A stretch of 64,000 nucleotides of DNA. It comes from Methanocalculus alkaliphilus (GTDB taxonomy: Archaea; Halobacteriota; Methanomicrobia; Methanomicrobiales; Methanocorpusculaceae). The stretch covers positions 186,001 to 250,000 of the forward strand of contig NZ_JALJYG010000001.1 in NCBI RefSeq assembly GCF_024170505.1. The letters are read 5' to 3'. The translations under genes and the position numbers were made by a program. Shown piece by piece: positions 1 to 64,000 of this stretch; the first letter of the stretch is position 1, and every line of letters begins with the position of its first letter. The notes under the pieces were generated by a model. It saw only the letters and a program-made list of their open reading frames with translations, was not told the DNA's origin and did no database searches.

Positions 1-1
1 G

Positions 2-1561
2 CTGGCAGGGCTGATGGCGATCATCTACGCCTCATACCGGGAACCCGGCGGGATTCAGATGGCAGGAATCCTTGCATCCATTGCAGCAGCAACCGGGATC
101 GTCTATGCCGGCGACTTCATTACTATCTTCATCTTCTGGGAACTCCTCGCCCTTGCCTCGCTCTGCATCATCTGGGCTTCGGATGATATCCGTTCCGGAG
201 GTGCAGGGTACCGCTACCTCCTCTTCCATATCTTCGGGGGGGCATGCCTCCTCGGCGGCATTGTCCATACGATCATCACCACAGGAACCGCTGCCATCGG
301 CCCGGTCGGTGATGGGGCGGGACTTATCCTGATGCTGATCGGGATTGGTGTCAACGCCGCCGCCATCCCGGTTCATACCTGGCTTCCTGATGCATATCCG
401 GCGGCATCGATCGAGGGGTCCGTTGCTCTCTGTATCTTTACGACAAAGGCGGCGGTCTTCCTCCTCGCAATGATCGGTGGATGGGGGGTTACGGTTGCAT
501 ACATTGGAGCTGCGATGGCACTCTATGGTGCCATCTTCGCACTTCTTCAGGATGATATCAGGCGTCTCCTCTCGTATTCGGTCATCAGCCAGGGCGGCTA
601 TATGATTGCAGCCATCGGAGCGGGGACGGTTGCGGGACTGGATGCAGGTATCGCCCATATGGCAGGTGATATCATCTTTAAATCGCTCCTCTTCATGGCT
701 GCAGGAGCGGTTATCTATCGCACAGGACGGGGTCGTCTCTCTGAGCTTGGCGGGATGGCAAAGGCGATGCCACTGACCGCACTCTTTGCCATCATCGGAG
801 GGCTTGGCCTGGCAGGTGTGCCGGGATTCTCCGGAGGGGCGACAAAAGGGATGATCCTCGAAGCCGCTACAGCAGTACCGTTCCTCACCCCTCTCCTCCT
901 TGTAACGGCTGTGATAACAGCCATCTACGTCTTCCGGTTCCTCTATCTTATCTTCTTCCGGGCTGCACCCAAAGAGAGTCCATCCGGTGATGCACCAGTG
1001 CCGATGCTTTGTGCTATGGGGGGTGCGGCCCTTCTCACCGTCGTCATCGGAGTCTTCCCGACAATTCTGACGGATCACCTCCCCGGTGGAACCATGGCCC
1101 ACCCGTTTGCTCTTTCGCACCTTGGTGCCTCACTCGGCATCCTCGCAACAGCCGGCCTCCTCATCCTCCTTATCCGGCCACTCCGGATGCCGGGGCAGGG
1201 ATGGGAAGGAGACATCGACCGTCTCTATATGGCAATGGGACGGGGGATAACATGGCTATCTGCTGAGCCGCTCACCCATGGGGCAGAAGGGATCGGGAGG
1301 GGAGCCGGATCGCTGATCACGGTGGTACAAAAAGCATCTGCCAATCCGCCTGTTGCATGCCGGATAGCATGGAAGACCTCAGCCCTCCCATATGTCAGGG
1401 CATTCTCAGATCCTCAGGCAATACAGCAATATGAAGAATCATTGAAAGAATTGCGGAGGAACTACCAGGATGAACAGACGATCATCCAGGGCGGCGGATA
1501 TGGTATCATCCTCATCGCCATCGTCGCGTTCCTGTACTTCCTCTTCGATCTCATCAGATAA
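2..1561 (+). CDS. MrpD/NuoL-type ion-translocating antiporter subunit, copy 1 (5' truncated by window edge)
   Basis: Membrane subunit of the proton-antiporter-M family (MrpD, NuoL/M/N, hydrogenase HyfB kin), which moves H+ or Na+ within a larger complex. The frame is open to the first bases of the window and those residues align with about residue 77 of the complete paralogue starting at 3270, so the true start lies upstream. Visible marks are the membrane glutamate in FIFWELLALA, the PVHTWLPDAYP loop, the lysine in CIFTTKAAV, and many hydrophobic helices. The C-terminal part is a long polar stretch followed by a single membrane helix at the very end (GYGIILIAIVAFLYFLF), reminiscent of the lateral helix and anchor of NuoL. 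It is the most diverged of three tandem paralogues and the only one without the small orphan gene behind it. It converges with the radical SAM gene, only five bases away. The family is sure; the complex it belongs to cannot be seen. Confidence 0.9.
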   Translation: MAGLMAIIYASYREPGGIQMAGILASIAAATGIVYAGDFITIFIFWELLALASLCIIWASDDIRSGGAGYRYLLFHIFGGACLLGGIVHTIITTGTAAIGPVGDGAGLILMLIGIGVNAAAIPVHTWLPDAYPAASIEGSVALCIFTTKAAVFLLAMIGGWGVTVAYIGAAMALYGAIFALLQDDIRRLLSYSVISQGGYMIAAIGAGTVAGLDAGIAHMAGDIIFKSLLFMAAGAVIYRTGRGRLSELGGMAKAMPLTALFAIIGGLGLAGVPGFSGGATKGMILEAATAVPFLTPLLLVTAVITAIYVFRFLYLIFFRAAPKESPSGDAPVPMLCAMGGAALLTVVIGVFPTILTDHLPGGTMAHPFALSHLGASLGILATAGLLILLIRPLRMPGQGWEGDIDRLYMAMGRGITWLSAEPLTHGAEGIGRGAGSLITVVQKASANPPVACRIAWKTSALPYVRAFSDPQAIQQYEESLKELRRNYQDEQTIIQGGGYGIILIAIVAFLYFLFDLIR

Positions 1562-1566
1562 AATAA

Positions 1567-2721
1567 TCACCGGGAGATGATCTTCTGAACCAGGGAAAGA
1601 ACACCGGGTTTCACTTTCTTCTTTCGGAACCGGGAACTCCGTCCTGACATTGGGTTCTCCTCGTACATCTCCCTGTTCAGCCGATCATTGATCTCATCAA
1701 AGATCCGGGTATATGCCGGGCAATGGGGATCAACCCCTTCAATCCTTCCACCAGTCTGTGCAATTGCATTGTAGGGGCAGCCTCCCCGGCAGTAGCTGAT
1801 ATGGGAGCAGTCACCACACGCGGTATCGACATAGGATCGGTACTCCTCCATCAGTCTCCATCCCTTCGATTCTGCAAGCTCTTCCATGGTCGGGGTATCA
1901 CTGACATATCCCATCACGAACTTTGGCATCCCCACAAACCGGTAACATGGATAGATCCCTCCGTCAGGCCCGATTGCATAGGTGCTTCCCATGCAATCGA
2001 CATAGGTGCAGACGGTTCCATGCCGGGTGAAGACACACCGGACGAGATCGTTGATATTCATGACCTCCGACCGATCAAGGTTCTCAAGGTACCGGTCAAG
2101 GAGATAGACGAGGAGCTCACCATACTCTTCCGGAGGGAGGGCCCATTCTTCGGGGCTGTCATCCCGGAGTGATGGAAGGGCCGGATGAAGCTTCATCGGG
2201 AATCCCTGTTCCATAAAGTAGTCGAAGATCTCTTCCCGGTGCTGTACAGACCTGTTTGTAAAGGTGCAGATGAAACGGACCGTAAGACCATGGGAACGGG
2301 CGATCTCATACCCTCTCATCGTCTTCTCATAGTATCCGGTCCCACGCTGGGGATCATTCACCTCCCTGGGACCGTCGATACTGCTTCCAATCGGAACATG
2401 ATACGGAGCCAGCGCTTCAGCAATATCATCGGTCATCTTCCAGAGATTGGACTGGAGGGCAAATTCCGGCGTGAGATGGGCAAGCCCCTCCGAGAGGAGG
2501 GGGAGGGCCTGCCGATAGAAGTCAGCACCGGCGAGAAGAGGTTCTCCCCCATGAAACGTGATGGTGACGGGATCGTTTTGGTACTCCTTCAGCCAGGCGA
2601 CCGTATCATGAACGGTCTGTATGCTCATGATGGGGGAATCCTCTTCCGAACTCCAGCAGTATGCACAGTCTGAACAGCAGCCAAGCGTCGGGATGATCAT
2701 GATATGGAAGGGATTCTTCAT
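1567..2721 (-). CDS. Radical SAM/SPASM protein, putative peptide-modifying enzyme
   Basis: 384-residue radical SAM enzyme. The CxxxCxxC cluster motif lies at residues 15-22 (CCSDCAYC), followed by the FHGGEPLL motif typical of the anaerobic sulfatase-maturase/SPASM branch. A C-terminal SPASM region carries CGDCSHISYCRGGCPYN and a further Cys near PHCPAY, ligands for auxiliary iron-sulfur clusters. Enzymes of this layout usually modify ribosomally made peptides or activate other enzymes (sactipeptide maturases, sulfatase maturases, PqqE relatives); methanogens have their own groups. The start ATG overlaps the stop of a 39-codon ORF upstream (ATGA), which makes that ORF a candidate substrate or leader. 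No peptidase or exporter gene is adjacent. The substrate is unknown. Confidence 0.88.
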   Translation of the reverse strand: MKNPFHIMIIPTLGCCSDCAYCWSSEEDSPIMSIQTVHDTVAWLKEYQNDPVTITFHGGEPLLAGADFYRQALPLLSEGLAHLTPEFALQSNLWKMTDDIAEALAPYHVPIGSSIDGPREVNDPQRGTGYYEKTMRGYEIARSHGLTVRFICTFTNRSVQHREEIFDYFMEQGFPMKLHPALPSLRDDSPEEWALPPEEYGELLVYLLDRYLENLDRSEVMNINDLVRCVFTRHGTVCTYVDCMGSTYAIGPDGGIYPCYRFVGMPKFVMGYVSDTPTMEELAESKGWRLMEEYRSYVDTACGDCSHISYCRGGCPYNAIAQTGGRIEGVDPHCPAYTRIFDEINDRLNREMYEENPMSGRSSRFRKKKVKPGVLSLVQKIISR

Positions 2722-2837
2722 GTTACAACAAATCTTCCATACATCTCCTTAATTCTATTCTTCTGCGCCACAGGAAGATCCTTCTTGGAAAGCTTCCGTA
2801 CACATCTCAGAGGAGAAGAGTTCTTCCACAAAACCAT
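2718..2837 (-). CDS. Candidate 39-residue basic peptide coupled to the radical SAM gene
   Basis: Short ORF beginning MVLWKNSSPL and ending YGRFVVT; its TGA overlaps the radical SAM start codon as ATGA, suggesting translational coupling. A weak TATA-like box (TTTTTATG on the minus strand, about 2857-2866) lies about 25 bases before the ATG, the spacing of a leaderless archaeal transcript. The peptide has ten Lys/Arg against two acidic residues and one Cys (residue 12). It does not look like a Cys-rich RiPP precursor. It could be a precursor, a regulatory leader peptide, or chance. The argument rests on overlap, spacing and position only; I recognise no family. Confidence 0.35.
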   Translation of the reverse strand: MVLWKNSSPLRCVRKLSKKDLPVAQKNRIKEMYGRFVVT

Positions 2838-2976
2838 GGTTTTAACGAGAGCCGGTGCATAAAAACGAGCGAAGAAATGAGGGCTGACGAAAAAACAGAA
2901 CCTCCATCTCCCAGGTGATGCATTCTCGTAGGAGCACCAAAATTTGCTTGAGCATCTTCGTTATTTTGCCAATAAC

Positions 2977-2986
2977 GCTTATATTC
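2977..2986 (+). promoter_or_regulatory. TATA box for antiporter copy 2 leader
   Basis: AT-rich box GCTTATATTC in an otherwise GC-balanced gap. A start site about 25 bases downstream, near 3010, would give a transcript with a long (~250 base) leader before the ATG at 3270. A second possible box (GGATATGT) follows at about 2991. The 2838-2976 stretch before it shows no gene. Confidence 0.45.
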
Positions 2987-3028
2987 TCAGAGGGATATGT
3001 AGTAGTATGATTCTCATACTGGCAGATT

Positions 3029-3269
3029 ATAGCGCCGGAAGAGACCGATATCTCTCATCATACCACCCTCTGTTTTCAGATAGATAGTGCCGGGTGTCTC
3101 AGGGCGGCACCACGGCAGAGATCCATACCCATCCTTTTCCCAATAGACTGAAGAGAAGGTGATTTGGGAAGAGATCTGATCGATAACCACGAATAGGGCA
3201 GTCCACAGGCTCAAAACGGTGAGAAGCCAGCTTCGGCCAGGAGAATACCCATACAACGAGACCCGATTC
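3029..3269 (+). promoter_or_regulatory. Conserved structured 5' leader (copy A), candidate RNA switch
   Basis: Non-coding leader aligning over its whole length with the leader of the next paralogue (5559-5803). The core contains 24 identical bases (3073-3096) and 16 identical bases (3102-3117). Two exclusive pairings exist in both copies: hairpin GTGCCG/CGGCAC (3087-3092 with 3105-3110), and an alternative stem in which TGCCGGGTG pairs with CACC-A-CGGCA further down. An extra hairpin AGAGA/TCTCT is seen near 3040-3056 in this copy only. No known riboswitch class was recognised. Confidence 0.5.
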
Positions 3270-5060
3270 ATGATAGCATTCCCACCATTCCTCATTTATA
3301 TTATCGGGGCATTGATCCTTCCCCTCCTGCCGGCAAGGGTCAGGCATGAGTGGATGCTCTTCCTCTCAATCATCGGACTGGCAAGCATCTCACTCCTTGA
3401 CCAGGAGATAAATGGCTGGATTCTCCCGTTCATCCCCGGAACGGAACTCGTCCTCCTCTCCGTCGATCACCTCTCCCAGGTCGTCGGATACATCTTTGCA
3501 GGAATCAGCGTGCTTGCGATCATCTATGCAAGCTATGAGGAACGGCCCGGCCATCAGATGGCGATACTCTTCCAGATCGGAGCGGGCATCGGAATAGTCT
3601 TTGCAGGCGACTTCATCACCCTCTTCATATTCTGGGAGCTGCTGGCACTCTCATCACTTGCCCTCATCTGGTATGGCGGCGCTGAGGCACGCGGGCCCGG
3701 ATACCGGTACGCACTGATGCATATCCTTGGCGGTGTCTTCCTCCTTGCAGCAATCTCAATGCAGTATGCAGAGACGGGATCCCTCCTCGTCGATCTGGCT
3801 GCACCAGGCATCACAACGATCCTCTTCATCATCGGGGTCGGGTTTAACGCAGGGATGATCCCAGTCCATGCATGGCTGCCCGACTCCTACCCGAAGGCGA
3901 CCATTACGGGATCGGTCTTCCTCTGCGTCTTCACGACAAAAGGGGCGATATACCTCATGGCACGGACACTCCCGGGATCCGAGGTGATGATGTACCTGGG
4001 TGGGATCATGGTCGTCTTTGGACTGGTATTTGCTATCCTCCAGGACGATATGCGCAAGCTCCTCTCCTATCATGTCATCAGCCAGGTCGGCTATATGGTG
4101 GCCGCAATGGGGATCGGGACCTCACTCGCGGTGAACGGCGGACTCGCCCATCTCTTCAATAACGTCCTGTATAAAGCCCTCCTCTTCATGGTCGTTGGTG
4201 CAATCATCTACCAGACAGGAAAGCACCGCCTCTCCGAGCTAGGGGGGCTCGGGAGACAGATGCCGATCACATTTGGAGCATGCCTCATCGCATCTGCGGC
4301 CATCTCCGGCGTGCCGGGGCTCAACGGGTACATCAGCAAGGAGATGATCATTGCCGCTACAGCAGAGAGCGGGCTTTTCACCCTTGAGGTGCTTCTGCTG
4401 ATCGGGTCCGTCGGTACCTTCCTCTCCTTCATCAAGCTCAACTACTATGCCTTCATTAAAGAAAAACCCGGAATTGTAGCGACTGATCCCCCCACCCCGA
4501 TGCTGATTGCTATGGTGATGGCTGCAGCTGCCTGCCTCATCTACGGCGTCTATCCATGGATCCTCTTCTCTATCCTCCCCTATCCGGTGACCCATGATGT
4601 CTTCGCTCCGGTCCACATCATCGAGATGTTCATCATCTTTGCAGCGGTTCTGCTGAACCTCTGGGTGGTGAGGAGCATGATCAAAAAGCCGACATACATT
4701 CCCCCGGATATGATGGATCTCTACAGGGCAGGAGGCCAGCGGATCATCAGGTTTTCATCGGGGACACTCCCGGCAGTCTCCCATGGTATTGGAAGTCTGA
4801 TAGAGCATCTTGGATCCGGCGTATCCTGGTACCTGAAGAATCCGGTGATGGCAAGCGAGATACTGACCCGGATGGTGATGATCCACACTGCCGGAAGCGT
4901 CATGGGTGCATCAGCGCAGGAGAGCCAGAAGAGAGCCCTCACAGATCTTACAAGCAGCTACCCCGACTCAGGGGGAGCCATAAACCGGACCCCCGGGTAT
5001 GGCATCTTCATCATCGGGATCGTCCTCTTCGCCTACTTCCTCATGGTCTTCATCATCTGA
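3270..5060 (+). CDS. MrpD/NuoL-type ion-translocating antiporter subunit, copy 2
   Basis: 596-residue polytopic membrane protein of the proton-antiporter-M family. Start chosen at the ATG beginning MIAFPPFLIY because copy 3 starts identically and has the same length. Key residues are present: E123 (FIFWELLAL), the HAWLPDSYP loop at about 200-208, K224 (VFTTKGA), H269 (SYHVISQ), H294 and K302 (AHLFNNVLYK), and K357 (GYISKEM), matching the line of charged residues that carry ions in complex I and Mrp. Residues ~486-575 are a polar, probably helical extension, and a last membrane helix sits at ~577-596; MrpD proteins are usually about 100 residues shorter, so this tail is NuoL-like. It is preceded by the conserved leader and followed after 24 bases by a small orphan gene, a module repeated for copy 3. 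Ion and partner complex are unknown. Confidence 0.92.
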   Translation: MIAFPPFLIYIIGALILPLLPARVRHEWMLFLSIIGLASISLLDQEINGWILPFIPGTELVLLSVDHLSQVVGYIFAGISVLAIIYASYEERPGHQMAILFQIGAGIGIVFAGDFITLFIFWELLALSSLALIWYGGAEARGPGYRYALMHILGGVFLLAAISMQYAETGSLLVDLAAPGITTILFIIGVGFNAGMIPVHAWLPDSYPKATITGSVFLCVFTTKGAIYLMARTLPGSEVMMYLGGIMVVFGLVFAILQDDMRKLLSYHVISQVGYMVAAMGIGTSLAVNGGLAHLFNNVLYKALLFMVVGAIIYQTGKHRLSELGGLGRQMPITFGACLIASAAISGVPGLNGYISKEMIIAATAESGLFTLEVLLLIGSVGTFLSFIKLNYYAFIKEKPGIVATDPPTPMLIAMVMAAAACLIYGVYPWILFSILPYPVTHDVFAPVHIIEMFIIFAAVLLNLWVVRSMIKKPTYIPPDMMDLYRAGGQRIIRFSSGTLPAVSHGIGSLIEHLGSGVSWYLKNPVMASEILTRMVMIHTAGSVMGASAQESQKRALTDLTSSYPDSGGAINRTPGYGIFIIGIVLFAYFLMVFII

Positions 5061-5084
5061 GGCCGGAGTATCCTTTATTTTATC

Positions 5085-5465
5085 ATGGTGGATGATAGAG
5101 GTACGGACAATTCATGCCAGACCGATGATCCACGTCGTGCCCTCCTCAAGGTAAACGGCACGACTATCGAAGAGAAATGTGCAGAGCTGGGCGTCATCCA
5201 AGGGGGAACAACCCGGCCGGGGATGCTCAAAGAGATCACGAAGAAATATGGGATCGATGTCAATCTCTTCCATGATGAACAGATTGTCCGACATTCGATG
5301 ATGAAGGATAGATTCCTGAATGAGGTGATTCCTCCCCGGCATGAATGCCGGGATCTCCTCGCCAATGGAGACGAACAAATCCATCGGAGAGGAGTGGGAG
5401 TTTCTGACGATAGGAATCAACGCCGGCAGGAAGAGTTTCTCCTCCTGTTATTATTAAGCCGTTAA
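5085..5465 (+). CDS. Small orphan protein, copy A, probably frameshifted at its C-terminus
   Basis: 126-codon ORF paired with the homologue at 7638-8054. Residues ~8-76 match well (NSCQTDDPRRALLKV, CAELG, MLKEI, KYGID, RHS). Nucleotide differences between the two copies fall mostly at third codon positions of this strand, so the frame is real although antisense ORFs exist. After about residue 90 the reading diverges; another frame (near 5401-5460) gives EFLTIG followed by SFSSC, which resembles EIIAIG and VSCGG of copy B, so an indel near 5360-5400 probably shifted the tail. The start is also shifted: the ATG used by copy B reads ACG here. I recognise no domain and propose no function beyond a link with the antiporter subunit. 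Confidence 0.6.
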   Translation: MVDDRGTDNSCQTDDPRRALLKVNGTTIEEKCAELGVIQGGTTRPGMLKEITKKYGIDVNLFHDEQIVRHSMMKDRFLNEVIPPRHECRDLLANGDEQIHRRGVGVSDDRNQRRQEEFLLLLLLSR

Positions 5466-5525
5466 TTCAGAATTTCTCAGATAGTCGTTGACTATCGTTA
5501 ATAATACTTATCTGCTCAGAAAGAG

Positions 5526-5538
5526 AAAAATATATATG
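5526..5538 (+). promoter_or_regulatory. TATA box for antiporter copy 3 leader
   Basis: Strong archaeal box (AAAAATATATATG). A start about 25 bases downstream falls near 5560, exactly where similarity to the copy A leader begins, so the conserved block would be the 5' end of the transcript. Confidence 0.65.
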
Positions 5539-5558
5539 ATTAATCATACGGGTGGATC

Positions 5559-5803
5559 ATAACGCCGAAAGGGACGTATATCTATCATCACAGCATCCTC
5601 TCTTTTCAGATAGATAGTGCCGGGTGCATCGGGCGGCACCACGGCACAAATCCATACTATTATTCCTCGGTATGAAGGGGAGAGAAAGACGTTCATGAAG
5701 AGGCACGATCGATAGCAATGAATATGACAACCTATAGAACCGGGACGGTGGGAAACCTGCATCTGCCAGGCCAAACATCTTCCACAAAGACGAGACCGGA
5801 ACC
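5559..5803 (+). promoter_or_regulatory. Conserved structured 5' leader (copy B), candidate RNA switch
   Basis: Second copy of the ~240-base leader. The stem GTGCCG/CGGCAC is at 5617-5622 and 5634-5639 with an 11-base loop (12 in copy A). The alternative partner CACCACGGCA follows directly, so the two competing stems are kept although the loop between them differs in sequence. Short antisense ORFs share a few residues here, but differences are not biased to third positions, so an RNA or DNA signal is more likely than a protein. The 5466-5525 stretch before it shows no gene. Confidence 0.5.
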
Positions 5804-7594
5804 ATGATAGCATTCCCACCATTCCTCATCTATATCATCGGGGCACTGATCCTCCCCCTCCTGCCCGCCAGGGTCAGGCATGAGTGGATGCTCTTCCTCT
5901 CCATCATCGGGCTTGCGAGCATCTCACTCCTTGACCAGCAGGTGAATGGCTGGCTACTCCCGTTCATCCCAGGAACCGAACTCATCCTCCTCTCCGTCGA
6001 TAACCTCTCCCAGGTCGTCGGATACATCTTTGCAGGAATCAGTGTGCTTGCTATCATTTATGCAAGCTATGAGGGGCGCCTCGGCCATCAGATTGCAATC
6101 CTCTTCCAGATTGGTGCCGGTATTGGCATTGTATTTGCCGGGGACTTCATCACCCTCTTCATATTCTGGGAGCTGCTGGCACTCTCATCACTTGCCCTCA
6201 TCTGGTATGGCGGCGCTGAGGCACGCGGGCCCGGATACCGGTACGCACTGATGCATATCCTTGGCGGTGTCTTCCTCCTTGCAGCAATCTCAATGCAGTA
6301 TGCAGAGACGGGATCCCTCCTCGTCGATCTGGCTGCACCAGGCATCACAACGATCCTCTTCATCATCGGGGTCGGGTTTAACGCAGGGATGATCCCAATC
6401 CATGCATGGCTGCCCGACTCCTACCCGAAGGCGACCATTACGGGATCGGTCTTCCTCTGCGTCTTCACGACAAAAGGGGCGATATACCTCATGGCACGGA
6501 CACTCCCGGGATCCGAGGTAATGATGTACCTGGGCGGGATCATGGTCGTCTTTGGACTGGTATTTGCTATCCTCCAGGATGATATGCGCAAGCTCCTCTC
6601 CTATCATGTCATCAGCCAGGTCGGCTATATGGTGGCCGCAATGGGGATCGGGACCTCCCTCGCGGTGAACGGCGGGATCGCCCATCTCTTCAACCATATT
6701 CTGTATAAAGCCCTCCTCTTCATGGTCGTCGGCGCCATCATCTACCAGACAGGAAAAAACCGCCTCTCCGAGCTTGGGGGGCTTGGGAGACAGATGCCGA
6801 TCACATTTGCAGCCTGCCTCATCGCGTCTGCGGCCATCTCCGGTGTGCCGGGGCTCAACGGATACATCAGTAAGGAGATGATCGTGGCAGCCGCGGCAGA
6901 GAGCGGGCTTTTTACCCTTGAGGTGCTTCTGCTGATCGGGTCCGTCGGTACCTTCCTCTCCTTCATCAAACTCAACTACTATGCCTTCATTAAAGAAAAA
7001 CCCGGAATTGTGACGACTGACCCCCCCACCCCGATGCTGATTGCGATGGTGATGGCCGCAGCAGCCTGCCTCATCTATGGTGTCTATCCCTGGATCCTCT
7101 TCTCGATCCTCCCCTACCCGGTGACACACGATGTCTTCGCCCCGGTTCACATCATTGAGATGTTCATCATCTTTGCAGCCGTTCTGCTGAACCTCTGGGT
7201 GGTACGGAGCATGATCAGAAAGCCGAAATACATCCCCCCGGATCTGATGGAACTCTACCGGGCAGGGGGCAGCCGGATCATCAGGTTCTCATCGGTGACT
7301 CTCCCGGCAGTCTCCCAGGGTATTGGCAATATGATTGAGCATCTTGGAGCAGGAGTATCATGGTTCCTGAAGAATCCGGTGATGGCGGGTGAGATACTCA
7401 CCCGGACAGTGATGATCCGGACTGCAGGAGGCGTTATGGGAGCATCGGTACAGGAGAGCCAGAGAAGGGCACTCACAACCCTGACAAACAGCTACCCCGA
7501 CACGGGAGGAACCCTCAACCGGGCTCCCGGGTATGGCATCTTCTTCATCGGGATCGTGATCTTCGCCTACTTCCTCATGGTCTTCATCATCTGA
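5804..7594 (+). CDS. MrpD/NuoL-type ion-translocating antiporter subunit, copy 3
   Basis: 596-residue paralogue of copy 2, nearly identical in protein sequence and with all charged membrane residues kept (E123, K224, K302, K357). N-terminal helices, polar C-terminal extension and terminal anchor are as in copy 2. A stretch around 6143-6673 is almost base-for-base identical to 3609-4139 while flanks differ by roughly a tenth, as expected after gene conversion. The ATG is preceded by the conserved leader rather than an obvious Shine-Dalgarno site. The small orphan gene follows after 43 bases. Two near-identical subunits with separately controlled leaders suggest dosage or alternative expression, an inference. 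Confidence 0.92.
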   Translation: MIAFPPFLIYIIGALILPLLPARVRHEWMLFLSIIGLASISLLDQQVNGWLLPFIPGTELILLSVDNLSQVVGYIFAGISVLAIIYASYEGRLGHQIAILFQIGAGIGIVFAGDFITLFIFWELLALSSLALIWYGGAEARGPGYRYALMHILGGVFLLAAISMQYAETGSLLVDLAAPGITTILFIIGVGFNAGMIPIHAWLPDSYPKATITGSVFLCVFTTKGAIYLMARTLPGSEVMMYLGGIMVVFGLVFAILQDDMRKLLSYHVISQVGYMVAAMGIGTSLAVNGGIAHLFNHILYKALLFMVVGAIIYQTGKNRLSELGGLGRQMPITFAACLIASAAISGVPGLNGYISKEMIVAAAAESGLFTLEVLLLIGSVGTFLSFIKLNYYAFIKEKPGIVTTDPPTPMLIAMVMAAAACLIYGVYPWILFSILPYPVTHDVFAPVHIIEMFIIFAAVLLNLWVVRSMIRKPKYIPPDLMELYRAGGSRIIRFSSVTLPAVSQGIGNMIEHLGAGVSWFLKNPVMAGEILTRTVMIRTAGGVMGASVQESQRRALTTLTNSYPDTGGTLNRAPGYGIFFIGIVIFAYFLMVFII

Positions 7595-7637
7595 GGCCGG
7601 AAGTATCCTTTATTTCATTCAGACGCATGATAGAGGT

Positions 7638-8054
7638 ATGGAGAATAGTTGCCAGACTGATGATCCACGGCGTGCCCTCCTCAAAGTAAGCGGCACGACC
7701 ATCCAGGAGAAGTGTGCAGAGCTGGGCATCATCCCCGGAGGGAGACACCCATTGGGAATGCTCAACGAGATCGCTCTGAAGTATGGGATCGATATCTATC
7801 TCTTCCTGGATGAACGGATTGCCCGCCACTCGACGATGAAAGATGATCTCGAGGACTTCAGGGTCGTTCCACCCCAGGCACGACCATATCTTGAGGTCAG
7901 AGACTTTTTCCGGATGGTCAGGGACCAGCAGCTTCCAGTCTCCGACCCGGAGAATCTATCAGCTGAGATCATCGCCATCGGGGAGACAGAGTGTGTCTCC
8001 TGCGGGGGTGCAAGCTATAAACCCTATATACGTTCATACCTCCCTCCACCGTAA
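7638..8054 (+). CDS. Small orphan protein, copy B (intact form)
   Basis: 138-residue soluble protein with no recognised domain. The conserved N-terminal half (SCQTDDPRRALLKV, CAELG, GMLNEI, KYGID, LFLDE, RHS) is shared with copy A. The C-terminal half here is charged and ends with a Cys pair (ECVSCGG) and an aromatic/proline tail. No membrane helix or signal peptide is present. It lies 43 bases behind antiporter copy 3, on the same strand, as copy A lies behind copy 2, so co-transcription is likely. It could be a regulatory or accessory subunit for the antiporter; this is inferred from position only. Confidence 0.7.
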   Translation: MENSCQTDDPRRALLKVSGTTIQEKCAELGIIPGGRHPLGMLNEIALKYGIDIYLFLDERIARHSTMKDDLEDFRVVPPQARPYLEVRDFFRMVRDQQLPVSDPENLSAEIIAIGETECVSCGGASYKPYIRSYLPPP

Positions 8055-8133
8055 AGATCATTATGATGGAGAGGACTCCAGGGGGAAGAGGGTGATTATC
8101 CTTCCATCCGGGCTTCCCCGGCAGGAAGAAGCC

Positions 8134-8143
8134 TTTTTATAGC
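8134..8143 (+). promoter_or_regulatory. TATA box for the Yip1-domain gene
   Basis: TTTTTATAGC about 24 bases before the ATG at 8163, the spacing expected for a transcript with little or no leader. Confidence 0.5.
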
Positions 8144-8162
8144 ATCATTCCAATTCTATGGT

Positions 8163-8735
8163 ATGTCACTTCCCTTCATCGAAACAGTGAAAGGTATGAT
8201 CACCGATCCCGGAGAGACGATCAGAAGAAGCAGATCGGCCTCCCTTGGGGATGCGATCATCTATTACCTGATCATCCTCGGTATCTTCTCTCTCCTCTCG
8301 GCGGCGGTCACCAGGCTCCTTGGAGATGCCCATCCGATGCCGCTCTCGCCTGCCGGAGATATCGCCCTTGCCGCAACCTATCTTGTAGGTATTATCATCG
8401 GAGGGACCATCGCCCTTCTCATCATCGGTGCCATCCTGCATATCTGTATTAAAATATTCGGGGGATCAGGAGACTATACAGACACCGTTCGCGCATTCTC
8501 ACTCGCCGAGACACCTGCTGCGGCAATCGGATGGATACCGCTCATTGGTCTCTTTGCCGGCATCTGGGGATTCATCCTGATGGTGATGGGGGTGAGTGAA
8601 TATCATGGGATATCAACGCTGCGGGCTGTTATTGCAATACTTCTCCCGTTCATCCTGCTGATCATTCTTGCAGTCCTTGCCTTTATGTTCTTCATGGTCG
8701 TCCCCGGACCCGTGACGGTGACAGAAGTTTTCTGA
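8163..8735 (+). CDS. Yip1-domain membrane protein
   Basis: 190-residue integral membrane protein with the Yip1 pattern: a short amphipathic N-terminus (FIETVKGMITDPGETI) and about five hydrophobic helices (roughly residues 30-54, 67-98, 119-143, 152-168, 169-184). Archaeal Yip1-like proteins are common but mostly uncharacterised; the name comes from a eukaryotic membrane-trafficking family. It lies downstream of the antiporter array with its own TATA box. Function unknown. Confidence 0.75.
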   Translation: MSLPFIETVKGMITDPGETIRRSRSASLGDAIIYYLIILGIFSLLSAAVTRLLGDAHPMPLSPAGDIALAATYLVGIIIGGTIALLIIGAILHICIKIFGGSGDYTDTVRAFSLAETPAAAIGWIPLIGLFAGIWGFILMVMGVSEYHGISTLRAVIAILLPFILLIILAVLAFMFFMVVPGPVTVTEVF

Positions 8736-8783
8736 CCACTCCTCTTTTTGATAAGATATCCTGAATGACAAGGAAGGAGAGCG

Positions 8784-9677
8784 ATGCAGCGCATTGAGGA
8801 TCTCCTTGGACCCCTTCATGAAGGGGTCTGGGAGGTGGTGATCCCAAAAGATTCGGTCCAAAGGCTCCCGGATACCCGGTGGACCAGATCCAGGATTAAT
8901 GTACCGACACCCGGCACCATCGCCAGTTATCGGAGCGGCCAGTACCATCTGCATGAGACGGCGACTGAGTACCGGGTTCACCTCGACAGGTACGATCCAA
9001 AGAAGCATCCGTTCCTGCATCTGATCGATGATGCTCCACTCGTCCTGATGATCGTTGATACCGTCGCAGCTCTTGTAACAGATTCGAGAAATGCGCTTGG
9101 AAATACCGGATCGATCCTTGAAGAGCAGAAGAAGGCGTGGAAGCTGATGATCCTGACCGGGCTCTTCCTGATCCTCCTTGGCGGATGGATGGCATCTGAG
9201 CCCTCCAGCACATTCGATTCGATAACCCGGTATATCGTTCCACTCATCCTCATCGGGATATCCATCCCGTTCCTCAGATCAGGAATCGATATTCATCCAT
9301 TCAGAATACAGTCTGTAGGGAGGCTTATTCTCGGGACCGGTATAGCGTTTATCGGGTTTTCAGCATTCTTTGAAGAACCGGAATGGACAGCCGGAGTGCT
9401 CCTCCTCGTCGTCACCGTCTGGACATTTGCCAGTGCATGGGTCTCCTTTGGCCATACATTTCGTGTACGAAGAGGGGGTCTCCAGGAGGTGGCCCCGAGG
9501 TTTCTTGTCGGGGCCCTCTCCCTTCTGGTTGCGATTGCAGCCCTCTTCGCACCTGATACAATAATTATCGCCCTTGTCTTCATCCTCGCCGGGATCGCCA
9601 TTCTCTTCGGCTGCTACCTCATCCTCGAAGGAGTCGCATTCCGGAGAAGGATGAAGAAACCACGCTTAAAAATCTGA
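8784..9677 (+). CDS. Membrane protein with N-terminal soluble domain
   Basis: 297 residues: a soluble N-terminal part (1-118) rich in charged and aromatic residues, then six hydrophobic segments at about 119-136, 148-167, 180-196, 201-220, 240-258 and 261-283, in HdeD/DUF308-like helix pairs, and a basic tail. A GGAAGGAG Shine-Dalgarno stretch precedes the ATG. The gene follows the Yip1 gene by 48 bases and ends 8 bases from the convergent RuBisCO gene. I recognise no specific family for the N-terminal half. Confidence 0.7.
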   Translation: MQRIEDLLGPLHEGVWEVVIPKDSVQRLPDTRWTRSRINVPTPGTIASYRSGQYHLHETATEYRVHLDRYDPKKHPFLHLIDDAPLVLMIVDTVAALVTDSRNALGNTGSILEEQKKAWKLMILTGLFLILLGGWMASEPSSTFDSITRYIVPLILIGISIPFLRSGIDIHPFRIQSVGRLILGTGIAFIGFSAFFEEPEWTAGVLLLVVTVWTFASAWVSFGHTFRVRRGGLQEVAPRFLVGALSLLVAIAALFAPDTIIIALVFILAGIAILFGCYLILEGVAFRRRMKKPRLKI

Positions 9678-9685
9678 AGGGGGGA

Positions 9686-10978
9686 TCAGATCGGCTTATA
9701 CGATCCCCACTTCTCAAGTGCCCGGCCAAGCTCTCGCGCCTTCGTTGCCTTCTCCTCAAGGGTGATGCCATCCTGCCATGCCTCAATCGCCTGCATCGCT
9801 GCTGTAGCACCCGCCCGGGTACCATCAGGATGGCCATGGATACCGCCGGAGACGAGGAGGACGAGGTCCTCGCCATAGATATCAAGGACATCAGGGACGA
9901 GCCCGGGATGCAGTCCACCGGATGAGACCGGGAAAGCGCTCTTAATCCCATGCCAGTCCTGATCAAGCGACATATGCCCGACCCCGGTGACCTTCTTCTC
10001 CCGCAGAATATCCGCAAGAACCTTCGCATCATCAGCCGTCCCGACAAGTTTTCCGACCGCCGTGCCGGTGTGAATCTGTGAGATGCCGATGAGACGCATG
10101 GTTTTTGCGAGGAACTGCATCGAGATGCCATGCCTCGGATCGCGATCGAATGCGGCATGCATTGCCCTGTGTGCATGGATCGCAAGCCCGAGGTCCGAGC
10201 AGTAGTCGCGGAGGGTCATCACCGCGGCGGTACCGACTACAACAACATCGATCATTGCGTAGTTCCATCCGTTCTCTACAAGGAAGTCCGCACGCTGTTT
10301 CATCGTCTCGGTATCTGCTGTGATATTGAGGAACGCCGACTTCTCCTCTCCCGTCTCGCGCTCAGCCTTCTCCCGCATATCTGCAAGGGCGACGACCCGG
10401 TCTTCAAACCGGTTGAAGGTTGTCGAGGTGAGGTTTTCATCATCCTTGACACAGTCAAATCCGCCCATCCAGGTCTCATACCCGATCTCGGCATGTTCGG
10501 CTGAGGAGAAACCGATCTTCGGCTTTGGAACGGCTCCTGTCATCGGTCTGCCCTGGATTCCCATCATATCCCGTATTCCATCCATCCCGAAGTGGGGCCC
10601 CTTGAAATGGCGGAGGTATGCCTCCGGGAGGGTCGCATCGATGAGACGGAGATGATCAACCGCCTTCATCCCGAAGATGTTTCCGGCGATGCCACTTAAG
10701 AGCTGGACGAGGTTCCCCTCCTCCCAGAGGCCGGCCGGATAGGCGATTTTGAGGTAATGACCATCAATATCAAATGCCGTTGCCTGAAGATCCCGCATCC
10801 TGGGGGGGAGGGAGTGCAGGGTCGTCCATGTCCCGGTTGAGCTCTCTGAGGCGATCCGGCCTGCCGCCTCCTTCTCACTGATTCCCTCTGCCGGATCAAA
10901 TGAGAAGAGACAGACGATATCGTCTCTGGCGGGTGTGTAGGTGAGGTCAACAAACTCATTGTACCAGTCGATTGCCAT
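9686..10978 (-). CDS. rbcL: Ribulose-bisphosphate carboxylase large chain, form III
   Basis: Archaeal form III RuBisCO. It converts ribulose 1,5-bisphosphate, CO2 and water to two 3-phosphoglycerates; in archaea it works in AMP/nucleoside salvage rather than the Calvin cycle. Start placed at the ATG beginning MAIDWYNEFVDL (430 residues) because a GGAGAAGG site lies just before it. Catalytic marks: KPKIG at 152-156, carbamylated lysine in GGFDCVKDDE (K178), HRAMH, the loop-6 lysine in GTAVGK, and phosphate-binding SGGIHGHPDG. No small subunit, AMP phosphorylase or ribose-1,5-bisphosphate isomerase is in the window. A SRAP gene lies directly upstream. Confidence 0.96.
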   Translation of the reverse strand: MAIDWYNEFVDLTYTPARDDIVCLFSFDPAEGISEKEAAGRIASESSTGTWTTLHSLPPRMRDLQATAFDIDGHYLKIAYPAGLWEEGNLVQLLSGIAGNIFGMKAVDHLRLIDATLPEAYLRHFKGPHFGMDGIRDMMGIQGRPMTGAVPKPKIGFSSAEHAEIGYETWMGGFDCVKDDENLTSTTFNRFEDRVVALADMREKAERETGEEKSAFLNITADTETMKQRADFLVENGWNYAMIDVVVVGTAAVMTLRDYCSDLGLAIHAHRAMHAAFDRDPRHGISMQFLAKTMRLIGISQIHTGTAVGKLVGTADDAKVLADILREKKVTGVGHMSLDQDWHGIKSAFPVSSGGLHPGLVPDVLDIYGEDLVLLVSGGIHGHPDGTRAGATAAMQAIEAWQDGITLEEKATKARELGRALEKWGSYKPI

Positions 10979-11016
10979 ACCTTCTCCTTGGTGCACCCTG
11001 TTGATAAATCCGTCTG

Positions 11017-11592
11017 CTACCACCAGTGATGCCGATCCGGTGGGGTGATGAGAGAGGGATCATCCAGAGCATCCGGATGGTTGATCGCTATTCCGACCCT
11101 GATGATCTGAAGGGGTGGGTCGATTCGGACGGGATCTCCACCACTGAGGAATGTGATCCCGGCATCAATCGGGAGGAGGAGGGGCATCCTTTGATGGATG
11201 GCTTGCACGGGAGGAACAGCAGGGCAGGTGATGATCAGAAAAAAGTCCCCGGTGGTGAGCCCGGCGGCATACAGGAGAGGCGTATCCGGAGATGAGATAT
11301 ACCAGGGCTCTCTCACTGAGCCGACAGGCGTCCATTCGTAAAACCCACTCATGGGAACGAGGCAGCGTCTTCTCCGGCTGTACGATCTCTCAAAAATGCG
11401 TTCAATGCGTGCATTTATCTGTCTTCCCCCATCCTGCCGTGGGAGCCCGAAGACGGCCTTGTGGATCGTCAGATCAGTGGTCACGACCGGGAGGCGCTGG
11501 CCAGGTGCACAGTTATAGCGTGGTGGCAGGACAGGACCCCCAAATTGTTCGGCAAGGAGTCGTGTCCCGATGATCGTATAGCGGGAGCACAT
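11017..11592 (-). CDS. SRAP-domain protein (YedK/HMCES family)
   Basis: 191 residues. SRAP proteins crosslink to abasic sites in single-stranded DNA through the amino group of Cys2 and protect them. The catalytic Cys2 follows the initiator Met (MCSRY); other family marks are PRYNCAPGQ, INAR, RRCLVPMSGFYEW and IHQRMPLLL. It is slightly short for the family. It lies 38 bases upstream of the RuBisCO start on the same strand, possibly co-transcribed by chance of position. Confidence 0.92.
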   Translation of the reverse strand: MCSRYTIIGTRLLAEQFGGPVLPPRYNCAPGQRLPVVTTDLTIHKAVFGLPRQDGGRQINARIERIFERSYSRRRRCLVPMSGFYEWTPVGSVREPWYISSPDTPLLYAAGLTTGDFFLIITCPAVPPVQAIHQRMPLLLPIDAGITFLSGGDPVRIDPPLQIIRVGIAINHPDALDDPSLITPPDRHHWW

Positions 11593-11647
11593 CCCCTGAC
11601 CTCACCCCGCCGGAAGAGAGACAGCCCCACTGCTCATAAAAAAATAG

Positions 11648-12313
11648 TTAGATGGTTTTAAAGCAGAGATACCAGTCTTTACACTCGTATCCTTCTTTAT
11701 CCCGGATCTCGGACTGCTCAACCGTCTTGGGCGGGGGAACCACAACCTTGTCTCCAGGCTGCCAGTTTGCAGGTGTTGCAACACTGTGCGTGTCGCTCGT
11801 CTGGAACGCCTTTAAGAGGCGGACGAGCTCGGGGATATTTCTCCCGTTTGAGAGCGGGTAATAGAGGATACCCCTGATGATCATCGAGGGATCAATGAAG
11901 AAGACTGCACGGACCGCAGCAGTGCTGCTCTGGTTTGGATGAATCATGCCAAAGAGTGATGCGACATGCATATCCAGGTCAGCTATCACCGGGAATGGGA
12001 TCTTCACCCCCATCTTCTCTTTGATGTTTCGCACCCATGCAAGGTGTGAATGGATGCTGTCAATCGAGAGGCCGACAAGCTGGGCATTCAGTGCCTGGAA
12101 CTCATCATCCGCTGCTGCAAGCGCCATGAATTCGGTCGTGCAGACCGGGGTGAAGTCTGCGGGATGTGAGAAGAGGACGACCCACTTCTTATCCTTGTAA
12201 TCGGATAATTTCATGACACCATGTGTCGTCACAGCCTCAAAATCCGGGGCTTCCTCTCCGATCCTCGGCATCACCGGGGGGCATTCACAGCAGATATCCA
12301 TATCATCGCACAT
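11648..12313 (-). CDS. Peroxiredoxin, archaeal Prx6-like
   Basis: Thiol peroxidase reducing H2O2 and organic peroxides. The peroxidatic Cys lies in HPADFTPVCTTEF and the family arginine in AAVRAVFFID. Two C-terminal cysteines (CKDWYLC) could resolve the sulfenate, as in archaeal Prx6-type enzymes. The N-terminus has an unusual Cys cluster (MDICCECPP). Start chosen at the ATG giving MCDDMD, with GGAG 12 bases upstream; a GTG four codons earlier overlaps the previous stop and is an alternative. Last gene of a desulforedoxin / AhpD-like / peroxiredoxin run. Confidence 0.93.
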   Translation of the reverse strand: MCDDMDICCECPPVMPRIGEEAPDFEAVTTHGVMKLSDYKDKKWVVLFSHPADFTPVCTTEFMALAAADDEFQALNAQLVGLSIDSIHSHLAWVRNIKEKMGVKIPFPVIADLDMHVASLFGMIHPNQSSTAAVRAVFFIDPSMIIRGILYYPLSNGRNIPELVRLLKAFQTSDTHSVATPANWQPGDKVVVPPPKTVEQSEIRDKEGYECKDWYLCFKTI

Positions 12314-12321
12314 CAATTGAA

Positions 12322-12687
12322 TCACTCCTTCATAATCTCTTCCATGGCACTCTTGCCATGAACATAGGCAGGCATCCCGGAGAGCATGAAGGTGACCCGA
12401 AGACCCTCCTCGATCTCCTCCTTAGTCACCCCAAGTTTCTTTGCACCGGCAAGCTGGGCTCGAACAGCATGTTCATCCCGGAGAGCAGCGGCGATTGAGA
12501 TGGCAAGCACCTTCTTGGTCTTTCGATCAAGTGCTCCGTCAGCCCAGATATGCTGGTCAAATTTCATGACCATCTCAAACATATCCGGCTCCTTCTCCAT
12601 CAGTCCACGGAAGAAGACCGGGACTTTTCCGATCTTCTCCTCAAGCGACTGGAGATCCTTCGCTTTCTGATCCATAGTACCGTTCAC
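12322..12687 (-). CDS. Carboxymuconolactone decarboxylase-fold (AhpD-like) protein without cysteines
   Basis: 121 residues with the AhpD/CMD helical fold signature (KTKKVLAISIAAALRDEHAVRAQLAGAKK, split over two helices, then EEIEEGLRV). In redox-active members this region holds CxxC; here it reads RDEHAVRAQ and the protein contains no Cys at all, so it cannot be a disulfide reductant. The start is GTG overlapping the desulforedoxin stop as GTGA; an ATG four codons later is possible. Position between desulforedoxin and peroxiredoxin points to an oxidative-stress role, perhaps structural or non-redox. Confidence 0.85.
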   Translation of the reverse strand: MNGTMDQKAKDLQSLEEKIGKVPVFFRGLMEKEPDMFEMVMKFDQHIWADGALDRKTKKVLAISIAAALRDEHAVRAQLAGAKKLGVTKEEIEEGLRVTFMLSGMPAYVHGKSAMEEIMKE

Positions 12688-12809
12688 TCCCTCAGTGCCA
12701 TTGGCTGGCCGCAGCAGATCAGCTCTCCTCCGCCAACCTCTTTCACTTCGACGACGTTTTCACAGATCTCACAGACGAAGATCTGCCCTTCTTCAGATAC
12801 ATTGACCAT
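12684..12809 (-). CDS. dfx: Desulforedoxin
   Basis: 41-residue protein beginning MVNVSEEGQI. It has the desulforedoxin iron site: CEIC at residues 13-16 and the adjacent pair CC at 32-33 followed by GQPM. Such proteins form dimers carrying one Fe(SCys)4 centre each and pass electrons, for example in superoxide or peroxide reduction. The stop overlaps the next start (GTGA), so it is the first gene of an operon with the AhpD-like protein and the peroxiredoxin. Its length, slightly above the ~37 residues of free-standing desulforedoxin, is normal. Confidence 0.88.
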   Translation of the reverse strand: MVNVSEEGQIFVCEICENVVEVKEVGGGELICCGQPMALRE

Positions 12810-12876
12810 TTTCAACACCTCTTTCGATTATTCTCCTGCCTGACGGTGCATTGCTGCACAAAGCACTAAAAAGACG

Positions 12877-13119
12877 TTAGATGTTAGATCCACCGCGTTT
12901 TGGAGGTTGGTTTACATCCTCGGCAGTCTTGATGTCAGGCCTGATATGGGTCATCGGGAAGCACTGGTACTCAGCGCACTCGCAGGTCGGACATTTTCTG
13001 AGATCCTCCTCGACTTTGCTCAGGACCATCTCAGCACCGCAGTCGATGCAGACATACTTGCCCGGGTTTGCCTTCGTTCCAGCCTTTGCAATTTCACAAC
13101 GTTCTTCTGGATTTCCCAT
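12877..13119 (-). CDS. Small zinc-ribbon / rubredoxin-like protein
   Basis: 80 residues with two CxxC-type knuckles, YVCIDCGAEM and RKCPTCEC, a classic metal ribbon, plus an extra Cys near each end of the core (C8 and C53). Similar short ribbons occur next to oxidative-stress genes in anaerobes. It could bind Zn or Fe; spacing alone does not decide. It has its own strong TATA box and sits upstream of the desulforedoxin operon on the same strand. Confidence 0.75.
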   Translation of the reverse strand: MGNPEERCEIAKAGTKANPGKYVCIDCGAEMVLSKVEEDLRKCPTCECAEYQCFPMTHIRPDIKTAEDVNQPPKRGGSNI

Positions 13120-13151
13120 TGGTTTTTCACCAGAACGTGGATAGAACCTAA

Positions 13152-13162
13152 GAATATATAAC
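13152..13162 (-). promoter_or_regulatory. TATA box for the zinc-ribbon gene
   Basis: On the minus strand the box reads GTTATATATTC; a start about 25 bases on, near 13,132, would leave a leader of about 13 bases before the ATG at 13,119. Because TATATA is symmetric it may also serve the flavoprotein gene on the plus strand. Confidence 0.6.
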
Positions 13163-13266
13163 TATTTTCAATGAGGAACTGAATAAAAGAGAATACCTGC
13201 ATGAGACATCACTGGACCCGTCAATCGGCTGAAAGGCTTATCTTTGCACAGGTAGAGAAAGGGGGC

Positions 13267-13890
13267 ATGGGATGCAATCTTGTCGCACTCCTTGGAAGCC
13301 CCCGCCAGGAGGGAAATACCGCAAAGCTCCTCCAGGAAGCTGTCCGGGGAGCAGAGGAGGCCGGCTGTTCAGTTGAGGTGATCCATGTTCCAAGACTTCA
13401 GATCAGGCCCTGCATGGAGATCTTTGCATGCAAAACCAAGGCTGAATGCGCAATAAAAGACGATATGGAGACCTATTACACGAAGATACGGGATGCTGAC
13501 GGCCTGATCGTCGCCACCCCCGTCATGACGATGGGGGTGCCGGGTGCGCTCAAGTCCTTCCTTGATCGGTTCCAGGTCTTCTACATGGCAAAGTATGAGA
13601 GGGGCGAACCCCTTGTAACACCAAAAGAGCGAAAGATCCGTAAAATGCTCCTCCTCTCTATTGCGGGGATGAATATACCAAATCTCTTCGCCGGGCTCCT
13701 GCAGACGATGCATGCCTTCGGTGAGATCACCGACTGTCCACTCTGGAAGAAGGTTCTTCTGCCGGATATGGACAATGTCAGGGATATCACAACCCGGCCA
13801 GAGGTGCTGAAAGAGGCTTATGAGAAGGGATATGCCCTTGGTGAGGAGATTGAAAAAGCAAAATCAGAAGTAGCCCTCTCCATGGAGTGA
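13267..13890 (+). CDS. NAD(P)H-dependent FMN-binding oxidoreductase (flavodoxin-fold)
   Basis: 207 residues from the ATG in MGCNLVALLGSPRQEGNT, the FMN phosphate-binding loop. Later marks are RPCMEIFACKTKAEC and DDMETYY, then VIATPVMTMGVPGALKSFLDR. It resembles the iron-sulfur flavoprotein (Isf) family, but the cysteines are spaced Cx6Cx5C instead of the compact cluster motif, so an Fe-S cluster is doubtful. Frame is open back to an ATG at 13,201; the later start fits family N-termini better but its GGGG stretch is very close. The 3' end overlaps convergent radC by 27 bases. Confidence 0.85.
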   Translation: MGCNLVALLGSPRQEGNTAKLLQEAVRGAEEAGCSVEVIHVPRLQIRPCMEIFACKTKAECAIKDDMETYYTKIRDADGLIVATPVMTMGVPGALKSFLDRFQVFYMAKYERGEPLVTPKERKIRKMLLLSIAGMNIPNLFAGLLQTMHAFGEITDCPLWKKVLLPDMDNVRDITTRPEVLKEAYEKGYALGEEIEKAKSEVALSME

Positions 13891-14544
13891 ACAGAACCCC
13901 TTCTCAGAGACGATGATGTGATCGATGAGGCGGATTCCAAGGACCTCCCCGGCCTCGGCGAGCTTCTTTGTGACCGCAATATCATCACTGCTTGGTGTCA
14001 GGCTCCCGGAGGGATGGTTATGCATCAGGATGATCGAGGCGGCACGGTCAGTGATCGCATCCGCATAGACCTCCCGTGGATGGATCTGGCTCTGATTGAG
14101 GATCCCCTTTGTGATGGTCCTGTACCCGATCAGCTCATGGGCTCCATTGAGGGTGATACAGATGACATGCTCCTGCCGCTCACGCCTGATCGACTCGGCA
14201 TAGGGGAGGGCATCCTCAGGCTGTGTTATTTTTGGTCGGAATGTCGTATCAAGAAATCGCCGCGTCAGCTCGATTGCAGCAAGTATCTGGCAGGCCTTCG
14301 CTTCCCCGACGCCCTGAATCTTCAGAAGGTCTTCGCATGTGACCGCGTCCCGTTTCTCCCGGAGACAGGCACTTATCTTCGCTGAGAGGGTGGTGACGTC
14401 ATGTCCCCGGATCCCCCTGCCGATGATCGCCGCCACCAGTTCATCATCCGAGAGGGTACAGGCCCCCCGTGAGAGAATCCTCTCTCTGGGGCGATCGATC
14501 ACCGGGGTCTCCCTGATATGGCGTACTTCCGGCCGGAGCTTCAT
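13864..14544 (-). CDS. radC: RadC family JAMM/MPN-domain protein
   Basis: 226 residues. An N-terminal helix-hairpin-helix region (LLKIQGVGEAKACQILAAIEL) precedes a JAMM domain with the metal motif HNHPSGSLTPSSDD. RadC was named for DNA repair but its biochemical role is uncertain. Length and domain order are normal. Divergent from the rubrerythrin gene; 3' end overlaps the flavoprotein gene. Confidence 0.93.
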   Translation of the reverse strand: MKLRPEVRHIRETPVIDRPRERILSRGACTLSDDELVAAIIGRGIRGHDVTTLSAKISACLREKRDAVTCEDLLKIQGVGEAKACQILAAIELTRRFLDTTFRPKITQPEDALPYAESIRRERQEHVICITLNGAHELIGYRTITKGILNQSQIHPREVYADAITDRAASIILMHNHPSGSLTPSSDDIAVTKKLAEAGEVLGIRLIDHIIVSEKGFCSLHGEGYF

Positions 14545-14631
14545 TCTATCTTTGTTTCTTGCCTGCTCCGGTTAAGGATGTCGTTCGGCATCACCAAAAC
14601 ATTTTTCCTGTACCAGGGCTATTGAAGAGGT

Positions 14632-15132
14632 ATGGCAACAGAACAGGATATTATGGAGGCATTTGCCGGCGAATCACAGGCAAACAGGAAGTACGCAATC
14701 TTTGCCGAGAAGGCAAAGGAAGACGGGTATGCAAATGTGGCACGCCTCTTCCGTGCAGCCTCCCAGGCCGAGGAGATTCATGCAAGGCGCCTCCTCAGGG
14801 TCGCAGGGCTGATCAGAACAACGGCAGAGAACCTGAGTGGGGGTATCGAGGGTGAGACGCATGAGTTCATGACGATGTACCCTGAGTTCATCAAGCGTGC
14901 CGGGGAAGAGGGACGGAAGGATGCCGAGATCACCTTCACCCATGCGATGAAGGCTGAGGAAGTGCATGCCGGATTGTATAAGGATGCCCTTGCGGCGGTC
15001 ACAAAGGGTGATGATATCGTCGTCAAAGATGTCAGACTCTGCCCGGTCTGTGGAAATATTGCCCTTCAGGATCTGCCTGAGAAGTGCCCGATCTGCGGTG
15101 TTCCCGGGACAAGCTTCCAAAACGTTGAGTAG
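14632..15132 (+). CDS. Rubrerythrin
   Basis: 166 residues. A four-helix di-iron domain with EIHARR and EVHAGLY motifs is followed by a rubredoxin-like ribbon (CPVCGN ... CPICG). Rubrerythrin reduces hydrogen peroxide in anaerobes using electrons from rubredoxin-type donors. Somewhat shorter than the common ~190 residues. Followed by a T-rich stretch (CACTTTTTTCTC, near 15,145) that may end the transcript. Confidence 0.93.
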   Translation: MATEQDIMEAFAGESQANRKYAIFAEKAKEDGYANVARLFRAASQAEEIHARRLLRVAGLIRTTAENLSGGIEGETHEFMTMYPEFIKRAGEEGRKDAEITFTHAMKAEEVHAGLYKDALAAVTKGDDIVVKDVRLCPVCGNIALQDLPEKCPICGVPGTSFQNVE

Positions 15133-15204
15133 AAGCCTGCTCTCACTTTTTTCTCAGCAGATTTTTGCAAACATTCATCTACTATTATACCTACAATTCA
15201 TTCT

Positions 15205-16236
15205 GTGACATTCAGGTGGAACTCTGTTGATCGCCTCTCGTTAGGGATCGTCGGGCTGATTGCGTTAATCACCTTCATTGCTTTTTTTCCATTGATGCGT
15301 GTCATTGTCCTTGCTCTCTCACTCGCAATTGTCCTCATCCCATACCAGGAGCGGCTTGCGAGGAGAATTTCCCCGGCCCTCTCTGCAATGCTGATAACCT
15401 TCGGGGTTGTCTTCACCCTGCTTGTGACGGTGATTCTCACCGGAACCGTCCTCTATCAGAATATGGAGTACCTGATCTCCCTCATCTCAAGTATGATCGA
15501 TGGCTTTAAGGGAGCTTTTGAGACCGAGTTCTTCCTCTCCATACCGGATCTCGGATTTGAGGATATGATAAATACACTCCTCATAACGGTGCGGGATACA
15601 ATTTTTGCATATCTCATGGCGGTTCCAAGGATTGGGGTTGAGCTGATCCTCTTCATCGTCTCCCTCTACCTCTTTATTTACAAGGGGCAGGGGATCGGGG
15701 ATGACATCAGCAAAGGCCTGTATGGACGCTCCCGCGAAAATATCAGCATCATCTGGAAGAGGGTGAGCGACACACTCTACTCGATATATGTTGTTCATTT
15801 CTCAATAGCGGTGATAACCTTCTTCCTGGCTCTCCCCTTCTTCTGGCTCCTTGGATATGAGCATATCATCTTCTATTCAGTCCTCTGTGCACTCTTTGCC
15901 CTTGTACCATTCCTTGGCCCGTTTATCATCCTTGCATTCCTTGCTCTGTATGCCCTCTCCATCGGGGATATCCGGGCACTTCTTCTCATCCTCTTCATCG
16001 GCTACCCGGTGCTCAGCGTGGCAACCGATCTCTATCTGAGGCCGGTACTGATGGGCAAAAGGGTGGAAATAAACCCGGTCGTCATCTTCATCGGCTTCTT
16101 CGGAGGGATGTCGGTGATGGGTATTGTCGGGTTCATCCTCGGTCCCCTCCTCCTCTCGCTGATCATCGGGGGATACCAGATCGTCATCAGGGAGCTCCAG
16201 ACCGCGGCAGGCCAGGCCGAAGCTCCCAAAGCATAA
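15205..16236 (+). CDS. AI-2E family transporter (permease)
   Basis: 343-residue polytopic membrane protein of the AI-2E/PerM family: paired N-terminal helices, a soluble middle segment (~residues 85-120), and C-terminal helices with the characteristic GYPVLSVATDLYLRPVLMGKRVEINPVVIF region. Family members export small molecules or act as Na+(Li+)/H+ antiporters; the substrate here is unknown. The start is GTG. Confidence 0.88.
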   Translation: MTFRWNSVDRLSLGIVGLIALITFIAFFPLMRVIVLALSLAIVLIPYQERLARRISPALSAMLITFGVVFTLLVTVILTGTVLYQNMEYLISLISSMIDGFKGAFETEFFLSIPDLGFEDMINTLLITVRDTIFAYLMAVPRIGVELILFIVSLYLFIYKGQGIGDDISKGLYGRSRENISIIWKRVSDTLYSIYVVHFSIAVITFFLALPFFWLLGYEHIIFYSVLCALFALVPFLGPFIILAFLALYALSIGDIRALLLILFIGYPVLSVATDLYLRPVLMGKRVEINPVVIFIGFFGGMSVMGIVGFILGPLLLSLIIGGYQIVIRELQTAAGQAEAPKA

Positions 16237-16261
16237 TATGATCTCATATCCATTTTGAGGT

Positions 16262-17425
16262 ATGAGCGACATAATCGTCTATTCTACCGAGCGTTGTCCA
16301 TATTGCGCGATGGTGAAGGCGTACCTCAACAAGAAGAATATCTCCTACAGCGTTATTGATGTCGGGAGACCGGAGAATATCAACGATGCAAAGGAGATGA
16401 TCCGGATCTCCGGCCAGCGGGGAGTACCCGTGACGGTCATTGACGGGGAGGTGATCATCGGTTTTGATACTGCACGTTTCAATGAGATCTTCGGGATTGA
16501 GGATGCCGGGGGAGCATATGATCTGGTCATCATCGGTGCAGGACCGGCCGGGCTGACCGCAGCGGTCTACGCAGCCCGGAAGCTCCTCTCAACACTGGTG
16601 ATCTCGGAGAATATCGGTGGTCAGTCGAATGAGAGCTGGGCGATTGAGAACTATATGGGGTACCTGATGATCACCGGATCGGATCTGATGGCAAAGTTCG
16701 AAGAGCAGGTGCATACCCAGAGTGTCAATCTGGAACTTGATCGTGTCTCCCGCATAGAAGCGATGGGTGATGGACGCTTTCATATCAGAACCGAATCAGA
16801 TCAGGCCTTCATCGCCCGGAGTGTCATCATCGCCTCCGGGAAGCATCCCCGGATGCTCGGGGTTGAAGGGGAAGAGAAGTTCCTTGGAAAAGGTCTCTCA
16901 ATCTGCTCGACCTGTGACGGGCCCCTGTACCGGAATAAGACGGTTGTGATCGTCGGTGGTGGAAACTCTGCCGTCCAGACCACCATCGAGATGGCAAAGA
17001 TTGCAATGGACGTTCATCTCATCGTCAGGAGCAGTATCCGCGCCGATGAGGTCTTTGAGCGGCAGCTTGAGGATCTGGAGAATCTCAGTATCCATACCGG
17101 GTATGATGTCGCCAGAATCGGTGGTGACAAATTCGTCCGTTCGGTTGTGATCAGAAACAGGGAGAGCGGAGAGGAGAAGACACTTCCTGCGGACGGGGTC
17201 TTCATCGAGATCGGTCTGATTCCCAATACAGGATTTTTAAACGGATTCCTCGAGATGAATGACCAGGGTGAGATCGTCGTCGATCCAAACTGCCATACGA
17301 CGGTTCCCGGGATCTTTGCAGCAGGAGATGTGACCGCGATCAAAGGGAAGCAGATCATCATCGCAGCGGGGGAGGGGGCAAAAGCGGCTCTCGAAGCGCA
17401 TGAATACCTGATGACAAAGGAGTAG
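16262..17425 (+). CDS. Glutaredoxin-thioredoxin reductase fusion
   Basis: 387 residues. Residues 1-80 form a glutaredoxin/NrdH-like domain with CPYC at 12-15 and GVPVTVID. From residue 86 a complete thioredoxin reductase follows: FAD motif GAGPAG (92-97), redox CSTC (215-218), nucleotide motif GGGNSA (232-237) and C-terminal FAAGDVT. In one chain electrons could pass from NAD(P)H through FAD and CSTC to the CPYC domain. The gene sits 25 bases after the permease with GAGGT before its ATG. A separate thioredoxin at 32326 could be a partner. A fusion of this order recalls AhpF, but the N-terminal domain here is a single glutaredoxin-like unit. Confidence 0.93.
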   Translation: MSDIIVYSTERCPYCAMVKAYLNKKNISYSVIDVGRPENINDAKEMIRISGQRGVPVTVIDGEVIIGFDTARFNEIFGIEDAGGAYDLVIIGAGPAGLTAAVYAARKLLSTLVISENIGGQSNESWAIENYMGYLMITGSDLMAKFEEQVHTQSVNLELDRVSRIEAMGDGRFHIRTESDQAFIARSVIIASGKHPRMLGVEGEEKFLGKGLSICSTCDGPLYRNKTVVIVGGGNSAVQTTIEMAKIAMDVHLIVRSSIRADEVFERQLEDLENLSIHTGYDVARIGGDKFVRSVVIRNRESGEEKTLPADGVFIEIGLIPNTGFLNGFLEMNDQGEIVVDPNCHTTVPGIFAAGDVTAIKGKQIIIAAGEGAKAALEAHEYLMTKE

Positions 17426-17449
17426 CCCCGCCCCATCAATAAAGTGAAT

Positions 17450-17475
17450 ACTATATACATAGAATTGTATACAAT
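17450..17475 (+). promoter_or_regulatory. TATA box and overlapping operator-like palindrome
   Basis: TATA box ACTATATACAT at about 17,450-17,460, then the perfect 12-bp palindrome ATTGTATACAAT at 17,464-17,475, between the box and the ATG at 17,482. A dimeric repressor bound there would cover the transcription start. Which protein binds is unknown. Confidence 0.5.
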
Positions 17476-17481
17476 AAGATT

Positions 17482-18708
17482 ATGCCAGGAGACGGAGAGA
17501 GACAGAGAGGAGATGCAATTGCCTATGATAGTGTACACCTCAATGGGCAGGGTGTCATCCTCCAGACCGGTGCTCTCCTCACCCGTCTGCTGGATATACC
17601 GGAGAAGGAACTGCAGGGGAGAGCCCTCGCAGAGTTCATCACCCCTGATGATCGTGATCGCTGCCGGTATGCAATCAATATGGCATTTCTCGGGATGCCG
17701 GGGAGGGTCGGTTGTACCATCGAGAACGCTGAGGGAAAGCGGTATCATATCCGATGCCTCTTCCAGCAGGTTGCCGGAGGGGTCGAAGGGGAGCTTCTCG
17801 TCGTTGATGGCAACCCGATGGCAACCCCTGACAGGGTCAGCCAGCGGTATAGCGCGCTCATCCATGCCCTTCCAGGATACATCTTCGTCCTCGATGCAAA
17901 AGGAAGGTTCTCCGAGATGCATCCCCCTGAATCCGGAGAGCTGGTCTTCCCCCCGGATTTTGCCCTCCGCAAGCATATCCATGATCTCTTTCCACCACCG
18001 ATCGCTGAAGCAACGATGGCGGCGATTGGCGCAGCACGGCGGGGAGAGATTGCAGAATTCTCATACACCCTTATGATTAACGGCGAGGAGAGGTTTTTCG
18101 AAGCGCAGGGGGCTGCATCAGGAGAGGATGAGGTCGTCTTCATCGTCATCGACCGGACCACTGAACGCCAGCTTGAGCAGCATCTCCGCCAGCATCTCCG
18201 GGCAGAGAGGATCCTGACAACGATAACCGACCGGATTATGCGATCCGGATCATTCTCACCGGTTGCCGATGACGTCCTCTCCCTCATCGGAACCATGATG
18301 GAAGCGGAGCGTGTCAGCCTCGTCATCATCACAGATGAGGGGGTGATGCGACGCCTCCATGGCTGGGATGCACCCGATATATCTCCGCTCCCGCAACATG
18401 AGGATAATCTTCCGCTTACCGCCTTCCCCTGGTGGACAAGCCAGATCTCTATCGGAAAAGTTGTAACGATCCCGGATCCCGATCTCCTCCCTGAGAGTGC
18501 TTCGGCTGAACGGATGCATCTTGAAAAGGTCGGGGCACGATCGCTCATCGCTTTCCCGATCAGTTCACCCTCCGGAATCTGCGGGTTTATCGAAGTTTAC
18601 AATCCGGCAGATCCCTTATTATGGAAGGGGGAGGAGAGCAGGCTGCTCAGAATTGCCGGAGAGATCATCGGATTGACACTCGCACGGGAAAAAAGATTCA
18701 TACAGTAA
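17482..18708 (+). CDS. PAS-PAS-GAF sensor protein without output domain
   Basis: 408 residues, soluble. Two PAS-like domains (about 15-120 and 125-232) precede a GAF domain (about 245-405; ends with FPISSPSGICGFIEVYN and a GEIIGLTLAREK helix). No kinase, HTH or receiver part follows. Such modules in Methanomicrobiales may act on partner kinases by contact. The likely promoter carries a palindrome. Convergent with tfrB, five bases away. Confidence 0.8.
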   Translation: MPGDGERQRGDAIAYDSVHLNGQGVILQTGALLTRLLDIPEKELQGRALAEFITPDDRDRCRYAINMAFLGMPGRVGCTIENAEGKRYHIRCLFQQVAGGVEGELLVVDGNPMATPDRVSQRYSALIHALPGYIFVLDAKGRFSEMHPPESGELVFPPDFALRKHIHDLFPPPIAEATMAAIGAARRGEIAEFSYTLMINGEERFFEAQGAASGEDEVVFIVIDRTTERQLEQHLRQHLRAERILTTITDRIMRSGSFSPVADDVLSLIGTMMEAERVSLVIITDEGVMRRLHGWDAPDISPLPQHEDNLPLTAFPWWTSQISIGKVVTIPDPDLLPESASAERMHLEKVGARSLIAFPISSPSGICGFIEVYNPADPLLWKGEESRLLRIAGEIIGLTLAREKRFIQ

Positions 18709-18714
18709 AAAAGA

Positions 18715-20175
18715 TCAATCCCCGCCCTTCTTCTGATCCTTCTTTCTATACCCCTCAAGCATCAGGGATGCGAGGTTCTTCACCGGTGTATCGGTCTGCT
18801 CCTGGATATGGAACTCACAGAACGGACAGATTGTAACGACGATATCCGCCCCCGTCGCTTCAATCGCCTCACCCCTGAGTTTGCCAAGAGCTGCCGCCTC
18901 TTCAGGCTGGCCGGAACGGACGCCGCCGCCGGCACCGCAGCACTGGGCTGGCATCGGGATATACCGCTCCACCACCTGCTCAAGGATTGTTCGTGGCGGG
19001 TCAGCGATCCCCTGCCCCCTCAGGAGATGGCAGGGATCATGGTAGGTCGCTGTGATCGGAAGCTTCGCCGGGGGCTCAAAGCCCGCCTTCACCAGGATCT
19101 CGGTGATATCCATCACGGTAAACGGGGTATCATAATCATTCTTCAGGGTCGAACCACAGCCGGCACAGATCGTCATGACGGTCTCAATCCCCCGTGAGGT
19201 GAATGCCTCGATATTCTTCCTCTTCAGCTCCGAAACAAACGTCGTCTGACCCGTCCGGATGAGCGGGGAGCCGCAGCAGACCTGTTCATGCGGGATGACG
19301 ACACGGATGCCGTTTCTCTTCATCACCTCCATCGCATCGAGGGCCGGCTTTGTGACCCTGCCATTGAACATGCAGCCGACAAAAAAGCCGATCGTCATCT
19401 TCACCGGGCCGTCCGGCTCGATCACCTCAGGCACCTGCTCAAGGAAGGTCGCGGCAGATCGCTCCACACTCCTCCCGGTCCGCTCGATAAGATCCGCAAC
19501 CGCACGATGGCGGGGGAGGGTGAGCCCGGCACGGTTTGCCCGCTCCCGGAGTTTCTCGATTGCCTTTCCGGGGATCTCGATCTCCTTTGGGCAGACCTCG
19601 ACACAGCGGTGGCAGGTTGTGCAGGCAAAGAGACCTCGTTCTATCGATTCGGGGATCCGATCCCGGGTATCCCTCGGATCCAGGGCACACCGCATCTCCT
19701 GGCGCATGGCTGTCGGACCGGCAAAGTCGGTGACCTTCAATGCCGGGCAGACAGAGACACAGCTGAGACATTCGATACATTCACGAAGCGGCTTGATCAG
19801 CTCGACCTCTTCCCGCGAAAGACCGTCCCCCACCTCTGAAGGGAGGATGGTTGCCAGCCGCTCCAGAACCGGGGCGATATCGGTGACGAGATCCCGGATA
19901 AGCGGGAGGTCAAGGGGTTCGATGATCATGCCATCTGCCGCCTCCTCCATGCAGGCGAGGACCGGGCTCCCGTTCATCCGGACGGCACAGGAGCCGCACT
20001 GGCCTGCCCGGCAGCATGACCGGATCGCAAGCGAGGGGTCATGGTCGCGCCGGACCGCCTCAAGTGCATCAAGGACCCGGGCACCGTCATTAACCCTGAC
20101 CATATAGCTCTCACAATGTGGTCCCGATTCCGTTTCGGGATCGAACCTCTGGATTGTAAACGTCATCTCTTTCAT
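18715..20175 (-). CDS. tfrB: Thiol:fumarate reductase subunit B (Fe-S / CCG protein)
   Basis: 486 residues in the TfrB layout. N-terminal [2Fe-2S] ferredoxin domain (CRAGQCGSC, C75), two [4Fe-4S] motifs (C133/136/139/143 and C185/188/191/195), then a HdrB-like half with two CCG motifs (CCG at 300-302 and 412-414). TfrAB reduces fumarate to succinate with coenzyme M and coenzyme B thiols, forming the heterodisulfide; CCG domains handle the thiol chemistry. Its ATG overlaps the tfrA stop (ATGA). A bacterial-type succinate dehydrogenase would lack the CCG half. Confidence 0.93.
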   Translation of the reverse strand: MKEMTFTIQRFDPETESGPHCESYMVRVNDGARVLDALEAVRRDHDPSLAIRSCCRAGQCGSCAVRMNGSPVLACMEEAADGMIIEPLDLPLIRDLVTDIAPVLERLATILPSEVGDGLSREEVELIKPLRECIECLSCVSVCPALKVTDFAGPTAMRQEMRCALDPRDTRDRIPESIERGLFACTTCHRCVEVCPKEIEIPGKAIEKLRERANRAGLTLPRHRAVADLIERTGRSVERSAATFLEQVPEVIEPDGPVKMTIGFFVGCMFNGRVTKPALDAMEVMKRNGIRVVIPHEQVCCGSPLIRTGQTTFVSELKRKNIEAFTSRGIETVMTICAGCGSTLKNDYDTPFTVMDITEILVKAGFEPPAKLPITATYHDPCHLLRGQGIADPPRTILEQVVERYIPMPAQCCGAGGGVRSGQPEEAAALGKLRGEAIEATGADIVVTICPFCEFHIQEQTDTPVKNLASLMLEGYRKKDQKKGGD

Positions 20176-21800
20176 GGGAACCTCCGGAGCAGCTCAATAC
20201 CCCGATGGGATTTTGAGATGAAGGTATGGCCGTACGGGGAAGCCAATGCCTCCCAGCGGACCGCACAATCCCTCCTGACATGCGCACCCCTCGACTCCTC
20301 ACGCATCAGTGCACCGTCGAGGATCATCCCGGCAACAAGCATCATGTTTCCTGCTGTCCATGCATCCAGGATCTCCGGCCCGGATGCGGCAAAGAGGGGT
20401 GTGGAGATGAGATCAAGGACCGCTTCACGGGTTTGTGTCAGGGAGGCGGCATCCCGGTAGATACCGGCACCGTCCCACATCGCCCGTTTCAGCCTCGCCA
20501 CCGCATCAGATGGGCGGAGACTGCCCTCTCCGTACGCTGCAATCCCCGCCTCAACGGCTGCGATCTGGTCGAGATCGATCCGCCGCCCCTGCTCCTTCGA
20601 CCGGCCTGCCGCCTCCCCTGCACGCCGCCCGAAGACCTGCGTCTCGGCGAGGGCATTTCCTCCAAGCCGGTTGGCCCCATGCACCCCGCCGGCAACCTCA
20701 CCGCATGCGAAGAGTCCCGGGAGCGTCGTCTGGCAGTCGGGTCTGATCCGAAGGCCCCCCATCATGTGGTGGGCGGTTGGTGCAACCTCCATCGGCCCGG
20801 TCCGGATATCAACCCCGAACCTGAGGAACTGTTCAAGCATGAGGGGGAGACGCTCTTCAATCTGCTTCGCCGGAAGATGTGTCACATCAAGCCAGACACC
20901 ACCCCGCTCAGTCCCCCTCCCTTCCAGGACCTCGGTTGCGATGGATCGGGCAACGACATCCCGTGTCGAGAGCTCCATCCTGTCGGGATCATACCGTGCC
21001 ATGAACCGCTCTCCGAGGGCATTTTTCAGGATGCCGCCTTCCCCCCTCACCGCCTCGGTGATGAGCCTGCCGCGTGCATCATAGGGATGGACCGCACCGG
21101 TCGGATGAAACTGGACCATCTCCATATCGATCAGTTCGGCACCGGCACGGTAGCCGAGTGCATATCCGTCCCCGGTCCCGGCGGTCGAGTTTGTGGAGAT
21201 ATCATATATCTGTCCTGCACCGCCGGTTGCAAGGATGACCGCATCGGCTGCGATGGCACCGATAGCACCATCCCTTGTGGATGTGATCGCACCGGATACA
21301 TGATCGCCATCCTTTGCAAGCTCAAGGGCAGCAACCTCATTTCGTACCACGACATCGGATGAACGGAGCCGTTCGAGGAGGGTCATGACAATCTCATGGC
21401 CGGTCCGGTCACCTGCATAACAGGTTCTCGGGTATCGCTGGCCACCAAACGGGCGCTGAGCGATTGTACAGGTGGGATCGGCATCAAAGACGGCACCGAA
21501 GCGGAGGAGATCATTGATCCGATCCGGTGCTTCATTGACAAGGATCTCAGCCAAAGCAGGATCATTGAGGTACCCTCCGCCTTTGAGGGTATCGTCAAGA
21601 TGGCCGCTGAGGGTATCATCGGTCCTGAGCACTGCATTATAGCCACCTTCTGCCATGACCGTGCAGCCGCCCTTCCCGGCGATCGTCTTCCCTATCAGGA
21701 TCGTCTCCCCATACTCCGCGGCCTCAAGTGCGGCCCTGATCCCTGCACCACCGCTCCCGATGACGAGAACGTGGCAATCCTCTCTCTCTATCGCACCCAT
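20172..21800 (-). CDS. tfrA: Thiol:fumarate reductase subunit A (flavoprotein)
   Basis: 542 residues from the ATG giving MGAIERED. The frame is open further upstream, but family N-termini and an AT-rich promoter stretch about 25-35 bases before this ATG favour it. FAD-binding GSGGAG (15-20), the flavin attachment region AGKGGCTVMAEGG, QFHPTG, the substrate motif around TEAVRGEGG, and HHMMGG are visible. It forms the catalytic subunit that reduces fumarate, partnered by the overlapping tfrB. Confidence 0.94.
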   Translation of the reverse strand: MGAIEREDCHVLVIGSGGAGIRAALEAAEYGETILIGKTIAGKGGCTVMAEGGYNAVLRTDDTLSGHLDDTLKGGGYLNDPALAEILVNEAPDRINDLLRFGAVFDADPTCTIAQRPFGGQRYPRTCYAGDRTGHEIVMTLLERLRSSDVVVRNEVAALELAKDGDHVSGAITSTRDGAIGAIAADAVILATGGAGQIYDISTNSTAGTGDGYALGYRAGAELIDMEMVQFHPTGAVHPYDARGRLITEAVRGEGGILKNALGERFMARYDPDRMELSTRDVVARSIATEVLEGRGTERGGVWLDVTHLPAKQIEERLPLMLEQFLRFGVDIRTGPMEVAPTAHHMMGGLRIRPDCQTTLPGLFACGEVAGGVHGANRLGGNALAETQVFGRRAGEAAGRSKEQGRRIDLDQIAAVEAGIAAYGEGSLRPSDAVARLKRAMWDGAGIYRDAASLTQTREAVLDLISTPLFAASGPEILDAWTAGNMMLVAGMILDGALMREESRGAHVRRDCAVRWEALASPYGHTFISKSHRGIELLRRFP

Positions 21801-21848
21801 CGTATTATAACGATCTGCCGTGCAATAACATAAAATACATCGTGGAGT
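21801..21848. promoter_or_regulatory. Divergent tfrA / aspartate kinase promoter
   Basis: Only 48 bases separate two divergent starts. The AT-rich core AATAACATAAAATACAT (about 21,824-21,840) could give a TATA element about 25 bases before the tfrA ATG on the minus strand (TATTTTATG). Plus-strand elements for aspartate kinase must overlap it, so the two operons may compete or be co-regulated. Confidence 0.4.
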
Positions 21849-23264
21849 ATGGTGAGCCAGGAAATGAGGCTTGTAATGAAATTTGGCGGCACATCGGTAG
21901 GGGATGAGACCTGCATCGCCCGCGTGGTGGATATCCTTGCAGCACACCGTCAGAATGGTGATGAGCTCGCCGTCGTCGTCTCGGCGATGACCGGGGTGAC
22001 CGATCAGCTTGTTGCGACGGCACAGGAGGTTGTCACCGCGTCAGAACATCCCCCGATTGATGCGCTGATCCGTGCGCTTCGAACCCGGCATATGAAGACG
22101 CTGGAAGCGGTTGCACCCGGCTCCCTTGAGGAGGTCGGAGAGTACATCGATGACCGGCTCGGACAACTGAAACATATTCTCAGCGCTGTGCACACCCTCA
22201 GAGAGCTGACCCCGAGATCAAAGGATTATATCCTCTCCTTTGGGGAGCGGCTCTCTGCATCGATCGTCTCAGCCGCACTCAGGGAGGCCGGCATCCCATC
22301 GACCGTCCTTGACGGGTGTGAGGCAGGGATCATCACAAATTCGTGCCATGGCGGAGCGGTGGCCCTTCCGGAGAGTTATAACCGGATTGCAGGGAGGGTC
22401 GGCCCCCTTCTCACCGAATGTGTCCCGGTCATCATGGGGTACATGGGGTGCAGCCAGGAGGGATATGTGACCACCCTTGGGAGGAGTGGATCCGACTACA
22501 CCGGGTCGATCATCGGTGCAGGGATCAATGCCGACGAGATCTGGATCTGGACCGATGTCGATGGCGTCCTGACGACAGATCCGAGAATGATCAGGGAGGC
22601 ACGGGTGATCCCGATGATCTCATACCTTGAGATGATGGAGTTGTCGTACTTCGGTGCAAAGGTGCTCCATCCAAAGTCGGTTGAGCCTGCGATGGCGAAG
22701 GGCATTATGGTCCGGGTGAAGAATACCTTCAACCCATCCTCCCCCGGCACCTCCATCGTCCGGACGGCAAGACAGGAGAAGCGGGTCGTCAAGGCGATCT
22801 CGATCATCAGGAATGTCGCACTCCTTACCATCGGCGGAGCCCAGATGGCAGGCCGGCCCGGTGTCGCAAAAGCGATCTTCTCGGGGCTCGCCGACCGCGA
22901 GGTGAATGTGATGCTCATCTCACAGGGATCATCTGAAGCAAATATCACCCTCGTCATCGACGAGGATCATCTGATCCCGGCAATTGAATCGCTCAATGAG
23001 ATCAAGAACCGGGGATATGTCCGCGAGATCAACGCCGATAAGGATATCGTTGTAATCGCCGTCGTCGGTGCAGGAATGGCAGGAGCACCCGGGACCAGTG
23101 GCAGGATCTTCTCGGCACTCGGGAGAGCCGGTGTGAACGTGATGATGATCTCCCAGGGGTCATCTGAGGTGAATATATCATTTGTCGTCAGGGAGACTGA
23201 CGGGCCGCGGGCGGTCCAGGTGCTCCATGATGAGTACCGCCTCTCGGAGGTCGATGATGAGTAA
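21849..23264 (+). CDS. lysC: Aspartate kinase
   Basis: 471 residues. Phosphorylates aspartate at the entry to Lys, Thr, Met and Ile synthesis. The kinase domain has KFGGTSVGDE near the start and GRSGSDYTGSI in the middle; two ACT domains in the C-terminal third (each with GVAKAIFSGLADREVNVM- or GTSGRIFSALGRAGVNVM-type motifs) bind regulatory amino acids. An alternative ATG gives MRLVMKFGG five codons later. The 3' end overlaps purM by eight bases. Confidence 0.95.
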   Translation: MVSQEMRLVMKFGGTSVGDETCIARVVDILAAHRQNGDELAVVVSAMTGVTDQLVATAQEVVTASEHPPIDALIRALRTRHMKTLEAVAPGSLEEVGEYIDDRLGQLKHILSAVHTLRELTPRSKDYILSFGERLSASIVSAALREAGIPSTVLDGCEAGIITNSCHGGAVALPESYNRIAGRVGPLLTECVPVIMGYMGCSQEGYVTTLGRSGSDYTGSIIGAGINADEIWIWTDVDGVLTTDPRMIREARVIPMISYLEMMELSYFGAKVLHPKSVEPAMAKGIMVRVKNTFNPSSPGTSIVRTARQEKRVVKAISIIRNVALLTIGGAQMAGRPGVAKAIFSGLADREVNVMLISQGSSEANITLVIDEDHLIPAIESLNEIKNRGYVREINADKDIVVIAVVGAGMAGAPGTSGRIFSALGRAGVNVMMISQGSSEVNISFVVRETDGPRAVQVLHDEYRLSEVDDE

Positions 23265-24249
23265 CACAACCTACCGTGATGCCGGGGTCGATATCGATCT
23301 CGAGGCAGATGCCGTCAAAGCATTGATCGGATCATTAACATACCGCCGTACCGGGGAGTTCGGCATGGTCGGGGATCTCGGTCATTTTGCAGGACTGATC
23401 GATTTTGGACCCTATGTCCTTGCGATGGCGACCGATGGCGTCGGTACAAAGATGCTTGTTGCAGACGCCCTCATGGACTGGACGACGGTCGGGATCGACT
23501 GTATCGCCATGAATGTCAATGATCTCTATGTGATGAACCTTGAACCTGTGGCATTCGTCGATTATATCGCGACCGACTCCCTCGATCCGGAGAAGATGAG
23601 GGCTCTTGGCAAGGGGCTTAACGAGGGGGCACGGCAGGCGAATATGAATATCGTCGGCGGCGAGACGGCCACCCTCAAAGGGCTTGTCAACGGGCTTGAT
23701 CTCGCAGGCACATGCCTGGGTGTCCAGAAACGTGAGAAGGTGATCACCGGATCCGCCGTTGCACCCGGTGATATCATCGTTGGCGTACCATCCAGCGGGG
23801 TGCATTCAAACGGCCTCACCCTCGCCCGGACGATTGCCCTCGGACATGGAGGATACGACACCCTCCTCCCGGATGGGAGGACCGTTGGTGAAACCCTCCT
23901 CACCCCGACCAGGATCTATGCAGAGGTACTCTCCGTCTGTGAAGCCTGCGAGGTTCATGGGATGTGCCATGTCACCGGCGGGGGACTCCTGAACTTCCTG
24001 AGAGTCGGCCCGTACGGATTTTCCTTTGACGATCCGATGCCCGTTCCCGGTATCTTCTCCTGGCTTGCAGAGAAGGGCAATGTGGATGAGGATGAGATGT
24101 ACCGGACCTTCAATATGGGGATGGGCTATGCCTTCATCGTCCCGGCCTCCAGTGTACCGGTCATCACGGAGATGATCCCGGGTGCCCAGGTCGTCGGCCG
24201 GGTTATTCCTGAGAAAGGTATCCGGCTGAAGGGAAGAGAGATCAGATAG
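23257..24249 (+). CDS. purM: Phosphoribosylformylglycinamidine cyclo-ligase
   Basis: 330 residues; makes AIR in purine synthesis. Start set at the second of two adjacent ATGs (MSNTTYRDAGVDIDL) because GGAGG at 23,246-23,250 lies six bases before it. Family marks: MATDGVGTK, DCIAMNVNDL, GGETATL, GVPSSGVHSNGLTLAR and HVTGGGLLNFLR. The start lies inside the end of lysC, pointing to coupled translation of two unrelated pathways. Confidence 0.96.
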   Translation: MSNTTYRDAGVDIDLEADAVKALIGSLTYRRTGEFGMVGDLGHFAGLIDFGPYVLAMATDGVGTKMLVADALMDWTTVGIDCIAMNVNDLYVMNLEPVAFVDYIATDSLDPEKMRALGKGLNEGARQANMNIVGGETATLKGLVNGLDLAGTCLGVQKREKVITGSAVAPGDIIVGVPSSGVHSNGLTLARTIALGHGGYDTLLPDGRTVGETLLTPTRIYAEVLSVCEACEVHGMCHVTGGGLLNFLRVGPYGFSFDDPMPVPGIFSWLAEKGNVDEDEMYRTFNMGMGYAFIVPASSVPVITEMIPGAQVVGRVIPEKGIRLKGREIR

Positions 24250-24358
24250 CTCCTCTCATCGATCATTCCACACGATACAACCAGAAACCAACCCCTTTTT
24301 CTCTTCTCCCGCGAGAGTATCAGATAGCCGATACTACCCATCCGGGGCTGAAAACACT

Positions 24359-25582
24359 ATGGAAAATACACGATTTGAAGAGCGGAAGGAACTCTTCTGT
24401 GCCATCTATCTCGATTATGAGAACCTTGCCATCTCAGCGGGGCAGTCCTACCCGACACTTGAAGGGCCCCTCTCCCTTGGCCCGATCATCGACTATGCCG
24501 CATCCCTTGGGGAGATCTGTATCCGGAAGGCATTTGCAGACTGGTCAGCCGGCGAGTGTGCAGCAGATGTGAAGAAACTGGTCAAGTACGGCTTTGAGAT
24601 GCGCCATCTCCCGCAGACGAGTTCACGGGGCAAGAACGGAGCAGACATGGATATGGCACTTGATGTGCTTGAGGATATGATCCACCTCTCCCATATAGAG
24701 ATCTTCATCATCGGATCAGGGGACACCGATTTCATCCCATTGATCAGAAGGCTCCGGGCACGGGGGAAGCGGGTGTATCTCCTCGGGTTTGACAGCTCTG
24801 TCGGGAGCGCCATCAAGGAGAACTGCACCAAATTCCAGTCACTGGATGAGCTCCTTGGCCTCATCGAGATGGCCCGTGACGGGCCGGAGTCAGAGGAGGA
24901 TCCGGCGATCATCGAAGAGGATCGGATCGCCGCACGCGATCTCATTATCAGGTTTGTCAGGACACGGACCGAAGAGGGGCCGGTCTTCCTCTCGGATCTC
25001 AAGAACCAGCTGATCCGGATCAACCCCTCCTTCTCTGAGAAGAGGCTCGGTTTCTCATCCTTCAAGAAGTTCATCTCGTCCCTGAAAGGGGATCTCGTCA
25101 GTGAGATCATCACCGACAGGCGGACAGGGCATCCCCTCGTCACCTTCCGGGATATCGATGAGATCGATCCCGTCCGGATCGACGCAGATGACTGCCTTGC
25201 CACCTGCCTCAACTCACGCCTCAGGTTCATCGGGGATCGTGGGGTTCGTAACCGGATTTTCGAGCAGATCCTTGAGACCTTCCGGGACAGGCGGCCCCGC
25301 TCAATCCATGAGATCGCATCTGCCATCCATCCGAAGATCGAGGGGTCAGTCTCGAGGGCAACCTTAAACCGGCTCCTCTTCGGCCTGGGAGGGGAGGAGC
25401 GGGTATTCCGGTATTACCGGAAGGATCCGATGGTCCCGCCGATCGATTCCCCGCAGATTCTCAATGATACGATCAGGACGGCAGATGATATCGAGGCGAT
25501 CTACCTTGCATCTGTCCGGGAGTCGCTGAAACGGATCTTCCCTGATATGGATGATGCCATGGTCGAACGGGTTGTGAAGTGA
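24359..25582 (+). CDS. NYN-domain protein with C-terminal OST-HTH/LOTUS domains
   Basis: 407 residues. Residues ~12-165 are a NYN (PIN-like) domain with acidic metal-site residues in YLDYENL (D19), NGADMDMALD (93-102) and GSGDTDF (119-125), typical of LabA/DUF88-type RNases. A LOTUS (OST-HTH)-like unit follows at about 185-260 (LSDLKNQLIRINPSFSEKRLGFSSFKKF, in part), and a second related winged unit may be at 280-340. LOTUS domains bind G-rich RNA or protein partners. Likely an RNA-processing or RNA-decay enzyme; target unknown. Confidence 0.85.
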   Translation: MENTRFEERKELFCAIYLDYENLAISAGQSYPTLEGPLSLGPIIDYAASLGEICIRKAFADWSAGECAADVKKLVKYGFEMRHLPQTSSRGKNGADMDMALDVLEDMIHLSHIEIFIIGSGDTDFIPLIRRLRARGKRVYLLGFDSSVGSAIKENCTKFQSLDELLGLIEMARDGPESEEDPAIIEEDRIAARDLIIRFVRTRTEEGPVFLSDLKNQLIRINPSFSEKRLGFSSFKKFISSLKGDLVSEIITDRRTGHPLVTFRDIDEIDPVRIDADDCLATCLNSRLRFIGDRGVRNRIFEQILETFRDRRPRSIHEIASAIHPKIEGSVSRATLNRLLFGLGGEERVFRYYRKDPMVPPIDSPQILNDTIRTADDIEAIYLASVRESLKRIFPDMDDAMVERVVK

Positions 25583-25690
25583 AGGCTCATCAAAAATGGA
25601 TCGATACAATAATCAGAAATTAAATCCAGTCTGATATAGATGCAGGTTTCAACTCTTGAGGAGAGGTTGCAAGTGATGGCCCTCCTCACC

Positions 25691-27268
25691 TCACTTTTTC
25701 TTGCGCTTGCCTACATCGGGTTTCTTACCATCACGACGTCCCTTCACTGATCCCTGTTTCTTCTTCTGTTTTTCTTCAGAGACCTGTATCTGATCCGCCT
25801 CCTTCAGAGTACCATCTATGAGGGTTATGGTTGAGTCTTTCGTCAGAAGAAGATGGAATGCATCGTATTTTTTGTGATACCGGACAAGAATCTGGTCGAA
25901 CCTGAGAACGGATCCATACCCGGCAGAGCGGAGAGCAAGATTCCTCTCGCTCTGATGATAGATCGGGAGAGCTGCATAGACCTCACGTTTCCCGGTTCCA
26001 TCACAGATACGGTAGAGGAAGGTCTCCTTATCCCCGATATTGCCCGAGATCTTCGAGGCGATGAGATTGATCCGCTTCCCTTCATGGAGCTGGAGGCGGG
26101 AGAGACGCTCGGCCTTCACACCCGGCGCCACCCGGTACGAACTCTTCTTCTTTCCATCCTTCCGATGGATGGCATAGGAGACCTTGATATCGGTATTGAG
26201 GTACCGGTACTTCTCCGGCGTCTTTGCCACCGCCACCATCAGCCGGTTTGACCGGATCTCAGGGAAGGTGGTGAAGGTCCAGCACCGCTCAACCATGCAG
26301 GGGACGCCCCGGATATCATTGCAGGGGGAGTAGATGGAGAGACCGCGGCCTTTAAGGCGGCGGGAGAGGTTTCGGAGCGCAGTTGCATTGGCCAGATCCG
26401 CAGGTTCACAGATGAGAAGGGTGCCGTCCTCCCGGAGCCGTTCTGCAAGCCTCATCACCGCCTCTTCACGGGCAGTCGCATCAGAGATCTCATTGAGGAC
26501 ATTTGCGCAGACGATGAGGTCATACGGTCCGTCCGGAAGGGGGGATGCAGGATCACTGATATCGGCGGCATACGGGGCTGGTGCGGTGACTGACCCGGAT
26601 CTCTCTGTATAACTCCGGGTGATGGCGTTGTATGCCTCGATGAACTCCCCTGACTGTTCGATGGCATGGATTGTTGCCCGGCACTCTGGCATACCGGAGA
26701 GGAGATCGGTGAGCGCCAGGGTGACCGTCCCCGGCCCCGCTCCGACATCCAGGACTGCCATCCTGCCGGGAAGGAGGCGATCCACAAGGAGTTCGGAGAG
26801 GAGATGGCGCATCTGGATGAAATAGACCGGAAGATGGTAGGCGAGGTAGGCAAAGACACTGTAGCCGCTTCCGTACCGGATCGCCCGATCATCACCCTCC
26901 TGCCAGTAGGTCTCTTTCTGGCTCTTCACCGCCTCACGTATCCGTTCAAGGGTGACCGGATCATCCCAGGGTTTCCCGGTTTTTCTGCTGATATACTCCA
27001 GAATACGATCCTCAATATCCTCAGGGAGGCGCTCAAACCCCGATTCCGGATAGTGAGGCAGGCAGGCAGGGGATTTTAGCCACTGGATGGCATAATCATC
27101 CCCGCATCTGAGCGCCTCACATCCGCAGCCGGGGAGGAGGGGGATGATCATCTCCTTCAGCTCATCGAATCCGGTTAAACCCCCTGTTTGAGCATGGAAC
27201 TCTGAGAGGAGAAAGAATGGCCGCTCATCGGTCCACCGTCGGAACTTCTGTTGTATCGTCTCGTCCAT
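25691..27268 (-). CDS. Rsm22-like SAM-dependent methyltransferase
   Basis: 525 residues. The SAM-binding motif LDVGAGPGTVTLALTDL lies in the middle, followed by DLIVCANVLNEIS. The segment YSPCNDIRGVPCMVERC matches the Cys-containing region that binds an Fe-S cluster in Rsm22/METTL17-type ribosome assembly factors. A C-terminal basic tail (KKKQGSVKGRRDGKK) suits RNA contact. Start set at MDETIQQ; an ATG one codon earlier is equally possible, and the open frame further upstream is a shadow of the DUF401 gene. Probably co-transcribed with DUF401. Confidence 0.82.
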   Translation of the reverse strand: MDETIQQKFRRWTDERPFFLLSEFHAQTGGLTGFDELKEMIIPLLPGCGCEALRCGDDYAIQWLKSPACLPHYPESGFERLPEDIEDRILEYISRKTGKPWDDPVTLERIREAVKSQKETYWQEGDDRAIRYGSGYSVFAYLAYHLPVYFIQMRHLLSELLVDRLLPGRMAVLDVGAGPGTVTLALTDLLSGMPECRATIHAIEQSGEFIEAYNAITRSYTERSGSVTAPAPYAADISDPASPLPDGPYDLIVCANVLNEISDATAREEAVMRLAERLREDGTLLICEPADLANATALRNLSRRLKGRGLSIYSPCNDIRGVPCMVERCWTFTTFPEIRSNRLMVAVAKTPEKYRYLNTDIKVSYAIHRKDGKKKSSYRVAPGVKAERLSRLQLHEGKRINLIASKISGNIGDKETFLYRICDGTGKREVYAALPIYHQSERNLALRSAGYGSVLRFDQILVRYHKKYDAFHLLLTKDSTITLIDGTLKEADQIQVSEEKQKKKQGSVKGRRDGKKPDVGKRKKK

Positions 27269-27317
27269 CATCCTTTGTACAGATCGGCTCCGAACGATGA
27301 TGAATCCCCCCCATCGA

Positions 27318-28535
27318 TCAGAGGAGGAGGAGTGCCAGGAGGAGGGTGGCAAGACCGGCTCCGGCAAGCGGGAGGGTGAAGGTGATGAACGTCCCCCTGA
27401 CAGAGTCGTTTGTGGTTCTGTTGATGAGCCAGAAGAAGGGATCACTTGCAAAACTGATGACCATCGTCCCGGCGGCGATCATCAGGAGGAGCGGCACCGC
27501 AGGGATCATCTCCGGAAGCGTTGTTACCGAGAGGAGATCTGCGGTGATGACTGCGGTGACGACCCGTGACCCCTGTGCGGTCTGGATGATGGCGGCGAGG
27601 AGAAATGGCAGGATGACGAGAGGGAGTGCCATCCCAAGGAGCGCGATGGCATCCCCGGGGAGACTGCTCGCGGCGATCACACCGCCGAAGGCACCTGCAC
27701 CGCAGAGATCGAAGATGATCACCCCGGCATGTTTCGTCCCTTTGCTCACCGTCTCCCGCCGGAGATCCGGTGCTATCAGCATGAGGGAGACCCCTGCACC
27801 CGCAATGAAGGCGATGGGGAGAGACCCGAGGATACCAGTTCCCGGTATGATGAGACCTGCGAGAATGATGATGACCGGGGTGGCAATCGGAGCCCATGCA
27901 GGAATCCGCCTTCCCGGGGTGCCGGTATCAGGGGAATCTCCGGATATCCCCCTCCAAAGAACGAGGATGACTGCCGCAAGAAGAAGAAGCGAGAAGGGGA
28001 GGGTGATCCGGTTGATGCCGGGATCAGCGCCGGGTGTCAGCGTCTGAATGAGGGTCGCCATCACGGGTGCAGGGGCGATGAGGACGAACGAGAAGATGGA
28101 ACCGATGGCGATGATCGAGAGGAGACGCGCAGAGAACGCCGGATCGGTTGTTATCCTCTGAAAGAGGGGGGCGAGGACGAGGAACGGAGTTATCGCACAC
28201 ATGAACGGGACGGCAAGGAGCCACCCGGCAAGCCCTGCCTGGAGGCCGGGCCGTCCGGATATGGTGCGGAGATCAGCAAGGAGACGGGCGATCCCACCCC
28301 CCGATGCAAGGGATGCGGCGATGATCGATCCCCCCCAGACGGCAACACCAAGAATAGCAAAGACACGGCCTGCTCCGGCACTTGCCGAATGAATAACCGT
28401 GTCGGGATCGAGTCCGCTCAGGCCGCCGAAGAGGAGTGCGGCTGAAAAGAGAACCGGAAACGGCGGAAGACGAAAATAGGCGGTTGCTACGGTGATAGCA
28501 ATGATACAGATGAGGAATGCGGGGAGGGCATCCAC
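27318..28535 (-). CDS. DUF401 family membrane protein
   Basis: 405 residues, about ten membrane helices, with marks of the archaeal/thermophile DUF401 family (PFPVLFSAALLFGG, AVPFMCAITPFLVLAPL, FASDPFFWL). The family is distantly like GntP-type permeases, so it may be a transporter; no substrate is known. GTG start six bases after the ZPR1 stop. Confidence 0.85.
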   Translation of the reverse strand: MDALPAFLICIIAITVATAYFRLPPFPVLFSAALLFGGLSGLDPDTVIHSASAGAGRVFAILGVAVWGGSIIAASLASGGGIARLLADLRTISGRPGLQAGLAGWLLAVPFMCAITPFLVLAPLFQRITTDPAFSARLLSIIAIGSIFSFVLIAPAPVMATLIQTLTPGADPGINRITLPFSLLLLAAVILVLWRGISGDSPDTGTPGRRIPAWAPIATPVIIILAGLIIPGTGILGSLPIAFIAGAGVSLMLIAPDLRRETVSKGTKHAGVIIFDLCGAGAFGGVIAASSLPGDAIALLGMALPLVILPFLLAAIIQTAQGSRVVTAVITADLLSVTTLPEMIPAVPLLLMIAAGTMVISFASDPFFWLINRTTNDSVRGTFITFTLPLAGAGLATLLLALLLL

Positions 28536-28541
28536 CCCGGT

Positions 28542-29066
28542 TCACTCCTCAGAGACAGGAAGCGGGCTTCTGCATGCCTTCTCAGAGATGATGGCACTGT
28601 TTCCGGAGGGGTCCTCGATGATCAGGGTGAAGGGGATCCTCCCCTCCTTCGCATCTGCGAGACGCTCAAGCCCCTCGATGGCAGAACGCCTCTCATCATC
28701 GTCGGCAGAGAGGAGAACGGTCCTGATGGCACCCTCAACGCGCACAAGAACACCCTCCACATTCGAGACGAACCCCTGGCATGCAGGGCCGGGATCGACT
28801 GAGACACCAAGCTCCGGGATCTCGATCCTCCCCGATGTCGAACGGATGACCCGGGCAGAGAGGTCATCTGCCTCTTCTATCGGAAGCTCAAACCGAACCG
28901 GTTCCCTCTCGGTGAGGATCATCGTATCTGTCAGCCGGAATCCGCAGTCCTCACAGAGGCCGCAGATGAGAAGAATATCAGAGAAGAACGGGATATTCTC
29001 GGTCTGATAGACATAGTCAATCTCGGTTCCACAGAGGGGGCAGGGTCCGGAGAGGGCCTGCTTCAC
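28542..29066 (-). CDS. ZPR1-type zinc finger protein
   Basis: 174 residues with one ZPR1 zinc finger (CPLCG near the start and CGLCEDCGFR about 30 residues on) and the following ZPR1 beta domain. Archaeal ZPR1 homologues have single units where eukaryotes have two; in eukaryotes ZPR1 is a chaperone for elongation factor 1A. GTG start lies immediately after the sepF TAG, with GGAGG seven bases upstream inside sepF, so it is translationally linked to sepF. Confidence 0.9.
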   Translation of the reverse strand: MKQALSGPCPLCGTEIDYVYQTENIPFFSDILLICGLCEDCGFRLTDTMILTEREPVRFELPIEEADDLSARVIRSTSGRIEIPELGVSVDPGPACQGFVSNVEGVLVRVEGAIRTVLLSADDDERRSAIEGLERLADAKEGRIPFTLIIEDPSGNSAIISEKACRSPLPVSEE

Positions 29067-29441
29067 CTAGTTGCCTCCGCCAACCTTCTCCCGTGAGATC
29101 TTCACCGATGTCGGAGTTATAACAACGTACCGCTGGTCGCCGATGCCGATTATATCACCATTAACGTCCTTGGCCACATCCTTCAGATCCTTCATCACCC
29201 GCTCAAATGTGATCTTATCGAGTTTGAGCTTCTGGATATCGATGATCACGATGTTGTTATTGTAGACCTCGTCTTTGACCCGGGGGGTATCCTTGAGGTC
29301 ATTGATCGTTGCTATCTTCACATACATCAGAGCAGGCTCTTCACCCGCAGCCTCTTCGTAGGCCGCAAGGTCAAGATCCATATAATCATCTTCCTTGGGG
29401 GTGGCTCCCTTTCCGCCAATGATGGAATCAAGAAATCCCAT
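29067..29441 (-). CDS. sepF: Cell division protein SepF
   Basis: 124 residues. The short N-terminal amphipathic stretch MGFLDSIIGG (membrane anchor) is followed by an acidic linker and the SepF core (ALMYVKIATINDLKDT, VIIDIQKL, DVNGDIIGIGDQRYVVITP). In archaea SepF ties FtsZ to the membrane at the division site. Followed without gap by ZPR1. Confidence 0.94.
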   Translation of the reverse strand: MGFLDSIIGGKGATPKEDDYMDLDLAAYEEAAGEEPALMYVKIATINDLKDTPRVKDEVYNNNIVIIDIQKLKLDKITFERVMKDLKDVAKDVNGDIIGIGDQRYVVITPTSVKISREKVGGGN

Positions 29442-29478
29442 GTAGAATCCTTTCTATTGGTAGTTATTAATTGTATCC

Positions 29479-30320
<842 letters not shown>

Positions 30321-30335
30321 AGTAGGTGATTTTTC

Positions 30336-30518
30336 ATGTCGAAAGGTACGCCATCAATGGGTCTGCGCAACAAGCATTCCCACATTGTATGCAGGCGCTG
30401 TGGTCGGAATTCCTACCACGCACGCCATAAAGTTTGTTCCGCATGTGGATTCGGACGGAGTGCCCGGATGCGCTCCAACAACTGGACCAGCAAGAAATCT
30501 TTGAGGCCAACACATTAG
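30336..30518 (+). CDS. rpl37e: 50S ribosomal protein L37e
   Basis: 60 residues, [16 protein letters not shown], with the zinc motif CRRCG ... CSACGFG and a basic tail. Full length for archaeal L37e. Between lsm and purF, gaps of 15 and 9 bases. Confidence 0.97.
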
Positions 30519-30527
30519 AGCTGGATC

Positions 30528-31940
30528 ATGTGCGGCATCGTCGGCATTGCAGACGCAGAGGGTGTTTCATTCCCCCTGTACTATGCCCTCTTTGCCCTCC
30601 AGCATCGTGGGCAGGAGAGTGCGGGCATCTCAACATTTGATGCCGGCAAACTCCATAATCATAAGGCACAGGGCCTCATTGCTGAGGTATTCAACCGTGA
30701 TATCCTCAGCAGATTAACCGGATCTGTTGGAATCGGGCATGTCCGGTATCCGACAACCGGAGAGAACAGGCCGGAGAATAACCAGCCATTGAACTTCTCG
30801 TTCAAGGGGCATCTCTTTTCTATTGTTCATAACGGAAACCTCGTCAACAGCAGTCTCCTCTCATCTGAGTACGAAGATGAAGGGCATATCTTTGCAACAA
30901 CCACCGATACCGAGGTTATCGCTGCGATCATCGCACGGGAACTGACCCGATCGGGATCGATGGAGGAGGCGATCAACCTCTGCATGCAGAAGCTGAAGGG
31001 ATCCTACTCCGTCATCGCGATGCTTGACGGGACCATCTATGCATTCCGGGATCCGCTTGGTATCAAGCCCCTCTGCATCGGAAGGACAGAGAACGGGTAC
31101 ATCGTCGCATCCGAGAGTGTTGCGATGGATGCGCTCGGTGCAGAGTTTCTGCGCGATCTGAAACCGGGAGAGCTGGTCAGGATCGATTCTGAGGGGATTT
31201 CGTGCCGGCAGATAACCCGGTCGAACCATAACGGCCACTGCCTCTTTGAGTATGTCTATTTCGCGCGTTCGGACTCGGTCATCGATGGCGTCCTCGTCTA
31301 TGATGTCAGAAAGAAGATCGGTGAGATGCTTCATCGTGAGGCCCCGGTCCAGGCCGAGATCATCTCGCCGGTCCCCGACTCCGGCACGGCATTTGCAACA
31401 GGATACTCGGAGGCATCAGGCATCCCCTTCAAGGAAGGACTGATCAAGAACAGGTACATCGGGAGGACCTTCATCATGCCGACCCAGCGACTGAGGGAGA
31501 GTGCCGTGCGCATGAAGCTCAACCCCGTCAGGGGACATATCGCCGGGAAGTCCGTCGTCCTCGTCGATGACTCGATCGTCCGTGGAACAACGTCACGGAG
31601 GATCATCGATCTCGTCCGGGAGTTTGGTGCCCGCGAGGTGCATTTCCGTGTCGGATCCCCCCCGATCATCGCCCCATGCTATCTTGGCGTCGATCTCCCG
31701 ACCAGAAAGGAGCTGATCGCCCATAACCGGCCACCGGAGGAGGTTCGCTCCTGCATCTCAGCAGACTCACTCCACCACATATCCCTTGAATCACTGATCA
31801 GGGCCACAGGCCATGCACCCGAGGATCTCTGCTGCGGCTGCCTCACCGGCTGCTACCCCCTTGAGATAGAGGGCGAGCGATCAAGCTGCCGTTCGATCGA
31901 CTTCGTGGATGGAACATATCAGACGAAACTGGACGTCTGA
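30528..31940 (+). CDS. purF: Amidophosphoribosyltransferase
   Basis: 470 residues; makes phosphoribosylamine from PRPP and glutamine, the first committed purine step. The N-terminal nucleophile Cys2 follows Met (MCGIVGIAD), so no propeptide is removed. PRPP loop VVLVDDSIVRGTTSRRI lies in the C-terminal domain; CGCLTGCYPL near the end fits an Fe-S type. Nine bases after L37e. Confidence 0.97.
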   Translation: MCGIVGIADAEGVSFPLYYALFALQHRGQESAGISTFDAGKLHNHKAQGLIAEVFNRDILSRLTGSVGIGHVRYPTTGENRPENNQPLNFSFKGHLFSIVHNGNLVNSSLLSSEYEDEGHIFATTTDTEVIAAIIARELTRSGSMEEAINLCMQKLKGSYSVIAMLDGTIYAFRDPLGIKPLCIGRTENGYIVASESVAMDALGAEFLRDLKPGELVRIDSEGISCRQITRSNHNGHCLFEYVYFARSDSVIDGVLVYDVRKKIGEMLHREAPVQAEIISPVPDSGTAFATGYSEASGIPFKEGLIKNRYIGRTFIMPTQRLRESAVRMKLNPVRGHIAGKSVVLVDDSIVRGTTSRRIIDLVREFGAREVHFRVGSPPIIAPCYLGVDLPTRKELIAHNRPPEEVRSCISADSLHHISLESLIRATGHAPEDLCCGCLTGCYPLEIEGERSSCRSIDFVDGTYQTKLDV

Positions 31941-31953
31941 CCCTTTTTTATCA
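31941..31953 (+). terminator. T-rich stretch after purF
   Basis: CCCTTTTTTATC follows the purF stop directly. Runs of T are the usual archaeal termination signal; no hairpin is evident. The following 120 bases up to the tRNA hold no gene. Confidence 0.4.
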
Positions 31954-32070
31954 GTGAGATGGATAGGAATACCCATCATTTTCTCATTCTACGTGCCCCA
32001 GGAGGCATCATGACTGTTGTAGCGGATCATACCCGGAGCAGGCTGCTCCATGAAAATTCAGAAAATCGAT

Positions 32071-32144
32071 AGCGAGGGATGGATTTGAACCATCGATCTA
32101 CGGGTTATGAGCCCGTCGGGATCTCCTGACTACCCTACCTCGCT
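32071..32144 (-). tRNA. Initiator tRNA-Met (CAT)
   Basis: On the minus strand a 7-bp acceptor stem AGCGAGG/CCTCGCT encloses a D arm, an anticodon arm ACGGG-CTCATAA-CCCGT and a T arm with GGTTCAAATCC. The anticodon is CAT. The A1:U72 pair and three G:C pairs ending the anticodon stem mark it as the initiator form. The CCA end is not encoded; discriminator base is A. A TATA-like box (CTTTATAAGT, near 32,171-32,180) lies upstream on this strand. Confidence 0.95.
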
Positions 32145-32289
32145 TCGGAGTAAGTATATTGTCGCCGTTTACTTATAAAGATTTCCCATTGTCAGGATGG
32201 TCCGTGCTGGTGGTGGCCAGACTCACCGGTTTACCATAGTATATGGGTTTTTTTCGCTATACGACTATTTTTGAATTGAAAAAAGGATA

Positions 32290-32302
32290 AAAAAACTTAT
32301 AA
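32290..32302 (+). promoter_or_regulatory. TATA box for the thioredoxin gene
   Basis: AAAAAACTTATAA about 25-30 bases before the ATG at 32,326, in an A-rich stretch; the transcript probably has almost no leader. Between here and the tRNA (32,145-32,289) I see only the tRNA promoter and a T-run. Confidence 0.55.
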
Positions 32303-32325
32303 TCATTGATTGAACATTAGATATT

Positions 32326-32751
32326 ATGGATGATGAACTCGAATATCTCCGGGAGAAGCGCGCCCGTGACCGGCTCGCAGAGATCGAGAAGAAGAGATCA
32401 TTTCAGGGCGTGGTCCCGATCAGTGAGAAGAGCTTTTCCGGCTTCATTGCAGAGAACCGCTTTGCAGTCGTTGACTTCTGGGCTGAATGGTGCGGACCAT
32501 GCCGGAGGGTTGCACCGGTCGTTGAGGCGCTGGCTCATGAGATGGCAGGGCTGGTTGCATTTGCCAAATGCAATACCGATGAATCCCCGGCAATCGCACG
32601 GAAGTTTGGCATCACTGCGATTCCGACGATCATCCTCTATGCAAACGGCACAATGATCGACAGGGTCACAGGTGCTGTTCCAAAAGAGACGCTCCGATCC
32701 GTCATCATCAGGGCATTCGGGCTCCCCCCACCTGATGCCGGCCAGATCTGA
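32326..32751 (+). CDS. Thioredoxin
   Basis: 141 residues. A charged N-terminal helix (residues 1-35, many Arg/Glu) precedes a complete thioredoxin fold with WCGPC in FWAEWCGPCRRVAPVV and the cis-proline in ITAIPTIILY. The N-terminal extension of about 35 residues is longer than in minimal thioredoxins. A possible electron source is the reductase fusion at 16262. Confidence 0.93.
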   Translation: MDDELEYLREKRARDRLAEIEKKRSFQGVVPISEKSFSGFIAENRFAVVDFWAEWCGPCRRVAPVVEALAHEMAGLVAFAKCNTDESPAIARKFGITAIPTIILYANGTMIDRVTGAVPKETLRSVIIRAFGLPPPDAGQI

Positions 32752-32796
32752 TCTCCTCCGTCAGGTATCTATGCCCGGCATACATACCCCTCTTCT

Positions 32797-34917
32797 GTGA
32801 CAGACGTCTTCTCCCGGCTTCATCCCACCCTCCGTGAAGCCCTCATCTCCACCCTTCGCTGGGATGCATTCCGTGCGGTTCAGGAGGAGGCGATCAGGGC
32901 ATTCTCTGCGGGATCGGATCTCGTCATCCTTGCACCGACCGCAGGGGGGAAGACCGAATCCGGCTTCTTCCCTGCACTTGACGATCTCCTCAGGAGCGGG
33001 GGGGAGGGAGTCTCCATCCTGTACATCTCCCCGCTCAAGGCACTCATCAACGATCAGCTCGAACGGATCAGCAGGATCACCCGGCCGATGGGGGTTGAGA
33101 CGGCTGCCTGGCATGGGGACATCAGCCGGACTGAACGGCTCTGGCAGGAGGGGGAGGCACCCGGAATCCTCCTCACCACCCCCGAGTCGCTGGAGGTCCT
33201 CCTCGCCGATCCCATCCGTTCTTCTGATCTGGCAGGCCTCAGGACGGTGATCATCGATGAGATCCATGCCTTCATCGGGACTGATCGCGGGGTGCACCTC
33301 CGCTGCCTCCTCGACCGGCTCGAACTCCGGACCGGGGAGAGGATCCGGAGGATCGGCCTCTCTGCAACCATCGGGAACCCGGATCACCTCCTTGAATGGC
33401 TCTCTGAACCCACGCGGCCGCGTCAGCTGGTCCGGGTCCCCTCCCCCCCTGCGAAGAAGAGGTTCTCGTTCTCCATTGAGGAAGAGGAGGAGAGACGTTT
33501 TCTGGCTGTTGCAAGGGCGATCAGGGGGAAGAAGGCACTCGTCTTCGTTCAGAGCCGTTCCGCTGCCGAGAGGCTGCATGCGGGTCTTGCAACCCTTGCC
33601 GGGCCGGTGGATGTCCACCATTCTGCGATCTCACCGGATCTGCGGCATGCGGCAGAGGCCCGAATGGCCGGAGAGGGGAGTGCCTGTATCATCTGTACCG
33701 GAACACTTGAGCTTGGGATCGATATCGGAGGGCTGGATGTCGTTGTGCAGTACGGCCCTCCTGACTCGGTTGCATCCTTCCTCCAGCGGCTCGGCAGGGC
33801 CGGGCGGAGGGGGAGGCCGGCAGAGATGGCATGTATCCTCTCCAGCGGGGAGGAGGCGCTCATTGCGGTTGCTGCCATCGAGGCGGCACGCCATCATGAG
33901 GCGGAGCCATTGATCGAGCCGCAGTTCCCCTGCCATGTCTTTGTCCAGCAGCTTCTCCTCCTGCTGAAGGGAGGGAAGGGGATGGGGGAGGCAGCCATCA
34001 GGAGAAGGCTCCTCTCGTTCCCTGCATTTGCAGGTATCAGCCATTCTGATGCCGGTGTGATCATCAGCCATCTCCTTGCCACAGACTACCTTCAGAAGGA
34101 CGGCGATCTTATCGCTATCGGACCTGCTGCTGAGGCCCGGCTCTCCCGATCTCACTGGATCGCCCTCTGTTCGGTGATATCAGCGAGAGGGGGATACCGG
34201 GCAGTCACCCCGGATGGCGAGGTGATCGGGACCCTCGATCCGGCCTTCGTCGGGATTGCACTCTCTGAAGGGTTCACCCTTGCAGGGCGAAGCTGGCGGA
34301 TCATCTCCTCTGATGATGAGCGGCGGGGGCTTCTCGTCATCCCGTCAGAAAGAAGAGGTCCCCGGCCTTTCTGGATGGGGGGAGGCACCCGGGGCATCTC
34401 ACCCCTCCTTGCCCAATCGGTTGCGAGGATAGCACAGCGGAGGAGATCGGATCTCCCGCTCGATGATGCCGTCAGGGAGGCGATCCATGATGCCATCTTC
34501 TCATGGCCGGATGGTATCGGGCCCGGCCGGATGATGATCAGCGGAGAGCCCCTGCCGGAGGGAAGCCTTCTCTCGATATGGACGTTTCTGGGCGAGCAGC
34601 AGAACGCAACACTCGCCCATCTTCTTCGGCATCACCTGCCTTCAGGCCGGCAGATCGAGACCGGGCCGTATGCCGTTGCCATCACCATACCGCCGGAAGA
34701 GGACGGGAAGAAGGCGGCCGTCCGGGCACTTCACCAGATCACCGCCCTCACCCCTGATGGGGCAGCGGCCCTGCTCTCGCTCCCCCCTCCCGGAACATGG
34801 GCATTTGACACCCTCCTTCCGGATGATATACGTCGCCGGATGGCCGCCAGTGATATCTATCACGTCCCGGATCTGATCGCCTGGATCAGGGCATCTCTTC
34901 CTCTTGAGGAAACCTGA
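32797..34917 (+). CDS. Lhr-like DEAD/DEAH-box helicase
   Basis: 706 residues. Superfamily 2 motifs: Walker A APTAGGKTES (46-55), DEIH box (154-157), LSATIGNP, GTLELGIDIGG, and QRLGRAGRRG. The C-terminal winged-helix and Lhr-type domains follow to the end. Lhr-family enzymes are 3'-5' helicases of DNA or hybrids; classical Lhr core is larger (~850-900), so this is a shorter relative. GTG start; an ATG 26 bases upstream is out of frame. The 3' end overlaps the convergent kinase gene by 32 bases. Confidence 0.88.
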   Translation: MTDVFSRLHPTLREALISTLRWDAFRAVQEEAIRAFSAGSDLVILAPTAGGKTESGFFPALDDLLRSGGEGVSILYISPLKALINDQLERISRITRPMGVETAAWHGDISRTERLWQEGEAPGILLTTPESLEVLLADPIRSSDLAGLRTVIIDEIHAFIGTDRGVHLRCLLDRLELRTGERIRRIGLSATIGNPDHLLEWLSEPTRPRQLVRVPSPPAKKRFSFSIEEEEERRFLAVARAIRGKKALVFVQSRSAAERLHAGLATLAGPVDVHHSAISPDLRHAAEARMAGEGSACIICTGTLELGIDIGGLDVVVQYGPPDSVASFLQRLGRAGRRGRPAEMACILSSGEEALIAVAAIEAARHHEAEPLIEPQFPCHVFVQQLLLLLKGGKGMGEAAIRRRLLSFPAFAGISHSDAGVIISHLLATDYLQKDGDLIAIGPAAEARLSRSHWIALCSVISARGGYRAVTPDGEVIGTLDPAFVGIALSEGFTLAGRSWRIISSDDERRGLLVIPSERRGPRPFWMGGGTRGISPLLAQSVARIAQRRRSDLPLDDAVREAIHDAIFSWPDGIGPGRMMISGEPLPEGSLLSIWTFLGEQQNATLAHLLRHHLPSGRQIETGPYAVAITIPPEEDGKKAAVRALHQITALTPDGAAALLSLPPPGTWAFDTLLPDDIRRRMAASDIYHVPDLIAWIRASLPLEET

Positions 34918-37000
34918 CCTTCCAGCATGTCCCGCCCCCATCGCGCCCTGACCACGAGAAGACCCCCCCGATCTGCCGGGAGAGCCGCCTGACAAGTTCG
35001 ATCCCGAGCCCCCCTTTATTGCCAGACTGGAAATCCGGAGGGAGGCCGATGCCGTCGTCCTCAAGGATCAGGGAGAGGAGGCCGTCATCTTCCTTCCAAA
35101 GCGAGAGGATGATCGCTCCCCCGGAGCGGCCGGCAAAGGCATGTTTTAAGGCATTTGAGAGGAGCTCGTTGATGATCAGGCCGCAGGGGACGGCGATATC
35201 GATATCAAGGGAGATCTCCTCTATCCGGCAGGTGAGGGTGATCCCTTCAGGTGAGCCATAGGACTGCATCACCTCCTCAGCAAGGCGTCCGATATAATCC
35301 CGGAGATCTATCCGGGAGAGCGCCTCCGAACGGTAGAGCGTCTCATGGACGAGTGCCATGGAGGTGATCCGGTTCTCGCTCTCCCGGAAGATCCCGGCAT
35401 GCTGGTCATCCCCAAGGGCAAGAGCCTGAAGGTGCAGGAGTGAGGTGACGATCTGCATATTATTCTTGACACGGTGATGAACCTCCTTGAGAAGTGTCTC
35501 CTTCTCCTCAAGGCCTTCGGAAAGGCGCTGGATCATCTTCTGCTCCTCGGTGATATCGATCAAAGTGACGATCACCTGCCTGCTCTTTGGGAGCGGGGCA
35601 AATCTTCCAATGAGGATCCGCTCTCCTCCATTCTCCCGGATGATCGATGCCCTGATCTGCGGGTTCGCACGATCATCCCTGGCACTGCATGAGGAGAGTA
35701 TCGCCGCAATCTCCTCACGGTATGATTCCGGGAAGAGGAGGGGGAAGAGGCGGCCTTTCAACATATCAGGCAGAATCAGAGTGAGCCGGAAGAAGCCATC
35801 ATTCACAAGGGTTATTGTTCCGTCTGCCTCAAGGAGGGCTGTCGGAGTGCTGACGCCATAGAAGAGGGTCCGGTAGAGCTCCTCAGAATGGCGGAGGTCC
35901 TCCTCCATCCTGATCTGATCGGTGATATCCCGCATAATCCCGGATATCGCGATGATGGATCCATCTTCATCGAGGACCGGGGCGATGGAGAGGGCAAGCT
36001 GGATCTTCTGCCCCGAACGATGAAGCCGGTTTATCTCCCTCCGCTGCGGCTTTTTTCTCGCAACCACCTCAAAGAAGTATGATCTGAAGATGGCACGGTC
36101 TTCAAGTGGGATGATCCGCTGATAGTCGGTGCCGATCATCTCCTCCGCACTCCACCCAAAGATCTTCTCAGCCCCTGCATTCCAGCTGAGGACCTTTGCA
36201 TCGGTGCTGAGACTGATGATTGCGTCATCTGAGTATTCAACGATCGAAGCAAGGAGACGCCGGGTCTCGTCTGCCATCTTCCGGGCGGTGATATCGCGGC
36301 CTATCCCCTCGATGGCGATGAGAATTCCTTCTTTGTTATAGATCGGAGTGTTCTTCTGTTCAACCCAGATGACGGAGCCATCCTTTCTGATCCAGCGGAG
36401 GATGATCGGTTTGTTCAATCCTCCATCCCTTTTTACATTCATGAGGGTGTGGCGATCATCAGGGTGGACTATCTGAAGACCAAGCTTTGGATTTTCGTAA
36501 TGTTCTTCGGGGGTGTACCCGGTGATCCAGGTTGCAGCAGGATTGACATATGCAAACCGTTCTTCCGGAAGAAGGTCAAACCTGTAGATGAGATCCTCTG
36601 CATTATCGGCGAATTTTTTATACTGCAACCTGCTCTCGTACAGGTGATCTGAAAGGAGACCGACGATTCCGCCGACCCCGGCCATCACAATGGATCTGAA
36701 GAGGGCATCGATGAGGGCGGATGGTTCAGGGAGGATGATCCCATGCAGGAGGAGGTACGTTCCGGCAAGGAGGGTCCCGAAACTGACTCCGTCCTGCCTG
36801 TACCGGTATGCTGCAAGGATGATCGGGATATAGAAGAGATGTGGATAGACATTCGTCTTCCCGGCCTGCAGGAGCATGATGGTTGCGAGGATGGACAGGG
36901 CCGAGGTGATGCCGATGATTGCAATCCAGAGATCGGGAGTCTTCTGCCTTCCATTCAGGGGAAGAAGAAGGCTTTGATTATCCTTGCCAGGTTTCTGCAT
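34886..37000 (-). CDS. Membrane-bound PAS histidine kinase (HisKA_2 type)
   Basis: 704 residues. N-terminal membrane domain (about 22-140, with FYIPIILAAYRYRQDG, a pattern shared with the kinase at 52,525), three PAS domains (about 150-265, 270-390, 395-515), a HisKA_2 phosphoacceptor (EVHHRVKNNMQIVTSLLHLQ) and a complete HATPase: INELLSNALKHAF, EDDGIGLP and GGLGIELVRRL. All catalytic boxes look intact. Ligand unknown. Divergent from the winged-helix pseudokinase gene, so it is a possible partner for the receiver at 38,235. Confidence 0.9.
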   Translation of the reverse strand: MQKPGKDNQSLLLPLNGRQKTPDLWIAIIGITSALSILATIMLLQAGKTNVYPHLFYIPIILAAYRYRQDGVSFGTLLAGTYLLLHGIILPEPSALIDALFRSIVMAGVGGIVGLLSDHLYESRLQYKKFADNAEDLIYRFDLLPEERFAYVNPAATWITGYTPEEHYENPKLGLQIVHPDDRHTLMNVKRDGGLNKPIILRWIRKDGSVIWVEQKNTPIYNKEGILIAIEGIGRDITARKMADETRRLLASIVEYSDDAIISLSTDAKVLSWNAGAEKIFGWSAEEMIGTDYQRIIPLEDRAIFRSYFFEVVARKKPQRREINRLHRSGQKIQLALSIAPVLDEDGSIIAISGIMRDITDQIRMEEDLRHSEELYRTLFYGVSTPTALLEADGTITLVNDGFFRLTLILPDMLKGRLFPLLFPESYREEIAAILSSCSARDDRANPQIRASIIRENGGERILIGRFAPLPKSRQVIVTLIDITEEQKMIQRLSEGLEEKETLLKEVHHRVKNNMQIVTSLLHLQALALGDDQHAGIFRESENRITSMALVHETLYRSEALSRIDLRDYIGRLAEEVMQSYGSPEGITLTCRIEEISLDIDIAVPCGLIINELLSNALKHAFAGRSGGAIILSLWKEDDGLLSLILEDDGIGLPPDFQSGNKGGLGIELVRRLSRQIGGVFSWSGRDGGGTCWKVRFPQEEEMP

Positions 37001-37027
37001 CAGGTATATCGATCTCTGTCAGTATCG

Positions 37028-37072
37028 GTTCTTATATGCATCGACATGGTGATGAGCAATCTTATTGTAACA
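37028..37072. promoter_or_regulatory. Divergent promoters of two sensor genes
   Basis: TTCTTATATGC (37,030-37,040) gives, on the minus strand, a box GCATATAAG about 30-35 bases before the ATG at 37,000. ATCTTATTGTAAC (about 37,058-37,070) is the best plus-strand candidate for the gene at 37,102. Confidence 0.4.
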
Positions 37073-37101
37073 GGGCACCAAAGATATCCTTGACGATTGC
37101 G

Positions 37102-38238
37102 ATGCACGATGATCATGAAGAATACCTGACGACAATCCTTGAGCTCTTCAGAAATGAGCCACGTGGGATGAGTATCAGTGATATATCCCGTGAGATCGGG
37201 CTGAACAGAAACTCAGTCTCAAAATATGTCAATATGCTCACCATTGCCGGGAAGATCGAGATGAAGGCGGTCGGTCCTGCGAAGGTCTATTTCCTCTCCG
37301 AACGGGTTCCGGTCTCTGCGATGATCGAGTTTTCATCTGATGGAATTGTCCTCCTTGATGACCAGCTCCGGATCGTCAATGCCAATGATCAGTATCTCTC
37401 CTTAACCGGGGCAGGCAAAGGAGACGTCCTCGGTGAGAAGATCAGGGGATCAACCCTCCCAATCCTCTCAACTGATCCCTTCCTCTCCTCGATTCCGAAG
37501 TTTGGGGAGAAGGAACAGAAGATTACCGACCATATGGTGATGATCAATGGGGAGGAGAGGATATTCACCATCAAGATCCTCCCGGCTGCCTTTGAGGGGG
37601 GCAAGGCAGGATATGCAGTCATCATCGAGGAGACGACGGAGAGGAGAGCGGCAGAGGAGACGATCAGGTCCGCACTCGCCGAGAAGGAGGCACTCCTCAG
37701 TGAGCTGCATCTTCGGATCAAGAATAACCTTCAGCTGATCGCAAGCCTCATCAGCCTCCAGATGATGGAGAGCCCGGATGACACCGTCAATGCCGCCCTG
37801 AGAGAGACACAGAACCGGATCATCTCTCTCTCCATCGTCCATGAACATCTCTATGCCCGCTCAATGGTCGCGGAGGTGGATATCGGGGAGTACCTCACCC
37901 TCCTCATCTCAGAACTCCGGCGATCATTTGAGCTCCCTGACAGGGCGATCACCCTCTTGGTCATGGATGAGGGGATACACCTCAGTACTGACCGTGCCAT
38001 CGCGCTTGGCCTGATTACAAATGAACTGGTCACCATCGGTCTTGAATCCGGAGAGGAGCCGGATATCAGGATCGCCATCTCCCGATCCGATGAGGGGCAT
38101 ATCCTCAGCATCATCCCAGGTGCAGGCACGCACGAGCCGGAGGGGCTCTCGATCAATATCGTCAGAAGGCTCGTCAAAAGGGAACTCCAGGGAGAGTTCG
38201 GGATCGTGCCGGATGGATGGGAGGTCAGGTTTCCGTGA
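37102..38238 (+). CDS. Winged-helix/PAS protein with degenerate histidine kinase domain
   Basis: 378 residues from the ATG giving MHDDHEEYL; the longer frame upstream runs through the promoter. Residues ~1-70 are a winged-helix domain (GMSISDISREIGLNRNSVSKYV, split over two helices), ~80-190 a PAS domain, then HisKA_2 (ELHLRIKNNLQLIASL) with its His kept. The HATPase part is broken at key sites: the N-box Asn is replaced (NELVTIGLES instead of NELLSNALKH) and the Asp box DDGIG reads PGAG. It should therefore not phosphorylate in the usual way. The same wHTH-PAS start is found in the protein at 45,854. Likely a signal-controlled DNA-binding regulator. Its stop overlaps the next gene (GTGA). 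Confidence 0.85.
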   Translation: MHDDHEEYLTTILELFRNEPRGMSISDISREIGLNRNSVSKYVNMLTIAGKIEMKAVGPAKVYFLSERVPVSAMIEFSSDGIVLLDDQLRIVNANDQYLSLTGAGKGDVLGEKIRGSTLPILSTDPFLSSIPKFGEKEQKITDHMVMINGEERIFTIKILPAAFEGGKAGYAVIIEETTERRAAEETIRSALAEKEALLSELHLRIKNNLQLIASLISLQMMESPDDTVNAALRETQNRIISLSIVHEHLYARSMVAEVDIGEYLTLLISELRRSFELPDRAITLLVMDEGIHLSTDRAIALGLITNELVTIGLESGEEPDIRIAISRSDEGHILSIIPGAGTHEPEGLSINIVRRLVKRELQGEFGIVPDGWEVRFP

Positions 38239-38615
38239 CCGGGAATGAGTCGAGGCTCCGGTTCTTCATCGTTGAGGATAACGCTATCATCGCCTTTGAT
38301 CTCGAACGGAGGGTTGAAACCCTCGGCCATACCGTTGTTGGCTCAGCAGACACCGCAGAGACGGCGATCAGAGGAATCCTCGAGACCCTGCCGGACTGTG
38401 TCCTTATGGATATCAGACTGAAGGGTGAGGGTGACGGGATCATGGTTGCAGAAGAGATACAGAGGACCTCACCCAGACCAATCGCCTTTCTGACGGCATA
38501 CTCTGATAAAGGGATGCTGCAACAGGCCAGGGCCACCGGGCCGACAGCATGTATCATCAAGCCGGTCCGGGATCAGGACCTCCACCAGCTCATCTCCCGT
38601 ATCCGATCAGGCTGA
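38235..38615 (+). CDS. Receiver-only response regulator
   Basis: 126 residues, a single CheY-like receiver: acidic pair in FIVEDNAI, phospho-acceptor Asp in VLMDIRLKGEGDG, Thr/Ser position in AFLTAYSD and conserved Lys in CIIKPVRDQD. No output domain. GTG start overlaps the upstream stop by four bases, with GGAGGT ten bases before it. Tight coupling to the winged-helix pseudokinase suggests they act together; the phosphate source may be a kinase nearby (34,886 or 38,619). Confidence 0.88.
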   Translation: MTGNESRLRFFIVEDNAIIAFDLERRVETLGHTVVGSADTAETAIRGILETLPDCVLMDIRLKGEGDGIMVAEEIQRTSPRPIAFLTAYSDKGMLQQARATGPTACIIKPVRDQDLHQLISRIRSG

Positions 38616-38618
38616 TGC

Positions 38619-40715
38619 TCAGGCACGCCTGAGCGTGATGATGAACCGTGCACCTTCTTCCGGATGACCGGGTATCCGATCAGTAACCCCGATCGTCCCG
38701 CCATATCGCTCCACAAGCTTATTGACGATGAAGAGGCCGAGCCCTGATCCGGATCTGCTCGTTGCACCCTTCCTGTGCCGATCCATCACCTTTGTCTTGA
38801 GTTCATCAGGAATGCCGGATCCGGTATCGGCAACAGATATGATAGCGTCATCACCATTCTCCATAACGGTGATGAAGATCTCTGTTCCGGGACCTCCATG
38901 CCTGATGGCATTGCCGATGAGGTTGGTGAAGATCTCAGCAATGAGATCATCGGCGAGGACGGAGAGATCCGTCCCATGATATTCGATACCAACCCCGTCC
39001 CGATGGCGAATCTCCCGCATGATGATGGGATCAAGGGGGGTTCTGGTGAGGCGATCCCGTCGGGATCTCAGGTTCCTGAGTGTACTGACATCCCGGATGA
39101 TCTCCGCATTCTTCACCAGGCAGTCGATGATCCGGGTGAGATACCCCTCCGCCGATCCCAGGTCACCATCCCTGAGCATCTCGGTGTACCCCATTGCAAT
39201 TGCATTTGAGTTATTGATATCATGGGACATGATATCGACAAAGAGGGAGAGATCCTCGTAGGCGAGGGCAAGCTCCTCACGAAGATAGCTCCGTTCGAGA
39301 TAGGTACCGACCAGGTGCGAGGCGACGGCAGCCATCTCCCGCTCATCCGGAGAGAACGGCTCATCCGATATCCTTCTGAGGAGGAGGAGGCCGCTCCTCC
39401 CCTCTCCTGCATCGAACCGGCTGATGATCGTCAGGGGATCCGTTTCATTCCCGGAGCAGGCGGGATCCCGGACAGCCGGATCTGAGGTACCGGGGGGATG
39501 GAGGAGGAGATCCCCTGTGGAGGAGGGGATCTCCCCTGTCAGTACCTCAATCACCTCAGGAATGACCGTCTCCGGGGGATCGACACCGGAGGTCAGTGCA
39601 AGAATCCTGTTTGTGAATGAGAGATACCGGAGATGGCGCCTGACCGCCTCATCAGCCTCTTTCTTCCGGGTGATATCGATATTGACCCCGATGAACCGAT
39701 CCGGTCTGCCATCCAGATTGAAGAGGATACGGCCACGATCCTCCCACCATCGGAGATTCCCCCCCTTATCAACGACACGGTATCGTATTGTGAACGGCTC
39801 CCGGGAGATGCGGTGCCTCTGAAAGGCTGCATATATCGATGCCAGATCGTCCGGGTACACAAGTGAGCGCCACCCGTCTATACTTCGTGGTATTTCACCA
39901 GGCTCATAGCCGAGATGTTCATCGATCGGTCCGAACCACTGGACCACCCCGGTCTTCAGATCGATCTCATAGATGAAGTCACCGGCTGATTCGGCAGCGA
40001 TCCGGAACCGCTCCTCAGACCGGGCGACTGCCTCCTCGGCACGCCTGCCACCGGTCCTGTTGTAGCCGACACAGAGGATCTCCCCGGCTGACCCGACCGG
40101 TGTCGCGATCCATGATGTCCATGCTGTATCACCGTCTCTTCGTCTACAGGCAAATTCACGCCAGACGATCTCCGCCTTCTTCTCCCGGGCATCCCGGATG
40201 AGGGAGTCGAAGGTTGCCACTGACTCCTCATCCGGAATGAGAAGGGATCCGGGATCCGATCCCTGCAGCTCATCCTGCGTATATCCGAAGAATGATGCCG
40301 CAAACTGGTTGACAAAGACGATCCTGCCGTTCTGGTCAAGCACCATGATGAGATGGATGGCATGGAGAAGCTTCCTGTAGGCCTCCTCCGGAGCACCCTC
40401 AATCTCAGGGATTCCGGCTGTTTTCATGGTGAGGATGGACCAGCCGGGATAGCCGGGATTTTGGACGGCACGAACCGTGCCAGAGAGGATGGAGATACCA
40501 TCCTTGTGGTAGTGAGGAATAACAAGATCCCCTGGCAGGGGAGGTCCTTCACGGGCGCAGAAGCTATGATCCCGGCTCCCGGTCAGCTCTGCGAGGACCT
40601 GATGGCAGCTCATCCCGATGAACGCCAGAGCAGGTCGCCCGGCCAGATCGCCGCATGCCTTATTTGCCATCATGACCACGCCTATCGGGTCAAAGACCAG
40701 CATCGGATCGCTCAT
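38619..40715 (-). CDS. PAS/GAF histidine kinase
   Basis: 698 residues, soluble. PAS domains at about 1-110, 118-240 and 245-365 (third with WWEDRGRILFNLDGRPDRFIGVNIDIT, split), a GAF-like stretch at about 370-480, a HisKA region with FVDIMSHDINNSN, and a full HATPase: NLIGNAIRHG, DTGSGIP and GSGLGLFIV. The catalytic boxes are intact. The MSHDINN pattern is common in methanogen kinases. Convergent with the receiver gene, three bases apart. Confidence 0.88.
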   Translation of the reverse strand: MSDPMLVFDPIGVVMMANKACGDLAGRPALAFIGMSCHQVLAELTGSRDHSFCAREGPPLPGDLVIPHYHKDGISILSGTVRAVQNPGYPGWSILTMKTAGIPEIEGAPEEAYRKLLHAIHLIMVLDQNGRIVFVNQFAASFFGYTQDELQGSDPGSLLIPDEESVATFDSLIRDAREKKAEIVWREFACRRRDGDTAWTSWIATPVGSAGEILCVGYNRTGGRRAEEAVARSEERFRIAAESAGDFIYEIDLKTGVVQWFGPIDEHLGYEPGEIPRSIDGWRSLVYPDDLASIYAAFQRHRISREPFTIRYRVVDKGGNLRWWEDRGRILFNLDGRPDRFIGVNIDITRKKEADEAVRRHLRYLSFTNRILALTSGVDPPETVIPEVIEVLTGEIPSSTGDLLLHPPGTSDPAVRDPACSGNETDPLTIISRFDAGEGRSGLLLLRRISDEPFSPDEREMAAVASHLVGTYLERSYLREELALAYEDLSLFVDIMSHDINNSNAIAMGYTEMLRDGDLGSAEGYLTRIIDCLVKNAEIIRDVSTLRNLRSRRDRLTRTPLDPIIMREIRHRDGVGIEYHGTDLSVLADDLIAEIFTNLIGNAIRHGGPGTEIFITVMENGDDAIISVADTGSGIPDELKTKVMDRHRKGATSRSGSGLGLFIVNKLVERYGGTIGVTDRIPGHPEEGARFIITLRRA

Positions 40716-40773
40716 CTCATTGAGGGAGGAGAAGTATGAGAGAGGTATATCAGTAGCCTCCGGATGATATCAG

Positions 40774-41658
40774 TTAGAGCACCCTCTTCAATAAAGTATC
40801 CTGAGCATGGCTGGGATCTCCGCGTCTGCCCAGCTCCCTGTGGATATGGTCAAGGGCAATCTCCCGGTACGAGGCATCGATCTCAAAGCCGATGTAGTCG
40901 ATCCCAAGCCGGATACAGGCAATCGCAGTCGATCCGATCCCCATGAACGGGTCGAGCACAAGCCTGCACCGGTCAACGCCGTGATCCCTGATGCAGAGGT
41001 CAGGCAGGCCGATCGGGAAGACGGCGGGATGGGGGCGTTTCTCTTGGATCGTCTCGTATGGGATGAACCATGTGTTCCCGCGATCCCGTCGATCTGCTGT
41101 TGCCTGTTTCCACCTGCCGATATTGCTCTTATCCTGGTACGGGACCCCGATAGCAAGCTTGTCGATCGGTACAGAGCCGGTCTTTGTGAAATGAAAGATG
41201 AACTCATGACAGTCGTTATGGTATCGCTTACTGTTGATCGGTTTGAAATGGCCGACAGAGATATCGCCGTTGATATTCTGGTTGTAGGATCCGATATCTG
41301 ATCGGGGGATCGCAATTGATTTGATCCAGTGGATCATATTCTGGAGAATATATCCTCTCTTCCGGAATTCCATTGCAACATCGATCGGGATCCAGGGATC
41401 CTTCGGTGTCCCCCCGATATTGAGGAAGAACGAGCCCTGCTCTGAAAGAACCCGTGATGCCGCACCGGCGATCCCGCCCATCCATTCCAGGTACTCGGAG
41501 CGGGTGATTGTGTCGTCATAGGCAGAGTACGAGATCCCGATATTGTATGGCGGCGAGGTGACGATGAGATCAACCGATCCTGCATCCATCATCTCCATCC
41601 CGGCGATACAGTCCAGCCGATGGATCTGATTCCTCATCTCCAGGGCTTTCCCGCTCAT
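40774..41658 (-). CDS. Orphan site-specific DNA methyltransferase (beta class)
   Basis: 294 residues. Catalytic motif SPPY at 35-38 (TSPPYNIG) comes before the SAM-binding motif DPFMGIGST at 236-244, the beta-class order. SPPY is more usual for N4-cytosine enzymes, though N6-adenine is possible. No restriction endonuclease or specificity gene is near, so it seems solitary; CTAG-type solitary methylases are known in archaea, but specificity cannot be read here. Its ATG overlaps the FKBP stop (ATGA). Confidence 0.9.
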
Positions 41659-42107
41659 CTGATCTCCTCATGCTCAGCCGGGATGACGGACCGGAGGGTA
41701 AGGGTATAGTGAATCGTCTCACCGGCATGGGGGTGGTTGGCATCGACGGTGAGGTACTTCGGATCAATCGCCTCGACCGTCACGACTGCCTTCTTCCCAT
41801 CAGGGAGCCCGACCCGGACGAGATCACCGGGCTTTGGATCGCCCTTGAACTCGAGCCGCTTCCGCTTTAGCCGAAAGACGAGGCGTTTATTATATTTTCC
41901 ATACGCCTTCTCCGGGGGGAGGGTGATCACCCGGCTCTCCCCGACGACCATCTCCCTCAACGCCTCGTCAAAGGCAGGGTTGATCGTCCCTGCACCAAGA
42001 ACAGCCTCAACCGGACTGTCATCCTCTGACGCTTCGATGATGGTGCCGTCATCGAGGCGTGCGGTAAAATGAACAAAGACGGTGTCGCCGGATTGCGGGT
42101 GCTGCAT
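41655..42107 (-). CDS. FKBP-type peptidyl-prolyl isomerase (SlyD-like)
   Basis: 150 residues from the ATG giving [21 protein letters not shown]; the frame upstream continues 14 codons without support. The FKBP half-sites ([25 protein letters not shown]) flank an insert-in-flap domain ([13 protein letters not shown]) as in SlyD; such proteins are prolyl isomerases and chaperones. Overlaps the methyltransferase start. Confidence 0.92.
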
Positions 42108-42145
42108 TATAGTATATACACCTGCAAAAAAGAAAAGATGGTCGA

Positions 42146-44380
42146 TCACTCTGCCTGGGTGCGTCCGGCAGGCTGATCGTCCCGCCCGTTGCCGATGAGC
42201 GAGAGGATGGCGGGCATGACGATGATCGCTCCCATCAGGGCAAATCCGACCGCGATGACGGTGAGGACACCGAAGTTGCTGATGATCCCAAAGCTTGAGG
42301 TGATCAGGGCAGAGAAGCCGAAGACGGTGGTCAGTCCGGAGATGGTGATCGCAGTGCCGATCTTCTGGACACTCTGGCGGATGGCATCAAGCTTTGGAAG
42401 CCCCTTCTCCCGCTCCTCATAGTACCTCTCGGTTATCAGGATGGTATATTCCGAGGCGATGCCTATCGTCATCGATCCGAGTGTTGCTGTCATGACGGTG
42501 TAGTCGATGCCGGTACTATACATGATCAGGCTGTTCCAGCCGACGATCAGAAAGATCGGGATGATCGGGATGATCGCCTTCCTTGCCTTCCGATAGACGA
42601 TGAAGAGGAACCCGAAGATCATGACGAACCCAAGGACCGTCATACTGGTCTTTGTACTCCTGATCTCCTCGATGAGGGTGGTAAAGAACTCCCATCCCCC
42701 GGTGAGAGTGGTGGTGATTCCCGGCGGCGGCTGGTGCCATTCCAGTTCGGTGTGCATCTGGTTGATGAAGGACATCCCGACTTCGACCTCCATATCAATG
42801 GTCGAGATCTCGATCAGCGCCATCGAGTGGCCGCTCAGATAGCGTTCACGGCTTGCTGCGGGGATGGTCTCAAGCACCTCTGCCAGTTCGGCATCAGTCT
42901 CCGGGAACGTACCCCCGTTATACTGGAGGACGAGATCAGCGATGCTTTGGGTACTGGTGACCTTATCATTATTCTCCTCCTGGTACTGCTGGAAACTGTG
43001 CATCCACATGATCGAGTCGAGGGCTGAGACCCGGTCTCCACGGACAAAGATCGGGATGGTGTCTGATGGGCCCATTGCACGGGTGACCTTGTCGATCTGG
43101 ACTTTTGCAGGCATATCCGGAGGCACAAATGTATTCTCATCGGTATTGACGATGATCTGATCATCAACTGAATACCCGCCGACTGCAAGGAGGAGACAGA
43201 AAGCGAGGATGAGTACCGGGAAGCGGGAGATTCCACCGACCATCGCGCCAAGCCCCTGGTTATACCGGTCACCCACTGAGAGACCCTTCTTCAGTGGAGC
43301 AGGTTTTGGTTCATACTTCATCAGGGTGGCGAAGGTCGGAACGATGATCAGGGCAGCGATGTAGCAGCAGACGACCCCGATGACACAGACCTCACCGAAG
43401 CTCCTGATCATCGGGAGCGGGGAGGTCCACATCGCAAGGAAGCCCATTGAGGTGGCGAGCATTGCATAGAGGATTGAGGGGCCGGACCGGGTCATCGTCT
43501 CCTTTATCGCCTCCTGGAGGGGCTTCCCCCGGACTTCCTCATCAAGACGGGAGTGGAACTGGATCGCATAGTCGATTCCAAGCCCGATGAGGACAGGGAA
43601 TGCCGCAATCGTCACCATATTGATTTTTATTCCGGCAATCCCCATGAATCCGAAGGTCATGATAAGCCCGGTTGCAACGATCGCAACTGAGAGGAGGCGG
43701 TACCTGACCGCACTGAAGAGGATGCCGACGGCGACGATCATCAGGAGCATCGCGATCATGATGAGGCTCCCCATGGAGACGCCCATCTCATCCATCATCT
43801 GTTTTGAGAATGCAGGGTTGCCGGTCTGGACAACGGAGACTCCCGGCGGGGGATCTGAGACGCTGATCCGCGACTCGATGGCATCGACGATCCCAAACTG
43901 GGTCTCCATGCTTACTCCCGGCTGAAGGGTCACCTGGATGATGGTCATGGATGAGGTGGGGACGAGCCGGTCCAGGATCTCTCCCGGCATTCCTTCTTTT
44001 GCAGCTTCAACTTCAGCAATCGATGTGGGGAGCTCCCCTCCGTTTGCCGCACGGAACTGATCAGTTATTCCGAAGACGCCGGTGACATACTGCTCCCCTG
44101 CGATATCATCCTGAAGCCGTCCCATATACTCAAGGATGATCGGGTGGGTGACATCCTCGGTCTCAACGAGGATCATGATGCTGTCCGATGCGAACGTGCT
44201 CATGTATTTCTCAAGGAGGATGAACCGTGGGGTGTCCGGGTCCATATAGGTCTCAAACCCGGTCTCCATCTCGGTCAGTGTCATTCCGTAGAGTCCTGTT
44301 ATGAGAAGGAGGATGACGACAGCTGCCACTATAAAAGGAGAGCGGGATATGAACTCCGAAAGTTTTTCAAATATCTTCAT
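42146..44380 (-). CDS. RND superfamily exporter (HAE3 / MMPL-like)
   Basis: 744 residues, two similar halves, each with one helix, a large external loop and five more helices, giving about 12 helices. Typical segments are GLGIDYAIQFHSRLDEE in half one and TIGIASEYTILITERYYEE in half two. The largely archaeal HAE3 group exports hydrophobic or lipid-like compounds using the proton gradient. It follows the COG1361-type gene by 30 bases on the same strand, a common archaeal pairing, and the divergent winged-helix/PAS protein may regulate it. Confidence 0.9.
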   Translation of the reverse strand: MKIFEKLSEFISRSPFIVAAVVILLLITGLYGMTLTEMETGFETYMDPDTPRFILLEKYMSTFASDSIMILVETEDVTHPIILEYMGRLQDDIAGEQYVTGVFGITDQFRAANGGELPTSIAEVEAAKEGMPGEILDRLVPTSSMTIIQVTLQPGVSMETQFGIVDAIESRISVSDPPPGVSVVQTGNPAFSKQMMDEMGVSMGSLIMIAMLLMIVAVGILFSAVRYRLLSVAIVATGLIMTFGFMGIAGIKINMVTIAAFPVLIGLGIDYAIQFHSRLDEEVRGKPLQEAIKETMTRSGPSILYAMLATSMGFLAMWTSPLPMIRSFGEVCVIGVVCCYIAALIIVPTFATLMKYEPKPAPLKKGLSVGDRYNQGLGAMVGGISRFPVLILAFCLLLAVGGYSVDDQIIVNTDENTFVPPDMPAKVQIDKVTRAMGPSDTIPIFVRGDRVSALDSIMWMHSFQQYQEENNDKVTSTQSIADLVLQYNGGTFPETDAELAEVLETIPAASRERYLSGHSMALIEISTIDMEVEVGMSFINQMHTELEWHQPPPGITTTLTGGWEFFTTLIEEIRSTKTSMTVLGFVMIFGFLFIVYRKARKAIIPIIPIFLIVGWNSLIMYSTGIDYTVMTATLGSMTIGIASEYTILITERYYEEREKGLPKLDAIRQSVQKIGTAITISGLTTVFGFSALITSSFGIISNFGVLTVIAVGFALMGAIIVMPAILSLIGNGRDDQPAGRTQAE

Positions 44381-44410
44381 AACTGGGGTTCACTCCTCGC
44401 AGAACCGAAT

Positions 44411-45703
44411 TTACTGCTGTTTCCGGTAGTACCAGTATCCAAGCCCGATGATGGCGATCAGGAGAGCACCGATCAACACCGGAGGAATTGTTGCCTCCCG
44501 TGGGACGACCTCCACCTCGACCTTCATCGTCCTTGATATCTGGGTATTGTCAAGGGCATCCCGGTACCGGACCTCGGAGTCAAGGCCATAGAGTTTCTCG
44601 ACAGCACCGCCATCAACATTCAGGATGAACCGGGCGACAGCAGACTCCCCGGGTGCGAGGTCACCAAGATATGCGGTGTCATCGTTTGATGTAAAGGGAT
44701 CTACCGCCGATATACGGGCGGTTGCACGGTAGGCGGTTGCTTCTCCGATATTTCTGTATTCGACATCAATAATGGTCTTCTGGCCGACTGCCACCACAGA
44801 TGGGGGGGAGACTGCGGAGAACTCAATCTTTCCTCCAGTTGCAATACCTGCCGTCCTCGGGTCCGAGGTCTTCAGCTGGCCGTTCTGGTCCTTATAATCG
44901 ACGATGATATCAAGGGGGTACTCACCGGGTTCGGCATTCTTTGAGACCGCAACCTTGAAGGTTCGAGTCACCTCCGCACCTGCCGGGAAGTCACCGATGA
45001 AGGAGCTTGCATCGGTCGGGATGAGCGGGCTTGCACCACTCCTCTGGATCCTGAGGGTGGCAGACCGGCCCTCCTCAGAACCGATGTTCCGGACAGATAC
45101 AGTAACGAAGCCTTCTGTTCCGACATTGAGTGCTTCGGTCTCTATTCCGGTTATCTGAATCCTGAGATCCGGCTTCACAACAAGATGGATATAATCCTCG
45201 ACGGTACGGGTTGTGTAGAAGTACCGGATGAGATCCTCGCCATACTGTTCGGCACGGCCGAGATACGTGTACTCAATGGTGATCGGCACAGCATACCGGC
45301 CTGCTGCCGCATCCTCATCAACCTGGATGGTGAAGGCCGCTGTTGCACTGCTGCCGCCGGGAATATCACCGATCATCTGGTCATCGGTCTTTATGCTGAG
45401 AGGGGCAGAGCCGGCTTTGAGACCGACGAGGGCCATCTTCGCGGTATCAGGCCGGTCGTCCCGGGTGATGATGTCGCTTCTGATGATCTTGACATCGGTT
45501 ATTCCGGTGTTCTCGATCCGGAGGTGGACAACCGCCTCCTCACCCGGAGAGAATTCGTTCGTTCCGGTGATCGCGGTTCTGAGTTCCGGGGTTCCGGAGA
45601 TATACTTCTCACCTGCAAGTGCGGGTGCGGTGATGCCGGCAAGGATGAGAGCGGCAAGGATGAGGACCCGGATAGAGGTCGTTCTAAGAGATGCATTCGC
45701 CAT
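44411..45703 (-). CDS. Secreted COG1361/CARDB-like repeat protein with C-terminal anchor
   Basis: 430 residues. Signal peptide (VLILAALILAGITAPALA), then several Ig-like/CARDB beta repeats (for example VVHLRIENTGITDVKI and VTVSVRNIGSEEGRS), and a last helix PPVLIGALLIAIIGLGYWYY with a short basic tail. COG1361 proteins often accompany RND or ABC exporters in methanogens and may form the external part of the exporter. First gene of the exporter operon. Confidence 0.87.
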   Translation of the reverse strand: MANASLRTTSIRVLILAALILAGITAPALAGEKYISGTPELRTAITGTNEFSPGEEAVVHLRIENTGITDVKIIRSDIITRDDRPDTAKMALVGLKAGSAPLSIKTDDQMIGDIPGGSSATAAFTIQVDEDAAAGRYAVPITIEYTYLGRAEQYGEDLIRYFYTTRTVEDYIHLVVKPDLRIQITGIETEALNVGTEGFVTVSVRNIGSEEGRSATLRIQRSGASPLIPTDASSFIGDFPAGAEVTRTFKVAVSKNAEPGEYPLDIIVDYKDQNGQLKTSDPRTAGIATGGKIEFSAVSPPSVVAVGQKTIIDVEYRNIGEATAYRATARISAVDPFTSNDDTAYLGDLAPGESAVARFILNVDGGAVEKLYGLDSEVRYRDALDNTQISRTMKVEVEVVPREATIPPVLIGALLIAIIGLGYWYYRKQQ

Positions 45704-45740
45704 TCATGAGCTCCGTACTTTGTTGACTAGCAGTTGTTTT

Positions 45741-45835
45741 TCATAATATAAAAGCCTTTTTTTCATATGTCACCTATATGAGTTTCACAAAATGATACAT
45801 ATGTCACCAATTAGAGGAACAATTATATATTTAAA
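45741..45835. promoter_or_regulatory. Divergent promoter region with two copies of an 11-bp operator-like site
   Basis: CATATGTCACC occurs at 45,764-45,774 and again at 45,798-45,808, same orientation, 34 bp apart (about three helix turns). They lie between two TATA boxes: minus-strand TTTTATATT near 45,742-45,753 for the exporter operon, and ATTATATATTT near 45,821-45,832 for the gene at 45,854, each about 25-40 bases from its start codon. A regulator bound to both sites could control both operons. Confidence 0.6.
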
Positions 45836-45853
45836 CAATCAACAGATGAACGA

Positions 45854-47629
45854 ATGGAGTCACCGCGGAGAGAGTTTGCTGAGATCAGGGATCTCCTCAA
45901 GGACCACCCAAAAGGGATGAGCGTCACAGAGGTCGCCCGTGCGCTCGGCCGGAATAAACATTCGACCGGCAGGTATCTCGACAGCCTGTATGCCTCCGGC
46001 CAAGTCGAGATGAGGACGGTCGGGATGGCGAAGATCTACTCCCTCGCACACCGCCTCCCACTCACCTCCCTCATTTCAACGATGCGGGAGAGGATCATGA
46101 TCCTTGATGCGGACCGGCAGATCATTCTCATTAATGAAGCATGTGCGGCATTCATCGGCGTACCTGTGGATGAGGTGACAGGGAGGGATATCGGCTATAT
46201 CCCTGCAAGGGATCCGGCGATCATCGATCTCCTTGCCACGATTAAAGATCACACCGTAGAGAGTGAGGAGATAGTAGAATATTCGGTTCTGATGGCAGAC
46301 AGGGAGAGGACGGATCTGCATATCCATATCATCCCATCGATGGATGATGCGCACCGCGAAGTCTATGTCGTCGTCATGGTGGATATCACCGATCATGTCA
46401 GGATGGTCGATGAGCTGAGGGAACGGGAGCAGCAGTACCGCCAGCTGGTTGAGATGGCCGGTGCCATCATCCTGAAGCTCGATAATGAGGGGAGGATCAC
46501 CTTCTTCAATGATTTTGCCGAGGAGTTCTTTGGATATTCACGGGAAGAAATCATCGGGGAGAGTGTCATCGGAACGATCGTCCCGCCGGAAGAGATGGAT
46601 GGCAGGAACCTCCAATTCCTTATCAGGGAGATATGTACCGGTGCAGATGCCTACCGGCGCAATGAGAATGCCAATATCACCAGGGACGGCCGTCTCGTCT
46701 GGGTCCGGTGGTCCAACAGCCCGATCAGGGATGATGAGGGGAATGTGACCGGAATCCTCTCGGTCGGCAACGACATCTCTGATCGAAAAGCGATGGAGCT
46801 TGAGCTGACGGCCCGGAAGGACCAGCTTGAACGGAGAGTACAGGAGATAGAATGCATCCATAAGTTCTCCGATACAATCGACCCCCGCAACACCCTGCCG
46901 GAGATCCTCGCCGGGATCGTCAGGGTCATCGGGAGATGCTGGTCAAAGCGGGGCACGACCGCCGTCCGGATCACCCATAACGATGAGATATATGAAAGCG
47001 GCGTTCCTGAAGGACTCCCCTTCGCCTTCTCCCACCCGATCGTCGCCAATGGGGTTGTGGTCGGTGTGTTTGAGGCAGGATTTGGCGGCAGGGACGAGGA
47101 CCCCGACTATCTGGAGAGTAAAGAGCGGCTCCTCACCCTCTTTGCGGAGCGTACCGGCTGGACCATCGAATGGATGGAAGGAGAGGCGGAACTGAGGAAT
47201 GCCCGTGATCTCTCGGAGACACTGATCGAGACGGTTGATGCGGTCATCTTCGTCCTTGATCCGGAGGGAAGGATCACCCGCTTTAATCGAAAGGCGGAAG
47301 AGATGACCGGCTATCTCGCTGCTGAAGTTATGGGACGGACGATCTGGGATATCTTTGTTGCTCCCGAGATGATCGAGGGGATCAGATCCCACATCACCAC
47401 CCTCACCAGGACGAGGAAGAGTGCACGGATCAGAACAGCATGGATTGCAAAGGATGGAGCCCGGAAGAAGATCGACTGGTCCAATACCGTCATCACCGAT
47501 GAGAGGGGAGAGGTCACCCATATCATCAGTACCGGGATCGATGTCACCCGGCAGGTTGAGGATGAGGAGGAGCTGCGTCGGTGCAGATCCGTGCTGGACA
47601 GATTCCTGGCAGGAGAGGAGGAGAAATGA
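45854..47629 (+). CDS. Winged-helix/multi-PAS/GAF signal protein
   Basis: 591 residues. Residues 1-70 are a winged helix (GMSVTEVARALGRNKHSTGRYL, over two helices) closely like that of the protein at 37,102. PAS domains follow at about 75-185, 195-320 and 465-585, with a GAF-like domain at about 340-450 (SKRGTTAVRI, GVFEAGFGG). No kinase or other output is present, so DNA binding is the likely output. It faces the RND exporter operon across a region with repeated sites, which suggests it regulates that operon and itself. Confidence 0.87.
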   Translation: MESPRREFAEIRDLLKDHPKGMSVTEVARALGRNKHSTGRYLDSLYASGQVEMRTVGMAKIYSLAHRLPLTSLISTMRERIMILDADRQIILINEACAAFIGVPVDEVTGRDIGYIPARDPAIIDLLATIKDHTVESEEIVEYSVLMADRERTDLHIHIIPSMDDAHREVYVVVMVDITDHVRMVDELREREQQYRQLVEMAGAIILKLDNEGRITFFNDFAEEFFGYSREEIIGESVIGTIVPPEEMDGRNLQFLIREICTGADAYRRNENANITRDGRLVWVRWSNSPIRDDEGNVTGILSVGNDISDRKAMELELTARKDQLERRVQEIECIHKFSDTIDPRNTLPEILAGIVRVIGRCWSKRGTTAVRITHNDEIYESGVPEGLPFAFSHPIVANGVVVGVFEAGFGGRDEDPDYLESKERLLTLFAERTGWTIEWMEGEAELRNARDLSETLIETVDAVIFVLDPEGRITRFNRKAEEMTGYLAAEVMGRTIWDIFVAPEMIEGIRSHITTLTRTRKSARIRTAWIAKDGARKKIDWSNTVITDERGEVTHIISTGIDVTRQVEDEEELRRCRSVLDRFLAGEEEK

Positions 47630-48048
47630 AAAGAAATTTCCTGATCACCGGAGTACTGCTCCTTGCCACACTCCTTGCCACAGGATGTGTCGTCGGGGGC
47701 GGGGATCTCCCGGATACATCCTGGAGGCTCATCTCCTATCTGGGAGATGATGGTCAGACCGTCAGAGCAGCTGCGGGAGGAACCATCTCATTCTCCGGGG
47801 ATGGAACCCTTCAGGGGAGTGCCGGGTGCAATAGCTATGCAGCCGAGTACCGGGCGGGACAAGGGCAGATCGTCATCAGCCAGCCAATAGCAACCGAAAT
47901 GTACTGCATGGATGAGAGCGTGATGGAAGAGGAGCGGCGGTTCCTCTTTCTGATCACCCAGGCTGCCGGGTACTCGCTGGATGGCGACATTCTCATCTTC
48001 TATCAGGGAGATGGCCGGGAGATCCTTGCGTTTGGGCGGATGATCTGA
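47626..48048 (+). CDS. META-domain lipoprotein
   Basis: 140 residues from an ATG overlapping the upstream stop (ATGA). A signal peptide with lipobox (LLATLLATGC) is followed by a META domain (DTSWRLISYLGDDG, GCNSYAAEYR, ATEMYCMDE). META/HslJ-like proteins are surface or periplasmic in bacteria, linked to stress or adhesion; role here unknown. Co-translated with the winged-helix/PAS protein, so perhaps part of the same response. Confidence 0.85.
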   Translation: MKRNFLITGVLLLATLLATGCVVGGGDLPDTSWRLISYLGDDGQTVRAAAGGTISFSGDGTLQGSAGCNSYAAEYRAGQGQIVISQPIATEMYCMDESVMEEERRFLFLITQAAGYSLDGDILIFYQGDGREILAFGRMI

Positions 48049-48420
48049 GTTATAGATTGCTCATACCTCTGATTATTCGATGGAGTCAAAAACAATGTGT
48101 GCACGAGAAGCCGTATTTGGTGGACGATTACATGAACAAGGCAGAATATTCTTTCCGTATTGTCTGGAGATGTAGCCGGCCCTTGGAACCATCTCACCCG
48201 GAATATCCTGGCGACCACCCCTCCTCCGATCGAATCCTTCTGGTTTGAAAGACTCTCGAGGAAGGGGTAGGGCGCCTCCACTCCATTCCTCTTCACTTTC
48301 ACCCCCCGCTCCCGATCTTTATGAGGCCATCTGACGGAATACTCAATAATCAGTGTCCTGGAGCGTCTTGACGAGGGGCTTCCTCCTGCAGGAGGATGGA
48401 GTGGAGATCTGCTCAAGGCA
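48049..48420. other. Gap without a recognisable gene
   Basis: 372 bases between the META gene and the Rpn-like gene. Open frames on the minus strand here resemble nothing I know. The stretch lies at the edge of an accessory patch and may contain gene debris, but I can support no feature. Confidence 0.5.
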
Positions 48421-49338
48421 TTGAGGATACAGGAGCGATCAAGGGAGTTGGAAACAATCACAGATTCAGATCACCCGTATAAACGCCTCTTCAGCCACAA
48501 AGAGATGATGGCAGACCTCATCTCCGGGTTTCTTGATCCCGGATTTGCTGCTGCCTGTGACGTTACGACACTGAAGCGGTGTAATGGCAGCTATGTGACC
48601 GATGATCTCAGGGAGCGCGAGGATGATCTCATCTGGAGCGTGAGATATGGGGATCGGACCCTGATCATCTACCTCTTAATCGAGTTTCAATCCACACCCG
48701 ATCCGACGATGCCGATCCGGATCATGTCCTATATGGCGCTCCTCTGGCAGGATCTGATACGGACAGGGAAACACTCCGTACGAAAACAATTGCCCGGGAT
48801 ACTTCCGATCGTCCTCTATAATGGCGAGAGTCCATGGAATGTACCGGATGATATCGGTGCAGCCATCCTGATGCCTGATCCGGTTCTCCGGTTCAGGCCG
48901 TCAGTCCCGTATCTTGTGGTTGATGAGCTCCGGCTGACACTGCATCATCTCACAGAGACGAGAAACCTTGCAGCCAGCCTCTTTGGTCTGGAGCAGTCAT
49001 CCAAAACTGCGGATCTCTTCCTGCTCGGCCAGCGGCTGAACGCATGGATGAGTACGAATCCGGATCTCGATCCTCTGCGCCGGGATTTTTCGCTATTCTT
49101 TGAGAATACCTTAAAGACAGATAACAATAAACCACTACCAAATCCGTTTTGTGGGGAGACTATGCTAGCAGAAAAGGTAAAACGATGGACCGCTGAGCTG
49201 AAGGCGGAAGGGAAAGCGGAAGGAATAGCTGAGGGGCAGCGAAGACTCCTGAAGAGGATGAAGGCGTTTGGGATGCCCATCAGTGAGATCGCAGAGATCA
49301 CCGGACTGCCGGAGGAGGAGATCCGCCACCTTATCTGA
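48421..49338 (+). CDS. Rpn/YhgA-like PD-(D/E)XK nuclease
   Basis: 305 residues in the Rpn (recombination-promoting nuclease, transposase_31) family. HPYKRLFSHKEMMADLI starts the core; the nuclease motif appears as EDDLIW ... LLIEFQSTPD; GILPIVLYNGESPW follows. The C-terminal tail has the family's repeats (AEGKAEGIAEG) and a helix-turn-helix-like end (ISEIAEITGLPEEEI). The start is uncertain: TTG at 48,421 or TTG at 48,448, as no ATG fits. Rpn proteins are DNA endonucleases tied to RecA-independent horizontal transfer. Confidence 0.85.
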   Translation: MRIQERSRELETITDSDHPYKRLFSHKEMMADLISGFLDPGFAAACDVTTLKRCNGSYVTDDLREREDDLIWSVRYGDRTLIIYLLIEFQSTPDPTMPIRIMSYMALLWQDLIRTGKHSVRKQLPGILPIVLYNGESPWNVPDDIGAAILMPDPVLRFRPSVPYLVVDELRLTLHHLTETRNLAASLFGLEQSSKTADLFLLGQRLNAWMSTNPDLDPLRRDFSLFFENTLKTDNNKPLPNPFCGETMLAEKVKRWTAELKAEGKAEGIAEGQRRLLKRMKAFGMPISEIAEITGLPEEEIRHLI

Positions 49339-49375
49339 CAGACAGTTAATCCGGGCTCTGCCCCCCACTCTTTTA

Positions 49376-49462
49376 CATGATTCAGTTGGCCAGAGATTCC
49401 CTTCTGACCAGGACCAGTGGAGATCTCTGATTTTGCCAGGGGGGGTTCACTTTGAAGAATGC
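49376..49462 (-). pseudogene. Duplicated fragment of the AlbA_2 ATPase 3' region
   Basis: This stretch matches 49,651-49,735, inside the neighbouring ATPase gene, at roughly nine bases in ten. Read on the minus strand it gives PLAKSEISTGPGQKGISGQL against PLAKSEISTGLGQKGVSGQL. It is the only part of a second copy left and is separated from the gene by an IS200/IS605-type end. Confidence 0.75.
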
Positions 49463-49469
49463 AACGAGG

Positions 49470-49525
49470 TGAGGCTCACGATCTAACAGGCAGGAAGCCC
49501 ACGACTTCAGTCGTGGGTAGTTGAC
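49470..49525 (+). mobile_element. IS200/IS605 (IS1341-type) right-end remnant with terminal hairpin
   Basis: The sequence ending CAGGAAGCCCACGACTTCAG and continuing TCGTGGGTAGTTGAC has the classic right-end form of TnpB-bearing elements: hairpin CCCACGAC-TTCA-GTCGTGGG (49,498-49,517) followed by a terminal TTGAC (49,521-49,525). In intact elements this is also the 3' end of the omega RNA. No tnpA or tnpB ORF remains, so it is a relic. The upstream limit is approximate. Confidence 0.7.
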
Positions 49526-50958
49526 TCTCCATCGCCATACTTTAATAAAATCTCCCCTTTATTGGTAAGGCGATATTTCTGTAGTCTGCTCGTAGGTTTT
49601 TCAGGAATTGTATATTCTATTAATTCTTCATGGAGCAACATTCGTATTACATGGTTCAGTTGGCCAGAGACTCCCTTCTGACCAAGACCGGTGGAGATTT
49701 CTGATTTTGCCAGGGGCCCACTTTGAAGAAGCCGGGCTATTCGTAGTGCCAGAGAATCTGGCTGTGACTCTGGCTGTGACTCTGGCTGCGACTCTGGCTG
49801 CGACTCTGGCTGCGACTCTGGCTGCGACTGAGCATCTCTTCTGTATCCCATACCAGATCGTGGGAAGGTAATTGAAAACCAGTGCTCAGACGTATCAATC
49901 TTCGGTTCACCTATACCATATTCTCTGCAGAGCTGCTGAATGCGGCGAATGCCAGATCCAATATGTTCAACCACTTTCATTCGGTAGAGTGTTGCAAAAA
50001 GAAGTGGATTTCTTGGAACACTTCTGGTCCCAAGATTTTCCTTGCTCATCCCGGCAGGAAGTCCTCCAGGACTTACGATCTCAACCCGATCTGAAAAGAT
50101 ATAAACCTGAACATTGGCTGTAGTGCGGTAATCGCGATGTGCAAGTGCATTAACAACCGCCTCACGAAGGGCTTCTTCAGGCAGCTCGGGTTTCTCTTCC
50201 CTTTTTACATGCCGGATTATATATTCAATATTTATCTTTGAAAGTATATATGCAACCACATCATTGATCATGGAGTAGATATCGCTGTTGTAATTCCGCC
50301 GGTCAAGAATACGTACTTTATCTGTACCCATAAACAATGCACAGGCAACATCAGCGCTCGGGGTGAATTTTCTGATGTCGCGGGCCATGAGCCATGCACC
50401 AGCATGCGTCATCTGCCCTTCGTGAATCAAGTGCAGGTTCTCTAATGCTGCGAAGGGCGCCATATCAGTTGGAATCCGAGCCCGTTTCTGAAACGCAGTC
50501 CATACATCATCTGTGAGGTCATTCTCCATGGAAAATTTCCTACAGGGACTTTCATCAAAATGAATCAATCCCTCAAGATAAAAAAAATCGCGAATCTCTG
50601 ATCGAGACATCTGCATTGAAGAAGCACCTTCGCGAATGTAGAACTTACCTGCAAAGGAATAGGGCTTGCTGTTTTGGGTTGGAATCGTTATGCAGAGTAC
50701 CTCACCTATGCTTTCAATCTCAACAGCAATTGGTGGATCTGAAGAACGGGCGATGTTTTGAACCTCAGATTTAAGGCCATTATGATTATTTACACCGATA
50801 ATCCGCCCATCATCCCCCACACCAATGAGGATGACACCCCCGGATGCATTGGCAAAGGCACATATTTCTCGTCCGAGACCAGACGTACCTGCCTGTTTGA
50901 ACTCAGTAGTATATCCCTCTCCAAGTAAAATACGATCATTCAGATTCATCTGCTTCAT
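49507..50958 (-). CDS. AlbA_2-domain ATP-binding protein (Schlafen/ATP-dependent regulator type)
   Basis: 483 residues. N-terminal AlbA_2 domain (TTEFKQAG, REICAFANASGGVILIGVGD), middle region typical of the family, then a HATPase_c_4-like part (EEALREAVVNALAHRDY, GSGIRRI). A flexible SQPE repeat linker leads to a C-terminal winged helix (GPLAKSEISTGLGQ, GQLNHVIRML). Such proteins are regulators or defence-linked; substrate unknown. The last residues (STTHD) and the stop codon lie inside the IS200/IS605 hairpin, so the original C-terminus was altered by the insertion. Confidence 0.88.
   Translation of the reverse strand: MKQMNLNDRILLGEGYTTEFKQAGTSGLGREICAFANASGGVILIGVGDDGRIIGVNNHNGLKSEVQNIARSSDPPIAVEIESIGEVLCITIPTQNSKPYSFAGKFYIREGASSMQMSRSEIRDFFYLEGLIHFDESPCRKFSMENDLTDDVWTAFQKRARIPTDMAPFAALENLHLIHEGQMTHAGAWLMARDIRKFTPSADVACALFMGTDKVRILDRRNYNSDIYSMINDVVAYILSKINIEYIIRHVKREEKPELPEEALREAVVNALAHRDYRTTANVQVYIFSDRVEIVSPGGLPAGMSKENLGTRSVPRNPLLFATLYRMKVVEHIGSGIRRIQQLCREYGIGEPKIDTSEHWFSITFPRSGMGYRRDAQSQPESQPESQPESQPESQPESQPDSLALRIARLLQSGPLAKSEISTGLGQKGVSGQLNHVIRMLLHEELIEYTIPEKPTSRLQKYRLTNKGEILLKYGDGESTTHD
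49757..49828. repeat. Six tandem 12-bp units coding a SQPE linker
   Basis: Units TCTGGCTGYGAC repeated six times without interruption. The unit is four codons, so gain or loss of units changes linker length in the ATPase without breaking the frame. Confidence 0.95.
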
Positions 50959-51147
50959 TGTTGATCAATTACAGGCATTCGACCTGTCCATGATAGTACA
51001 TTATTTGATGAGATATAAAGCGTATTCCTTTTCCTATTGTTCAACACAACAGCCTCCAATGAGGCCATATAATGCCTCTTCAACAAAAAAGCCATATTGG
51101 GTCCTGCAAGGATACAATCTGCCAGAGAACCCAGAAGATCCACCCCC

Positions 51148-51756
51148 TCACACCCTGTCAGCACGACGGCCTGCACGGACATTACCAAGTGATGTCTGCA
51201 ACACCTGGTTGCAGTTCTCAAGGAGTGGGGAGCCATGCCCAAAGTATATCGCCCTGACATCCCGCTGGCAGATAACTGCGAGGGCATGGATAAAACCCTC
51301 CTCATAGGTTCCGCCCCTGGACCGGATGACAAGCGGGGTGTCACCTGCAAACAGGACCCCGTCCTCCTCGCAGAAGAGGCATATCGAGTCATGGCTGTGG
51401 CCGGGGGTGTGGATCACCTCGAACGTCCGATCACCCGCCTTCAGCGTTTCGCCACCTCTGACGACGGTATCAACACCTTCGAGATGTCCGGAGAAGGCAT
51501 AGACGACCGGGCAGAAGAGCTCCCTGATCCTCGGGAGGAGGGATGCATGATCATAGTGGGAATGGGTGATGATCACCTGGTCGAGTTTCCGCTTCCCGAC
51601 ACCGGTGGAGGCAGCCCGGATCGCCTCGATGATGGCAGGATCCCTCCCGGTATCGATGAGGGTATTTCTGGTATCCAGTGAACACCACGTTCCGGTGATG
51701 AGATAGGCATTGGATGTGTATATGCGGCTCTGTTCTGTCAGGTTATTGATCTTCAT
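51148..51756 (-). CDS. MBL-fold metallo-hydrolase
   Basis: 202 residues. Metal-binding HSHYDH at 65-70, then HTPGHSHDS and FAGDTPLVI, complete for a dinuclear zinc hydrolase of the glyoxalase II-like group. No additional domain. The substrate cannot be inferred. The 50,959-51,147 gap before it shows only a TATA-like box (near 51,013-51,022, minus strand) for the AlbA_2 gene. Confidence 0.9.
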   Translation of the reverse strand: MKINNLTEQSRIYTSNAYLITGTWCSLDTRNTLIDTGRDPAIIEAIRAASTGVGKRKLDQVIITHSHYDHASLLPRIRELFCPVVYAFSGHLEGVDTVVRGGETLKAGDRTFEVIHTPGHSHDSICLFCEEDGVLFAGDTPLVIRSRGGTYEEGFIHALAVICQRDVRAIYFGHGSPLLENCNQVLQTSLGNVRAGRRADRV

Positions 51757-51846
51757 AGCAGCGTGCGGTCCTGTCTCAATGATTCCTGTACCCCGCCCGG
51801 GAGTTGCCTTCTGATGATGAATCCCTTTCTTTCTCCAGCCCTGTTA

Positions 51847-52458
51847 TCAGACCGGTATCTTCCTGAAGACCTGGGCATTTGAGACGACCGGTTCAAAGAG
51901 ATCGCCACACTCGGAGGGCATCTTCTGCGTCTGTTCGGTCAGGAAGAACCCTCCGTCAGAGAGGGTGTCATAAAACATCCGGATGACCCTGATCCGCTCT
52001 TCCTCGGTGAAGTGGAGGAGGACATTTTTACAGGAGATGAGTGAGATATTGGTTCTCACCGGCTGGAGGGTGAGGAGATCATGCCGCTGGTAGGTGAGCC
52101 GCTTTCTGATCTCCTCTGCGATGATGAAGTTCCCTTCTTTCTCTGGATCAGGTGAAAAGTACCTGCTGAAATACTCTTTTGGCATCCGTTTCAGTTCCTG
52201 CTCCGGGTAGCTCCCCTTTGAGATGATGGCATCAAAAAGGTTTGAATGGTCGATATCGGTCGCCAGGATGCGGACATTCCGAAATATCATCGACCCCATA
52301 TTCTCCTTTAAGAGAATCGCAATGGTATAGGGCTCCTGGCCCATTGCGCATCCTGCACTCCATACATCAATTGTCCTCCGGCCTTTCAGTGTGGGGAGGA
52401 TATGATCGGTGATCACCTCCAGTGTCTGGAGATCCCTGAAAAAATATGTGAATGCCAT
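51847..52458 (-). CDS. cheR: CheR-type receptor methyltransferase lacking the N-terminal helical domain
   Basis: 203 residues; CheR methylates glutamates on chemoreceptors with SAM. SAM-binding and family motifs: TYFFRDLQTL, VWSAGCAMGQEPYTIA, ILATDIDHSNL, ISCKNVLLHFT. CheR usually has ~270 residues; here the protein starts at the FFRD segment, so the N-terminal helical domain is absent. No in-frame extension with this domain is seen upstream. Clusters with CheW and the receptor on the same strand. Confidence 0.88.
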   Translation of the reverse strand: MAFTYFFRDLQTLEVITDHILPTLKGRRTIDVWSAGCAMGQEPYTIAILLKENMGSMIFRNVRILATDIDHSNLFDAIISKGSYPEQELKRMPKEYFSRYFSPDPEKEGNFIIAEEIRKRLTYQRHDLLTLQPVRTNISLISCKNVLLHFTEEERIRVIRMFYDTLSDGGFFLTEQTQKMPSECGDLFEPVVSNAQVFRKIPV

Positions 52459-52524
52459 TGTTGTATCTCCTTATCATATGGTATCCGAATGGATATCCTG
52501 TTTTGGTCTGGTTCAGGAAGGGGA

Positions 52525-53682
52525 TCAGGAGGATATCGTACCTGGAATCCGGATGATGAAGGTGCTCCCCTCTCCCGGCGAGCTCTGGAGCGTAATATCC
52601 CCTCCATGAAGCTGGATATACCGCTGTGCAAGCGGCAGACCAAGACCGAGGCGATTATACTCCCGTGAGAGGGCATTCAGATCTGCGATATGGAACGGCT
52701 CAAAGATCTTCTTCTGTGCCTCGGGATCGATCCCGATGCCGTTATCGATGACCCTGATATAATGTGATGCTGGATCAGCCTCATACCGGATGGAGACCTG
52801 CCGGGGTGGTTCGTTATACTGGACCGCGTTTCCGATGATGCTTGCAAATACCTGATAGAGAAGGCTGGGATCACCCCGCAGAAGAGCATGGCGGGGGACA
52901 TCATTACGAACCTCCGCCCGGGCACGGTGATCGGATCCCCGGATGATATCCTCAATGAAATTGTGAAGGGGGATACTCTCATGCGACGGAATCACCTTCC
53001 CCGAGTCGAGGAGGGAGAGCTCCAGGATACGATCGATGATCCGCCTCTCCTGATCGATATTCTTCTGGCAGCGGGTGAGAAGATCAACGACATCCTCCGA
53101 GAGGCCAAAGCCTTTTGGATCGGAGGTGAGGAGGCTGAGATACCCAAGCGCAGGCTGAAGCGGGGTCCGGAGTTCATGCGAGGCGACCATCACAAAGTCG
53201 GTCTTGCGCTCGATCTCTTCCTTCAGTGCATGCTGGGTGATGACCAGCTCCTCAAGCTGTGATCGCATCTCCTCCTCTGCCCCTGATAATTTCTCATTCA
53301 TCTCCAGAAGAGCGGTATTTGTCTGGGAGAGCTCCTCATTCATTCCCTCAAGACATTCCTCAATCCCCCGGGACTTCTCTGCAAGAAGGGTGATGACAAT
53401 GCCAATGGCGATGAAGAGGAGGACCCGGATCAACCCCTCATTGAGGTAATCCATACCCGCATAGAGAAGGAGCATCCCAAGATACGTACATGAGAGGATG
53501 ATGGAGAAGATGAGGCCACGCCTGAAGAAGAAGACACAGGCGAGGATGATCGGGATATAGAAGAGATTCTGGAATATAATATAGACCCCGGATGAGAGGG
53601 AGATGATGCCGACGATGAGGGAGAGGGCGGTGGTGAGGAGAACAGTTCCAAGACGGAGCCCGGTATCAGTCTGCCGCAACAT
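52525..53682 (-). CDS. Membrane histidine kinase
   Basis: 385 residues from the ATG giving MLRQTDTG (a start 11 codons earlier is open). Residues ~10-115 hold about five membrane helices with FYIPIILACVFFFRRG, like the sensor at 34,886. A coiled coil at about 120-170 leads to HisKA (VMVASHELRTPLQPALGYL) and an intact HATPase (IIGNAVQYN, DNGIGID, GLGLPLA). No PAS or GAF. Its position between cheR and cheW suggests a role in this chemosensory cluster, not proven. Confidence 0.88.
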   Translation of the reverse strand: MLRQTDTGLRLGTVLLTTALSLIVGIISLSSGVYIIFQNLFYIPIILACVFFFRRGLIFSIILSCTYLGMLLLYAGMDYLNEGLIRVLLFIAIGIVITLLAEKSRGIEECLEGMNEELSQTNTALLEMNEKLSGAEEEMRSQLEELVITQHALKEEIERKTDFVMVASHELRTPLQPALGYLSLLTSDPKGFGLSEDVVDLLTRCQKNIDQERRIIDRILELSLLDSGKVIPSHESIPLHNFIEDIIRGSDHRARAEVRNDVPRHALLRGDPSLLYQVFASIIGNAVQYNEPPRQVSIRYEADPASHYIRVIDNGIGIDPEAQKKIFEPFHIADLNALSREYNRLGLGLPLAQRYIQLHGGDITLQSSPGEGSTFIIRIPGTISS

Positions 53683-53929
53683 CAGGCACCCCCACCTGAT
53701 CGGAGAGATCCACAACCCCCGCGGTTGACGATGGATGTGGGATCACCTCTCATCTGAAACCAGAGAGGTGATCCTGAGGGGGGAAGCATACTATTGATAT
53801 TGTCGTTCATGAATAATGAATGATACCGGATAGCGATTGAGATCAGGCAGGGACAATCGTCAGAAAGGTACGGGGAGAGGCCAGTCCCCAAACGGGAAGG
53901 GAAACCCCCGAATTCCTCAGATACAGTCA

Positions 53930-54433
53930 TCACTCCCGGAGCATATCTCCAAGGAGCTGTTTGATATCGATCCAGATGACGAGATCGGTCGCCTCCTTAT
54001 CCTTCGCCTGAGCCTTCTTCTTGATGATCCCAAGGATACAGGAGTCGTCATCCGAGTCCATCGCACCGGTTCTGTCAACCTGGTTCGTCTCGAAGGTTGA
54101 GACCGAGAGGACATCATCGACCATGATCCCGACCTTCTTTTTAGTGATATTCTCGTCAAGGACGATGATCCGGGACTCCTCCTCGGCCCGGTTCGATCCG
54201 ATGATGTTCAGGCGTGCCTTGAGATCGATGATTGTGGTGATCTCGCCACGGAGATCGATGATCCCCTTGATATAGGAGGGGGAGTTGGGGAGGGCGGAGA
54301 TCCGCGTATACTCCACAACCTCCCGGACCTCAAAGAGGTCGATGGCGAAGGTCTCGTCCCCGAGGACGAACTCCACAACCTGGATCGACCCGTCTGATCG
54401 CACTCCGGCCTCACCTTCTGCTTCACGTACCAT
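53930..54433 (-). CDS. cheW: Chemotaxis coupling protein CheW
   Basis: 167 residues from the ATG giving MVREAEGEAG. CheW fold: IQVVEFVLGDETFAIDLFEV, ALPNSPSYIKGIIDLRGEITTIIDL, VGIMVDDVLSVSTF. CheW links receptors to the CheA kinase, which is not in the window. Follows the receptor gene by ten bases. A second copy at 57,702 has lost 20 internal residues. Confidence 0.93.
   Translation of the reverse strand: MVREAEGEAGVRSDGSIQVVEFVLGDETFAIDLFEVREVVEYTRISALPNSPSYIKGIIDLRGEITTIIDLKARLNIIGSNRAEEESRIIVLDENITKKKVGIMVDDVLSVSTFETNQVDRTGAMDSDDDSCILGIIKKKAQAKDKEATDLVIWIDIKQLLGDMLRE
54310..54381. repeat. 12-bp direct repeats flanking the segment deleted in the second cheW
   Basis: ACTCCACAACCT occurs at 54,310-54,321 and 54,370-54,381, exactly 60 bp apart. 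The second cheW lacks exactly 20 codons here and keeps one repeat-like junction (ACTCCATCACCT), as expected from slippage or recombination between the repeats. Confidence 0.85.
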
Positions 54434-54443
54434 TGCCCTGCAC

Positions 54444-57347
54444 CTACTTCGCCAGTTTGAACTTCTGGTTCGCCCGAAGTGTCTTGTTTGCAACTTCACT
54501 GACGTTCTCGATCATCTTAGCGACCTCGTCGATGCCTGCCGATGCCTCTTCGGTTGCGGCGGCGGCATCACCTGCCTCGCGTGCGTTCTCCTCGATGAGA
54601 CCGGTCACCTCATGGACACTGGCGGTGATCTCCTCGACGGTTGCTGCCTGCTCTTCGGCGGCACTGGCAACCTCCTCGATGGCACGGGAGATCTTCTCGA
54701 CAGAATCGACGATCTGGTTGAAGGCTTTGATCGTCTGCTCCATCTGGTCAGAGCCTGCCTCGACGGCGGTGTTGGCGGTTCCCATCGCCTCGACGGCACG
54801 CTTCGCCTTCGTCTGGAGGTCACCGATCATGCTTGCGATGCTCTCTGCGGATGACCCCGACTCCTGGGCAAGCGATTTGACCTCGGCGGCGACGACAGCA
54901 AACCCGCGGCCTGCATCACCGGCTCTTGCCGCCTCGATTGCGGCATTGAGGGCGAGGAGGTTCGTCTGGTTTGAGATATCAGCGATGAGGCCGACGATCT
55001 TTCCGATCTGATTCATCTGGTCGTTGATGTCCTTGATGATGGCATCGACATCGGCTGCGGAATGGCTGATCTCACCGATGCCCTTCTCGGCGGCGGCGGC
55101 GAGTTTTGCACCCTCTTTCGACTGGTCATCAGCGTTTCGTGCGAGCGATGCAACAGACTCTGCATTCGAGGTCACTTCCTCAACCGCTGCGGAGAGATCC
55201 TCCATCGCACGGAGAACCTGCCGGGCACCGTTGTTGGACCGCTCAGAATTCTCGCTGACCCGTCCGGTGTTTCGGGCGATCTGCTGGGCACCGGATGAGA
55301 CCTCCTCAACGCTGGCGTTCGCCTCTTCGGAGATGGCGGCAAGCTCCTCCATCAACCGGGAGACATCGGCAATTGCAACGGAGACCTGGGTACTGGTGTT
55401 GTTCATCGCGTTCTTCAGCTTCTCCATATCACCACGGGCGACAACATCCTCAGAGAAACGGGTGCTGAAGTCGGCGTTGGCAAAGGCATCTGCAATCCGG
55501 ATCACCTCATTGACCGGCTTGACAATGGCATCAAGGGTGTTGTTTAAGCCGTCGATGACCTTCCGGTAATCGCCGTGGTGCTTTGATGCATCGGCACGGG
55601 TGGCGAGCTTTCCTTCAACTGCAGCAGCTGCAAGGAGGTTTGCATCATCGATCAGCATGTTGATCGCATCGATACATTTGTTGACGCTGACCTTCATCTG
55701 GTTGTAGTCACCGGCAAATTCAGCTGTAATCTTCTCAGGAATGTCACCATTGCTGATGCGGTTGATCGATTTTGCCATGCCATTGAGCGGTCTGACAACG
55801 GCATCGAGGGTATTATTCAGACCGTCGATGACCCTCTTAAAGTCGCCCTGATGCCTGGATCCATCCGCACGGGCAGAGAGGTTTCCTTCAACGGCACCGG
55901 CTGCAAGATAGTTTGCATCTTCCACCAGGAGATCGACCGCATCAATACACTTGTTCAGATTGTTCTTGATCTCGTTGAAGTCACCTTTGTACTCATCGGT
56001 GATCTTCTCGGGAACATCTCCATTACTGATACGCTCAACATATTCCGCTGCGACATTTAAGGGACCGATGACCGAGTCGAGGGTCTCGTTGACACCCCCG
56101 ATGATTCTGCCATAGTCGCCTTTGAACTGGCTGGCATCACCGCGGACATCAAGCCGTCCTTCAGCTGCGGCAGCACTGATCATATTCATCTCACTGCCGA
56201 ACCTCTGAATCGTCGTGACGACATCGCCGAATGCCCCTGCAACCTGGCCGATCTCATCACCGCTTCTATCGGTCTGGACCGTTCCGGAAAGGTCCCCATC
56301 GGTGACACGCCTGCCAAGAGCAACGAGCTCATCCATCCGCCGTGCAATACCACGCCCAAAGAGGATCGCAATACCCCCGCCGATGATGACAGCACCGATC
56401 ACGATGGCAAGGATCGCATTCCTGATGTCATTGATCGGCCCGGTGAAGTCTGCCCAGTCGGCACCTGCAACGATGTACCAGTCGAGATCTGGATAATAGG
56501 CAAATGATGCGATCATGTCATCACCCTCCCAGTAATATCTGATGACACCATCCCTCTCCGTGAGGATCTGCCGGGCAAAGTCATGCTGTGCCAGGCTCTG
56601 GCCCTGCATCGTCGGGTGGATCAGGAGTGTGCCGGTGCTGTCCATGACGTACATATATCCAGTCTGGCCAACGACAGTATCCCTGATATTCTGCTGGATG
56701 ACTCCGAGGGTTGCCTGCTCAGGAATCCCGACGAAGAGGATACCGATGACCGCACCCTGTGCGTTCCTGATCGGCTCGTACGCAGTGATATAGTCAACGC
56801 CGACGACATTGGCAGTCCCATAGAAGGTCTCGCCACGGGTGACGACGACATCATAGACCTGTTGTGCTATTGGTGTCCCGACGACACGCCTGCCATCTGC
56901 ACCAAAGACCGAGGTGGATACCCGGATCGCCTGGTTGCCCTGCACCTGGAAGATAGTCGCAGCGGCGCCATCAAGCTGATTTGAGAGGCTGTCGACGAGT
57001 TCATGATTATCATTTACGACATAGACCTGCCCTGCTGCATTGACGAGAACCAACTGCCCGTCCCGTATCTCCGGAGTACCCTCTGCATTAAAGGTATAAC
57101 GGAGGACGTTCAGCCCTCCCTGCACCAGCTGCATCGTCAGCGTATAGACGCTCTCCGTCTCCTGCCTCGTATCCTGTGCAATGAGGTTAAACTGCGTCTC
57201 AACCTGTTCCTCAATCGCCCCGCTTGCAGAATTATATGCAACTATCCCGAGGAGCACCGTCGGCAGTACAACAAGCGCAATGCAGATGATCAGGATCTTC
57301 GTTCCGATCTTCATATTTTGAAAACGTTCCATAATTCCATTTGACAT
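54444..57347 (-). CDS. mcp: Methyl-accepting chemotaxis protein with Cache sensor and multiple HAMP-like repeats
   Basis: 967 residues from the ATG with GGAGG seven bases upstream (two earlier ATGs lie within or before that site). A membrane helix near the N-terminus, a ~270-residue extracellular Cache region ([27 protein letters not shown]), a second membrane helix, a HAMP domain, then about three HAMP-like repeats of ~90 residues (repeated [35 protein letters not shown]), and the signalling hairpin with [16 protein letters not shown]. The attractant is unknown. Part of cheR-HK-cheW-mcp. Confidence 0.95.
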
Positions 57348-57701
57348 AATCATACCTCCACTTTCCAATCCATTGGAATGTCCCGGTTCCGAATGATTTG
57401 ATTTGGTTTAATTTCTGAAGCCCTCCTCTTCGGGCTATCAGAGGCATCAATGCATTCGGAGTTAAGTCCTGTTTTTCTCTTCATAAAACTGATCGATTAG
57501 TGTCCAGAGCAAATCTGAAGAAGATAGCTAAACAATACCTATAATACATACAATGATAAAAAAGTATTTCACATATATATACGTTTTTAATGAATAGTAT
57601 TTATAAAATAAAGAGATATATATAGATTTACCTATAATTATAATAAGAAAATGATTTCCGGAGAATTAATGTCTTTACGCAGATATCGTATCTTCAGCCG
57701 C
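57348..57701. promoter_or_regulatory. AT-rich gap upstream of mcp
   Basis: 354 bases, much richer in A and T than its surroundings, with many TATA-like runs at 57,540-57,660 (for example CATATATATACG and GAGATATATATAG). At least one should start the mcp transcript (minus strand), which would then have a leader of 150 bases or more. No ORF or stable hairpin was seen. Confidence 0.45.
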
Positions 57702-58145
57702 TTACCCACTCAGCATCTCACCAAGGAGCTGCTTAATGTCGATCCAGATAACGAGATCTGTTGCTTCCTTATCCTTCGCCTGGGACTTCTTCTTGATGAT
57801 GCCGAGGGTGCAGGAGTAGTCATCTGAGTCCACAGCCCCGGTACGGTCGACATAGCTCATCTCAAAGGTGGAAACCGAGAGGACATCATCGACCATGATC
57901 CCAACCATCTTGTTCGTGATATTCTCATCAACGACGATGATCCGGGACTCCTCTTCAGCCCGGTCAGAGCCGAGAATGTTGAGGCGGGCCTTGAGATCGT
58001 TGATCGTTGTGATCTCTCCATGGAGATCAATAATCCCCTTGATATAGGAGGGGGAGTTGGGGAGGGCGGAGATCCGGGTGTACTCCATCACCTGGATAGA
58101 GCCGTTTGATCGCATCGCGTCCTCACCTTCTGCTTCACGTACCAT
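57702..58145 (-). CDS. Second CheW copy with 20-residue internal deletion
   Basis: 147 residues. Nearly the same as cheW at 53,930, but residues equivalent to VEFVLGDETFAIDLFEVREV are missing, so two beta strands of the SH3-like fold are gone (GSIQVMEYTRISALP). The frame is kept. The product may not fold, and it sits next to a broken receptor gene, so it is probably decaying; still, no stop codon interrupts it. Confidence 0.7.
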   Translation of the reverse strand: MVREAEGEDAMRSNGSIQVMEYTRISALPNSPSYIKGIIDLHGEITTINDLKARLNILGSDRAEEESRIIVVDENITNKMVGIMVDDVLSVSTFEMSYVDRTGAVDSDDYSCTLGIIKKKSQAKDKEATDLVIWIDIKQLLGEMLSG

Positions 58146-58155
58146 TGCTCTGCAC

Positions 58156-58798
58156 CTACTTCGCCAGCTTGAACTTCTGGTTCGCCTGGAGTGTCTTGTT
58201 TGCAACTGTACTCACGTTTTCGATCATCTTAGAGACCTCCTCGATGCTGGCAGAGGCTTCTTCGGTTGCCGCTGCTGCATTACCAGTCTCTTTCACATTG
58301 TCATCGATGGGGCCGGTGAAGTCCACCCAGTCGGCACCGGCAGCGATATGCCAGTCGAGAGGCGCAAAGTAGGTGAATCCAACGATCTTTACTTCACCCT
58401 CCCAGTCATAATGCATGATCCATTCCTTCTGGTCTACCATCTGTTTACTAAAATCAAGGTGTCCAAGGTTCTGGCCCTCAAAGTTTGGGTGAATAATCGC
58501 AGTTCCGGCACTATCAAAGACATACATATACACGTTCCGGCCGATGACCTGATTCCGGATACTCTCCTGAACGACCCCAAATGATGCCTGCTCTGGAATC
58601 CCGACGAAGAGGATACCAATGACCGCACCACCAGGTCCGCGGTTCGGTTCATACGCGGTGATATACTCTGTACCGACGACATTGACAGTTCCATAGAAGG
58701 TCTCGCCACGCGAAACGAAAGCAGTATAGACCTCCTGTGCCACTGGCGTCCCGACGAACGTCTGCCATCTGCACCAAAGACCGAGGTGGATACCCGGA
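58156..58798 (-). pseudogene. Remnant of a second chemoreceptor gene
   Basis: Matches mcp in two pieces: a Cache part ([17 protein letters not shown] to GADWVDFTGPI) and the last ~50 residues (ATEEASASIEEVSKMIENVS to [10 protein letters not shown]), joined in frame by a deletion of about 630 codons that removes the membrane helix, HAMP repeats and signalling domain. A one-base shift near 58,755 breaks the frame before the Cache part, and similarity stops at 58,798. An ORF of 195 codons survives but cannot signal. Confidence 0.88.
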
Positions 58799-58985
58799 CG
58801 GCCGGAACCTCACCCTCTGGGGGAAGGCCGCCCTGCTCTATGACAGCGAAGGGAGCATCACCGGGGCGATTGGGTCGATCCGGGATATCACGACGCTGAA
58901 GGAGGCGCTCGGCCGCCTTGAGAAGGCAAATAGAAAACTTCTTTTGAGAAACGGGGACGCCATACCAGAGGAAAGGAGCGAATAG
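58799..58985 (+). pseudogene. C-terminal fragment of a PAS-domain protein
   Basis: On the plus strand the sequence encodes the end of a PAS/PAC domain (WGKAALLYDSEGSITGAI, then IRDITTLKEALGRLEKANRKLL) and a short tail to a stop at 58,985. Its 5' part is missing: the sequence changes directly into the receptor remnant of the other strand at 58,798, a rearrangement breakpoint. Confidence 0.8.
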
Positions 58986-59030
58986 AAGAGAGTAGGGAAT
59001 CGCCGCAGTGCAGAAAGAAGAGATGATAAC

Positions 59031-59114
59031 GCCGAGGGGGAGATTTGAACTCCCGAGGCGCAGAACACCAGTGGCTTTCGAGGCCACCGCCTTCCCGGGC
59101 TAGACTACCTCGGC
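59031..59114 (-). tRNA. tRNA-Ser (CGA)
   Basis: Minus strand: acceptor stem GCCGAGG/CCTCGGC, anticodon arm with loop CTCGAAA giving anticodon CGA, long variable arm, and T arm with AGTTCAAATCT. The long variable arm fits serine. The 3' CCA is not encoded. The receptor/PAS gene debris ends about 45 bases from its 3' end, a usual place for integration and rearrangement. Confidence 0.95.
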
Positions 59115-59200
59115 ACCGGGATAATATATTTGCTTTTCGGAGGTATTAAGGCTTCTGAACCAGGATATCCATCCTTCCTGAAAAGCAGAATATAAGGAGG

Positions 59201-59887
59201 ATGGGATACGAACATCCTATTATGCAGAACCGACTGCCCCGCATCCTTATCTTCGACTTCGACGGTGTCATCGCAGACTCAATCCCTCTCAAGGCAGAGG
59301 CATTCCGCGAGACCTTCTCCTTCGTTCCAGAACATCAAGACGAGATCGTCAGGTACCATCTCGATAACGGCGGTATGTCCAGATATGTCAAGTTCCAAAA
59401 CATCTACAGGGATATCCTCCACCAGCCCCTCACCAGGGAACAGGAGGAGGCGCTTGCATCCAGGTATCAGGAGCAGATCCTCCAGGCGATGTACTCCATC
59501 CCCCTCATTCCGGGAGCAGAAGCCCTCCTTGGCCGGTATGCAGCGGTCATCCCCCTCTATGTCGTCTCTGCCACCCCGGAGGAGGAGATGCATATCATCG
59601 CCGAGAGGCGCGGGCTTGCAGGCTTCTTCGTCCGGATCTATGGATCCCCGCGATCCAAGGCAGACGGTATCAGGGAGATCCTTTCTCTGGAAGATATCCA
59701 CCCCGAGGACGTCCTCTTCGTTGGTGACGCCCCCCAGGACTGGCAGGCGGCCCGGGAGACCGGGGTGCGGTTCATCGCCCGTGTCGCGGAGGGTGATATT
59801 AACAGATTTGAGGAACTCCCCGGAGTTGAGATGATCGTCTCCGATCTGCATGAACTTGGCGACTATCTGGCATCGCCCAGAAAATAA
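59201..59887 (+). CDS. HAD-superfamily hydrolase
   Basis: 228 residues. Motif I DFDGVIADS (nucleophile D19, D21), VVSATPEEE (motif II), the lysine in GSPRSKADG, and VLFVGDAPQDWQAA (motif IV) place it in the phosphoglycolate phosphatase / beta-phosphoglucomutase group with a helical cap. AAGGAGG touches the first ATG; an ATG seven codons later is the alternative start. Substrate unknown. Confidence 0.88.
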   Translation: MGYEHPIMQNRLPRILIFDFDGVIADSIPLKAEAFRETFSFVPEHQDEIVRYHLDNGGMSRYVKFQNIYRDILHQPLTREQEEALASRYQEQILQAMYSIPLIPGAEALLGRYAAVIPLYVVSATPEEEMHIIAERRGLAGFFVRIYGSPRSKADGIREILSLEDIHPEDVLFVGDAPQDWQAARETGVRFIARVAEGDINRFEELPGVEMIVSDLHELGDYLASPRK

Positions 59888-59917
59888 AAATAAAAGAGAG
59901 AGGGTGGTATCCCACTA

Positions 59918-61501
59918 TTAGTGGGACTGGGTGACCATCATATCGTCAACCCGGATCAGGAGTGCCGCAGTCTCTGCCGCACTCTGGATCGCCTGGCGCT
60001 TCACCCGCATTGGTTCAAAGACGCCTTCTGCTGCCATATCAACGACCGCTCCGGTGTAGACATTCAGACCGGCGTTCTTCTGCCCTTCGCTGTGTGCCTT
60101 CTTCAGGGCAACAAGCTTATCAATCGGGTTGTATCCTGAGTTCTCGGCAAGGGTGATCGGGATGATCTCAAATGCCTGTGCAAATGCCTCCATTGCGATC
60201 TGCTCACGGCCACCGATGGTTGCAGCATAGTCACGGATACGGATCAGAAGTTCGGTCTCGACAGCACCGCCACCGATGGTATATTTTCCATCCTCCATGG
60301 CATCCTGGATAACACGCTTTGCATCGTTGATGGCACGGTCGATCTCATCAACCACATACTGGGTCGAGCCGCGGATCAGGATGGTGACTGCCTTTGCGTT
60401 CTCGCATCCTGAGATCTTGGTCAGGTCTTCCCCATCCATCTGCTCGACCTGCTCGGCGGTTCCAAGCGTCTCGACGGTGAGATCCTCGGGCTTGTTGACG
60501 ATCTCTCCACAGAGTGCCTTTGCCGCGTACTTCATCTCCTTCTCAGGGACATCCTCAAGGGAGTAGACGCCGGCCTTTGCAAGATAGAACTGAACTGCAT
60601 CGGCGATCCCCTTCTGGCAGAGGAGGACGTTTGCACCTGAGGCGATGATCTGATCGGCGATCTTCTTTAAGGATGCACGTTCCGCATCACCAAATGCAGC
60701 CACCTGCTCTGACGAGGAGATCTTGATCTTCGACTTCGTCTGGGTCTTGGTGATCTCAAGCGGAGAGCTGATCATTGCGACCTTTGCACCATTGACGATC
60801 TTCGGCATCTGTTCATCGACACGGGCCTTGCCGATGATGACACCATGGACAAGCTCGATATTATCGATCGTGTCGCCCTTCTGGGTCTTGACAAGGATAT
60901 CGTCCTCATCGATGACGATCCGCTCACCTGAACGGTCGGCGACGGTTCCGACAGCATCGACGACGATGGCGGATGCCTTCTCCCGGATCGCCTCGATGGT
61001 CTTTCCGAGCATCGCGGTGGTGGCGATCTTCTGTAATGTCTCTTTATCATCGGGGGTGACGGTGATGGAGAGCTCATCGATGATCTCAAGCGCCTTCCTC
61101 ATACCGAGGCTGTAGCCCTTGGAGATATTTGTCGGGTGGATACCCATCTTGATGAGCCGCTCTGCCTGGTCGAGGAAGGAACCGACCATGATGGCTGCTG
61201 TCGTCGTCCCGTCACCACACTCATCATCCTGTGCGGTTGCGACCTCGACGACCATCTTCGCGCCAGGGTGCTGGACAGAGAGTTCGCTCAGAATCGTCGC
61301 TCCATCGTTTGTGATGGTGATATCATCGCCAGCAACGAGCATCTTATCCATGCCACGGGGGCCAAGTGTCGTCCTGACCGCCTCCATGATCGCCTTTGCC
61401 GCGAGGATGTTCGAACGCTGTGCCTCAAACCCACGGGTCTGCTCGACGTTTTGCCGTAAAATAATCACCGGCTGCCCGGATGACTGCATGCCTTGTACCA
61501 A
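59918..61501 (-). CDS. thsA: Thermosome subunit (group II chaperonin)
   Basis: 527 residues. ATP-dependent folding chamber subunit. Family signatures: RTTLGPRGMDKMLV, ITNDGATIL, QDDECGDGTTTAAIM with the catalytic Asp, and GGGAVETEL. The start is TTG: GGAGG at 61,510-61,514 is eight bases before it, whereas the first ATG is four codons further in and poorly spaced. The C-terminus lacks the glycine/methionine-rich tail seen in many chaperonins. Confidence 0.96.
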   Translation of the reverse strand: MVQGMQSSGQPVIILRQNVEQTRGFEAQRSNILAAKAIMEAVRTTLGPRGMDKMLVAGDDITITNDGATILSELSVQHPGAKMVVEVATAQDDECGDGTTTAAIMVGSFLDQAERLIKMGIHPTNISKGYSLGMRKALEIIDELSITVTPDDKETLQKIATTAMLGKTIEAIREKASAIVVDAVGTVADRSGERIVIDEDDILVKTQKGDTIDNIELVHGVIIGKARVDEQMPKIVNGAKVAMISSPLEITKTQTKSKIKISSSEQVAAFGDAERASLKKIADQIIASGANVLLCQKGIADAVQFYLAKAGVYSLEDVPEKEMKYAAKALCGEIVNKPEDLTVETLGTAEQVEQMDGEDLTKISGCENAKAVTILIRGSTQYVVDEIDRAINDAKRVIQDAMEDGKYTIGGGAVETELLIRIRDYAATIGGREQIAMEAFAQAFEIIPITLAENSGYNPIDKLVALKKAHSEGQKNAGLNVYTGAVVDMAAEGVFEPMRVKRQAIQSAAETAALLIRVDDMMVTQSH

Positions 61502-61541
61502 CGTATAATCCTCCTGTATCGGTAAAAATTGCTTTGAAGTT

Positions 61542-61551
61542 CTATATAAAC
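61542..61551 (-). promoter_or_regulatory. TATA box of the thermosome gene
   Basis: GTTTATATAG on the minus strand. A start ~25 bases on (about 61,520) leaves a ~20-base leader that just includes the GGAGG ribosome site. Confidence 0.7.
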
Positions 61552-61573
61552 ATATGCTCGATTCCCAGGCCGA

Positions 61574-62197
61574 TCAATCGATCCGGGATATTCTGAAGAG
61601 TGAGTAGACCGGAACACCATCAACCTCGGTGATACCGCGCTTATCAAAGAGAACAAAGACCGCAACCGGGACACCGCCATGCCGCCTGAGATACCCGATA
61701 ACCTCGGCGATCGTCTTCCCCGAGGTGATGACATCATCGACAATAATACAGCGTTTCTCCCCAATAGAGGCAAAATTACCGGAGATTGAACCGATCGGCG
61801 TCTCTGAGACGGCATGTTTTGCCGGGTGGTAAATCGCAAGGCTGCATCCCTCGCGTGCACCGATGAGTGTCGCAAGCGGGATCCCCGAGATCGCAATACC
61901 GATCATCACATCGGCATCAAGGCTCATTGCCCCATTACAGGAGGCACGATACCGGTCGATCATCATTGAAGCGACCGATTCAAGCTGGGTCGCATCACAG
62001 CTGACGGCTGTCCAGTCAATGTGCACATCCCGTGGTGCAACATCTCCTTTTGGCTGGGTTAAAAGCCAGGTGACCGTCTCCATCGAGAGGGAGAGCTCAT
62101 CGGCAATCTGACCCTGGCTATGCCCCTCTTCAAGGAGGAGGCGGGCACGCTCTTTCAGATCGGTGAGGGATGACATGGAAGTACGATCGATACCCAT
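61574..62197 (-). CDS. GfcR/PyrE-like phosphoribosyltransferase with N-terminal HTH
   Basis: 207 residues. An N-terminal helix-turn-helix ([20 protein letters not shown]) precedes a phosphoribosyltransferase domain with the PRPP loop [18 protein letters not shown]. Haloarchaeal GfcR, of the same layout, is a transcription activator for sugar catabolism that uses the enzyme fold as a sensor; methanogen members are often annotated as orotate phosphoribosyltransferase-like. ATG immediately follows the nob1 stop (TAGATG) with AAGGA upstream. Last gene of the prs-rtcA-nob1 operon, so PRPP is a plausible ligand (inference). Confidence 0.87.
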
Positions 62198-62653
62198 CTA
62201 TTTATTCCTTCGTTTCAGCGATGCGCCACAAACCGGGCAGTCAGATCCGGATTCGACCTCCCGGCCACACCCGGTACAGACGAGTCTCCACCGCCGCTTC
62301 TTTGCCTTGCGCTGGAGAATCGGCTTTACCCCGACTCCAAGGAGAGCAGCGACGTTCTGGATAGCAAAATCATCGGTTGCAATCACCCCGCTGACCTCAT
62401 CAGCAAGAGCAAGGATGCTGATGTCCGTCGCCGAAAGGACCCCGAGATCCCCGCTTGATGCCGCAGCCCTCCTCACCCGGGTGATGGATCCGGGCTCAGG
62501 GCTGGCAAGAAGAAGCCCCTGCTCCCGGAGGAGATCGAATCTGCACTTTGATGAGAGATCACGGAGCTCGGAGAGCACCTCCGGGGTCGTGTACAGCTCG
62601 CCTTGCAGAGGATATTCGCCGAAGAAGAAGGAAGCATCACAGACGATCTTCAT
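62198..62653 (-). CDS. nob1: Endonuclease Nob1
   Basis: 151 residues from the ATG that overlaps the rtcA stop (ATGA). PIN domain with acidic residues in IVCDASFF, LSATDISILALA and ATDDFAIQNVA; a zinc ribbon (CTGCG ... CPVCG) at the end. Nob1 cuts the 3' end of 16S rRNA. Standard archaeal length. Confidence 0.93.
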   Translation of the reverse strand: MKIVCDASFFFGEYPLQGELYTTPEVLSELRDLSSKCRFDLLREQGLLLASPEPGSITRVRRAAASSGDLGVLSATDISILALADEVSGVIATDDFAIQNVAALLGVGVKPILQRKAKKRRWRLVCTGCGREVESGSDCPVCGASLKRRNK

Positions 62654-63609
62654 GCCGATGCCTCCACACATCCGTCACGATGAGAGAGTGAGACGGAGTA
62701 CCCGAACTGCTCAAGGAGATGGATCATCGTCTCCGCATGGAGCGTGAGGCGGGATGTCCGGATTGACCCTCCATACATCGCAAGGTAGATCATCAGCTGA
62801 TCGAAGAGATAGGGGTCGCAATCAGATCCAGACCCGTCACGGTATGCCTCCGCAGCCATCCTGCCGACCTCCTCTGCCGGAAGCCCACGCCTCCCGACCG
62901 CTGATCCCCCATGGCCGGGGCTCCAGACGGTGCATGTCGATCCCACACCCGGCCCCTCCTGCCTGATGATACGGATCGGAAGATCGCCCACAACCGCAGC
63001 CGCCGCGGCGGCCTGCCGTGTTGCGACGTGATCGGGGAGCCCTGATGAGGCAGATATGATTCCTGCACCCACCGGCGTACATGAACCGAGGGGTGCCGGA
63101 TCAGAGGGCAGGACAGTGGCGGTGACAACGCCCCCTCCGACCGGATAGTACCCTCTCTTTTCGATCACCAGATCAACCTCTGCCCCGTGTGCCCGGAGAT
63201 AGCCGAGGAAGACCTTGTCAAAATAGTCGATGGTCGGGCTGTTGATCGCCCCGGTCCCTCCGGTGACGGTGATCACACCGCCGATCCGGAGCGCCTGCGG
63301 GAGCCATGCGGAGAGGAGGAGCGGGATACTCCCGGCAGTGCCGATATCGATGGCGACCGTCCTCATCCCGGGAGTACCCGGGAGAAAGGTGATTTCCCGT
63401 GACCCCACCGTGACACCCGTCGTCTCTGCATGAGAGACGGCAGCGGCGGCCCTGACGGCGGCGACATGCTGGGCAGCAAGTCCTGGTTGGGAACGGGCAG
63501 CCCTGATATTCACAACCCTGATCGCCTCCCCGGTCAGGGATGCCAGGGCAACCGCGGCCCTGACGATCTGGCCACCCCCTTCAAGCAGACCGCCGTCGAT
63601 CTCCTTCAT
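62650..63609 (-). CDS. rtcA: RNA 3'-terminal phosphate cyclase
   Basis: 319 residues. Makes 2',3'-cyclic phosphate ends from 3'-phosphate RNA with ATP. Motifs: IDGGLLEGGGQIVRAAVAL at the start, SQPGLAAQHVAAVRA, and the C-terminal TLHAETMIHLLEQFG with the active-site His region. Both ends overlap neighbours by four bases (ATGA). Confidence 0.94.
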   Translation of the reverse strand: MKEIDGGLLEGGGQIVRAAVALASLTGEAIRVVNIRAARSQPGLAAQHVAAVRAAAAVSHAETTGVTVGSREITFLPGTPGMRTVAIDIGTAGSIPLLLSAWLPQALRIGGVITVTGGTGAINSPTIDYFDKVFLGYLRAHGAEVDLVIEKRGYYPVGGGVVTATVLPSDPAPLGSCTPVGAGIISASSGLPDHVATRQAAAAAAVVGDLPIRIIRQEGPGVGSTCTVWSPGHGGSAVGRRGLPAEEVGRMAAEAYRDGSGSDCDPYLFDQLMIYLAMYGGSIRTSRLTLHAETMIHLLEQFGYSVSLSHRDGCVEASA

Positions 63610-64000
63610 CGCCTGAGTGCCCCGGCGATCGAGTGAGCGGCAGAGAACTTTGAACAGCCACGCTCGATGGTATCGCTTGAGGCGACATCCGAGAAGCCGG
63701 CAGCGATGAGGCGGGCATATCCCCCGCCTGAGAAGACACCATGCACACAGGCAGCCTGGATGCTCAGGGCACCAAGATCTCCAAGCATCTCTGCTGCGGT
63801 TGCCAGCGTTCCCCCTGTCGAGATGATATCATCAACGATAACGACGCTTCGTCCGTTGACATCAAGGTTCTTGGGTTCGATCCGGACCTCGTGGCCGGAG
63901 AGGCGGGTCTTCTCAAGGTGATCATACTCCCATCCGGCACCAGAGGCAACCCCCCTGGCAAACGCCGATGCACCATCATCCGGAGCGAGGATGAGGGGAT
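63606..64000 (-). CDS. prs: Ribose-phosphate pyrophosphokinase (5' part outside window)
   Basis: The C-terminal ~130 codons are visible; the start is beyond the window. The PRPP-binding loop VVIVDDIISTGGTLATAAEML is followed by GALSIQAACVHGVFSGG. PRPP synthetase supplies ribose-phosphate for nucleotides. It is the first visible gene of prs-rtcA-nob1-GfcR/PyrE-like, overlapping rtcA by four bases. Confidence 0.94.
   Translation of the reverse strand, partial: PLILAPDDGASAFARGVASGAGWEYDHLEKTRLSGHEVRIEPKNLDVNGRSVVIVDDIISTGGTLATAAEMLGDLGALSIQAACVHGVFSGGGYARLIAAGFSDVASSDTIERGCSKFSAAHSIAGALRR

Follow-up and report, generated by a model that had tools for sequence, protein, structure and literature searches.

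The window, a stretch of 64,000 nucleotides of the Methanocalculus alkaliphilus genome, contains a locus that we interpret, with a probability of roughly 0.55, as a split transcriptional response regulator, in which the signal would pass from a histidine kinase to a free-standing receiver, then to a DNA-bound pseudokinase, and finally to a promoter. The central component (37102..38238, + strand; hereafter the 37,102 protein) is a DNA-binding pseudo-histidine-kinase of 378 aa made of HTH, PAS, DHp and degenerate ATPase domains, as seen from Pfam, the family alignment and an AF2 model. Among 35 relatives, the same architecture, the lost phosphoacceptor and a neighbouring receiver gene are each found in 34 or 35, which is more than chance. 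The broader claim, that these methane-producing archaea have a family of transcription factors in which a non-catalytic kinase core would link a stand-alone receiver to DNA by serving as the module on which the phosphorylated receiver docks, we judge to be about evenly balanced.

A kinase-like core on a winged-helix protein

The preliminary description of this locus had assigned a winged helix, a PAS domain and a HisKA_2 domain to the 37,102 protein, and all three are confirmed by matches to HTH_IclR, HTH_24, PAS_4 and HisKA_2 above the Pfam cut-offs. The winged-helix domain spans residues 1-66 (37102..37299, +), as delimited by Pfam and the alignment, and is followed by the PAS domain (residues 67-185; 37300..37656, +; Pfam) and by the helices of a HisKA_2-type DHp domain (residues 186-260; 37657..37881, +), assigned by Pfam and visible in the AF2 model. 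The match to HisKA_2 (PF07568) has a value of 9.5e-22 in this protein, and the same model is matched in all 30 members included in alignment A1.

The C-terminal part (residues 261-378; 37882..38235, +) corresponds to a degenerate ATPase (CA) domain with a shortened ATP lid, in which no HATPase match was obtained with Pfam. Comparison with the neighbouring kinase bears out the earlier claim that both the Asn and the Asp boxes are lost: the N box reads ELVTIGLES versus ELLSNALKH in the neighbour, with Ile312 in place of the Asn, and the D box reads GAGTHEP, followed by a deletion, versus DDGIGLP, with Gly340 in place of the Asp. A PAS-kinase fold with an ATPase-like domain is still seen in the AF2 model. 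The CA domain of VraS is matched with a Z score of 15.7 over 120 residues at 2.2 A, and the top structural match is EL346, with a Z score of 15.9 over 218 residues and a large rmsd that is due to a different placement of the domains; the models used represent single chains and have a moderate confidence (pLDDT 75 and 78). NifL and RetS are found among the fold matches only, and so is DivL. The nearest NCBIfam model is that of PhyK, with a score far below the curated cut-off.

Purifying selection is seen in each of the four domains of the Methanocalculus gene. With respect to the closest species, dN/dS is 0.15 over the whole gene, and 0.04 in the HTH, which is the part under the strongest constraint, 0.08 in the DHp, 0.14 in the CA and 0.25 in the PAS domain, values that were obtained by a counting method from a single pair, more distant pairs being near saturation.

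Phosphoacceptor and ATP site across the family

In 199 genomes of the order we identified 34 full-length relatives (the window's protein included) that run from the HTH through the ATPase domain. Together with one member that is split in two (G007), this makes 35 members in 35 genomes, belonging to families f1, f2, f4 and f5 (f1 to f6 are labels for families within the order). In the split gene (L175:2867-4085), HTH-PAS and PAS-DHp-CA are encoded by two pieces that are not in the same frame, and the receiver and kinase genes still adjoin it. In a phylum-wide search of 392 genomes, the only full-length matches were 20 from this order, in addition to the split G007; E values then dropped from 7e-145 to 1e-78, and the lower matches covered a PAS-kinase or an HTH-PAS part only. 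A first quick tree with every second canonical row did not recover the pseudokinase family as one clade; in a second tree, with every third canonical row, holding the family together scored better (p-AU 0.81), which is no proof of a clade.

The acceptor His of the 37,102 protein had been described as kept, and this has to be corrected. His203 (p-1) sits one residue before the acceptor position of HisKA_2 kinases (p), which is occupied by Leu204 (37708..37713, +, from the alignment). The H-boxes can be aligned without gaps, and read ELHLRIKNN in the 37,102 protein, EVHHRVKNN in the neighbouring kinase and EVQHRVKNH in EL346, the canonical HisKA_2 kinases that we compared having E[VI]HHRVKNN. 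Of the two His residues of HHR, EL346, a protein of solved structure, shares just the second with the canonical motif, and we take it to be the EL346 acceptor, H142, which agrees with the numbering (position 148 of the chain, with an offset of six residues). In RT-HK, a member of the HWE/HisKA2 group, an H152A mutant of the predicted acceptor is reported to lack autophosphorylation (PMC12148442).

The acceptor position is occupied by a residue other than His in 34 of the 35 family members (Gln 14, Leu 9, Tyr 6, Met 3, Ile 1, Phe 1), the exception being G148, from a fragmented f5 genome, which has HHR and hence a His at the acceptor place. HHR has been either retained or regained in this member (L181:6046-7302), which nonetheless clusters with the Tyr and Phe members of f5. 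Outside the family, the acceptor His is found in 114 of 121 distinct HisKA_2 domains that have letters at that place, two truncated domains having been set aside. The seven non-His rows are L082, L083 (with which its near-copy L084 is counted), L177 and four stand-alone degenerate proteins. L082 and L083/L084 are HTH-PAS-PAS proteins with a degenerate DHp, according to domains assigned without a Pfam scan, so that the trait reaches a further family.

Two other groups of degenerate proteins were observed along the way. In the HTH-PAS-PAS proteins of f6 (L082, L083, L084, L196, L197), GNR or NYR replaces HHR in the DHp, and CheW- and MCP-like genes adjoin their genes, as judged by eye. In some f2 genomes, a stand-alone protein of ~215 aa that begins with a degenerate HisKA_2-like stretch (HRGVADDL or HKDVAGDL) is encoded downstream of the pseudokinase gene, at a distance of 4 to 5 kb (L039:11161-11796, L041:12141-12782, L042:12551-13198, L183).

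Around the lost acceptor, the DHp of the family keeps a basic residue at p+3, a Ser at p+11 and a Gln at p+16, each in 34 of 34 rows. The Arg or Lys at p+3, Lys207 in the 37,102 protein, is also present in 114 of 115 canonical rows (a set that includes the G148 member), and is therefore not specific to pseudokinases. These retained residues, which are common to active kinases, may serve folding and dimerisation, and are no proof of docking.

Concerning the ATP site, a survey of orthologues for the same lost boxes, proposed in the preliminary description, gives a divided picture: the loss extends to all four Methanocalculus members, but the boxes are mostly kept outside this genus. Most members from f2, f4 and f5 still have recognisable N and D boxes, and in alignment A1 HATPase_c is matched in 25 of the 30 proteins and HATPase_c_2 in 26. 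Because 34 of the 35 members are without the acceptor His and ATP-site motifs mostly persist outside Methanocalculus, the loss of the acceptor is old and family-wide, and that of the ATP site recent and local. Such an order of events speaks for a kinase fold that has been put to a new use and not for one in decay. ATP binding may still matter outside Methanocalculus, given the motifs kept there.

Receiver, kinases and divergent promoter

The gene that follows the pseudokinase gene (38235..38615, +) encodes an intact receiver-only response regulator, with Response_reg as its sole domain and all five catalytic residues (the acidic pair, Asp, Thr and Lys). Among NCBIfam models, that of the PhyR receiver comes nearest, with a score far below the curated cut-off. 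From a GTG start at 38235 the product would be 126 residues long, and from an ATG that lies upstream at 38217 it would have 132 residues. The four-base overlap of the two genes that had been described holds if GTG 38235 is the start, but not with the alternative ATG; in the M. chunghsingensis relative an ATG is found at the same -4 place. The receiver gene of G012 (L038, around 7199, in a reverse-complemented locus) has a CTG at the expected start, and no ATG, GTG or TTG there.

An intact receiver-only gene adjoins the pseudokinase gene in all 35 loci, across the four families, and the acidic pair, Asp, Thr and Lys are complete in every one of the 35 receivers. The gene is downstream and codirectional in 27 loci (f1, f2 and f4), and convergent in the eight f5 loci, where it is therefore not co-transcribed with the pseudokinase gene.

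On the other side of the pseudokinase gene, and divergent from it, lies the gene of an intact PAS-HisKA_2-HATPase kinase with HHR and both N and D boxes (34886..37000, -; Pfam and motifs), which we consider the most likely phosphodonor for the receiver. A HisKA_2 kinase gene is divergent upstream in 29 of the 35 loci and convergent downstream in two more, and none was found in the locus stretch examined for the remaining four (L050, L051, L053, L192). HHR is present in all 17 divergent kinases that were checked by motif. The window's genome encodes three HisKA_2 proteins, two of which are at this locus. A circuit joining receiver and pseudokinase to either the 34,886 or the 38,619 kinase had been proposed, and it is the former that belongs to the conserved unit. 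The 38,619 kinase falls outside the core, its cluster (c8) being found beside the gene in three of the four Methanocalculus loci and in two others, out of 21 compared. It is a PAS kinase (38619-40715, -) with a HisKA match below threshold and a full HATPase, a domain that is above the Pfam cut-off in both kinases.

Further genes accompany the divergent kinase in some families. MCP and/or CheW genes lie in between, as part of the divergent cluster, in the f4 loci and in most of those of f5; both kinds were observed with the HisKA_2 kinase, beside the pseudokinase, in L044, L048, L049, L054, L055, L180 and L188-L190. A chemoreceptor-type input to a non-CheA kinase is possible in these clusters. 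In some f2 genera the divergent cluster contains archaeosortase A genes, often two (L043, L045, L046, L047, L050, L051, L175, L191, L192), and the three that we scanned were all above the TIGR04125 cut-off. Their position, divergent to the pseudokinase gene, suggests that the regulator may control surface-protein anchoring at these loci.

In the window, the genes of the 34,886 kinase and the pseudokinase are separated by a divergent promoter region of 101 bases (37001..37101). No operator was recognised in the Methanocalculus promoters, where the half-site of the other families occurs with 2-3 mismatches at best. The divergent promoter contains in f4 a 22-base palindrome, TGCCTATCAATATTGATAGGCA, and in f5 the palindrome ATATGCATGCATAT. 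Their presence at these promoters is by construction, since the patterns were read from them, and the real test is their single place per genome together with their absence from non-carriers. With up to three mismatches, the f4 palindrome has one site per genome, at the divergent promoter, in 6/6 carriers, and none in six non-carrier genomes of the same genus label. With up to one mismatch, the f5 palindrome is found in 8/8 carriers, only at the divergent promoter, where two of the genomes have an overlapping pair of copies, and in none of eight non-carrier genomes. Conserved promoters alone could yield the same result. In f2, GC[AC]TATCAA is conserved upstream of the pseudokinase gene in eight loci. 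Over all 35 upstream stretches, which were anchored at the starts of BLAST matches so that f2 sites can be missed, the half-site gave 10 matches versus 44 in 1400 random stretches.

A proposed split regulator and its relatives

The loss of the acceptor and the presence of an adjacent free-standing receiver lead us to propose that proteins of the 37,102 type probably read the receiver and signal to the promoter. The intact 34,886 kinase would autophosphorylate and then phosphorylate the lone receiver at 38,235, which in its phosphorylated form would dock on the 37,102 protein at its DHp helices, as DivK~P does on DivL. Having no acceptor His and, in Methanocalculus, no ATP site, the 37,102 protein would neither phosphorylate nor, probably, dephosphorylate the receiver, but would read it instead. 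Docking, perhaps tuned by the PAS domain, may alter DNA binding by the winged helix at the divergent promoter, a site suggested by the co-occurrence of palindromes in two other families, and might thereby control two operons, that of the pseudokinase itself and the divergent one of the kinase.

Alternatively, the 37,102 protein could be a one-component transcription factor that senses through its PAS domain, retaining the DHp-CA part as a relic for dimerisation only, with the receiver acting elsewhere. Proteins that match only the HTH-PAS part (1-200) are in fact common in the order, the HTH is the most constrained part, and the CA domain decays in Methanocalculus. We nevertheless regard this as unlikely in view of the intact receiver that adjoins the gene in 35 of 35 loci from four families, and of the tighter constraint on the DHp than on the PAS domain when the closest pair is compared. 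Simple decay of the Methanocalculus copy would account for the lost ATP site and for a CA domain with only 42% identity to that of G012, and orthologues with normal N and D boxes, which the preliminary description took as a sign of decay, do exist. However, the relatives are acceptor-less too and purifying selection acts on all four Methanocalculus domains, which argues against mere decay; with an open frame in 4/4 Methanocalculus carriers, the receiver kept alongside and a dN/dS that, in the closest pair, is 0.15 for the gene and 0.14 for the CA domain, this explanation is hardly credible.

Two further readings would involve phosphate chemistry on DNA. His203 might serve as a p-1 phosphoacceptor that exchanges phosphate with the receiver, making the protein a DNA-bound, Spo0B-like phosphotransferase or a shifted kinase. 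A His at p-1 is indeed present in 35/35 members, and a role in phosphotransfer has been suggested for kinase-like proteins that lack the HATPase but have a His (Galperin et al., 2018; PMC5847659). Conservation of the p-1 His is not distinctive, because 114/115 canonical rows (including the G148 member) have a His at p-1 as well; with Gln at p-1 in EL346 and Gln, Leu, Tyr, Met, Ile or Phe filling the acceptor position in the family, this reading is decidedly doubtful. The phosphate transfer to a kept His that had been envisaged is therefore unlikely, His203 being off the acceptor position and the acceptor being absent in 34/35 members, while the reversed two-component arrangement of which it formed part retains a precedent in DivL/DivK for a receiver read by a pseudokinase (PMC4211667). 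Finally, an acceptor-less DHp might dephosphorylate the receiver, the protein acting as a DNA-bound phosphatase or sink and the main output of the receiver lying elsewhere, e.g. in an MCP/CheW system. CheW and MCP genes in the divergent cluster of f4 and most f5 loci would fit such an output, and phosphatase activity has been raised for related proteins (PMC5847659), but acceptor-less DivL is described as having none (PMC4211667), and the HTH and the gene-linked palindromes would be left unexplained, so that we hold a phosphatase to be very improbable.

A split regulator would bear on a general question of archaeal signalling. Most archaeal response regulators are without DNA-binding outputs and about 40% are receiver-only (Galperin et al., 2018; PMC5847659), most of the latter lying outside any conserved neighbourhood, and interaction between the products of receiver and HTH genes is, in that account, still to be shown. 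The pseudokinase family offers a receiver/HTH pair in a fixed neighbourhood (35/35 loci), with a plausible kinase and a plausible docking domain, to which f4 and f5 add a candidate operator. If true, the split regulator would explain how some receiver-only regulators control transcription in archaea.

The DHp-CA part of the family is of the same type as in EL346 and the PhyK-PhyR system (HWE/HisKA_2). EL346 is an active kinase with an acceptor His, as is PhyK, whereas the acceptor is lost in the family. Spo0B and ChpT keep the acceptor His and have lost the ATPase; the 37,102 protein differs from such DHp phosphotransferases in having Leu204 at the acceptor place.

The closest functional parallel that we can propose is with DivL of Caulobacter, a pseudo-histidine-kinase described as devoid of kinase and phosphatase activity, whose DHp binds DivK~P so that the flow of information is reversed, and in which R553, three residues past the replaced acceptor, is required for DivK binding (PMC4211667). 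Like DivL, the family has a replaced acceptor His (Tyr in DivL and in 6/34 family rows) and keeps the DHp fold, and by analogy it would share with DivL-DivK a single-domain receiver partner, poor or absent use of ATP, and, as a working model, a reversed flow. Unlike DivL, it has a HisKA_2 DHp fused to a DNA-binding winged helix, in archaea, and its gene adjoins those of its receiver, the binding of which we infer, and of an intact kinase.

Among archaeal proteins, RdmS and MsmS (MA_type 2) of Methanosarcina acetivorans are likewise kinase-like and have no H-box acceptor, and RdmS binds and hydrolyses ATP with no autokinase activity (PMC11784639). In contrast to the pseudokinase family, RdmS is an orphan cytoplasmic protein, and neither a winged helix nor an adjacent receiver is described in the part of that report available to us. 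The HATPase-less kinase-like proteins of Methanomicrobia (Galperin et al., 2018; PMC5847659) are nonenzymatic and come from the same class, but they have kept the His and lost the ATPase, whereas the pseudokinase family lost the His first and mostly keeps the ATPase. We found no description of a transcription factor that carries an acceptor-less HisKA_2 core and has a receiver of its own in the accessible text of the literature searched, which lay mostly outside subscription journals. LtrR (HTH-REC) and FilR1 (wHTH-DUF1724-REC) similarly place a winged helix under a receiver downstream of a kinase (PMC5847659), but in these the receiver is fused to the winged helix, whereas here two separate genes would be connected through a kinase-derived module. 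Receiver-reading pseudokinases, HTH-REC regulators and acceptor-less archaeal kinases are thus known already, and what appears to be new, judging from the literature searched, is their union.
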